A stretch of DNA of 37,101 bases from Bacillota bacterium (GCA_012719595.1 JAAYAB010000126.1:1-37101), one strand, 5' to 3'. Positions 1 through 37,101 are shown, counted from the stretch's first letter. Numbers and translations are program-made. The notes: a model not told the origin generated them from the sequence alone.

Positions 1-615
1 CAGATCCTCAACAGTATCCCAGTTCCAGAGGCCCTGCTCATAGAGCTCGTATGGATCAGGCAAGCCTTCTCTCTCAAACATATCCTTGTTGAAGCACACG
101 AAGAGCGAATGACCGTAGTCGTCAGGAACTCCTATCGAGAAGTGGAACCGAGAAGCTCCAAGACCGGGGGTGATCGCCGCGTCCTTCTCAGCAGTAATCC
201 TGGGCATGCTGTCGAAGTAGCTCTCAGGCAGGATCTTGCCCACATCGAAGAACGCACCCTTGGTTGCGAGATCGAAGAAGTAAGCGTGAGGCAGTCTCCA
301 GAGATCCCACGTGGACTCTCCTGACATGTACCTGTTCAGGCAGGTCTCACCCACCTCGCCCCAGCCGACCTGAAGCATAACGATGTCGCCGATGTTGAAC
401 AGCTTCTTTGCCTCTTCGAGCTTGCCGGCCTCAGCTCCGCCTTCCTTGAAGCGCGCGAGGTTGTCAAAGTGGGCAACAACTGTGACTGTGGCGCCGCCGA
501 AGTCGATGTCGCCGAATGCAGCCCGGTCCGACGTGAACTCAGCCGCCAGCGCCGAGACGGATACCAGCGACAGCGCCAGTACTAGTACCAACAAGAAGCT
601 CAGCTTGGGTCTCAT
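1..615 (-). CDS. Extracellular sugar-binding protein, family 1 (partial, N-terminal 205 residues)
   Basis: The reading frame opens with ATG at 615 and runs without a stop past the left edge, so only the N-terminal part is visible. It begins MRPKLSFLLVLVLALSLVS, a clear signal peptide with a probable signal peptidase I site after ALA; no lipobox cysteine is seen. The mature start (FGDIDFGGATVTVVAHFDN) and later segments (FNKDMFEREGLPDPYELYEQG) parallel the two complete binding proteins at 2316 and 8609, so the three are paralogues. By family it would bind an oligosaccharide outside the membrane for a CUT1 ABC transporter. A strong AAGGAGGT lies 9 bases upstream of the ATG. It follows the GH10 xylanase on the same strand across 210 bases, which suggests a xylan-related ligand (inference). 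Confidence 0.88.
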   Translation of the reverse strand, partial: MRPKLSFLLVLVLALSLVSVSALAAEFTSDRAAFGDIDFGGATVTVVAHFDNLARFKEGGAEAGKLEEAKKLFNIGDIVMLQVGWGEVGETCLNRYMSGESTWDLWRLPHAYFFDLATKGAFFDVGKILPESYFDSMPRITAEKDAAITPGLGASRFHFSIGVPDDYGHSLFVCFNKDMFEREGLPDPYELYEQGLWNWDTVEDL

Positions 616-825
616 TGCTACCAGACCTCCTTATTCTGACATGCTAGTGCTCTGTTTGTGACTGTGCTGACTGAAACACGACACACTGGAACCCAAAGAT
701 ACTTTGCTGGTCTTCTGAGTAGCGCTACCCCTCCCTTCGGACAAAGATCCGATCGCGGAGACATACAGCAAACACATCTCCGTACGGTGCAGTCGAGTGA
801 CTGGGCCAGCTACCGAGATGTTGAC

Positions 826-1821
826 CTAGAAGTTGACCACCCGGAAGAAACTCTCTTTCGGCTGGTGGTCGAAATCAAACAGCAGAGGCCAGTCTCTTCT
901 GCCTCTCACTGGGAAGTTGTGTCGCCATGAGTGGTCATCGGCCGTACCCCAGAGGGTAACTCCGGTTATGACGTCTCGATACCTGCGGAACAGCTCGAAT
1001 ACCTTCTCGTACTTCTCGGCCTGAAGCTTCATCATCTCGTCAGTGGGCGCCATCAAATCGGTTCGAAGGTCGGCAAAGGAAAAAACCGATATGTCGAGCT
1101 CAGTTATCTGAAGAGGCAGCCCGAGAGAGGCGTACTCCTCGAGGGCCTCGTCTATCGCATCGATAGAAGGACTGTGTATGCTCCAATGCCCCTGCAAGCC
1201 GATGCCGTGGATCGGCACGTCCTTGGCTCTCAGCTCGGTGACAAGTCTTATGATCTTCTTCCGTTTCTCTGGAGCTACTTCGTTGTAGTCGTTGTAGAAG
1301 AGAAGGGCATCGGGATCGGCGTCGTGTGCGTATTGAAACGCCTTTTCTATGTAGTCTGGTCCGATGATCTCAAGCCACTTGGTGCGACGCAGGTAGTCAG
1401 TCCCTTTGTCGTCAACCGCCTCGTTGAGGACGTCCCAGCAATAGGCCTTGCCTCTGTAGCGAGACACCAGCGTATGTATGTGCTCTCTCATCCGGTCGAG
1501 GAGAAGGTCCCTCGACGCCGGCGATCCGTCCGCCTGCTCGAACACCCACTGAGGAGTCTGCTGATGCCAGACCAGTACATGCCCTCGCAGAAGCATTCCG
1601 TTCGCCTGAGCAAAATCGGCGATGCTGTCCGAAAACAGAAACTGAAACGCGCTCTCAGTTGGGTGGACCGAGGAAAACTTCATTTCATTGGATGGAGTAA
1701 TGCTGGAGAAATGCTTGAGGAGAAGGTCCCTGTGAGTACGTATGGACCTTGCGGAGACAGCGGACCCGATCGGGAAAAAGCGCTCGTATGCCTTGCATAG
1801 AGACACAACCTCACCGGCCAC
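826..1821 (-). CDS. Endo-1,4-beta-xylanase, glycoside hydrolase family 10
   Basis: A complete 331-residue GH10 domain. Hallmarks are NEMKF at 45-49, HVLVWH at 81-86, WDVLNEA with the expected acid/base Glu134, QITELD with the expected nucleophile Glu241, and the late WGTADDHSW segment near 291-299. GH10 enzymes cleave internal beta-1,4 bonds in xylan and xylo-oligosaccharides with retention. There is no signal peptide or binding module, and the length is close to that of a bare catalytic domain, so it probably acts in the cytoplasm on imported xylo-oligosaccharides. The start is GTG at 1821, behind a purine-rich AGAGGGGGAAAGG. A cre/LacI-like palindrome sits 37 bases upstream and a near-identical one about 245 bases upstream. 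The partial binding protein gene follows on the same strand. Confidence 0.96.
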   Translation of the reverse strand: MAGEVVSLCKAYERFFPIGSAVSARSIRTHRDLLLKHFSSITPSNEMKFSSVHPTESAFQFLFSDSIADFAQANGMLLRGHVLVWHQQTPQWVFEQADGSPASRDLLLDRMREHIHTLVSRYRGKAYCWDVLNEAVDDKGTDYLRRTKWLEIIGPDYIEKAFQYAHDADPDALLFYNDYNEVAPEKRKKIIRLVTELRAKDVPIHGIGLQGHWSIHSPSIDAIDEALEEYASLGLPLQITELDISVFSFADLRTDLMAPTDEMMKLQAEKYEKVFELFRRYRDVITGVTLWGTADDHSWRHNFPVRGRRDWPLLFDFDHQPKESFFRVVNF

Positions 1822-1857
1822 AGACCTTTCCCCCTCTGACTGGGCTACCCGTCAAAC

Positions 1858-1869
1858 GAAAACGGTTTC
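1858..1869. promoter_or_regulatory. cre/LacI-family operator-like palindrome, proximal
   Basis: The sequence GAAAACGGTTTC is nearly self-complementary around a central CG, typical of LacI/CcpA-family operators. Extended to 14 bases it satisfies every position of the cre consensus TGWNANCGNTNWCA except the two outermost. It ends 37 bases upstream of the xylanase GTG. The bound regulator is unknown; CcpA or a local LacI-family xylan regulator are the obvious candidates. Confidence 0.55.
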
Positions 1870-2066
1870 TGGCTCGATGAACATGGAGCTCTGTCTATAC
1901 GATGCTTCGTCTCGAACGAAGAGAGGACTCACGGCGACCACAGGGAAACCCTATGAATCGCCTGATAAACTACTGTATGCAGCGGATCGCAGACCTGCCG
2001 GCCGTTTCTCTCACGGAACCAAGCTCAGGGCGTTGCCGCCGACTCGTTGCGCACGGCCGCCGGACA

Positions 2067-2078
2067 GAAACCGCTTTC
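2067..2078. promoter_or_regulatory. cre/LacI-family operator-like palindrome, distal
   Basis: The plus strand reads GAAACCGCTTTC, one base different from the complement of the proximal site (GAAACCGTTTTC). Relative to cre it has the same two outer mismatches. The two sites lie about 209 bases centre to centre, a distance at which LacI-type tetramers or paired dimers could loop DNA (inference). Confidence 0.45.
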
Positions 2079-2315
2079 CACACTGATACTATTGGACGCG
2101 GGATGCGTTTTTCCTTCTTTCGCCGCGAGAATCTTGCGCTCTCCACTAGCAGAACGGCCCCCACCTGCACAACAACCGCGTGCAAATGGAGGCCGTCCGC
2201 TTACATCACATCTGTATCGATGTCACTGTCACGCTGCGACTGCGAGGCCTGGACGAGTCGGCCATCATGGAGTCTGACCGTCAAGAGGCCCGCATATCGC
2301 AGCCATCCCCGTGTC

Positions 2316-3674
2316 TCATTGTCCGAAGAGGTCGTCCAAGAAAGCCTGAGCCTGAGGCTTGATCTCAGCCATCGCAGCTGCGGCTCCCTTTTCGCCGGTG
2401 ATGACGGAAGTGAGCGCTGGAGCCACGATCTCGGACCACAGAGCCGTGCCCTCGAAGTGATCGCCCTCACCCTGGAACGTCTCGATCGCTACCTCATAGA
2501 CTTCCCAGGACTCTCTGTTCGCCGGAATCGCGTCCCTCATTAGCGCAGCAATGTGCTCCTCAACCAGGTAGTCATCCGGACGCACCAGGTAGCTCCACAC
2601 GGCTATGAGTCCCAGCGGATCCTTGGAGTTCGCCGGAATGAAGTTCGTGCGCCACGTGAAGGTCGGATGATAGACGCGGTCGACATCCGGGAACTTCGGA
2701 GGCGGTATAAAGGCCCACTCATCCTGCATGCTCTGCTTGGCGTATCTGAAGCCCATTGCGTGCGCCTTGTCGAATGCGAAGTCGCCGTTCTGGAAGCTCA
2801 CACCTGACACGCCGACGCCCAGCATCTGCTCGTCGAGACGCCATCTCTTGAAGAGGTTTATCGTCTCGATGGCCACCGGGCTGTCAAGAGCGAAGACGAC
2901 CTTGCCGTTCTCGTCGATCTTGGTGATCTCTATGCCGTTCCAAGGCAGGGTCCTGATCACGGCCGTGCCGTTGCCAAAGAAGTCCGGAGCGCCCCACTGG
3001 TCGATGACGCCATCGCCGTCGGTGTCACGAGTGACGGCCTTAGCGATCTTCTCAAACGCCTCGTAGGTCCACTCGCCGTTCTTCCACAGCTCGTACGGAT
3101 CGGGCTGGCCCTCTCTCTCCAGCATCGTTTTGTTATACGCCCAGATCTCCATGGAGTTGTTGATGTTGGCGGTCAGTGTTCCGAACCCGTACAGCTTGCC
3201 CTTGTGCTGGAGCTTCTCGGTGGCGTTGCGGTCAGCGATACCCAGCGACTCGAAGTACTCCGAAGGAAGAATGTCGCTCACAGGGAACAGCATTCCGTCC
3301 TGAACGAGCTTCCAGTAGCCGAACTCACGGGCCTGCCTGTTGATGATTATGTCGTAGCTGGATTCGCCTGCAAGAATCCTGTTCAAAACGTGGTCAGAGT
3401 AGTTGCCTCCATGGATGTACGCGAAGTTGCAGTTAAAGAGCGTCTTCGCCTCCTCCATACGCTCGAAGAAGGTGTCCCAGAATGCGCCCCACTCCCAGAT
3501 TGACCTCGTGTCGAGGTTCAGTCCAATGAGGGTGACCGTCGCACCACCGAGGTCGACCTCACCAGGTCCAGGAACTCCCGGCGGTGGTGTGTAGTCATCC
3601 TGGGCAAAGGCCACTGTCGTAACACACATGCACAGGACCATCAACAGAGTAAGAACGAGTTTGGTGCTCTTCAT
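2316..3674 (-). CDS. Extracellular sugar-binding protein, family 1
   Basis: A full-length (about 452-residue) ABC-transporter binding protein. It has a signal peptide ending near AFAQ, then a mature N-terminus DDYTPPPGV shared almost exactly with the protein at 8609. An EF-hand-like calcium-loop motif, DTDGDGVID, spans about residues 217-225 and is followed by QWG. The C-terminus PQAQAFLDDLFGQ also matches the 8609 protein. By family it captures oligosaccharide for a CUT1 importer; no permease gene adjoins it, so it may share the permeases at 10130-12045. An AGGAGGT precedes both possible starts, GTG 3680 (4 bases away) and ATG 3674 (10 bases); I prefer the ATG. The leader looks like a signal peptidase I type rather than a lipoprotein. 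Confidence 0.93.
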   Translation of the reverse strand: MKSTKLVLTLLMVLCMCVTTVAFAQDDYTPPPGVPGPGEVDLGGATVTLIGLNLDTRSIWEWGAFWDTFFERMEEAKTLFNCNFAYIHGGNYSDHVLNRILAGESSYDIIINRQAREFGYWKLVQDGMLFPVSDILPSEYFESLGIADRNATEKLQHKGKLYGFGTLTANINNSMEIWAYNKTMLEREGQPDPYELWKNGEWTYEAFEKIAKAVTRDTDGDGVIDQWGAPDFFGNGTAVIRTLPWNGIEITKIDENGKVVFALDSPVAIETINLFKRWRLDEQMLGVGVSGVSFQNGDFAFDKAHAMGFRYAKQSMQDEWAFIPPPKFPDVDRVYHPTFTWRTNFIPANSKDPLGLIAVWSYLVRPDDYLVEEHIAALMRDAIPANRESWEVYEVAIETFQGEGDHFEGTALWSEIVAPALTSVITGEKGAAAAMAEIKPQAQAFLDDLFGQ

Positions 3675-4035
3675 AACCACTTTACCTCCTTCTCTCAGCG
3701 CCTATTCTTGCGCCGTTCCTAGTGGTTGCCGCGGTCGTTGATACCAACACCACAAACCAACTCTGACCTACTGCGGGTACGACTCCACCTCCTTCAAGCT
3801 CGGATTGCCTCAAAAACTCCTCACCTGGTCGGACCGTTTAGGTGGTATTTTCCGTCTATTTGATACCATTCACCTGCTCCTGGCGCAATCCTGTCCAGAT
3901 TCTTGTCGAGACTCTCAATATCTTGCTGTGTTGAATGGCGCGTGGCCGCTGCGTTGCGGGTATCAGACTCAATGGAAATCCTCTGCCGTTGCCGTTCTCG
4001 GACCAACGCGAACTGAGGTCTTCGAAATAGCGATA
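3675..4035. other. Intergenic region with TTGATACC direct repeats
   Basis: This roughly 360-base stretch between the beta-galactosidase stop and the binding protein start contains no gene I can support. A 78-codon minus-strand frame crosses most of it but lacks a ribosome site and resembles nothing I know. The plus strand carries two similar elements, TTGATACCAACACC at 3738-3751 and TTGATACCATTCACC at 3860-3874, about 122 bases apart. They could be binding sites controlling the binding protein gene, but this is weak. Confidence 0.35.
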
Positions 4036-7612
<3,577 letters not shown>

Positions 7613-8488
7613 ATGAGACGTCCCGCTCAGTCGGCGCCGATTCCCGTGCCAACCGACAGAATCTCACCGAGAGCCCTGATATGTGCGGTCTTCAGAGGCA
7701 CCGGCTATCCCAAGGGGGCAAGGGCCAGACCCCGATACGTCTATGACTACGAGCTGGAGCTTATACTCGAGGGTTCGGGGTTTCAGTACATCGACGACAG
7801 GCTCTACCCGGTTCAAAAGGGCGACGTGCTGTTCAGGACGCCCGGGCACTTCACGCAGGGCATCATGCCGTACAACTCCTACCTCCTGTGCTTCGATCTC
7901 TTGGGCGACAGCAACAAGGATCCTGCATCCTATGACCCGATGGCTGTAAAGGACTATCAGCCTGTCTATTCCAACCCCATACTTGACGCGCTCCCGACCG
8001 TGTATCACTCGACCACGTCTGAAGTCTACTACCGATTGTTTGACAGAGTGTTTCAGGAGATGATCAGCCCCACTGAGGTTTCCGGGATCATCACCAAATC
8101 GTGCATACTTCAGATCATCCATCAGCTCTATTGGGACCAGGGAGAGTCTGCGCGTCCCTCACCGCACTACGCCATGATAAGAAAGGCGCTCAGGTTCATA
8201 GATGACAATCTGGACGGAGATCTGAACTTGCAGACCATCGCCCAACACCTTGCGATGAGTCCGTTCTACTTCCACAAAGCCTTCACCGCTGAGATGGGCA
8301 TAACGCCCAACAAGCACATCACAAGGCTGCGGCTCGAGAAGGCCAAACGGCTCCTGACCAACTCGGACCAGTCGATCTCAGACATTGCAGTGCAGTGCGG
8401 GTTCCGAAGCACCTCGTACTTCGGCTATGTCTTCAAACGTAGCATCGGCACTTCTCCGAGCGTGTTCAGGCAGAGATACTGCTATTGA
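7613..8488 (+). CDS. AraC-family transcriptional regulator with cupin sensor domain
   Basis: About 291 residues in two parts. The N-terminal AraC-type ligand-binding cupin includes a YELELILEGSGFQYIDDRLYPV segment. The C-terminal double helix-turn-helix begins near ALRFIDDNLDGDL and contains LQTIAQHLAMSPFYFHKAF and the signature ISDIAVQCGFRSTSYFGYVFKRSIGTSPSVFR. Such regulators bind a sugar with the cupin and activate nearby catabolic promoters. It is transcribed away from the GH2 beta-galactosidase, the likely target. Starts are close together: ATG 7577 overlaps the candidate -10, while GTG 7607 and ATG 7613 follow GAGG and GGGGG stretches. I give the ATG at 7613; GTG 7607 is nearly as good. 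A GC-rich hairpin follows the stop. Confidence 0.93.
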   Translation: MRRPAQSAPIPVPTDRISPRALICAVFRGTGYPKGARARPRYVYDYELELILEGSGFQYIDDRLYPVQKGDVLFRTPGHFTQGIMPYNSYLLCFDLLGDSNKDPASYDPMAVKDYQPVYSNPILDALPTVYHSTTSEVYYRLFDRVFQEMISPTEVSGIITKSCILQIIHQLYWDQGESARPSPHYAMIRKALRFIDDNLDGDLNLQTIAQHLAMSPFYFHKAFTAEMGITPNKHITRLRLEKAKRLLTNSDQSISDIAVQCGFRSTSYFGYVFKRSIGTSPSVFRQRYCY

Positions 8489-8493
8489 TGAGT

Positions 8494-8526
8494 GGCCCCC
8501 ACTGCGCATCGGCGCAAGTGGGGGCC
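8494..8526. terminator. Hairpin between convergent genes, probable bidirectional terminator
   Basis: GGCCCCCACTGCGC at 8494 pairs with GCGCAAGTGGGGGCC ending at 8526, giving about 14 pairs with one bulged base and a four-base loop. It begins 5 bases after the AraC stop and lies upstream of the convergent binding protein stop at 8609. No run of T follows on either strand, so it may act as an RNA-stabilising end rather than a classical intrinsic terminator. Confidence 0.6.
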
Positions 8527-8608
8527 AACACCCTGCGCACCCGCCGCGCGCCAGTCGGCACGCCGGCCGCAGACTCCGGTCGGAAGCCCCGCCCGGAGCA
8601 CCCGTAGA

Positions 8609-9943
8609 TTACTGGTCGAACAGGTCATCGAGCCAAGCCTGAGCCTGAGGCTTGACCTGTGCCATCGACGCAACTGCGCCCTGCTTGCCGGTTATGACAT
8701 CCATGATCGGCGCATTGAGCATATCCCAAAGGGCGGTAGAGTCGAAGATGTCGCCTTCACCGGCGAACTCCTCAACAGCGGCCATGTACATCTCCCAGTG
8801 CTCGCGCTTGGTCACGGCGTAGTCCATCAGAGCCTGCTCTCTGGCCTCGACCCATGAGTCGTCGGGTCTGATCAGATAGCTGAGCAGCGCTACCAGGCCC
8901 TGCGGGTTCTTCACGTTTGCAGGCAGCACCGAGATCTCAAAGCCGAACGTCGGATAGTAGAACCTGTCCGCGCTCGGCCCCATCGGAGGAGGAACGAACC
9001 CGTACTCGTCCTGCAGAGTCTGCTTGGCAAACCGGTGACCGGCGATGTGCGCTCCGTTGAACGCCACACGACCGTTCTCGAACTTCTGGTTCGTGAATAT
9101 GCCTGCATCACGCCATCTCTTGTAAATGTTCAGTGCCTCGATCGCAGCCGGGCTGTCCAGGTTGAACACCATGTTTCCGTTCTCATCGACCCTGGCCACC
9201 TCAACGCCGTTGGTCGGAAGGAAGCGGATGATGTTCCTGTGGTTCGCAGTGATGTCAGTAGAGCCCCACTGATCTATGGTACCGTCTCCGTCTGTGTCGC
9301 GGGTCACTGCAATTGCGATCTTTTCGAACGCGTCATAGGTCCACTCGCCGTTTTGCCAGAGCTCCCATGGATCAGGCTGTCCCTCGCGCTCGAGCATGGA
9401 TTTGTTGTAGGCCCAGATGGTCATTGAATGGTTGATGTCGCCGTGGTAGACGCCGAAGCCATAAATCTTGCCTTTATGGGCCAGTCTCCTGGCAACGGCT
9501 GCGTCGGCTTTGCCCAAGAACTCGTAGTACTCATCAGGCAGGAAGTCGCTGACAGGAAAGAGCATGCCCTCGGATACCAACTTGAAGTATCCGATCGATC
9601 GGTGTTGCTGTCCGTAGACGATGTCTGCGGTAGACTCCCCAGCGAGTATCCTGGCCAGAAGCTCTGCATCGGTGATTCTTGCGATATTCGTTATCTTGCA
9701 GTTGAACAGCTTCTCCGCCTCGGCTACGCGCTCCAGGAATACGTCGTGGAATGATCCCCACTCCCACTTTGCAGTTCCGAAGTCGATGCCGACGAGTGTA
9801 ACCGTCTCGCCACCGAAATCGACCTCACCGGGACCCAGGACTCCCGGCGGAGGGGTGTAGTCATCGGCACTAACCAGATACGCCGGAGCCAAAAGAAGCG
9901 CAGCCACCAGGAACAAACCCAGAATAGCCCTCACGTGTTTCAT
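8609..9943 (-). CDS. Extracellular sugar-binding protein, family 1
   Basis: A 444-residue binding protein, clearly paralogous to the one at 2316. It shares the mature start DDYTPPPGV, the DTDGDGTID calcium-loop motif at residues 216-224 followed by QWG, and the C-terminus PQAQAWLDDLFDQ. The leader MKHVRAILGLFLVAALLLAP ends near LVSA with no lipobox cysteine, so the protein would be secreted or periplasmic. It is the last gene after the two CUT1 permeases, so it is probably their dedicated binding component. A gap of 186 bases separates it from the upstream permease, room for an internal promoter or mRNA-processing site. ATG 9943 has AGGAG three bases upstream and GGAGG further up. Confidence 0.95.
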   Translation of the reverse strand: MKHVRAILGLFLVAALLLAPAYLVSADDYTPPPGVLGPGEVDFGGETVTLVGIDFGTAKWEWGSFHDVFLERVAEAEKLFNCKITNIARITDAELLARILAGESTADIVYGQQHRSIGYFKLVSEGMLFPVSDFLPDEYYEFLGKADAAVARRLAHKGKIYGFGVYHGDINHSMTIWAYNKSMLEREGQPDPWELWQNGEWTYDAFEKIAIAVTRDTDGDGTIDQWGSTDITANHRNIIRFLPTNGVEVARVDENGNMVFNLDSPAAIEALNIYKRWRDAGIFTNQKFENGRVAFNGAHIAGHRFAKQTLQDEYGFVPPPMGPSADRFYYPTFGFEISVLPANVKNPQGLVALLSYLIRPDDSWVEAREQALMDYAVTKREHWEMYMAAVEEFAGEGDIFDSTALWDMLNAPIMDVITGKQGAVASMAQVKPQAQAWLDDLFDQ

Positions 9944-10129
9944 GAACTCCTCTTACCTCCCTGTTCATTGGTCATGCCCAACTGTCACCCTTCGACGCGC
10001 GACTACAAAGGCCGCTCTTGGCCAAGAACGACCTCCTGGCCCGATCACCCCCTGTTCTCATCTGTATGCTGCCTGTACAGCATGCTGCGGGAGTTCGTGT
10101 TGGCAGATCAGGCTCGCAGCATTATTCGC

Positions 10130-11095
10130 TCAGCCGACGATACCAGTCCGCTCCACGCTCTCGACAAACTGCCTCTGAAGGACCGCATAGAGCACCAAGA
10201 GCGGAGCGATGACCATCAAGCCTCCGGCGCTATTGAGCAGAGAGATCTCCTCCGGAGCGCGCTGCCACTGGTCACCAAGAACGGCAGAAGCCAATCCATC
10301 AAGATAAATAGGCAGGACTACCTGGTTCTTCATGTATAGGGTGATGAGCTGGTAGTCATTCCACTGCCACACGAATGCAAACAGGAACACGACGACCAAG
10401 CCCGGGATAGCGCCTGGGACCATCACCTGGAAGAATGTGCGGAACGGGCCCGCACCGTCGACGTATGCCGCCTCCTCGAGATCTTTTGGCATCCCCATGA
10501 AGAACTGCCTCATCATGTAGATGAAGAGCCCATTCCTCAAGCCTGTAGCCGTAATAGAAGTCACGATGTAAGGCCAGAACGTATTGAGCAGATTGAGCCC
10601 AGGACTCGGTATGAGCCCCCATGCTGTGAAGAAGCGGAAGTTGAGGTACAGGGGAGTGCCGATCATCTCAGGAGGTATTACCAAAGACAGGATCACCAGT
10701 GCAAACCAGAACCCCTTGCCTATGAAGTTGAACCTTGCAAATCCATACGCAACGAAAGTGCAAGAGGCCAACTGCAGACCGGCAACCATCAGGGCGAGCT
10801 TGAATGAGTTGAAGAAGGCCTGAGGGTACTTCATGAACTCATATGCCAGCCTATAGTTATTGAGCGTCGGGTACTTGGGTATGAACGAGACAGTCTGATC
10901 CCACATGTCGGCTCGTGTCATTATCGAGATCGAGAACTTGCCGATGAGCGGAAACAGAATCACATACGATATGCCGATCACAATCACTGCCCGCAAGACC
11001 GACATGGCGATGGCTTGCGCAGAGATTGAACGGCGGCGCTGCTTGATCGACCTAAGCGTCAACTCGATATTGGTATCAGATGCAGTATGCACCAC
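10130..11095 (-). CDS. Carbohydrate ABC transporter permease, MalG/YesQ type (CUT1)
   Basis: A 321-residue integral membrane protein with about six hydrophobic segments, the first near ALRAVIVIGISYVILFPLIG. The EAA loop typical of binding-protein-dependent importers reads EEAAYVDGAGPFRTFFQVMVPGAIPG and would contact the shared ATPase. With the permease encoded just upstream it should form the heterodimeric membrane channel of a CUT1 sugar importer. No ATPase gene is present in the window; CUT1 systems often use a shared MsmK-type ATPase encoded elsewhere. The start is GTG 11095 with GGAGGGG five bases upstream; the following codon is also GTG. It lies 26 bases after the upstream permease. Confidence 0.94.
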   Translation of the reverse strand: MVHTASDTNIELTLRSIKQRRRSISAQAIAMSVLRAVIVIGISYVILFPLIGKFSISIMTRADMWDQTVSFIPKYPTLNNYRLAYEFMKYPQAFFNSFKLALMVAGLQLASCTFVAYGFARFNFIGKGFWFALVILSLVIPPEMIGTPLYLNFRFFTAWGLIPSPGLNLLNTFWPYIVTSITATGLRNGLFIYMMRQFFMGMPKDLEEAAYVDGAGPFRTFFQVMVPGAIPGLVVVFLFAFVWQWNDYQLITLYMKNQVVLPIYLDGLASAVLGDQWQRAPEEISLLNSAGGLMVIAPLLVLYAVLQRQFVESVERTGIVG

Positions 11096-11121
11096 GTTTA
11101 CCCCTCCAAGCGCAATGCTAC

Positions 11122-12045
11122 CTATCGGTCGTGGTAGAAGACGAACCTAGATGTCGCACCGACAACGATTCCCAGGATGACCGCGATCGTGGCGAAGTAG
11201 ATCCACAGCATCGCCGAACTTGCCCCGAATCCCTTGCCGAAGAACGTAGTATCGCGGATCAGCTGCATGACTTCGTTAGACGGAGATATGAAGAAGTCAA
11301 TTATCGTGTAGACTACGTTCGTGATGATCAACGGACTCAGCATTGGGAAGGTGATCATCCAGAAATTCTCCCAGGCTGTGGCACCTTCCACCTCTGACGC
11401 CTCATACAGCGAACCCGGTATGGACTGAAGGCCGGCGAGGAAGATCAGGATCTGCACGCCTGAAGCATTTATGATGTCCGGTATCATGTCGACTGCGCCT
11501 GCAACGAACTCAAGGAACTTCAAAGGGATCCTGAGCTGCATCAGAAACATCATCAGGATCTGTCCGCTGAGGAAGCTGGTGCCGGGAACGTTTTGAGCCG
11601 TCTGGATCGTATCGTATGCGACGCCCGTGAGGTAGTCCGTCTGATCCAGTTTGAGGACAATTCCGGCAGACACGACCACCGGAAGGAAGAAGATCGTCCG
11701 TGCCAGCAATCTGCCCCGGAAGTTCTGGTTGAGGAGGTTCGCCGCAAAGAAGCTGAACACCAGCACCCAGAAGACCTTGTTGAGCATAGCACCGGTCGTC
11801 GACAGGAGCTGCGGGACGAAGTCGGCGTTGACAAGCGTTGCATACTTGTAGTTCTCCCACCCGACGAATGTCATCTTCACCCCGTTAGCTTCCATGGCCA
11901 GGCTGTTTAGGCTATAGATGACCGACTGAACCACAGGCGCAAGGATGAAGAGGATGAACCCGATTATGAACGGGAAGATGAAGATGTACCCGTAGACGCT
12001 GTCGCGTTGTCTGAGCGTCAGACGAAACCTTCGCTTAGTGCGCAC
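11122..12045 (-). CDS. Carbohydrate ABC transporter permease, MalF/YesP type (CUT1)
   Basis: About 307 residues with around six membrane spans, the first being YGYIFIFPFIIGFILFILAP. The EAA-type loop is YEASEVEGATAWENFWMITFPMLSPL. It pairs with the permease encoded next. The open frame allows a TTG at 12063, but GTG 12045 is better placed behind GGGAGGGC. That start overlaps the end of the DUF5696 gene by 11 bases, indicating translational coupling. The basic N-terminus (RTKRRFRLTLRQRDS) fits the cytoplasmic side of a YesP-like permease. Confidence 0.93.
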   Translation of the reverse strand: MRTKRRFRLTLRQRDSVYGYIFIFPFIIGFILFILAPVVQSVIYSLNSLAMEANGVKMTFVGWENYKYATLVNADFVPQLLSTTGAMLNKVFWVLVFSFFAANLLNQNFRGRLLARTIFFLPVVVSAGIVLKLDQTDYLTGVAYDTIQTAQNVPGTSFLSGQILMMFLMQLRIPLKFLEFVAGAVDMIPDIINASGVQILIFLAGLQSIPGSLYEASEVEGATAWENFWMITFPMLSPLIITNVVYTIIDFFISPSNEVMQLIRDTTFFGKGFGASSAMLWIYFATIAVILGIVVGATSRFVFYHDR

Positions 12046-14788
12046 CGCTCTGCCCTCCCTCAATCACCCTGTAGCTGGCACCGTCAATCGCTACACCGTC
12101 GAACTCAAACGGGTCAGACCTATAGTTGACTATGACTGACACTCCGTTCTCGTAGACGGTCTGATAGACATCTGCAGCCAGCCGTTTGTGATCGACTATG
12201 CGCTGGTCCTTCACTTTGCTGAGAAACTCCTTCAGTTCGAGGTATATGTCGACTGCCTCTGACAGCCAATACTGATAGTGGCATGAGTACAAGTCTGCGA
12301 AAGTGGTGTCCTTGATAATGGAAGGTTCTCTGTAGAACCACCTGAACTGAGGATGCGCGCCGGTCTCGATCGATCTCAAGATCAGCTTTCGTATGTTGTC
12401 GGAGACGTTTATCGCCGTTCCAGCGTAGGTGTTGTAGCCTCGGACAACCATCTGCATGAACGGCACGCTCTCGGCAACCGACCGATACTGGGTCGCCTCC
12501 AGTGACATGTGCACCATGTATTTCGCGTATGGCAGAGCATACACGTTAGTGAGCGTGGTCATGAGATCGAGGCCAGCCTCTTCGCGCAACCGCTTGAGCT
12601 GACTCTCCACGATTTGAGCGGCCTGACCCCGGTCAGTCATATTGCCAGGCTGATAGTCAGATACCACGATGTAGCCCAGGTCGTCTAGCGCCACGCCCGG
12701 AATGCCGTAGCCGAGATAGTCTTTGAGGAAGTTCGATACGAGAATCTCCAGCCTTCGAGGCGACAGGATGTGAGTCTCAGCGACTTGGCCTGTGGGCACT
12801 TTGGCCGCCTCCCGCCTCAGGTTCACAGAACTTGTGTTCAGCGTCGGCAGTAACTGAAGGTAGACACTTGGATACAGCTCGACACCTCGCTCGCTGAGAT
12901 AGTCGCGAAGTCTGGTGAGTCCTTTCAGGCCTCCAAGGACGTCCTCAGTCATAGCTCGACTTGCGAAGTCATGATCAATTCCGCCCTTCAGCCATCCGGA
13001 GTACTTGACCACGATGTCCTTGACCCCGGCAGCCATCAGCTCATCGACAATCTGTCTGGCCTCGTCAAAGGTAGTCAGCGCCACAGGCACGTTTAGCGGC
13101 ACACCCATGATAGGCCTCCGTGTGTATATGGCGCCTAGGATGTCGAGGAACAGAGGCGGGTCGCCCTCCGTGGTCCTTCTCTGCAGAATCCCTCTCTCGA
13201 CCAGGTATTGCTGGTAGTACCTTGCCATGCCGACATAGTCTGCTGAATCCCTGTCGAGGAACGCGTACCGGATTCTTATGTCTTCCTCTGGAAGACGCTC
13301 GGCGTATATATTGATGGACTTGTCTCCGCCCCGCTCACTGCGTGCTGTGGTGGCCAGCGTGACTACGCTGAACGGCATGAGCGTATACTCAGACGAAACG
13401 GAGCTGTAGGTGTTTGCGTTTCCCGCAACACGCCCCGACACGCTTGCGAACGCTGCCCCGCTCTCTATCACAGCAAAGAACGCCAAGTCATTCTTCTTGA
13501 GGCCGAAGACTGGCAGGTGAATACCTTGGGACGAGTCATATTGGACTATGTCTGTGCTGGACGTCTGCTGCGGGATCACGTAGTCTCTGCCGAATACTCT
13601 CTTGAGATAGGAGCGGTCACTCAGAGTAGAGATATCGATCAGAGCACCTGAGCCGTCCGGCACGAATATATAGCCCTGGGTTCCTTTATCCGCAGCACCG
13701 AAGAAAGGCAAGACGTCGACAGAATACAGCGGGAAAGTGACCAGATTTCCGCCCACCTGTTGTTCGAAGTGCTCGTAGATGTTGCCGCGGCCGACCTGGC
13801 CCTGGAAGACCGACTCCGCTCCTTTGACGTAGGCCATCTGGGCGACCACGTCCTTCGGGTAGCGCACGCGGTCCATCGGCACAGTCACGATGAGACAATC
13901 GTCCTCCAGCGTGTACTCGATGGTGATGTCGAAGGTCTCGATATTTCTCTCAGGAGCGGGATAGCCGTAGGCCTCTTGGTCGACTCCGACATCCTCGGGA
14001 AGGTAGCCGATCGACTTGAACAGATTGACCATATCGACCTTGTCCCAGGGAGTGATCCTGGATTTGAGAACGTACGTAGGATTGTCGACCAGGTTGATCA
14101 TGTACTCCTCTTTGACATCCGCCCTGGCATCGACATCATCCCTCAGATCCACCATACGGTCCAGCATGAGGTAGACGAGGTTGTTTTTCTGGGTCGTGTT
14201 CATCGTGCTGCTCAACGGGACGAGTTCATACTTGCCCCACAGCTTGTCTGGTCCCAGGGTGCCCGACGTGTCCGGCTCAGGCAGCCGGCTGAGCTGAACC
14301 AGATCGTACTGCTTGAGTATGAACGACTGGTCGCTCTTGTCCAGCTTGTCGAGGATCATGCTCTGAAATCGTTCCTGGCTGATGGAGAGAGGTATGAAAT
14401 CGTCTTCCTTCCACACGAGGCCCAGAGTGTAGGTGATGGCCACTCCGTTTTCGATCGGCTCTATCTCGAACTGCCCGTGTTGAATGCTATCCTTGTAGCT
14501 GTCATACCTCTTGCGTTTGTCTTCAGGATCGTAGTAGACGATGTTAAGCTGGTACTTCTCCTGCTTTGCTGAAGGCGGGTTGGAGTACCAGATCTCGCCG
14601 GTCAGTTTGTCTCTGACCGCAATCTCTGTGGTCGACTTGTTGACAAGCAGCGCCAGTCTCTCGCTTTCAGCCATGACCTCGTAACCCTTTGGGTCGGCAG
14701 CATACGCAGTATACGACATCCGCAGGCAGATACACAGCACAACGGCCATGGCTACCAGCACTGTCCTGCGAATCATGGAGTTCATCAT
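12035..14788 (-). CDS. DUF5696-type secreted protein, glycosidase-like
   Basis: A 917-residue protein with a signal peptide (cleavage near TAYAADP). The first half is beta-rich and resembles the N-terminal sandwich domains of large glycosidases. From about 545 the sequence looks like a TIM barrel: FLDILGAIYTRRPIMGVPLN, VKDIVVKYSGWLKGG near 589-603, ELYPSVYLQLLP near 637-648, and GVALDDLGYIVVSDYQPG near 698-715, whose Asp702, Asp703 or Asp711 could be catalytic. I recognise it as the DUF5696 type found beside YIP1-family proteins and CUT1 permeases; its biochemical role is not known to me. GGAGG precedes ATG 14788 by five bases, and a second ATG follows directly. It lies 15 bases after the lipoprotein gene and overlaps the permease gene, so all are probably co-transcribed. 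Confidence 0.85.
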   Translation of the reverse strand: MMNSMIRRTVLVAMAVVLCICLRMSYTAYAADPKGYEVMAESERLALLVNKSTTEIAVRDKLTGEIWYSNPPSAKQEKYQLNIVYYDPEDKRKRYDSYKDSIQHGQFEIEPIENGVAITYTLGLVWKEDDFIPLSISQERFQSMILDKLDKSDQSFILKQYDLVQLSRLPEPDTSGTLGPDKLWGKYELVPLSSTMNTTQKNNLVYLMLDRMVDLRDDVDARADVKEEYMINLVDNPTYVLKSRITPWDKVDMVNLFKSIGYLPEDVGVDQEAYGYPAPERNIETFDITIEYTLEDDCLIVTVPMDRVRYPKDVVAQMAYVKGAESVFQGQVGRGNIYEHFEQQVGGNLVTFPLYSVDVLPFFGAADKGTQGYIFVPDGSGALIDISTLSDRSYLKRVFGRDYVIPQQTSSTDIVQYDSSQGIHLPVFGLKKNDLAFFAVIESGAAFASVSGRVAGNANTYSSVSSEYTLMPFSVVTLATTARSERGGDKSINIYAERLPEEDIRIRYAFLDRDSADYVGMARYYQQYLVERGILQRRTTEGDPPLFLDILGAIYTRRPIMGVPLNVPVALTTFDEARQIVDELMAAGVKDIVVKYSGWLKGGIDHDFASRAMTEDVLGGLKGLTRLRDYLSERGVELYPSVYLQLLPTLNTSSVNLRREAAKVPTGQVAETHILSPRRLEILVSNFLKDYLGYGIPGVALDDLGYIVVSDYQPGNMTDRGQAAQIVESQLKRLREEAGLDLMTTLTNVYALPYAKYMVHMSLEATQYRSVAESVPFMQMVVRGYNTYAGTAINVSDNIRKLILRSIETGAHPQFRWFYREPSIIKDTTFADLYSCHYQYWLSEAVDIYLELKEFLSKVKDQRIVDHKRLAADVYQTVYENGVSVIVNYRSDPFEFDGVAIDGASYRVIEGGQSGAH

Positions 14789-14803
14789 GCAAGCCTCCGT
14801 TTC

Positions 14804-17002
14804 CTACCGAAGCACGGCTTCAGAGTAGATATCGATGGCGAAGACGATCATATGGTTTATCACCGTGGAGAACAGGAGCATTATGAACAGCGACACTCCT
14901 ATCCCCGCAACGACCAGAACGGACGTGCCTATCGTCTTGGCAAAACTGTACTCATGCGTGATCATCGTGCCAATAAAGAGCATCAGTCCAGCCCATATCA
15001 TACTGAGCACGAGTATCAGGTAGTAGATCTGAGCCTCCTCAAGCACCAGGAAGTGGCTCACCAGTGTCAGCGGAACGATCACCAGAATGAGAGGCAGGAG
15101 CGAGTACGCAGAAGCGATAACGATCTCCCGGAATGTGCCCTTGCCCTCCATAAGGGTGGTCAGAGCCCAGTTGACCGCGCACCAGAGGATGAACGGCACC
15201 ACTACTCCCAGCGCTTCCGTTATGACGTTCAGCTGCCACAGGTCATTCTTGTTGAGCACAAAGCCCGTGTACTGCCGCATGAAAATCAGCGTTGCGACGA
15301 CGAAGAGCAGGATGACGTTAGCTGCAGCAAGATTGCCTCTCTTCTCGTGCTTGAGCTCCCAGAAGCCGTCGAACGGATGGGCAAGGACATGGAACGCGAA
15401 TCTCAGCGCACGAAGAGTCTCGCGGATCTTGTCCTTCATCAGCAGATTCCTGTGTTCTACCTGATAGTGAAAGGCGTGAGGCTGAGCTGAATATGCACCG
15501 TAAATGCCAGCCGCAGTGCTGTCCGCGGGCTCGAGGCGGCTCGACGCTCGCGCCCTCGCCCTGGCGAACACCCAGATAAGCACTATCACTATCGCAACGA
15601 CTGTCGCGAAGGTGCCGAAGTGCTGCCCGACAACCTCGCGCCTATACACGGCAAACGCTTCGGAATAGCCCGCTCGGTTCTGACCCAGCCTGAAGTTGGT
15701 CATCGCGCCGATATAGTCACCCTGGCGGAACAGGGCGCTTCCAATTCCGGAATAGGCCATATCGTAGTTGGCATTGAGCCTGAGGACCTTTTTCCAGTAT
15801 TCCGTCGCTTCTTCGTACCTGCCGCTGTTGTACAGCGCCAGTGCCGCGGTTATGAGTTTTCCGTATTCGGTCGGTTTGAACACAGTGAAGCTGCCGCTCG
15901 AGTCGAGCACTACGACGTCCGACCCCAAGGTGTCTATAGCCGTAGGAAGTCTGAAGAGTCCGACAGAGTCGCCCAGGCCGCCGAAGACATAGAGCAGGTT
16001 GCCGAGAGAGTCGTACGTGAATATGCGCCCGTATTGACGGTCGAGCACCGTATAGGTTCCGAATTCCCGTGCCACGATATCTGCGAACACCGATATACCC
16101 GTAGATCGGTCTGCCGGGTCGCCCATCGGCGGCAGGAATCCGGCTCTCACGAGGACATCTTCACCTGCGGGGTTCAGTCTCTTGACGCTCTCCTTCTTTG
16201 ACGTTCCTTGCTCTACAGCCATGATCATGCCTTTGGAGTCTATGTCGATGTTGACATACTCGATTGGCAGGAAAAGGGCTTTTCGTTCCCTCTGTTCGTC
16301 CGTGGCGATCCAGGCCCAGAACCTCTCCCAAAGAGTAGGGGCAACTCTCGGAGCACCGATGAACCCCGAGAAGTTCCCTCCTGCGTTGTACTTCATCAAT
16401 CCATCAAACACGTCCCGGGCTATGACATACATCTCTCGAGTGGGACTGACTGCCACCTTCCTGGGCCTGTAGACGAAGTCCTCCGACACGATGCCTTCGT
16501 ACTCATCGCTGAGCTCCGGAGGACCCACGATCCGCAGCAGGTTGCCCTCGCGGTCGAGCACGACTACGCGGCCATTTACTGTGTCAGCAACATAGATCTC
16601 GCCTGCCGCAGTCACGAAAACGCCTTCAGGCTTGTTGAACTTATCCTGAACGCCGTTGTTGACAAACCCGCTGATGACCTTGGTGACTCTGTAGTTGGAG
16701 TCCATGCAGATGATGCGGTTGTTGCCGGTGTCTGCGAGATAGACGTGACGGTCGGCACTCACGAACAGATCAAGGGGATCCTTGAGCGGTCCGACGCCAA
16801 GGGCGTCGCCGTCATACACTCTGTCCGGTAAGTACGCCTGAGGGGCTGGCACCATGTAGGACCAAAAATCATAGATATAGCTGTAATAAGGCGCTTCGAG
16901 TGGAGTGGCTGCCAACGATGCAGAGCAAGCGGCCAGCAGAATAGAGAAGGATAGAGAAGCCACGAGCCACAGCGCCCGTCGAGCAGGTAGTCGATGTATC
17001 AA
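14804..17002 (-). CDS. NHL-repeat/TPR lipoprotein with C-terminal Yip1 membrane domain
   Basis: About 732 residues. The N-terminus is a lipoprotein signal with lipobox LAAC (Cys26 from the preferred start). An NHL-type beta-propeller follows, with repeats such as PLDLFVSADRHVYLADTGNNRI and KPEGVFVTAAGEIYVADTVNGRV, up to about residue 390. Next come tetratricopeptide-like helices (ALYNSGRYEEATEYWKKVL; ALFRQGDYIGAMTNFR), a membrane span (FATVVAIVIVLIWVF) and a Yip1-like domain with about five more spans starting near HPFDGFWELKHEKRG. The layout suggests an extracytoplasmic sensor or scaffold anchored at both ends. ATG 17032 begins the open frame but has a poor ribosome site; TTG 17002 has GGGGAG seven bases upstream and gives a normal signal peptide. 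It is probably the first gene of the operon. Confidence 0.85.
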   Translation of the reverse strand: MIHRLPARRALWLVASLSFSILLAACSASLAATPLEAPYYSYIYDFWSYMVPAPQAYLPDRVYDGDALGVGPLKDPLDLFVSADRHVYLADTGNNRIICMDSNYRVTKVISGFVNNGVQDKFNKPEGVFVTAAGEIYVADTVNGRVVVLDREGNLLRIVGPPELSDEYEGIVSEDFVYRPRKVAVSPTREMYVIARDVFDGLMKYNAGGNFSGFIGAPRVAPTLWERFWAWIATDEQRERKALFLPIEYVNIDIDSKGMIMAVEQGTSKKESVKRLNPAGEDVLVRAGFLPPMGDPADRSTGISVFADIVAREFGTYTVLDRQYGRIFTYDSLGNLLYVFGGLGDSVGLFRLPTAIDTLGSDVVVLDSSGSFTVFKPTEYGKLITAALALYNSGRYEEATEYWKKVLRLNANYDMAYSGIGSALFRQGDYIGAMTNFRLGQNRAGYSEAFAVYRREVVGQHFGTFATVVAIVIVLIWVFARARARASSRLEPADSTAAGIYGAYSAQPHAFHYQVEHRNLLMKDKIRETLRALRFAFHVLAHPFDGFWELKHEKRGNLAAANVILLFVVATLIFMRQYTGFVLNKNDLWQLNVITEALGVVVPFILWCAVNWALTTLMEGKGTFREIVIASAYSLLPLILVIVPLTLVSHFLVLEEAQIYYLILVLSMIWAGLMLFIGTMITHEYSFAKTIGTSVLVVAGIGVSLFIMLLFSTVINHMIVFAIDIYSEAVLR

Positions 17003-17463
17003 GGCAGGTCTCCCCTTCCAGTTGTACCTCATCTACCCGTAACGCCAAATCTGCCTGGCGCGAACTACATCACCCAGGCGAGAGTGCTCATCTGATCTGC
17101 ATTTGTTGTCAAGGCGAGCCGATCATCTGTTCAAGGGAAGGTCACAAAGCCACAGAGAAATGCGCACTCTGCCACCACTATTGTACACCCGAGGGTCGAT
17201 CTACTCCACCAGGTATCTTGTCTCGATTGTCAAAATCTTGCGCCATTATCCCCTCCTACAGCGCAGCCTGCATTCACACTGTAACGACATCTTGTTCTAG
17301 CAGAAGTGCCGACACCTTCGAGCATTCAGCCCGAGGTATCTACACCTCGGGAGTGTGCGGCCCGAGGTGTATGCGCCTCGGGAACGTGCTTCCCGAGGCG
17401 CCCATTTCACAGATGTGTTGGCACGAGACTCCTAGTCCTCAAGAACACTGGCCCCCGGGCTGC
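17003..17463. other. Intergenic region with palindrome array and operon promoter candidates
   Basis: About 460 bases without a credible gene. The part near 17330-17475 is a palindromic repeat array, listed separately. The remainder should hold the promoter of the minus-strand transporter operon. Candidates are TACAAT (complement of 17180-17185) as a -10 and TTGACA (complement of 17107-17112) as a -35, but neither is paired with a good partner at normal spacing. Confidence 0.4.
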
Positions 17464-17475
17464 CTACGCCTCGGG
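17330..17475. repeat. Period-31 array of palindromic repeats
   Basis: Two intact 22-base palindromes at 17330-17351 and 17361-17382 each have CCCGAGG and CCTCGGG arms around a variable centre. They are separated by nine bases (AGTGTGCGG; AACGTGCTT follows the second). A third left arm, CCCGAGGCG, starts at 17392, and a fourth variant hairpin occupies 17454-17475. The starts 17330, 17361, 17392 and 17454 all fall on one 31-base register; the unit expected near 17423 is decayed. The last copy overlaps the 3' end of the DUF4282 gene and could fold after its transcript. Confidence 0.75.
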
Positions 17476-17799
17476 GGTCTTTGGTCTGCGATCGGCACTC
17501 GCTGCCGTCTCCGCTATGGCTGAGATATTCTCTGAAATCCGGAAGATGACCATGATCAACTCCAGATACACTCGAGCCGCTAGCAGCGAAAGGATAAAGA
17601 AAATCGGAGCCCCAATGAACAAGGTCAACACGCCCAACCCGGCGGAAGACTCGAACGCGGACACCAACAGACCCAGCGTGGCGAAGCTGATGCCAATCAG
17701 AGCGAGCACATACATGACACGGACCACTCGGATGGTGATGAAGCGGCGGAAGGAGAAGTCGAACAACGCTGAGAAGCTGCTTTTCAGATTGTCGTCCAT
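17464..17799 (-). CDS. DUF4282 domain membrane protein
   Basis: A 111-residue protein with two hydrophobic spans: VVRVMYVLALIGISFATLGL near 25-44, and a second across GVLTLFIGAPIFFILSLL. The second is followed by the DUF4282-like segment ARVYLELIMVIFRISENISAIAE. The preceding FSFRRFITIRVVRVMYVL also fits the family, whose function is unknown to me. AGGAGG lies eight bases upstream of ATG 17799. The C-terminal tail (ADRRPKTPEA) is encoded over the last palindrome of the adjoining array. It lies 74 bases downstream of msrA on the same strand and may be read with it. Confidence 0.85.
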   Translation of the reverse strand: MDDNLKSSFSALFDFSFRRFITIRVVRVMYVLALIGISFATLGLLVSAFESSAGLGVLTLFIGAPIFFILSLLAARVYLELIMVIFRISENISAIAETAASADRRPKTPEA

Positions 17800-17873
17800 G
17801 GTTCCAACCTCCTGTTGAATTCAAGATTTCGAGTGTCCATGTTCTATGTCAGCGGTCCCAAACCCTGCATAGT

Positions 17874-18422
17874 CTATGTCGCCAAGAGGCTCTGGTGGTT
17901 CTTGCTCAGCTTGGCCAGCTTCGGCGGTATGATAGCCCGGCAATAGAGCTGATTCGGATTCCTCTCAAAGAAGTTGAGATGGTAGTCCTCAGCCCTGTAG
18001 AAAGCCCTGTATGGCACCACCTCCGTGACCACTGGTGACGCAAACTGGCCCGACTGATCCAGTTCCCGGATCATCTGTTCCGCGATGGCCTTCTGTTCGG
18101 GGCTGTGGTAGAAGATAGCAGATCGGTACTGAGTGCCGACATCCTCACCTTGTCGGTTGAGTGTAGTGGGATCGTGAACGGTGAAGAACACTTCGAGAAG
18201 CTGCCTGAAGGAGATGACCTGAGGATCATAGGTGATCTGAACTGCCTCTGCGTGGCCGGTCGTGCCGGTGCAAACCTGTTCATAGGTGGGGTTTTCGGTG
18301 TGCCCTCCTGAGTAGCCGGGCTCGACTTTCTCCACACCCTTGAGCCTTCGAAACAGGGCTTCAGTGCACCAGAAACAGCCACCTGCCAGAGTCGCCTTTT
18401 CCAACTGCTGTCCTTGACCCAT
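17874..18422 (-). CDS. msrA: Peptide methionine sulfoxide reductase MsrA
   Basis: A 182-residue MsrA with the active-site motif [10 protein letters not shown] (catalytic Cys16), followed by the family segments [24 protein letters not shown] and [12 protein letters not shown], and [12 protein letters not shown]. Near the C-terminus [12 protein letters not shown] supplies a further cysteine for resolving the sulfenate. It reduces the S-epimer of methionine sulfoxide, free or in proteins, using thioredoxin. The frame is open from 18446, but AGGAGG lies eight bases upstream of ATG 18422, so translation most likely begins there. The next gene, 184 bases away, is divergent. Confidence 0.97.
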
Positions 18423-18605
18423 TGCGACTGCCTCCTGCATATTCACTTTGCCGCCAGCCGTTTCTACGGCGGTATTTCAACAACGAGACACCGCTTCCTT
18501 CATCGTCGGTTCTGTCAGGCTGAGCGCCTTGCATATCAAAGGGAATCTCAGTTTGGTGTAGAATGGGTATGATAGGATGCAGAGCAATCGAGGAGGTCGA
18601 TTGCA

Positions 18606-19400
18606 ATGGTCGGAGACATCGAAAGGGCCTTCTCCCGTCAAGGCTCAGAGGTACATCTGAGTGAGCTCAGGGCAGGAGTGCTGCCTCTCTATGTCACGCT
18701 CCCGGTCGCTTTTGTGTCTGGTTTTCTCCTCTCCCTGTTTCCCTGGGCACTAGGGATCTTCCTCAGGCTTGTCCTTGCCGTGACATCTCAAGGGAACGCT
18801 GTAGAGGCACCACCTACCTATGAGGATGCGTCATTCACATCCGTCCTGACAGAGGTATGGCCGTACGGTGTGGCGTTCGGCGCGGCATGCATTGCGGCTT
18901 CGCTGCTGAGGAGGTATTCCGCTCGTCGAAACAAGTACCTGGTTCTGACCGTCGGACAGTTTGCCGAGTTTCGAGTGAGCTACGGTGAGGTAGGCACTGC
19001 AATCGGGATAGCTGCAGTGCTACTGGCGATGTCCCAAACCGCAAGAGATCTGAGCATCATGGTGGTCATCCTGTCGCCCATTGCCGGAATGCTCTTGCAG
19101 GACTTTCAAGACTGGCTGTTGAGGACATACGCCCGCCTCACTTCGAACCAGGTCGCAGAGAACGTGTACAGCGTCTGGGAGATCGTGCGCAGCCGGGAAG
19201 AGGCACGGGGGACCAAGCTCCACGCAGTCGGGGCGCGCTGCGGGGGAAGAGTTCTTGTGGTGAACGGCGTTGTCTCAGATGAGATGACCCTCGACTTCTT
19301 CAGCAGACTGCCCAACATGATTCACGGTGTAGAAAGGGTTATTCTCAACGGGCAGGAGTTGCAGAGCAGGCCTCCCATGCAGCCAAAGGGCACATCTTAG
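18606..19400 (+). CDS. Membrane protein of unknown function
   Basis: A 264-residue protein I do not recognise. About four hydrophobic stretches are visible: LYVTLPVAFVSGFLLSLFPWALGI, VAFGAACIAASLL, GTAIGIAAVLLAMS and LSIMVVILSPIAGMLL. A hydrophilic C-terminal half has a small compact region around CGGRVLVVNGVVSDEMTLDFF. GAGGAGGT lies eight bases before ATG 18606. A TAGAAT at about 18558-18563 is a possible -10 without a good -35. The phospholipase C-like gene follows after 24 bases, so the two are probably translated from one message. Confidence 0.75.
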   Translation: MVGDIERAFSRQGSEVHLSELRAGVLPLYVTLPVAFVSGFLLSLFPWALGIFLRLVLAVTSQGNAVEAPPTYEDASFTSVLTEVWPYGVAFGAACIAASLLRRYSARRNKYLVLTVGQFAEFRVSYGEVGTAIGIAAVLLAMSQTARDLSIMVVILSPIAGMLLQDFQDWLLRTYARLTSNQVAENVYSVWEIVRSREEARGTKLHAVGARCGGRVLVVNGVVSDEMTLDFFSRLPNMIHGVERVILNGQELQSRPPMQPKGTS

Positions 19401-19424
19401 CAGGCGGCAATCGGGGGGAGTGCA

Positions 19425-21086
19425 ATGCTGCCCAGGCTGTATCGGATTCTGATCCGATTGCTCCTGCTGCCGGTCATGCCGTGCTTCATGTGGGGACCGG
19501 CGACGCACTCATACATCGCACACAGGGCATTCCGCAAGGCCCAGAGCGATCCAGGTCTCGCGAGATGCCCGGAAATCGTTGACGCGATTGATCACAATCC
19601 GGAGGTCTATCTGTACTCAGCTAATAGCCCCGATGCCATTGCAGCCAACCACGTCTTGTACAACATCATTGTCTACGATTACGCCCACAACAACATCCCG
19701 AACAGGCCTGACGGAACCCCCATATTCGGGTATAGGCTGATCGCCGAAGCGCTCGACAGGCTTCGGCGCGCGAGTGAGGCCGCGCGGCACGCTCGCGAAA
19801 GGGAGCTTGCCTTCGCCTGCGGGTGGCTGACCCACCAGTTGTCTGACTGGATCACTCACTACAAGAGCGTTGAGAGCGAGACCGTCGCGGGCGAGGCGCC
19901 CACCTTCTTCGGTTATGCCAACTCACATCAGGTGCTAAGTCCTTGCTTCCATCCTGATATCCTCAGAGCCAAACGAGAAGCAGAGCATATCTTGACAGAG
20001 ACTCTCCACGACGCTCACATCATGTTCAGCGACAGGACAGGCCTTCTCAGCCCGGGCCGCAACAAGGTATACCTGACCACTGAACTCGACGACAACCTGG
20101 TCTCAGCTGTCTCTGCAACGTTTGGGCGGCATGGCTTCAGCAAGATTCCAGCGGGCCATCTTGCCAAACTCAAGGAGGATTTCGATGTCGTCATCAACGG
20201 CATCGAATCATGCCTTGTTGTGGCGAAAGCCATTCAGCCATGCTTTGTGCAGGTCGTCAGGGAGTTCTCTGAGAAGAACCAGCGTTACGTTGAAGAGTCG
20301 GTGGACAGAGTGGTCGGCGAGCTGTTCGCCCTGACCAGAGAAGAGATCGCACAACGAGCCGGCACTGAACCCCGGGCGCTTGACTATGCACGATCTGTTT
20401 CTGTCGTGAAGACCAAGGAAGAGTCGCTGATTCAAAGACTGGCCTTCCGAATCGGCAGGGTGGTGACGCCAGATGTGATCGAAGCTCTGTTCGCTGGACC
20501 GGTGGCGATGTTCGAGTGGGACATACCGGGACCGTGGGATCCGTCGATCAAGCTGGATCTGGGGGACAAGATCAAGAGACTGCTGCCTAGCCGCCTGGGG
20601 GTGCTGGGCGGCAGAGCCGAATCCTCCAGAGCCCTGGTCAACTTCGCCGAGAAGCTGCTGTCGGCGTCCGGCGACATCATGGGACAAGCCCGTGACGCCT
20701 ACTGTTCAACCCTCCGCCCTGTGACTGACCTCGATGAGGACCGCGATCCGTTCGAGCCTGAAGATGACGACTCCATACTCGAAAGAATGGTGTCTGAGCG
20801 CCGCATAAGAATCAGGTTCACGCCTGCGCAGCGCACAGATAAGGAAAGAGGCAGGTACCTCCTCGATCCAAACACAATAGTCATCAGGATCAACGGCTAC
20901 CTTCCCGACGACCCTGGAGCGCCGTTTACGCTTGTCCAGCGCTGGGATAGGTCCGGAGAGATCCTGCACTGCGAGATCAGTCTCGATCCAGAGTTGCAGA
21001 GCGGCTGCATTCATCTGTTTGCTGACATAAGAGACAGGCGGGGCGAGCATTCACAGTATATCGACAAGCAGGTCAGGCTTTTCTAA
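19425..21086 (+). CDS. Zinc-dependent phospholipase C-like protein
   Basis: A 553-residue protein whose N-terminal part resembles zinc-dependent phospholipase C domains. A hydrophobic leader is followed by WGPATHSYIAH (Trp23, His28, His33), then SANSPDAIA (Asp70), YDYAHNN (His88) and the metal-ligand-like helix CGWLTHQLSDWITH (His137, Asp141, His145). In that family such residues hold a three-zinc cluster that hydrolyses phospholipid head groups. The C-terminal half, from about 300, is not recognised and ends in a beta-rich region. GGGGGAG precedes ATG 19425. Substrate and location are uncertain: the leader is short, with Trp23 close behind it, so it could be a cleaved signal or a retained hydrophobic start. 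Confidence 0.72.
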   Translation: MLPRLYRILIRLLLLPVMPCFMWGPATHSYIAHRAFRKAQSDPGLARCPEIVDAIDHNPEVYLYSANSPDAIAANHVLYNIIVYDYAHNNIPNRPDGTPIFGYRLIAEALDRLRRASEAARHARERELAFACGWLTHQLSDWITHYKSVESETVAGEAPTFFGYANSHQVLSPCFHPDILRAKREAEHILTETLHDAHIMFSDRTGLLSPGRNKVYLTTELDDNLVSAVSATFGRHGFSKIPAGHLAKLKEDFDVVINGIESCLVVAKAIQPCFVQVVREFSEKNQRYVEESVDRVVGELFALTREEIAQRAGTEPRALDYARSVSVVKTKEESLIQRLAFRIGRVVTPDVIEALFAGPVAMFEWDIPGPWDPSIKLDLGDKIKRLLPSRLGVLGGRAESSRALVNFAEKLLSASGDIMGQARDAYCSTLRPVTDLDEDRDPFEPEDDDSILERMVSERRIRIRFTPAQRTDKERGRYLLDPNTIVIRINGYLPDDPGAPFTLVQRWDRSGEILHCEISLDPELQSGCIHLFADIRDRRGEHSQYIDKQVRLF

Positions 21087-21132
21087 TCACCGATTCTACC
21101 CCTTCTGTTTAGTCACCGGACCAGCCACTGAG

Positions 21133-21153
21133 CGAGTCTCCGGCGAAGACTCG
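21133..21153 (+). terminator. Weak hairpin after the phospholipase-like gene
   Basis: CGAGTCT at 21133-21139 pairs perfectly with AGACTCG at 21147-21153 around a seven-base loop. A T-rich stretch (TTCTTTTT) begins about eight bases later. It is about 47 bases past the stop at 21086 and may end that transcript, though stem and T-run are not contiguous. Confidence 0.35.
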
Positions 21154-21276
21154 TCAACCATTCTTTTTAGGAGCTGTAACCAAGTCATAAAGGAATGACT
21201 CCGCGCCCGTCGAAAACCTATAGGCACAAGCGGGAACGACGCGAGACCATGACCTGAACTCGGAAGGTGGATTGAC

Positions 21277-21462
21277 ATGTCGTCAGTGACTGTTTTTCTG
21301 GGAGTCATCCTCGTAGTAGTGGTAGCCGCTATCGCTTACGCGATCATAAAAGCAGTTTCTATCAGAGACACAGCCGACTCAAGCATTTCCACAGTCGCGA
21401 GGCTTGACGAGCGCGGCCATACAAAGATTGACGGCCACGTCAAAGACAAGGACAACACCTAG
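21277..21462 (+). CDS. Small single-pass membrane protein
   Basis: A 61-residue protein with one strong transmembrane segment (VTVFLGVILVVVVAAIAYAIIKAV) and a charged, hydrophilic C-terminal tail ending KDKDNT. GAAGGTGG lies six bases before ATG 21277, supporting expression. I do not recognise a family. It stands alone, in the same direction as the preceding two genes but 190 bases away, and is convergent with the ATPase gene. Confidence 0.6.
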   Translation: MSSVTVFLGVILVVVVAAIAYAIIKAVSIRDTADSSISTVARLDERGHTKIDGHVKDKDNT

Positions 21463-21558
21463 GCAGCAACACTCTGCTGACCGCGTAACTGGAGTCCCTA
21501 CAGCTTCTCAGCCGCGACCATCAAACCGAGGTTCAACGGCCACATTTGGCCTATCCGG

Positions 21559-24363
21559 TCAGGCTGACAGCGATCGACTTCGCAGTTCAGCTAGATCAAA
21601 CCGCCTTCCGGGCAGAGCGCGGAAACGGTCCTCATGAGACGTCAAGATCAGGATCTGCATCTTCTCGGACAGCTGCTTGACAATCTCGAGCATCCGGTCG
21701 TGCCTATGTGAGTCTGTGAATACCAAAGCATCGTCGAGGACCACGATCAGTGGCTCTCTGCTGCTCAAGAGCTCTGCCACAGCAAGACGTGCGATCACAT
21801 ACAGCTGTTCTCTGGCGCCGGCCGAGAACAGGTCAGGCTCGACACTAGCCCCGGATCCGTTGAGCAACGCGAGTTCCATGTCAGTGCCGAGACTCGCCCT
21901 GACGTCCGAGCGATCTCTCACGGATCCCCAGTATTTGCTCACTTTGTCCTCTATCGGCTTGGATAGGCCCGTAGACATCGCCTGCTTATGACGTTCGAAG
22001 AGCACTTGTATCAGCCTGAGCGCCCTCGCCCGAACGAGTTCACGGTGGAGCTGGCGCTTCGTGAGATCTAGTCGTTCTTCGGCTTTGGCCTTTTGAAGGT
22101 ACACGTCACTCTGAGCCATCTCCTCGAGCCGCCCCTCGATCTGGTTCATCTCTCTCCGCTTGCTCTCGAGGTCGTTCTCGATGTTGTCCAGTTCGATCTG
22201 CAGCGCTTCCACACGCTTCTCGGGGTCCTCGCTCTCCGGCGGAAGCTGATCCATGAGCTCCTTGATCGCGGCCTCCTTACGGTCTACCTCGATGCATACT
22301 TCTGAGAACTGCCTTTCAAGTGCGGACTCGTCGCCTCCATAGTTCTTCAGTGTGTCGCCAATGCTAGTCTGGCGATACTCACGAAGCTCCTCGTGCCCCT
22401 GGATCTGCGTTCTGAGCCTCGCGCAGCGTTCACGGCCTTCGGCGACAGTCTTCCTGAGCTCGTCGAGCTCCTTCTGCACGCTCCTATCATCTGCCTCCAG
22501 CTTAGCAACCTGTTCCGCGAGCTGATCCTCGTTCCCCGGATCGACCGAAGCCAAGTCATAGGTGCTGAGGTTCTCGCTAGCCAGTCCCGACTTGAGCTGG
22601 CCTTCCAGTTTGGCGATGTCCTCCTCCAAATCGGCTCGATCGGTTTGAGTCAGCTCAGCGATCTCCTTCTGAAGACGTGCCTGGAGATCCCGCAGCCCAC
22701 TGGCGCGTGCAACGATCTGGTGCAGTTCTGCTGTACTCTCCGCCGAGAACCTGCGCAAGAGATCTGACATCTCTGTCCGTGCGTTGCGAAGCTCCTTGCG
22801 CACTGATGCGACCTCGCCGGAGCCGGACTTGACCTTCACAGTAAGAAGATCCGGCACTCTCAGCGTCGCCTCTTGCGATGCATGGAAGGTCTCCGATTCC
22901 CCTGCCTTGAGACAACTCCTCGTGGTGCCTGCTCCGCTGGCTCCTTCTGACTCAGCGCCCGCCTCTAGCGACTCTGTGTCTGCCTCGCCTGACTCTGCGT
23001 CTGCTTCTCCCGCGCCGAAATCTACCACGACATCCGCATGGGCTACGACCTCGAAGCTCAGCCCGACCGCTTTCAGCCTTGCCTCCAACTCTGCGATCTG
23101 GGATTTCAGTTCCTCTACCCTCTCCAGCTCGGCCTTTGACGGGACACTCAGCTTGCTAAGATCGGCCTTCACTTCCCCCAGTTCTTTCGTCTTGCCCTTG
23201 AGCTTGTCGAGGAGGCTCCGCTTCTGCTCGATGTCCTGAGCCCACGTGCGCAGCTGCTTTACCCTTCTGCACCGCTCTAGTCTGGACTTCGCTTCACGGA
23301 GTCTCTCCCACAGGTCTCTTTGGTCTCTCTCCTTATCGGCTATTCGTTTCTCGGCACCTGCCACTTCGCTCTCTAATCGCTCGCAGTCAGCCTTCATCGA
23401 CTCGAGTTCTTTGTCGAGTTTGTCTATGGATTCCCTGGCGCTCTTGATAGTGTCCTTGTCTGCTCTCAATGCCGTATGGCGCGTCTTGAGCGCCTGAAGC
23501 TGGCTTTGGGCGAGTTTGAGGTCGTTTCGCAGCTGTTTGACATGCGCCGCTTTGTCCTGAAGCTCTCTCAGCTCGGCCTTCTTAGCGTCTCTGTCCGAGA
23601 TGCTCTTCGATATCGTTGCTTCAAGATATCCAGCCCTTTCCGACAACTCCTCAGCAAGCTCAAGTCTCTGATCGACTGAGGCGATGGTCGCAGTCAACTC
23701 GTCTAGCTGCCTGCGAAGTTGTTCAATGGGTGAGTTTCTTACGAAATCCCTTCTCTTGCCCGTAACGATCTTCGCAAGCTCAGCCTCAAGCAGGTCAAAC
23801 AGCGCCTCTTCCTCTTTCGTGATCGTCATCACTTGCAGAGTCTGGCGCAGCTCATTCAGAAGAGTCTCGTCGTTGAGAGGCGGACGATCAAACCGTTCCC
23901 GGTCCTGCCTAAACCACAGCAGCCTGGCCAAACCCCAGTGATCGATCTTGGTGGCCCCTCTGGCAGGTACGGAGCTTCTCCACATCCCTCGAACGATCTC
24001 CTCCGCCTTGTCGCCGTCTGCGAGGAGTTCGTAGCCTGCACTCGTCCGTTCGAAAAGCTGCGTGTACGGGCGGTCGAGGAATCCCTTGTTCAGTCGGTAT
24101 TGCTTGCCTTCGGTGCCTGAGCCCGCTCTGAACTCGACAGAGACCTCCGGCGAAAGCGCTGTCCCCCATGGCCGGAGGCTTTCGACCTCCTGAGCCTTAG
24201 TGTTCGACTTGTCGAAAAACGCTCTTGCGAGACAGGTGATGAGGGTGCTCTTTCCACACTCGTTCGGCCCGTAGATGATATTGATGCCGGGATCGAACTC
24301 CCCAAGCCGGATGGGATTGCGGAAGCATGCAGCTCCTTTGACCTCCAACGACAACAGCCTCAT
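21559..24363 (-). CDS. SbcC/YhaN-like ATPase, nuclease partner
   Basis: A 934-residue SMC-type ATPase. The N-terminus has RLLSLEVKGAACFRNP and Walker A GPNECGKST at 32-40. Long coiled coils follow. The C-terminal lobe has FSAGAREQLYVIARLAVAELL as ABC signature and LIVVLDDALVFTDSHRH as Walker B. With the nuclease encoded upstream it should form an ATP-driven DNA-end-processing complex of SbcCD, Rad50-Mre11 or YhaNO type. No CxxC zinc hook is visible in the coiled coil. Instead, residues of about 448-480 are an acidic Glu-Ala-Ser-Gly tract (EADAESGEADTES). The frame stays open to 24603, but ATG 24363 overlaps the upstream stop as ATGA, and the upstream extension is only a shadow of that gene. 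Confidence 0.92.
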   Translation of the reverse strand: MRLLSLEVKGAACFRNPIRLGEFDPGINIIYGPNECGKSTLITCLARAFFDKSNTKAQEVESLRPWGTALSPEVSVEFRAGSGTEGKQYRLNKGFLDRPYTQLFERTSAGYELLADGDKAEEIVRGMWRSSVPARGATKIDHWGLARLLWFRQDRERFDRPPLNDETLLNELRQTLQVMTITKEEEALFDLLEAELAKIVTGKRRDFVRNSPIEQLRRQLDELTATIASVDQRLELAEELSERAGYLEATISKSISDRDAKKAELRELQDKAAHVKQLRNDLKLAQSQLQALKTRHTALRADKDTIKSARESIDKLDKELESMKADCERLESEVAGAEKRIADKERDQRDLWERLREAKSRLERCRRVKQLRTWAQDIEQKRSLLDKLKGKTKELGEVKADLSKLSVPSKAELERVEELKSQIAELEARLKAVGLSFEVVAHADVVVDFGAGEADAESGEADTESLEAGAESEGASGAGTTRSCLKAGESETFHASQEATLRVPDLLTVKVKSGSGEVASVRKELRNARTEMSDLLRRFSAESTAELHQIVARASGLRDLQARLQKEIAELTQTDRADLEEDIAKLEGQLKSGLASENLSTYDLASVDPGNEDQLAEQVAKLEADDRSVQKELDELRKTVAEGRERCARLRTQIQGHEELREYRQTSIGDTLKNYGGDESALERQFSEVCIEVDRKEAAIKELMDQLPPESEDPEKRVEALQIELDNIENDLESKRREMNQIEGRLEEMAQSDVYLQKAKAEERLDLTKRQLHRELVRARALRLIQVLFERHKQAMSTGLSKPIEDKVSKYWGSVRDRSDVRASLGTDMELALLNGSGASVEPDLFSAGAREQLYVIARLAVAELLSSREPLIVVLDDALVFTDSHRHDRMLEIVKQLSEKMQILILTSHEDRFRALPGRRFDLAELRSRSLSA

Positions 24364-25583
24364 CTCTCGAGTCCCTCCAAAGCCTTGAGCATCTCGATCA
24401 GAGCGGCCTGAGCTTCCTCCTGAGTTATGCGTCCGTCTTCGTCCTCGGGCAGCTTCGCCTCTGCTGCGACTGAAGCGAGGTCTGTCATCGGACTCCCAGC
24501 GTCGGTCTCTTCTGTCGCAGCAGTTTCGTCGTAACCCTGCGGGCAGAGGATGCGCCTGAGGTCTGCCAGCACTGCCCTTGCCAGCGGGCGGGTCTGTGCC
24601 CACTCGTACAGCTTGTCCACCGCCGTGCCAGGCACGAGACCCGCCAGGTCAACGTCTACATGTAGATATGTGGATTTGAGGTCGTCCACGAGGTCATCAA
24701 TCGTCAACAGGATCTCGCTTGTCGACACCCCAGTCAGCTTCAGCCTAACCAACGTATTGCTAGGATCTTCCGACAGTTCACCCAGCTTGCTGCGCAATCC
24801 ATCCAAGCTGTCGAGCAGAGGCTCGCTGAGCTCGTAATCGACCTCTAGCCACTTGAGGCGGCCTACGCGGACCGGGGTTATCTGCGGTTCAGCTCCTGGG
24901 CGGTCGATGGACACGACGAGCACGTTTCCACTGTCCCTCTCGGAGTGCTTGGTCGTTTCCGGAGTTCCGCTGTAGCAGGCACGCGGAGAGAACTGAACGG
25001 CGCTATGCCAGTGTCCCAGCGCCAAGTAGTCGAGATGCTTGGCCCCGACCGCAGCGAGCGAGATCGGGTTGTCAGTGAAATCGCCGAAACCGCGATCGCT
25101 GACTGAACCGTGTGCTAAGCCTATGCGGATCGTGTTATCTGAGGGTTCGGCAGGAATCCATTCGGTCGGATCGGACATCGTTCGCTTCTGCTTTACGGGA
25201 CACGGAAACAGAACGGTATTGACCCGGTTGATCGCGATGGGCTGAGGCTCGAGCAGCACGTGGACATTCGGCGGAACCTGCTGGAACACACCCGTCGAGT
25301 AGATCGATCCGGCTCCCGCATGATCATGGTTGCCTGGGATCATGTAGACGTCGACTGGAAAGGTGCCTAACCTGCGAAGGACATCTCTCGCACACTGGCG
25401 GCCTACCTGGTTGTGCTCGAAGACGTCTCCCGCCACAAGCACGAAGTCGACCTTGTGCTCAGATGCAGCGCGCCCGATCGCATCGATAGCCTCAAGCCGG
25501 GCTTCCCGCACTCGCTCTGCAACCTCCGCTACATGGTCGGCCTTCATTCCGATCTGCCAATCCGCCGTGTGTAGAAACCTCAA
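24360..25583 (-). CDS. SbcD/YhaO-like metallophosphoesterase, DNA nuclease subunit
   Basis: A 407-residue calcineurin-type phosphoesterase. Metal motifs in order are HTADWQIG (Asp8, Gln10), GDVFE (Asp53), GNHDH (Asn85, His86), AHG (His157) and GHWH (His190, His192). The usual Asp-x-His of motif I is Asp-x-Gln here, which I believe occurs in a subfamily beginning RFLHTADWQLG. The C-terminal part should cap the site and bind the ATPase. A 4-base ATGA overlap couples it to that ATPase. The start is TTG 25583, five bases after GGTGGTGAG; no ATG fits, and the resulting N-terminus matches the family exactly. The acidic C-terminal tail (LPEDEDGRITQEEAQ) is not recognised. Confidence 0.93.
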   Translation of the reverse strand: MRFLHTADWQIGMKADHVAEVAERVREARLEAIDAIGRAASEHKVDFVLVAGDVFEHNQVGRQCARDVLRRLGTFPVDVYMIPGNHDHAGAGSIYSTGVFQQVPPNVHVLLEPQPIAINRVNTVLFPCPVKQKRTMSDPTEWIPAEPSDNTIRIGLAHGSVSDRGFGDFTDNPISLAAVGAKHLDYLALGHWHSAVQFSPRACYSGTPETTKHSERDSGNVLVVSIDRPGAEPQITPVRVGRLKWLEVDYELSEPLLDSLDGLRSKLGELSEDPSNTLVRLKLTGVSTSEILLTIDDLVDDLKSTYLHVDVDLAGLVPGTAVDKLYEWAQTRPLARAVLADLRRILCPQGYDETAATEETDAGSPMTDLASVAAEAKLPEDEDGRITQEEAQAALIEMLKALEGLER

Positions 25584-25881
25584 CCGAACTCACCACCGAT
25601 CAAGCAAGGACCTCTCTCCTGGCGAGGGCCTTGCCTGATGCAGACCCCGGGCGCCGGCTCGCACTGACCTTGCCTGAAGAGCAGTCCGCGCTAGGCATCT
25701 CAGAGTAAGCTTGCTCAACGACCAATTCTACTATGCTCAGGGAAATCCTGTCCAAATTGATCTCGCCTTGCCGGCCGGGCACGTCCGTGATCAGCACGGA
25801 CACCAACTGGCATCAATGGATACTGGCCAGCTGACCCAGATTTCCTTGCAGGACTGGGCAAATCCTGGAAGACCTGGACTC

Positions 25882-25910
25882 TTGACTGCCGGTCTAGGGT
25901 ATTGTAAACT
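25882..25910 (+). promoter_or_regulatory. Sigma-70-type promoter of the lacI-exporter operon
   Basis: TTGACT at 25882-25887 and TAAACT at 25905-25910 are separated by exactly 17 bases, close to the housekeeping consensus. The transcription start would lie near 25917, immediately before the operator. Confidence 0.75.
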
Positions 25911-25921
25911 AACGCTGTTGC

Positions 25922-25933
25922 TTATACGTATAA
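25922..25933. promoter_or_regulatory. Perfect palindrome, probable LacI-family autoregulatory operator
   Basis: TTATACGTATAA is a perfect 12-base palindrome with a central CG, the typical layout of LacI-family operators. It lies just after the predicted transcription start and about 25 bases before the regulator's start codon. Binding there would block initiation or early elongation of the whole regulator-exporter operon. Confidence 0.7.
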
Positions 25934-25958
25934 ATGAGAATTGATGGAGGCCCAGCAA

Positions 25959-26975
25959 GTGGGCTCAGCAGGGAAGGTTTCGAGCAAAGATGTGGCGCGT
26001 GAGGCGGGAGTCTCTCAAGCCACGGTTTCTTATGTTCTCAACGACGTCCCAGGCGTGAAGATAAGCCCTGACACGCGTGAGGCTGTCCTCGCTGCTGCCA
26101 AGAAACTGAACTACCACCCCAATCAATGCGCTCGAGGAATGAGACTCAAGAAGGCGATGTCAGTGGCGATCGTGTCTGACAGGGACATATCAAGCTTGAG
26201 GTTTATGCGAGTGCTCGAGGGAATCGAGGCCGTCCTTGCCCAGCGCAACTACTCTCTCACTCTCTGTTTCGACAAATGGCACGAGAGCCACGAAGCACAG
26301 CACGTCCGGTATTACCGGGCAAACAGAGTCGACGGAGCCGTGTTCGTGTTTGCGAACACCAGTGATGAGCACTATGCTTACCTGACTGAACACAGAATCC
26401 CGTTTGTCGTCATCCAGTCACACCTCGCCACAGATCTGCCGAACATAGTAAAGAGCAACCTGGACACAGCGATACTTGCAGCACTCACGGATCTGAGGCA
26501 GAAAGGCGTGACGTCGATCGGTTTCCTAGGCAGGGCGTCCTGTACCGAGGCTGATCGAAGGTTCGGCGGCTACGTCAGAGCGCTCCGCCGCCTCGGACTC
26601 TATGAGTCCCAAGAATCGCTCCTCATTCCGGTTTCCGGTGACACAGACCGAGATCTCGTAACCACCCTCGACGAATACTGCGGCAAGCACGCAAGACTGC
26701 CGCGAGCGATCCTGTGTGAAACCGCACGTATGGGATTCTGCCTACTGAGATACGCAGCGAGAATGGGAATCCGTGTACCCTCGGAGCTTGCGGTGGTGGC
26801 AATAGGATCGTCGTCGTATGCCGAGCTATCGTTCCCTGCTCTGTCCACTATCGAGGGTCCTCTGTACGACATGGGTGCCACGGGAATCAGGATGTTGTTT
26901 GATATCATAGAAGGTCGCTCACCACAGACTCCTGTGGTTCTCGACTGGTCATACATGCCGCGTGAATCAAGCTAG
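25959..26975 (+). CDS. LacI-family transcriptional regulator
   Basis: About 338 residues. The N-terminal helix-turn-helix reads SSKDVAREAGVSQATVSYVLND and is followed by the hinge helix region (NQCARGMRLKKAMSVAIV). The rest is a periplasmic-binding-protein-like effector domain (VAIVSDRDI ... GFLGRASCTEADRRFGGYVRAL ... VVAIGSSSYAELSFPALSTI). The frame is open from TTG 25941 and ATG 25944, but GGAGG at 25946-25950 lies inside that reading and eight bases before GTG 25959, which I prefer. It sits directly behind a consensus promoter and palindromic operator, 29 bases ahead of the exporter genes, so it probably regulates itself and them. The effector is unknown; a sugar-like ligand is usual for the family. 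Confidence 0.94.
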   Translation: MGSAGKVSSKDVAREAGVSQATVSYVLNDVPGVKISPDTREAVLAAAKKLNYHPNQCARGMRLKKAMSVAIVSDRDISSLRFMRVLEGIEAVLAQRNYSLTLCFDKWHESHEAQHVRYYRANRVDGAVFVFANTSDEHYAYLTEHRIPFVVIQSHLATDLPNIVKSNLDTAILAALTDLRQKGVTSIGFLGRASCTEADRRFGGYVRALRRLGLYESQESLLIPVSGDTDRDLVTTLDEYCGKHARLPRAILCETARMGFCLLRYAARMGIRVPSELAVVAIGSSSYAELSFPALSTIEGPLYDMGATGIRMLFDIIEGRSPQTPVVLDWSYMPRESS

Positions 26976-27004
26976 AACACGATAGACAGCGAGGAGCCTC
27001 GACA

Positions 27005-28780
27005 ATGGTCAGACAGTTCATAAAGAGCTTCATCAGAAGTAATCTTCTGTATTACACGCTAGGCACTTTGGCATTGGTCTCTTCCGGCGTCCTTCAGTTG
27101 GCGCTGCCGAAGATCCTGGGCTACGTCATTGACTTGCTCACTCTGAGAACTGCGACTCTCGCACGCATATCCTGGCTCACCTTGGGCATGCTCGGCCTCG
27201 CGGCCCTTGTCTTTTCTCTCAAGGTCTGCTGGCGCTATCTTCTGATGGGCCGGGCCAGAGATCTCGAGTGTTTCCTCAGAGACAAGCTGTTCTCGCACCT
27301 GCAGTCGCTGCCTGTGAAGTTCTTTCACTCGCACAAGACTGGCGACCTGATGGCTTACGCAATAAACGACCTCAACGCCATTAGAAGGGCCTTCGCGTTC
27401 GGCCTGGTGTTCTTCATCGATGGGTTCATCATGAACTCCTTCTCGCTGGTCGTCATGGGTGAATCGATCAGCTTCAGACTCACGGCTATCAGCATCATCC
27501 CCCTGATCGTGGCCCTGTTCATCATTCTCAGGATCAGAACGCCTCTGCGGCGAAGATTCACGCGGGTCCAGGAGGCCTATGCAAAAATCTCTGAGCAGAC
27601 CCACGAGAACCTCTCGGGAATCCGGGTCGTCAAGGCCTACGTCCAGGAAGAGCCTGAGATAGCGCGGCTTAACGAGACAAGCCTGAACCGAATGAAGGCA
27701 ATGCTCGACTACGTGAGGCTGTCCGCGGGACTGGGTCCGCTCGTCGAACTCTGCTTCGGACTGAGCTTCACCCTTGCCCTGGTAATCGGATCATCGTTCG
27801 TGTCCCGAGGCGTGATCACCCTTGGCGACTTCGTTGCGTTCAACACATACCTCGCAATGCTGATCAGGCCGATCTCCAACGTGGGGAGGATTGTCGAGGT
27901 GTGGCAGAGCGCTTTCGCATCCATGGATCGGCTTGACGAGATCTTCGAGGAGCATACAGACATCGTGGACGGACCAGAGGCTCAGAGCTGGGGTAACCAG
28001 AGCAACGAGCGGCGCCTGAGAGGCGACATTACCATCCAGAACCTTTCCTTCACTTACCCTGGAGCGTCCGTCGAGGCACTGAAGAACATCAGCCTGAATC
28101 TCAAAGCCGGACAGACGCTCGCGATCATAGGTCCGACAGGCAGCGGCAAGACGACGCTGGTCAATCTGCTGCTGCGCCTGTATCCGGTCGGGCGAGGCCA
28201 CCTTTTCGTGGACGGCACAGACATCAACGACATACCGATCGAAGTCGTGAGAGCCAGCATCGGGTACGTGCCGCAGGACGGTTTCCTGTTCTCTGCCTCG
28301 ATACTCGACAACATCCGCTTCTTCAGCGAGGTTCACTCTGAGTCGCAGGTCGAAGAGGCAGCGAGGCTTGCCAGCGTCTACGACAACATAGTGGAATTCC
28401 CCGACGGCTTCGACACGGTGGTAGGCGAAAGAGGGATCACCCTGTCAGGAGGGCAGAAGCAGCGCGTGTCGATAGCGAGGGCAATCATCAGGGATCCGGC
28501 GATTCTGATCCTCGACGACAGCCTATCTGCAGTAGACACGCAGACCGAGGAGGAGATCCTCCAGAACCTCCATGAGGTCCTCCAGGGCAAGACGGGGATA
28601 ATCATCGCTCACAGGATATCTACCATCAAGCATGCGGACCAGATTGTCGTCTTGGACGATGGGAAGATCATCGAGCAGGGCACTCATCAAGAGCTCCTTG
28701 CCAGGAAGGGGTACTACGCCCGGCTGTACCACCTCCAGCTTGCTGAAACCACATTCCAGGAGAAGGCTGACATCATATGA
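27005..28780 (+). CDS. Heterodimeric ABC exporter subunit, BmrC/TM287-like (degenerate ATP site)
   Basis: A 591-residue half-transporter: six membrane spans in the first 310 residues, then a nucleotide-binding domain. Walker A is GPTGSGKTT near 376-384, the Q-loop YVPQDGF, the signature LSGGQ near 480, Walker B LILDD, and the switch AHRIST. The residue after the Walker B aspartate (Asp505) is Asp where catalytic Glu is usual, as in the degenerate subunit of heterodimeric exporters such as BmrCD and TM287/288. It should pair with the next gene product, whose start overlaps its stop as ATGA. GCGAGGAG precedes ATG 27005. By family it could export drugs, lipids or peptides; the LacI regulator upstream hints at a carbohydrate-related signal or cargo. 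Confidence 0.93.
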   Translation: MVRQFIKSFIRSNLLYYTLGTLALVSSGVLQLALPKILGYVIDLLTLRTATLARISWLTLGMLGLAALVFSLKVCWRYLLMGRARDLECFLRDKLFSHLQSLPVKFFHSHKTGDLMAYAINDLNAIRRAFAFGLVFFIDGFIMNSFSLVVMGESISFRLTAISIIPLIVALFIILRIRTPLRRRFTRVQEAYAKISEQTHENLSGIRVVKAYVQEEPEIARLNETSLNRMKAMLDYVRLSAGLGPLVELCFGLSFTLALVIGSSFVSRGVITLGDFVAFNTYLAMLIRPISNVGRIVEVWQSAFASMDRLDEIFEEHTDIVDGPEAQSWGNQSNERRLRGDITIQNLSFTYPGASVEALKNISLNLKAGQTLAIIGPTGSGKTTLVNLLLRLYPVGRGHLFVDGTDINDIPIEVVRASIGYVPQDGFLFSASILDNIRFFSEVHSESQVEEAARLASVYDNIVEFPDGFDTVVGERGITLSGGQKQRVSIARAIIRDPAILILDDSLSAVDTQTEEEILQNLHEVLQGKTGIIIAHRISTIKHADQIVVLDDGKIIEQGTHQELLARKGYYARLYHLQLAETTFQEKADII

Positions 28781-30558
28781 GCGATCTCACTAACACAGGT
28801 CTCACTAACGTAGCTCGCAACTTGCGAGAGAACAAGTTCATCCGAATGCTCGGGTACTTCCGCCCGTTCCTCGGGCTCGTCGTGCTGGCCATGGTCATGG
28901 CCGGCCTGGTGAATGGAGCCGAGCTCGTCAGTCCGTATATCATGAAGGTCGCGATTGACGACTACATCCTGGGCGACAGCACCGGCATGAGCATAGCACT
29001 CATCGGGATCCTGTACTTCGCATCAGTGCTCGTCGGCGCTGTGAGCAACTACGCTCATGTGATACTGCTAAACACCATTGTCCAGAAGATTATCCACAGC
29101 ATAAGGATGGAGCTGTTCTCCCACATACAGCGGATGCCGCTGTCGTTCTTCGACAAGAACTCTTCCGGCAGAATCCTGACGAGAGTCACGAACGACGTGG
29201 AGGCCCTCAATGAAATGTACTCGGGCGTCCTCGCAGTTCTCTTCAGAGATGTGTTCCTGCTCGTGGGGATCACTGTCACGATGTTCAGCATGAACGCACA
29301 GCTGGCAATCGTCAGCTTCGCTGTCGTGCCCATAATCATAATCATCACCGCAGTCTTCAGGACCAAGGCCAGGGCGAACTACCAAAAGGTGAGGGCACTG
29401 ATTGCCCAGATCAACGGGTTCCTCGCGGAAAACATATCCGGCATGAAGCTGGTGCAGATATTCAACAAGCAAAAGGAGAAGTACGCGGAGTTCAGGGAGC
29501 TGAACGGCAAGTACAACGACGCCAGCCTCACAGAGGTGAAGCTCCTGTCGTTCTTCCGACCGTCTGCAGAGCTCATCAACAACCTGGGCATCTCTATTTT
29601 GATCTGGTATTGCGCTCCGGGAGTGTTTGAGTCCGGCCTCGAAGTAGGTGTCCTCTACGCGTTCATCACATACATAAAGAAGTTCTTCGGGCCGATCAAC
29701 GACCTGGCAGACAAGGTGAACGTGATCCTGTCGGGCATGGTATCAGCCGAGAGGATCTTCGAGCTGATGGACAACGATGAAGGCCTGGAGAATCTCGACA
29801 GAGGGAACGCCCTGCCTGAAGTCAAGGGGCAGATCGAGTTCCGCAACGTCTGGTTCGCATACAACGACGAAGACTGGGTGCTGAAGGATGTCAGCTTCAC
29901 CATCAACGCCGGCGAAACTGCTGCGTTTGTCGGCGCGACCGGCTCCGGCAAGACCACGATAATCAGCCTGATCGGGAGATTCTACGAGATCCAGAAAGGC
30001 CAGATACTGCTGGATGGCGTGGACATCAGGGAGTACAAACTCAGAGACCTGAGGAGCCGCATCGCTGTCGTCATGCAGGACGTGTTCCTGTTCTCCGGAG
30101 ACATCATGTCGAATATCAGGCTTGACAATGAGTCGATCAGCGACGCTGACGCAATACAGGCCGCTGAGTACGTGAGCGCCAACAACTTCATCGAGCGGCT
30201 TCCTGGGGGCTATCACGAGGAAGTCCATGAGAGAGGATGCACTCTGTCCGCCGGCGAGAAGCAGCTGCTCTCGTTCGCCCGGGCGGTCGCGTTCAATCCG
30301 TCTATCCTGGTCCTCGACGAGGCGACTGCGAGCATTGACGCAGAGACTGAGAAGCTCATCCAGGAGTCTCTCGCCAGGATCTCGAAGAACCGGACCACCC
30401 TGATCATCGCTCATAGACTATCGACGATCAGGAACGCGGACAAGATCATCGTGATCCACAAGGGACGGATACGCGAGATAGGACGTCACGATGATCTCGT
30501 CGCAGCGAACGGGATATACCGAGGTCTCTATGAGATGCAATATGCGTGGGCGCAGTAG
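28777..30558 (+). CDS. Heterodimeric ABC exporter subunit, BmrD/TM288-like (canonical ATP site)
   Basis: A 593-residue half-transporter with six membrane spans and a nucleotide-binding domain. Walker A is GATGSGKTT near 386-394, the Q-loop segment VVMQDVFLFSGDIMSN, Walker B LVLDEATAS with catalytic Glu515, and the switch AHRLST. Its signature is LSAGEKQ rather than LSGGQ. Together with Asp505 of the partner this is consistent: the partner's Walker motifs and this protein's weak signature form the non-hydrolysing site, while this protein's Walker B and the partner's LSGGQ form the active one. The gene overlaps its partner by four bases (ATGA). A hairpin follows the stop. Confidence 0.94.
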   Translation: MSDLTNTGLTNVARNLRENKFIRMLGYFRPFLGLVVLAMVMAGLVNGAELVSPYIMKVAIDDYILGDSTGMSIALIGILYFASVLVGAVSNYAHVILLNTIVQKIIHSIRMELFSHIQRMPLSFFDKNSSGRILTRVTNDVEALNEMYSGVLAVLFRDVFLLVGITVTMFSMNAQLAIVSFAVVPIIIIITAVFRTKARANYQKVRALIAQINGFLAENISGMKLVQIFNKQKEKYAEFRELNGKYNDASLTEVKLLSFFRPSAELINNLGISILIWYCAPGVFESGLEVGVLYAFITYIKKFFGPINDLADKVNVILSGMVSAERIFELMDNDEGLENLDRGNALPEVKGQIEFRNVWFAYNDEDWVLKDVSFTINAGETAAFVGATGSGKTTIISLIGRFYEIQKGQILLDGVDIREYKLRDLRSRIAVVMQDVFLFSGDIMSNIRLDNESISDADAIQAAEYVSANNFIERLPGGYHEEVHERGCTLSAGEKQLLSFARAVAFNPSILVLDEATASIDAETEKLIQESLARISKNRTTLIIAHRLSTIRNADKIIVIHKGRIREIGRHDDLVAANGIYRGLYEMQYAWAQ

Positions 30559-30578
30559 GCCCTATTCTGCCGTAGCCG

Positions 30579-30624
30579 GGAGCTCCAGCGGCACCTGGCG
30601 ACTCTGACAGCGGCCTGGAGCTCC
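30579..30624. terminator. Long-arm hairpin between convergent genes
   Basis: GGAGCTCCAG at 30579-30588 and CTGGAGCTCC at 30615-30624 are perfect inverted repeats around 26 bases that contain further complementary GC stretches. The element lies 21 bases after the exporter stop and upstream of the convergent stop at 30677, so it may end both transcripts. No T-run follows. Nearby, CAGCCAGCGACTC occurs twice (about 30631 and 30667) as a short direct repeat. Confidence 0.5.
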
Positions 30625-30676
30625 ACTAGCAGCCAGCGACTCGGCCGTTAACCCGGAGCCCCGGCAGCCAGCGACT

Positions 30677-31588
30677 CTACCGGTTGGCCAAGATCTGCGT
30701 CAGCCTGGGTTCCATGTAGTCTAAGGCCTCCTCCACTCCTATGGCGCCTGTTGCCACACGCGTCATCCCATCGAGTACGATGGTGATATACTGCTGAGGC
30801 AGAGTCAGATACGGGGTCCCAACGTTCCCGATAGGCCTCCTTAGGAGTTGGAAGAGCACGCCCGCGTGTTCACCCCATCTGGCAGCAAAAAGGTCTATGC
30901 TGGACTCCTGCAGGGGCAGCAGGCCCAGCGCCGCGTAATACGGCTCTATCTCAGGTGAAAAGGCCAACTGCATCACACGGAATGCTGTCAGCGGGTCGTT
31001 CGATGCTTGCGTCAATCCCAGGCCGAGGAAAATCACCGGAGTGGCCCCGAGCGGTTGCAGTGGAAAGGGTGCGAACCCAAACCTGAACTCGTACCCGTCC
31101 ACAAGCAATGGATGCATGAGCCCGCCTAGCAGCATGGCTGCTCTTCCGGACGCAAACAGGCTCTGGTTGCCGGCGACTGCCGCTGCCTTCGTTCTAGCCA
31201 GCTCAGCCAGGAAGTCAAGTGTCTCGACGAATCCACCGTTTCTGATATCCGGCTCATCGCCATCCGGTGACACGATCCAACCTCCCATCGCGGCGGGGAG
31301 AAGCAACAGAGCAGCGTTGTCGACAAGGACGCCGTATTCACGGTTAGGCGTGAGTGCGTCCTGGGCAGCCGCAGCCATCGAGATCACGTCATCCCAAGTC
31401 CAATCCGGGCTGGGCCGATCCAAGCCTGCGGCTTCGAGAAGATCGAGATTGTAGAGAACGCCCACCGGCCAAGCAGTGATCGGCAGCATCCAGATGCGAC
31501 CCTCTTGCTGGACCGCCCGGATCGCTGACGGAAGCAAGCCCGAGTCCCCGAGAGCGTCTGCCATTGCGAGGTAAGGATCAAGGGGCAC
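30677..31588 (-). CDS. 5'-truncated sugar-binding protein, probable pseudogene
   Basis: Up to 303 residues matching the middle and C-terminal part of a family 1 ABC sugar-binding protein: GRIWMLPITAWPVGVLYNLDLLEAAGLDRP, DWTWDDVISMAAAA, FASGRAAMLLGG and PLTAFRVMQLAFSPE. Signal peptide and roughly the first 100-120 residues are missing, so it cannot be exported as a normal binding protein. The frame continues upstream only to a TAG at 31613-31615, which is the stop of the preceding UROD-like gene in the very same frame. GTG 31588 has a GAGG eight bases upstream and could still be used. It is not closely similar to the three other binding proteins here. A remnant left by a deletion joined to the neighbouring gene is the simplest reading. 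Confidence 0.75.
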   Translation of the reverse strand: MPLDPYLAMADALGDSGLLPSAIRAVQQEGRIWMLPITAWPVGVLYNLDLLEAAGLDRPSPDWTWDDVISMAAAAQDALTPNREYGVLVDNAALLLLPAAMGGWIVSPDGDEPDIRNGGFVETLDFLAELARTKAAAVAGNQSLFASGRAAMLLGGLMHPLLVDGYEFRFGFAPFPLQPLGATPVIFLGLGLTQASNDPLTAFRVMQLAFSPEIEPYYAALGLLPLQESSIDLFAARWGEHAGVLFQLLRRPIGNVGTPYLTLPQQYITIVLDGMTRVATGAIGVEEALDYMEPRLTQILANR

Positions 31589-31612
31589 CAGAGTGTCCTC
31601 GTCCGGATTCGC

Positions 31613-32851
31613 CTAACTCCAGCTCCTATGTGGTGCCACCAGCTCCTGTGCGATGTCAGTCCACTTAGTGAAACGTTCAGGATGGTTCTCGCACGTATGA
31701 GTGTCCTTGAGGATCATCTCCACGATACAGTCTCCGGTCACGTCGAGCGTGTGCTGGATGTAGTCACGGACCCTCTGCGCGTTGAACTCTCCTACGAGAT
31801 GGGACGGATCCGGCTTCCAGGAGTATATGTACTTGTCTTTCAGCTTCCTGGCGCAAGCCTCGACGTCCGCCCACGGAGATATCGATATTCTCCTGATATT
31901 CGGAATATCCATGACATAGTCCAGCTTCCTCGTGAGATCCTCGCAGCATCCGTATCCGTTGAGGCCAAACGGCTCCAGCAACCTCTTCTCGTATTCCATG
32001 ACAAACTCGTGGTGCATTGCAGGAGACACCTGGGCCATCTCCTGTGACTCGGCAGAGGCCCACATGTCGCAGGGGCGAACCCTCTCAGAGTCGCAATCCG
32101 GCTGAGGGAGCTCGGTGGTGTAGCCGAGTCCGCCGGACGAATGGTAGGTTTCGTCATTGTTGAGGCTCAGCAGGTTGAGCTCGACGTACTGCTCGATCAT
32201 TCTCCTGTATCCTTGCTCTAAGAACGACATTGCCTCATGAACGAAGCCGGGGTCGTCACACATGTCCCACATAACCTGTTCAAGGCCTCGAAGGTCACAG
32301 TAGACCGCCATGAAGTGAAACGACACATGGTCTATGCCCTTGAGCTTGACGTCGAGAATGTCGCCGAGGAGGTCCTGGGCTTCGTCCAGCGCTCGCAGAG
32401 TGGATTCCTCATCATAGGTGATCTCCGGGAATCTGAGCTTCTTCAAATCATCTCGGTCTCTGATCACAGGGTCGAACGCCCAGGCACCCGTGGATTGGCT
32501 GCTGCGCTTGCGCTTGGGCTTCAATCCCCAGCCGGAGTTGCTTATCACCTTTCTGACGATCCAGTTGGCCTCTACCGGCTTGTCGTCATGAATGTGCTCA
32601 TGCTGGAATATGCGCAGTTTGAGCTCGTACTCGTACACACGCGCCTTGTCTTCGCTGCACTCCAGACTCGACCACGGAAGCAGCTCTCGCCAGGCACCTT
32701 CCGGAAACACCAGGATCATGGGCCCGACGGACTCGAGACGGTTGTGGCGCGTCCACATGTCCCTGCGTTTCTGCATGATCGGTAGCTCTGCGATTTCCCT
32801 TACTCTCTCAGCCAGTGAGCGAATGATGGCTCTGTCGCCGCTGCTGATCAT
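31613..32851 (-). CDS. UROD/MetE-like superfamily protein (methyltransferase-like)
   Basis: About 412 residues resembling the uroporphyrinogen decarboxylase/cobalamin-independent methionine synthase superfamily, which includes corrinoid-dependent methyltransferases. Typical features are a TIM-barrel pattern with VSFHFMAVYCDLRGLEQVMWDMCDDPGFVHEAMSFL, the segment FGLNGYGCCEDLTRKLDYVMDIPNIRRISISPWAD, where the GCCED cysteines and acid could bind zinc, and a late DYIQHTLD. I cannot name the substrate. The frame is open from TTG 32887, but ATG 32851 has GGAGGT about nine bases upstream. It lies 71 bases after the GH116 gene on the same strand, so a link to glycoside catabolism, such as handling a methylated sugar or aglycone, is possible (inference only). 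Confidence 0.75.
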   Translation of the reverse strand: MISSGDRAIIRSLAERVREIAELPIMQKRRDMWTRHNRLESVGPMILVFPEGAWRELLPWSSLECSEDKARVYEYELKLRIFQHEHIHDDKPVEANWIVRKVISNSGWGLKPKRKRSSQSTGAWAFDPVIRDRDDLKKLRFPEITYDEESTLRALDEAQDLLGDILDVKLKGIDHVSFHFMAVYCDLRGLEQVMWDMCDDPGFVHEAMSFLEQGYRRMIEQYVELNLLSLNNDETYHSSGGLGYTTELPQPDCDSERVRPCDMWASAESQEMAQVSPAMHHEFVMEYEKRLLEPFGLNGYGCCEDLTRKLDYVMDIPNIRRISISPWADVEACARKLKDKYIYSWKPDPSHLVGEFNAQRVRDYIQHTLDVTGDCIVEMILKDTHTCENHPERFTKWTDIAQELVAPHRSWS

Positions 32852-32922
32852 CGAAAGCCTACCTCCCCGGTCTGCTTTGATCCTCAACTAGACGAGATCC
32901 CGATGAAATCCTGTGAAGCGCC

Positions 32923-35523
32923 TTAGAATTCGATGTTGAGGCGCGATCCCGCCTTCACATGAGCCGGCTGATCCAGCACGACATCCGTACCGGCCTGCGA
33001 ATAGCCAACGGGCTGCTCGTCGACGCGTACCGCTTTCAGGTCCTTCCCTTGTATAAACGGCAGGCGCACCTTCCTCAAGTCCAGATGGCCGTACTCCACG
33101 CGTATCGCAACCCTGCCAGGCTCGGCCTCAAACACTCCCCAGCCTGAGTCCAGAGACCAGAAGCACCTGAACCTGTTTTCCTCAAACCTCATGGGGTTGA
33201 ACCCGATCATGCCGGCCACCATGTCGAACTCAAAGCCGCTGAGGGAGCTGAGCAGGCTGTAGCTGGACATCGAGCGAGCGTAGTTGCTGCCGCACTCGAA
33301 CTCGTTCCACGGATTCCGCTTCTCGCCGTCAAACCTGTCTCTGACTGCTTCGACGATCCGAAGGCCCTGGTCGACCAGCCCCTCCTGTATCATGTGAGCC
33401 GCAACCTGGTACTCGCAGCCGGGCCAAGCTTCCTCCGAATACGGGACGGGAACGATCGGCTTGTACTTGCCCTCAGGCCACTCGCAGATGACAACGCCAG
33501 CCTCGCCGTTCAGCGCGTATATTCGGCACGGGTTGAAGTGCTTCCTCATGCTCTTGAAGTTGTACCTGAAGATCGACTCGAGCGCCTTCCGGGTCTGCTC
33601 CTTGTCGAATATCTCGCCCAGGCCGCACAAGTTTGCATGCCACTGGGCCAGCACCTGATCCACTCCGCAACCCTCGCCGATCTGGTACTTGACCTCCTTT
33701 GATTCCTCATTCCAGTATCGCGCTTCGAAGTTGTCGGACTCGGTCGTGAACCGGTCGATGGGGCTCTTGTCTTTGAGGTCTATCTTCTGGAAGTAGTACT
33801 CGCCGTTGAACAGGTGCTGGTCGCTCCACTGTTTGCCTCTCTCAAACAGCGCCAAGTACTCAGCGGCCGTCTCTTTCTCTCCCAGGTAGTCCGCCATCTC
33901 GGCAGCCGCCTTCAGCGCCGCAAGGTAGAAGCCATTGAGCCACGAGTTAGGACCATACAGCTCCATGTCGAGAGTGTGATGCTGCCAGCCCTCCAAGACC
34001 CCATCCTTGTCCGCATCCCATTTGTCGGAGTTCGTCTCTGCCCACGCGTACTCGATGCACTTCTTTATGGCCTGCCAGTTCTTTCTCAGCCACTGAGTAT
34101 CGCCTGAGATCTTCCAGTCACGGTATGCCTTGACCACCCCGCCGAACTGGCCGTCCGCACAGGGGCGGAACCTCGACCGCTCCCGGCCCAGAGGAAGCTG
34201 CAGGCGGAACGACATAGCTCCGTTTTCAGCTTGGTTGTACTTGAAGTCTATGTCTCGCATAGACCGTTCGAGCCTGGGAAACAGGAACGGCAAGGCATAG
34301 GCGTAGTTCCAGACATGCGTGCAGGATCCCTCACAGCAGCCCTCCTTGCAGTGACATCCCTCAAACGCATAGAAGGAGCCGTCCTCCAGCCTGAGGCAGG
34401 TAGGAGACTTCAGAATCGAGATGTTGGCGGACACAGCATCCAGGCAAGCCCGCGGGATGCTCGAGCTGAACAGGGCCTGTTTGAAGCGATGGGTCTCCTC
34501 GTAGAGGCGATTCCAGTGGCGAAGGCTGTAGCAGGCGCTGTCGAGCGAATCCTTGAACAGAGTGGCGTAGTAGTTCCTCCAGGTGCGGGGTTTCCCGGAC
34601 TTGCACTCGCCGTGACCGCAATCACACCTCTCTGGATTCCAGTAGTTGTATGTGGTCGGGAAACTCCAGGTCAGCACGAACCTTACCTTTCCGGATTCCC
34701 CTGCGCCCAACCTGATGTGCGCGGCCAGAGAGCACACATCCTGCAGTCTGTTGTCCTTCGACTCCGGATAGGTTCTGTTCTGGAGCTTGCCCGGAGAAGT
34801 GAACTGCCTCCAGAAGATGCCCAGATTATCAAACCACGAACCCCTGTACCAATACTCCTGATAACTGACATCCTCAGAATTCGTGGCCACGGTCAAGTCT
34901 CCGTACTCCGGCTCTCCCTGCTCGATTCCAACCGTCGAGAGCTTCAGTGCATGGAAGCCGTCCTTCAGCAGGTACTTGTTGACGCCGCCGACCCTCAAGG
35001 GATTGGAGACAGATGCGCAGATTGTGTAGGTTACCGTCTCGGACGTCGTATTGTCCACCTTTATCTCGAAGAACGCTCCTGGGATGCTGGAGTCCTGGTC
35101 GTTAAGTGGGATGAAGGGGTTAAAAGCTGTCACGGAAACCCTGCCGGGAAAGCTCTCATCGATGAACCTCAGTTCCGCAAATGGGAACTCCCCGCAGAAC
35201 TCCAGGTCGGAGAAGTGAGGAACGCCCGCCATTGTCCCTCGCTGCGGGCCGAAGCCGATGCCGCCATATGGCGCGCCGCCTACTCCCATGTAGTGCGGCG
35301 GGAGATCGCTGTTCAGGACCCGCGCGTCGAGCACTCTGTCCTCGGTCTCGGCCTTGATCGCGAAGTGGCTGAACCCGTTGAGGCTCTCCTTGTTTGGCCG
35401 ATTGAAGATCTCCCAGTCAACCAGTCTTCCGTTGCCGGCCAAGCCGATGCTCCCGGTGCCTATTCCTCCTAGGGGGAACGATATGGCTCTGGTTTTCTCA
35501 CCTTTGTAGATAAAGCGCTCCAC
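32923..35523 (-). CDS. GH116 glycosidase, GBA2-like beta-glucosidase/glucosylceramidase
   Basis: A GH116 protein of about 866 residues (899 if the first possible start is used). It opens with TRAISFPLGGIGTGSIGLAGNGRLVDWEIFNRPNK, typical of the family's N-terminal domain. Catalytic-domain motifs include FEGCHCKEGCCEGSCTHVWNYAYALPFLFPRLE and WQHHTLDMELYGPNSWLNGFYLAAL. By my recollection of the human GBA2 alignment, Glu394 and Asp519 (Glu427/Asp552 in long numbering) are the likely nucleophile and acid/base. Bacterial members hydrolyse beta-glucosides and sometimes beta-xylosides. There is no signal peptide, so it is probably cytoplasmic. GTG 35523 has GGGAGGT about ten bases upstream; GTG 35622 opens the frame but has almost no ribosome site. 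PadR is divergent. Confidence 0.92.
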   Translation of the reverse strand: MERFIYKGEKTRAISFPLGGIGTGSIGLAGNGRLVDWEIFNRPNKESLNGFSHFAIKAETEDRVLDARVLNSDLPPHYMGVGGAPYGGIGFGPQRGTMAGVPHFSDLEFCGEFPFAELRFIDESFPGRVSVTAFNPFIPLNDQDSSIPGAFFEIKVDNTTSETVTYTICASVSNPLRVGGVNKYLLKDGFHALKLSTVGIEQGEPEYGDLTVATNSEDVSYQEYWYRGSWFDNLGIFWRQFTSPGKLQNRTYPESKDNRLQDVCSLAAHIRLGAGESGKVRFVLTWSFPTTYNYWNPERCDCGHGECKSGKPRTWRNYYATLFKDSLDSACYSLRHWNRLYEETHRFKQALFSSSIPRACLDAVSANISILKSPTCLRLEDGSFYAFEGCHCKEGCCEGSCTHVWNYAYALPFLFPRLERSMRDIDFKYNQAENGAMSFRLQLPLGRERSRFRPCADGQFGGVVKAYRDWKISGDTQWLRKNWQAIKKCIEYAWAETNSDKWDADKDGVLEGWQHHTLDMELYGPNSWLNGFYLAALKAAAEMADYLGEKETAAEYLALFERGKQWSDQHLFNGEYYFQKIDLKDKSPIDRFTTESDNFEARYWNEESKEVKYQIGEGCGVDQVLAQWHANLCGLGEIFDKEQTRKALESIFRYNFKSMRKHFNPCRIYALNGEAGVVICEWPEGKYKPIVPVPYSEEAWPGCEYQVAAHMIQEGLVDQGLRIVEAVRDRFDGEKRNPWNEFECGSNYARSMSSYSLLSSLSGFEFDMVAGMIGFNPMRFEENRFRCFWSLDSGWGVFEAEPGRVAIRVEYGHLDLRKVRLPFIQGKDLKAVRVDEQPVGYSQAGTDVVLDQPAHVKAGSRLNIEF

Positions 35524-35653
35524 GTTCGATTCTACCTCCCGGATGGACTTCGTATTGCGTTTGCCTAATAAGTAGGTTGCCCTCCGTGCCCCAATCGAGG
35601 CAAGCCGGGCGGGATCTGTCACCCTAGTTATTCGATGTGTGATCCTCAGAACC

Positions 35654-35683
35654 TTGACAAAACATCGTTTTCAGTGTCATTAT
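35654..35683 (+). promoter_or_regulatory. Sigma-70-type promoter of the padR-exporter operon
   Basis: TTGACA at 35654-35659 and CATTAT at 35678-35683 are 18 bases apart. The predicted transcription start (about 35690) falls inside the adjoining palindrome. Confidence 0.65.
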
Positions 35684-35712
35684 ATCGCTGTCGATATATC
35701 GATGTCGATATA
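35681..35712. promoter_or_regulatory. 32-bp interrupted palindrome, probable PadR operator
   Basis: The outer arms TATATCG and CGATATA and the centre CGATATATCGA are all self-complementary; only a few bases at two symmetric places break the symmetry. It also contains the direct repeat TGTCGATATA (about 35690 and 35704). It overlaps the -10 and predicted start of the padR promoter and lies 14 bases before the padR ATG, so autorepression is expected. Confidence 0.7.
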
Positions 35713-35726
35713 GATGAGGTGGGCGT

Positions 35727-36236
35727 ATGCGAGGAAGGGTTAGGCGAGGGTTTCTGAAATCATACATCCTCAAGCTCCTGGGAGAGGGCGAGAAAAGCGG
35801 GTATGACCTCATGCAGACCATCAGCCAGGAGACAGGCTTCTGGAGACCGTCTGCCGGGTCCATGTATCCTCTGCTGCAGTCACTCGAAGAGGCTGGGCTG
35901 ATCGGCTTCAGAACCGAGGACAGGAGGAAGATTTACTTCCTGACCGACAAGGGGAAGCTCGCCCTGAGTGAAGTCAGTGAAGCAAGAGAGCAGATGCGCC
36001 GGAGTCTCGAGCAGACATCCCAGGTGTTTGAAAAGGTGTTTGGAGCTGATAGGTTCGAAGACCACCGTCATCATCGTCACCTGGGCGATCATGTGCCAGA
36101 GGAGATTCGAAGACGCTTTGCACTGTTGCATCGTGCTTTTGACGAGAACCGGCAGCTGGACGCAGACACAGACACCCGACAGAAGATCGTCCACCTGCTC
36201 GACCAGGTGCTCGCGCTCCTCGACAGAAGCGTATGA
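35727..36236 (+). CDS. PadR-family transcriptional regulator
   Basis: A 169-residue regulator. The N-terminal winged helix reads FLKSYILKLLGEGEKSGYDLMQTISQETGFWRPSAGSMYPLLQSLEEAGLI followed by the wing EDRRKIYFLTDKG, all diagnostic of PadR. A charged helical C-terminal half for dimerisation contains a histidine-rich stretch (FEDHRHHRHLGDH, about 109-121). PadR proteins often repress multidrug exporter genes and release DNA on binding a hydrophobic ligand. GAGGTGGG precedes ATG 35727. The exporter gene starts 115 bases downstream on the same strand, with no terminator seen between them. Confidence 0.95.
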   Translation: MRGRVRRGFLKSYILKLLGEGEKSGYDLMQTISQETGFWRPSAGSMYPLLQSLEEAGLIGFRTEDRRKIYFLTDKGKLALSEVSEAREQMRRSLEQTSQVFEKVFGADRFEDHRHHRHLGDHVPEEIRRRFALLHRAFDENRQLDADTDTRQKIVHLLDQVLALLDRSV

Positions 36237-36351
36237 CTCCACGAAGGCACCGCCAGAGCGTGGCACGATGAACAACTCCACAACGACGCTGGAGCACTCA
36301 TAACCAACGAGTCCACAGCTAGGCCAGAACACGACATCAGGAGGACTTAAG

Positions 36352-37101
36352 ATGGGCATGGGAATGGGTATGGGCATGCATGGATGGCACCGAGGCCTCA
36401 GACGAGGGTTCGACGAACCGGAACGGAAGCCTCACGTCACCAAGGAAATGCTTCTTCGCATACTGAGATACTTCAAGCCGCACTGGAAGCTCATGGCGCT
36501 GGTCTTCCTGTGCGTCGGCACTACATCCATACTGGGGCTGCTCCCTCCTCTTTTCACAGGAGCGATTGTCGACCGAGCGCTGATCGAACGGAACTTCCGG
36601 CTGCTGACTCTCTACACCCTGGGCTACGTGGGAGTCTCATTTCTTGTGAGCCTGATAGGGGTCGGCGAGAGCTACCTGAACACGCTGATTTCCAAGAGGA
36701 TCATTCTCGATATAAGGAACTCCATGTACGGCATACTGCAGCGTATGCCTCTGAAGTTCTTCTCCAACACCCGGACCGGAGACATCATCTCGAGGATCAA
36801 TAATGATGTGTCTGGAGTTGAGGGAGTGTTTCAGAGGACAGTCGTCAACACTGTGCAAGACATCCTTGTGATCGCCTTCACCCTCGTGACCATATTCGCC
36901 ATGGATTGGCGGCTCTCCTTACTTGGCCTGTGCCTCATACCAAGTTTCATCCTGCCCACCCGGCGGGTCGGAAAGGCGCGGTGGAACATTGCGAAGGCCA
37001 CGCAAGAGAAGCTGGCTGAGCTGAACCAGATCATTCAAGAGACGCTCGGAGTAGCAGGCGCAGTCCTGGTCAAGATCTTCACGCGTGAAGACGACCAGAG
37101 A
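36352..37101 (+). CDS. ABC exporter, membrane-domain part (partial, N-terminal 250 residues)
   Basis: The frame opens at ATG 36352, six bases after AGGAGGA, and is still open at the right edge. After an unusual MGMGMGMGMHGWH start it continues with KEMLLRILRYFKPHWKLMALVF and a type I ABC exporter membrane domain: LLPPLFTGAIVDRAL, YLNTLISKRIILDIRNSMYGIL, MPLKFFSNTRTGDIISRINNDV and FAMDWRLSLLGLCLIP. The FFSNTRTGDI segment is the coupling-helix hallmark of BmrA/MsbA-type half-transporters. The nucleotide-binding domain lies beyond the window. Position behind padR suggests an inducible exporter controlled by that repressor. Confidence 0.9.
   Translation, partial: MGMGMGMGMHGWHRGLRRGFDEPERKPHVTKEMLLRILRYFKPHWKLMALVFLCVGTTSILGLLPPLFTGAIVDRALIERNFRLLTLYTLGYVGVSFLVSLIGVGESYLNTLISKRIILDIRNSMYGILQRMPLKFFSNTRTGDIISRINNDVSGVEGVFQRTVVNTVQDILVIAFTLVTIFAMDWRLSLLGLCLIPSFILPTRRVGKARWNIAKATQEKLAELNQIIQETLGVAGAVLVKIFTREDDQR

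What the first reader, a model, noticed from the sequence alone, without database searches (positions are those of the whole stretch)
8609..17002. Lipoprotein-propeller, DUF5696 and CUT1 transporter operon as a poorly described glycan system
Five minus-strand genes are tightly packed: an NHL-TPR-Yip1 lipoprotein, a secreted DUF5696 protein 15 bases on, a permease overlapping it, a second permease 26 bases on, and a binding protein. Seen: the membrane-anchored propeller and the secreted glycosidase-like protein are coupled to an importer. Inferred: they form a surface machine that captures or trims a polymer before import, with the Yip1 part perhaps contacting the permeases. No ATPase is encoded, so a shared ATPase is implied.
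Basis: partly seen in the sequence, partly recalled or inferred. Interest (0 to 1): 0.62.

Follow-up and report, generated by a model that had tools for sequence, protein, structure and literature searches.

The report
Sugar importer with propeller-glycosidase-like partners
The five genes are one copy of a widespread but undescribed bacterial sugar-import cassette in which an NHL-propeller/Yip1 membrane protein and a glycosidase-shaped protein always travel together with a pair of ABC-importer permeases, so the pairing is real although what the two partners do is still unproven.

Summary
In detail: five minus-strand genes (17002/17032 to 8609) encode an NHL-TPR-Yip1 membrane protein (N), a secreted DUF5696 protein (D), two CUT1 permeases and a binding protein. 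The coupling is near-absolute. In a 61-genome sample of one Bacillota family, all 109 D genes have N just 5', and all 109 N genes have D just 3'. In 80 named loci D follows N in 77; the other three are contig ends. A permease pair follows in 63/63. (1) The usual cassette is larger: a ~980-aa CBM-like/solute-binding protein and a second permease pair precede N in 71/74 loci; the window holds a lineage-specific half-cassette. (2) The same genome carries about 20 D and 17 N copies. (3) In 15 loci a MalK-type ATPase gene heads the operon; here an orphan ATPase keeps all four MsmX 'multitask' residues, supporting the shared ATPase. D has the GH129/GH101-like glycosidase fold, but the GH129 calcium motif is lost and the likely nucleophile position is Asp in only 39/65 members, so trimming is unproven. 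'Lipoprotein' fits this copy but not the family. DUF5696 appears in no paper in the library. New variant of a known kind (CUT1 importer).

The parts
14804..17002 (-). N: NHL beta-propeller + TPR + TM helix + Yip1 membrane protein (TTG start 17002 with strong SD; ATG 17032 possible); signal peptide with LAAC lipobox in this copy
   Evidence: Pfam NHL, TPR_2, Yip1; AlphaFold model pLDDT 86: propeller 51-387, TPR 389-450, long helix 453-499, Yip1 helices 528-741 in ATG-start numbering; start context
12035..14788 (-). D: secreted DUF5696 protein, beta-sandwich + TIM-barrel + C-terminal beta domain, GH129-like fold
   Evidence: PF18952 571 bits; model pLDDT 87; Foldseek best hit 5opq E 8e-32, TM 0.71 by target length; 5wzn NagBb E 1e-23; profile hits to the same structures
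11122..12063 (-). PermF: CUT1 permease (MalF/UgpA-type) with EAA motif YEASEVEGA
   Evidence: NCBIfam UgpA 8e-12, AlgM1 structure hit, EAA motif
10130..11095 (-). PermC: CUT1 permease (MalG/UgpE-type) with EAA motif EEAAYVDGA
   Evidence: PF00528 4e-12, UgpE 5e-19
8609..9943 (-). Solute-binding protein, signal peptide without lipobox
   Evidence: phmmer to arabino-oligosaccharide-binding protein 6rjy, E 1e-7; 30-38% identity to binding proteins beside paralogous cassettes
7577..8488 (+). AraC-family regulator, convergent with the operon end and divergent from a GH2 gene; plausible regulator, not tested
   Evidence: HTH_18 1.6e-24
4036..7356 (-). GH2 beta-galactosidase-type enzyme (carbohydrate context)
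   Evidence: Pfam GH2 domains
826..1821 (-). GH10 xylanase-family enzyme (carbohydrate context); a related GH10 lies directly 3' of PermC in another copy of the module (L026)
   Evidence: PF00331 3.6e-97; L026

Best explanation
The operon encodes a type-I (CUT1) oligosaccharide importer with two dedicated extracytoplasmic partners. Shown by computation: binding protein + PermF/PermC form a CUT1-type transporter; N (NHL propeller-TPR anchored by a TM helix and a Yip1 membrane domain) and D (secreted, GH129-fold) are near-obligate genomic partners of that permease pair; the motor is encoded elsewhere, most likely the orphan UgpC/MsmX-type ATPase on contig C305. Inferred: D is held at the membrane face by N (propeller and TPR as binding platforms, Yip1 in the membrane next to the permeases); D binds oligosaccharides with its GH-like cleft, cleaving in copies that keep an active site and otherwise only presenting them, and passes them to the binding protein and permeases. 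Different copies serve different plant-type glycans, as judged by the varied neighbouring GH families. The window copy is a half-cassette that has lost, or never had, the second importer (large CBM-like binding protein + PermF2 + PermC2) carried by most relatives.
For: Reciprocal adjacency N-D 109/109 and 109/109 in one family. Named loci: D after N 77/80 (the rest contig ends), PermF-PermC 63/63, BIG-PermF2-PermC2 upstream 71/74; gaps mostly under 60 nt or overlapping. In the same genome 16 of 17 N genes show D 3' of them and the 17th runs off its contig. Of 15 PermC-like genes at 49% identity or more, 13 are in N-D modules or directly behind a D gene; one (C290) is at a contig edge and one (C304) is a true exception. 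BIG-F2-C2 stands alone on contig C239, so the two halves are separable and N-D goes with PermF-PermC. All four permease types keep EAA motifs. Three MalK-type ATPases against 88 permease-domain matches; the C305 ATPase is an orphan, passes the UgpC cut-off and keeps MsmX D77, R104, E110 and K154. A MalK-type ATPase gene heads the cassette in 15 loci. D fold: GH129-like. GH2, GH3, GH5, GH10, GH20, GH26, GH38, GH43, GH44, GH78 and GH106 genes lie near copies of the cassette.
Against: No complex, substrate or transcript was tested. The strand-end Asp expected for a GH129-type nucleophile is present in the window copy but in only 39/65 homologues, with 7 changes on the tree and flips among close paralogues. 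The GH129 calcium motif HLDGW reads KY[QST]GW. One permease pair of the same type (C304) lacks N-D. The P. cellulosilyticus plasmid copy sits among oxidoreductases, not GHs, so the substrate need not always be a plant glycan.
Confidence: 0.62

Rival explanations
1. D is a non-catalytic glycosidase-fold adaptor (pseudo-enzyme): it only binds sugar or docks the binding protein, and N-D is a structural or gating part of the importer.
For: Candidate nucleophile position not Asp in 26/65 members and 9/13 paralogues of this genome, while D711, R720, N794 and E808 stay; GH129 calcium motif absent. Gene order is unchanged whether or not the Asp is present.
Against: The Asp is strictly kept in a large clade (Lachnospiraceae and part of Paenibacillus; SLRDLG), which suggests catalysis there; the window copy has Asp at 702 and 703. 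The active site was placed by secondary structure only.
Confidence: 0.3
2. N-D is a sensing or quality-control module (extracytoplasmic propeller sensor linked through Yip1) that reports substrate or transporter state rather than handling sugar.
For: N joins an extracytoplasmic propeller/TPR to a membrane domain by one TM helix; LacI or AraC regulators are frequent neighbours.
Against: No cytoplasmic signalling domain or kinase is fused; regulators vary; D has a carbohydrate-enzyme fold.
Confidence: 0.15
3. An ordinary sugar-importer operon in which an uncharacterised secreted glycosidase and an unrelated membrane protein happen to be co-transcribed.
For: Importer-plus-GH operons are common in Bacillota (e.g. 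PMC4765114).
Against: One-to-one, fixed-order linkage over many families is far stricter than the GH genes around it, which vary from copy to copy.
Confidence: 0.08

Closest known systems
CUT1 carbohydrate ABC importers with a multitask ATPase (B. subtilis AraNPQ-MsmX type)
   Same: Binding protein, two permeases with EAA motifs, no ATPase in the operon, one UgpC/MsmX-type ATPase elsewhere with the four MsmX residues tested in PMC7658222
   Different: No NHL-Yip1 or DUF5696 partners belong to that system as described; relatives here carry two permease pairs per operon
GH129 / GH129-like glycosidases (NagBb 5wzn; Zobellia DagB 5opq)
   Same: N-terminal beta-sandwich, TIM barrel, C-terminal beta domain; profile and fold matches
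   Different: Not hit by Pfam Glyco_hydro_129; calcium motif lost; candidate nucleophile position variable; longer (about 750-950 aa) and tied to an importer operon
Gram-positive polysaccharide utilisation loci
   Same: Importer genes, LacI/AraC regulators and GH genes clustered
   Different: The GH genes are variable here; the fixed core is N-D-PermF-PermC, usually preceded by BIG-PermF2-PermC2
Sphingomonas alginate importer (AlgM1M2SS, 4tqu)
   Same: Nearest solved relative of PermF by sequence; type-I importer of large oligosaccharides
   Different: Similarity is weak (E 1e-5); I know of no NHL/Yip1/DUF5696 partner in that system (own knowledge, not tested)

Membership tests
CUT1 (type I) ABC importer | Two permeases with the BPD_transp_1 fold and EAA motif | tested here: met
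   PermC 46.7 bits; PermF 22.5 (below 26.4) but UgpA E 8e-12; EAA motifs in both
CUT1 (type I) ABC importer | Extracytoplasmic sugar-binding protein | tested here: met
   SBP of known structure matched, 6rjy E 1e-7; no Pfam hit
CUT1 (type I) ABC importer | MalK-type ATPase | tested here: met
   Not in the operon; three in the genome; operon-borne in 15 relatives
MsmX-type multitask ATPase (C305) | Residues D77, R104, E110, K154 | tested here: met
   All four present, aligned by Walker A offset
MsmX-type multitask ATPase (C305) | Energises several importers in vivo | not testable with these tools
   needs genetics
GH129 | Beta-sandwich + TIM barrel + C-terminal beta fold | tested here: met
   Foldseek 5opq E 8e-32, 5wzn E 1e-23
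GH129 | Match to the family profile PF11308 | tested here: not met
   Only PF18952 listed for D at E up to 0.01
GH129 | Calcium-site motif HLDGW | tested here: not met
   Aligned stretch reads KY[QST]GW; that these residues bind calcium is inferred from PMC8106489 and the 5wzq mutant sequence, not from a residue list
GH129 | Nucleophile Asp (NagBb D435 = DagB D486) at the end of TIM strand 4 | tested here: inconclusive
   Window D703 by secondary structure; Asp in 39/65
DUF5696 (PF18952) | Match above the curated cut-off | tested here: met
   571 bits against 25.6
Yip1 (PF04893) | Match above the curated cut-off | tested here: met
   53.8 bits against 28.6
Bacterial lipoprotein (N) | Signal peptide with lipobox conserved in the family | tested here: not met
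   LAAC in the window copy, but a lipobox in only 18/96 homologues

The most novel reading that the evidence does not exclude
The eight-gene cassette of the relatives encodes one surface machine in which two CUT1 importers, each with its own binding protein, are bridged by the NHL-Yip1 protein and a glycosidase-fold adaptor (DUF5696) that need not be catalytic, driven by one ATPase: a widespread Gram-positive glycan-uptake system unlike any described. The window lineage runs a half-size version in many paralogous copies.
Probability: 0.25. Interest if true: 0.85.

Novelty: new variant of a known kind. Interest (0 to 1): 0.57.

Why it matters
DUF5696, the NHL-Yip1 protein and their permeases form one of the strictest gene partnerships seen here, present in most genomes sampled from one Bacillota family and in rumen, gut and soil Firmicutes, with about 20 copies in this 3-Mb genome, yet the held literature does not name it. 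If the partners are importer subunits, a large share of Gram-positive fibre uptake uses a component that annotation calls 'unknown function' and 'YIP1 family protein'. The question is directly testable by single-gene deletion in a laboratory Paenibacillus.

Tried and rejected
Looked for papers: DUF5696 gave none; Yip1/NHL plus ABC or oligosaccharide gave nothing relevant; the Paenibacillus JDR-2 transcriptome paper does not mention NHL or Yip1. GH129 sequences for a residue-level profile comparison were sought in 250 genomes of the phylum; none found, and nothing rang in the controls either. A profile of the Asp-bearing D clade did not extend the alignment to the NagBb nucleophile. Hairpin in the PermC-SBP gap: not better than shuffles (z -0.9). 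Promoter and terminator scans: no excess over shuffles. Considered and rejected: that the N-D link is chance or a one-genome oddity; that PermF2/PermC2 are degenerate (EAA kept); that D genes without a visible N in this genome are free-standing. C250 begins with the last 46 residues of an N gene and C81, C266, C46 and C36 are cut at contig ends, while C108 is a C-terminal D fragment behind a GH38 gene, probably decayed.

Full report
Observation. The five genes are present, in the stated order and spacing, on the minus strand. Pfam finds NHL, TPR and Yip1 in N, DUF5696 over most of D (571 bits), and the permease domain in PermC; PermF falls just under the curated cut-off but has the EAA motif and close paralogues in the same position. 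The binding protein matches an arabino-oligosaccharide-binding protein of known structure. No ATPase gene is in or next to the operon.

Same genome. The window is contig C18 of a 2.99-Mb, 94% complete assembly. DUF5696 gives 22 matches in about 20 places and Yip1 gives 17. 16 of 17 Yip1 genes show a DUF5696 gene 3' of them, and the 17th runs off its contig. Contig C250 begins with the last 46 residues of an N gene, then a 263-codon ORF, then D, so insertions between N and D can occur. In 7 of the 17 copies a second permease pair, and where the contig reaches far enough a large binding protein, precede N; in 10, including the window, they do not, and LacI genes, GH genes, a binding protein or other genes lie there instead.

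Elsewhere. A profile of N found 80 loci, mostly Bacillota (Paenibacillus, Thermobacillus, Neobacillus, Lachnospiraceae, Oscillospiraceae, Limnochordia, Halanaerobiales), with single assemblies labelled Treponema, Chloroflexi and Dictyoglomus that could be mis-binned. D is next to N in 77; the three misses are contig ends. PermF-PermC follow in 63 of 63 with room, and BIG-PermF2-PermC2 precede in 71 of 74. Neighbouring genes mostly overlap or are under 60 nt apart. N is split into an NHL-TPR gene and a Yip1 gene in 48 of 80, so the fused form in the window is evidence that the two parts work together. In a 61-genome sample of one family (which appears to be Paenibacillaceae), 43 have DUF5696, and D and N are reciprocal neighbours in 109 of 109 cases each way (the listed 109 D stretches include a few partial genes). 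In the phylum at large 25 of 300 sampled genomes have DUF5696. Two plasmids annotated by NCBI show the same order independently: Butyrivibrio fibrisolvens pNP243 and Paenibacillus cellulosilyticus, the latter with a ugpC gene at the head.

Two halves. BIG (about 980 aa, N-terminal carbohydrate-binding-like region plus an SBP_bac_1 domain) with PermF2-PermC2 looks like an importer of its own: it stands without N-D on contig C239. N-D stays with PermF-PermC when the other half is missing. Of 15 genes in this genome at least 49% identical to PermC, 13 are in N-D modules or directly behind a D gene, one is at a contig edge (C290) and one is a true exception (C304, behind a URO-D-type gene). I infer that N and D are accessories of the PermF-PermC importer.

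Motor. The genome has three MalK-type ATPases against 88 permease-domain matches (the 88 include other ABC importer types). The one on C305 is not beside permeases, passes the UgpC cut-off and has the four residues that PMC7658222 found characteristic of MsmX-type multitask ATPases. In 15 loci a MalK-type ATPase gene directly precedes BIG: one ATPase gene for two permease pairs.

D. The model (pLDDT 87) matches DagB (5opq, E 8e-32) and the GH129 enzyme NagBb (5wzn, E 1e-23), then GH101 and GH31; a sequence profile finds the same two first. PMC5698469 reports that only Asp435 of the two NagBb catalytic residues is kept in DagB, as Asp486. The window residue at the end of TIM strand 4 is Asp703; I placed it by secondary structure, not by superposition. 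It is Asp in 39 of 65 homologues, strictly kept in a large clade, absent in others, and variable among close paralogues in this genome. Asp711, Arg720, Asn794 and Glu808 are kept in 92-100%. The NagBb stretch HLDGW, altered in the 5wzq mutant, aligns to KY[QST]GW. Hence 'glycosidase-like' is right as a fold; hydrolysis by this copy is possible but unproven.

N. The model (pLDDT 86) shows a beta-propeller (51-387), TPR helices (389-450), a long helix that includes a TM segment (453-499) and the Yip1 helices (528-741). A lipobox is present here but in only 18 of 96 homologues; C-terminal hydrophobic segments are in 95 of 96.

Substrate. Nearby enzymes differ between copies: GH10 and GH2 (window), GH78 and GH106, GH5, GH20, GH3, GH43, GH44, GH38, and GH26 in 10 of 95 neighbouring proteins of the named loci. 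A single substrate is unlikely; a plant-type oligosaccharide is my guess for the window copy, from the GH10 neighbour and the binding protein's nearest solved relative.

Verdict. A real, strictly conserved and apparently undescribed accessory pair of CUT1 importers.

Noticed in passing
window 17330-17478: Tandem GC-rich palindromes (CCTCGGG-N9-CCCGAGG, 31-bp spacing) between the DUF4282 gene and the N gene; the exact pattern occurs nowhere else in this genome. Operator cluster or terminator of the upstream genes.
   Followed up: partly
L187 (Paenibacillus cellulosilyticus plasmid NZ_CP054609.1): The cassette sits beside four LLM flavin-dependent oxidoreductases, an NADPH-dependent oxidoreductase and aldo/keto reductases, a gene set reminiscent of sulfoquinovose monooxygenase pathways (recalled, not tested).
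   Followed up: no
L186 (Butyrivibrio fibrisolvens plasmid pNP243): A complete cassette (BIG-F2-C2-NHL-Yip1-DUF5696-F-C-SBP) after a GH43 gene on a rumen plasmid, suggesting mobility.
   Followed up: no
phage-collection records MT835587.1 and MT835600.1: Two unannotated 'Bacteriophage sp.' human-faecal records encode DUF5696; probably bacterial contigs filed as phage.
   Followed up: no
L071, L080-L148 (many): The NHL-TPR and Yip1 parts are separate adjacent genes in 48 of 80 loci; the window has the fused form.
   Followed up: yes
G000 contigs C71 and C250: C250 starts with an N-gene 3' end like that of C71, so the two contigs may join; a 263-codon ORF lies between N and D there.
   Followed up: partly
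window 18606-21086, + strand: A 264-aa protein without Pfam match followed by a 553-aa Zn-dependent phospholipase C-like protein (just under cut-off), unrelated to the operon.
   Followed up: no
window 31613-32887, - strand: A 424-aa protein with no Pfam or NCBIfam match between a binding-protein gene and a GH116 gene.
   Followed up: no
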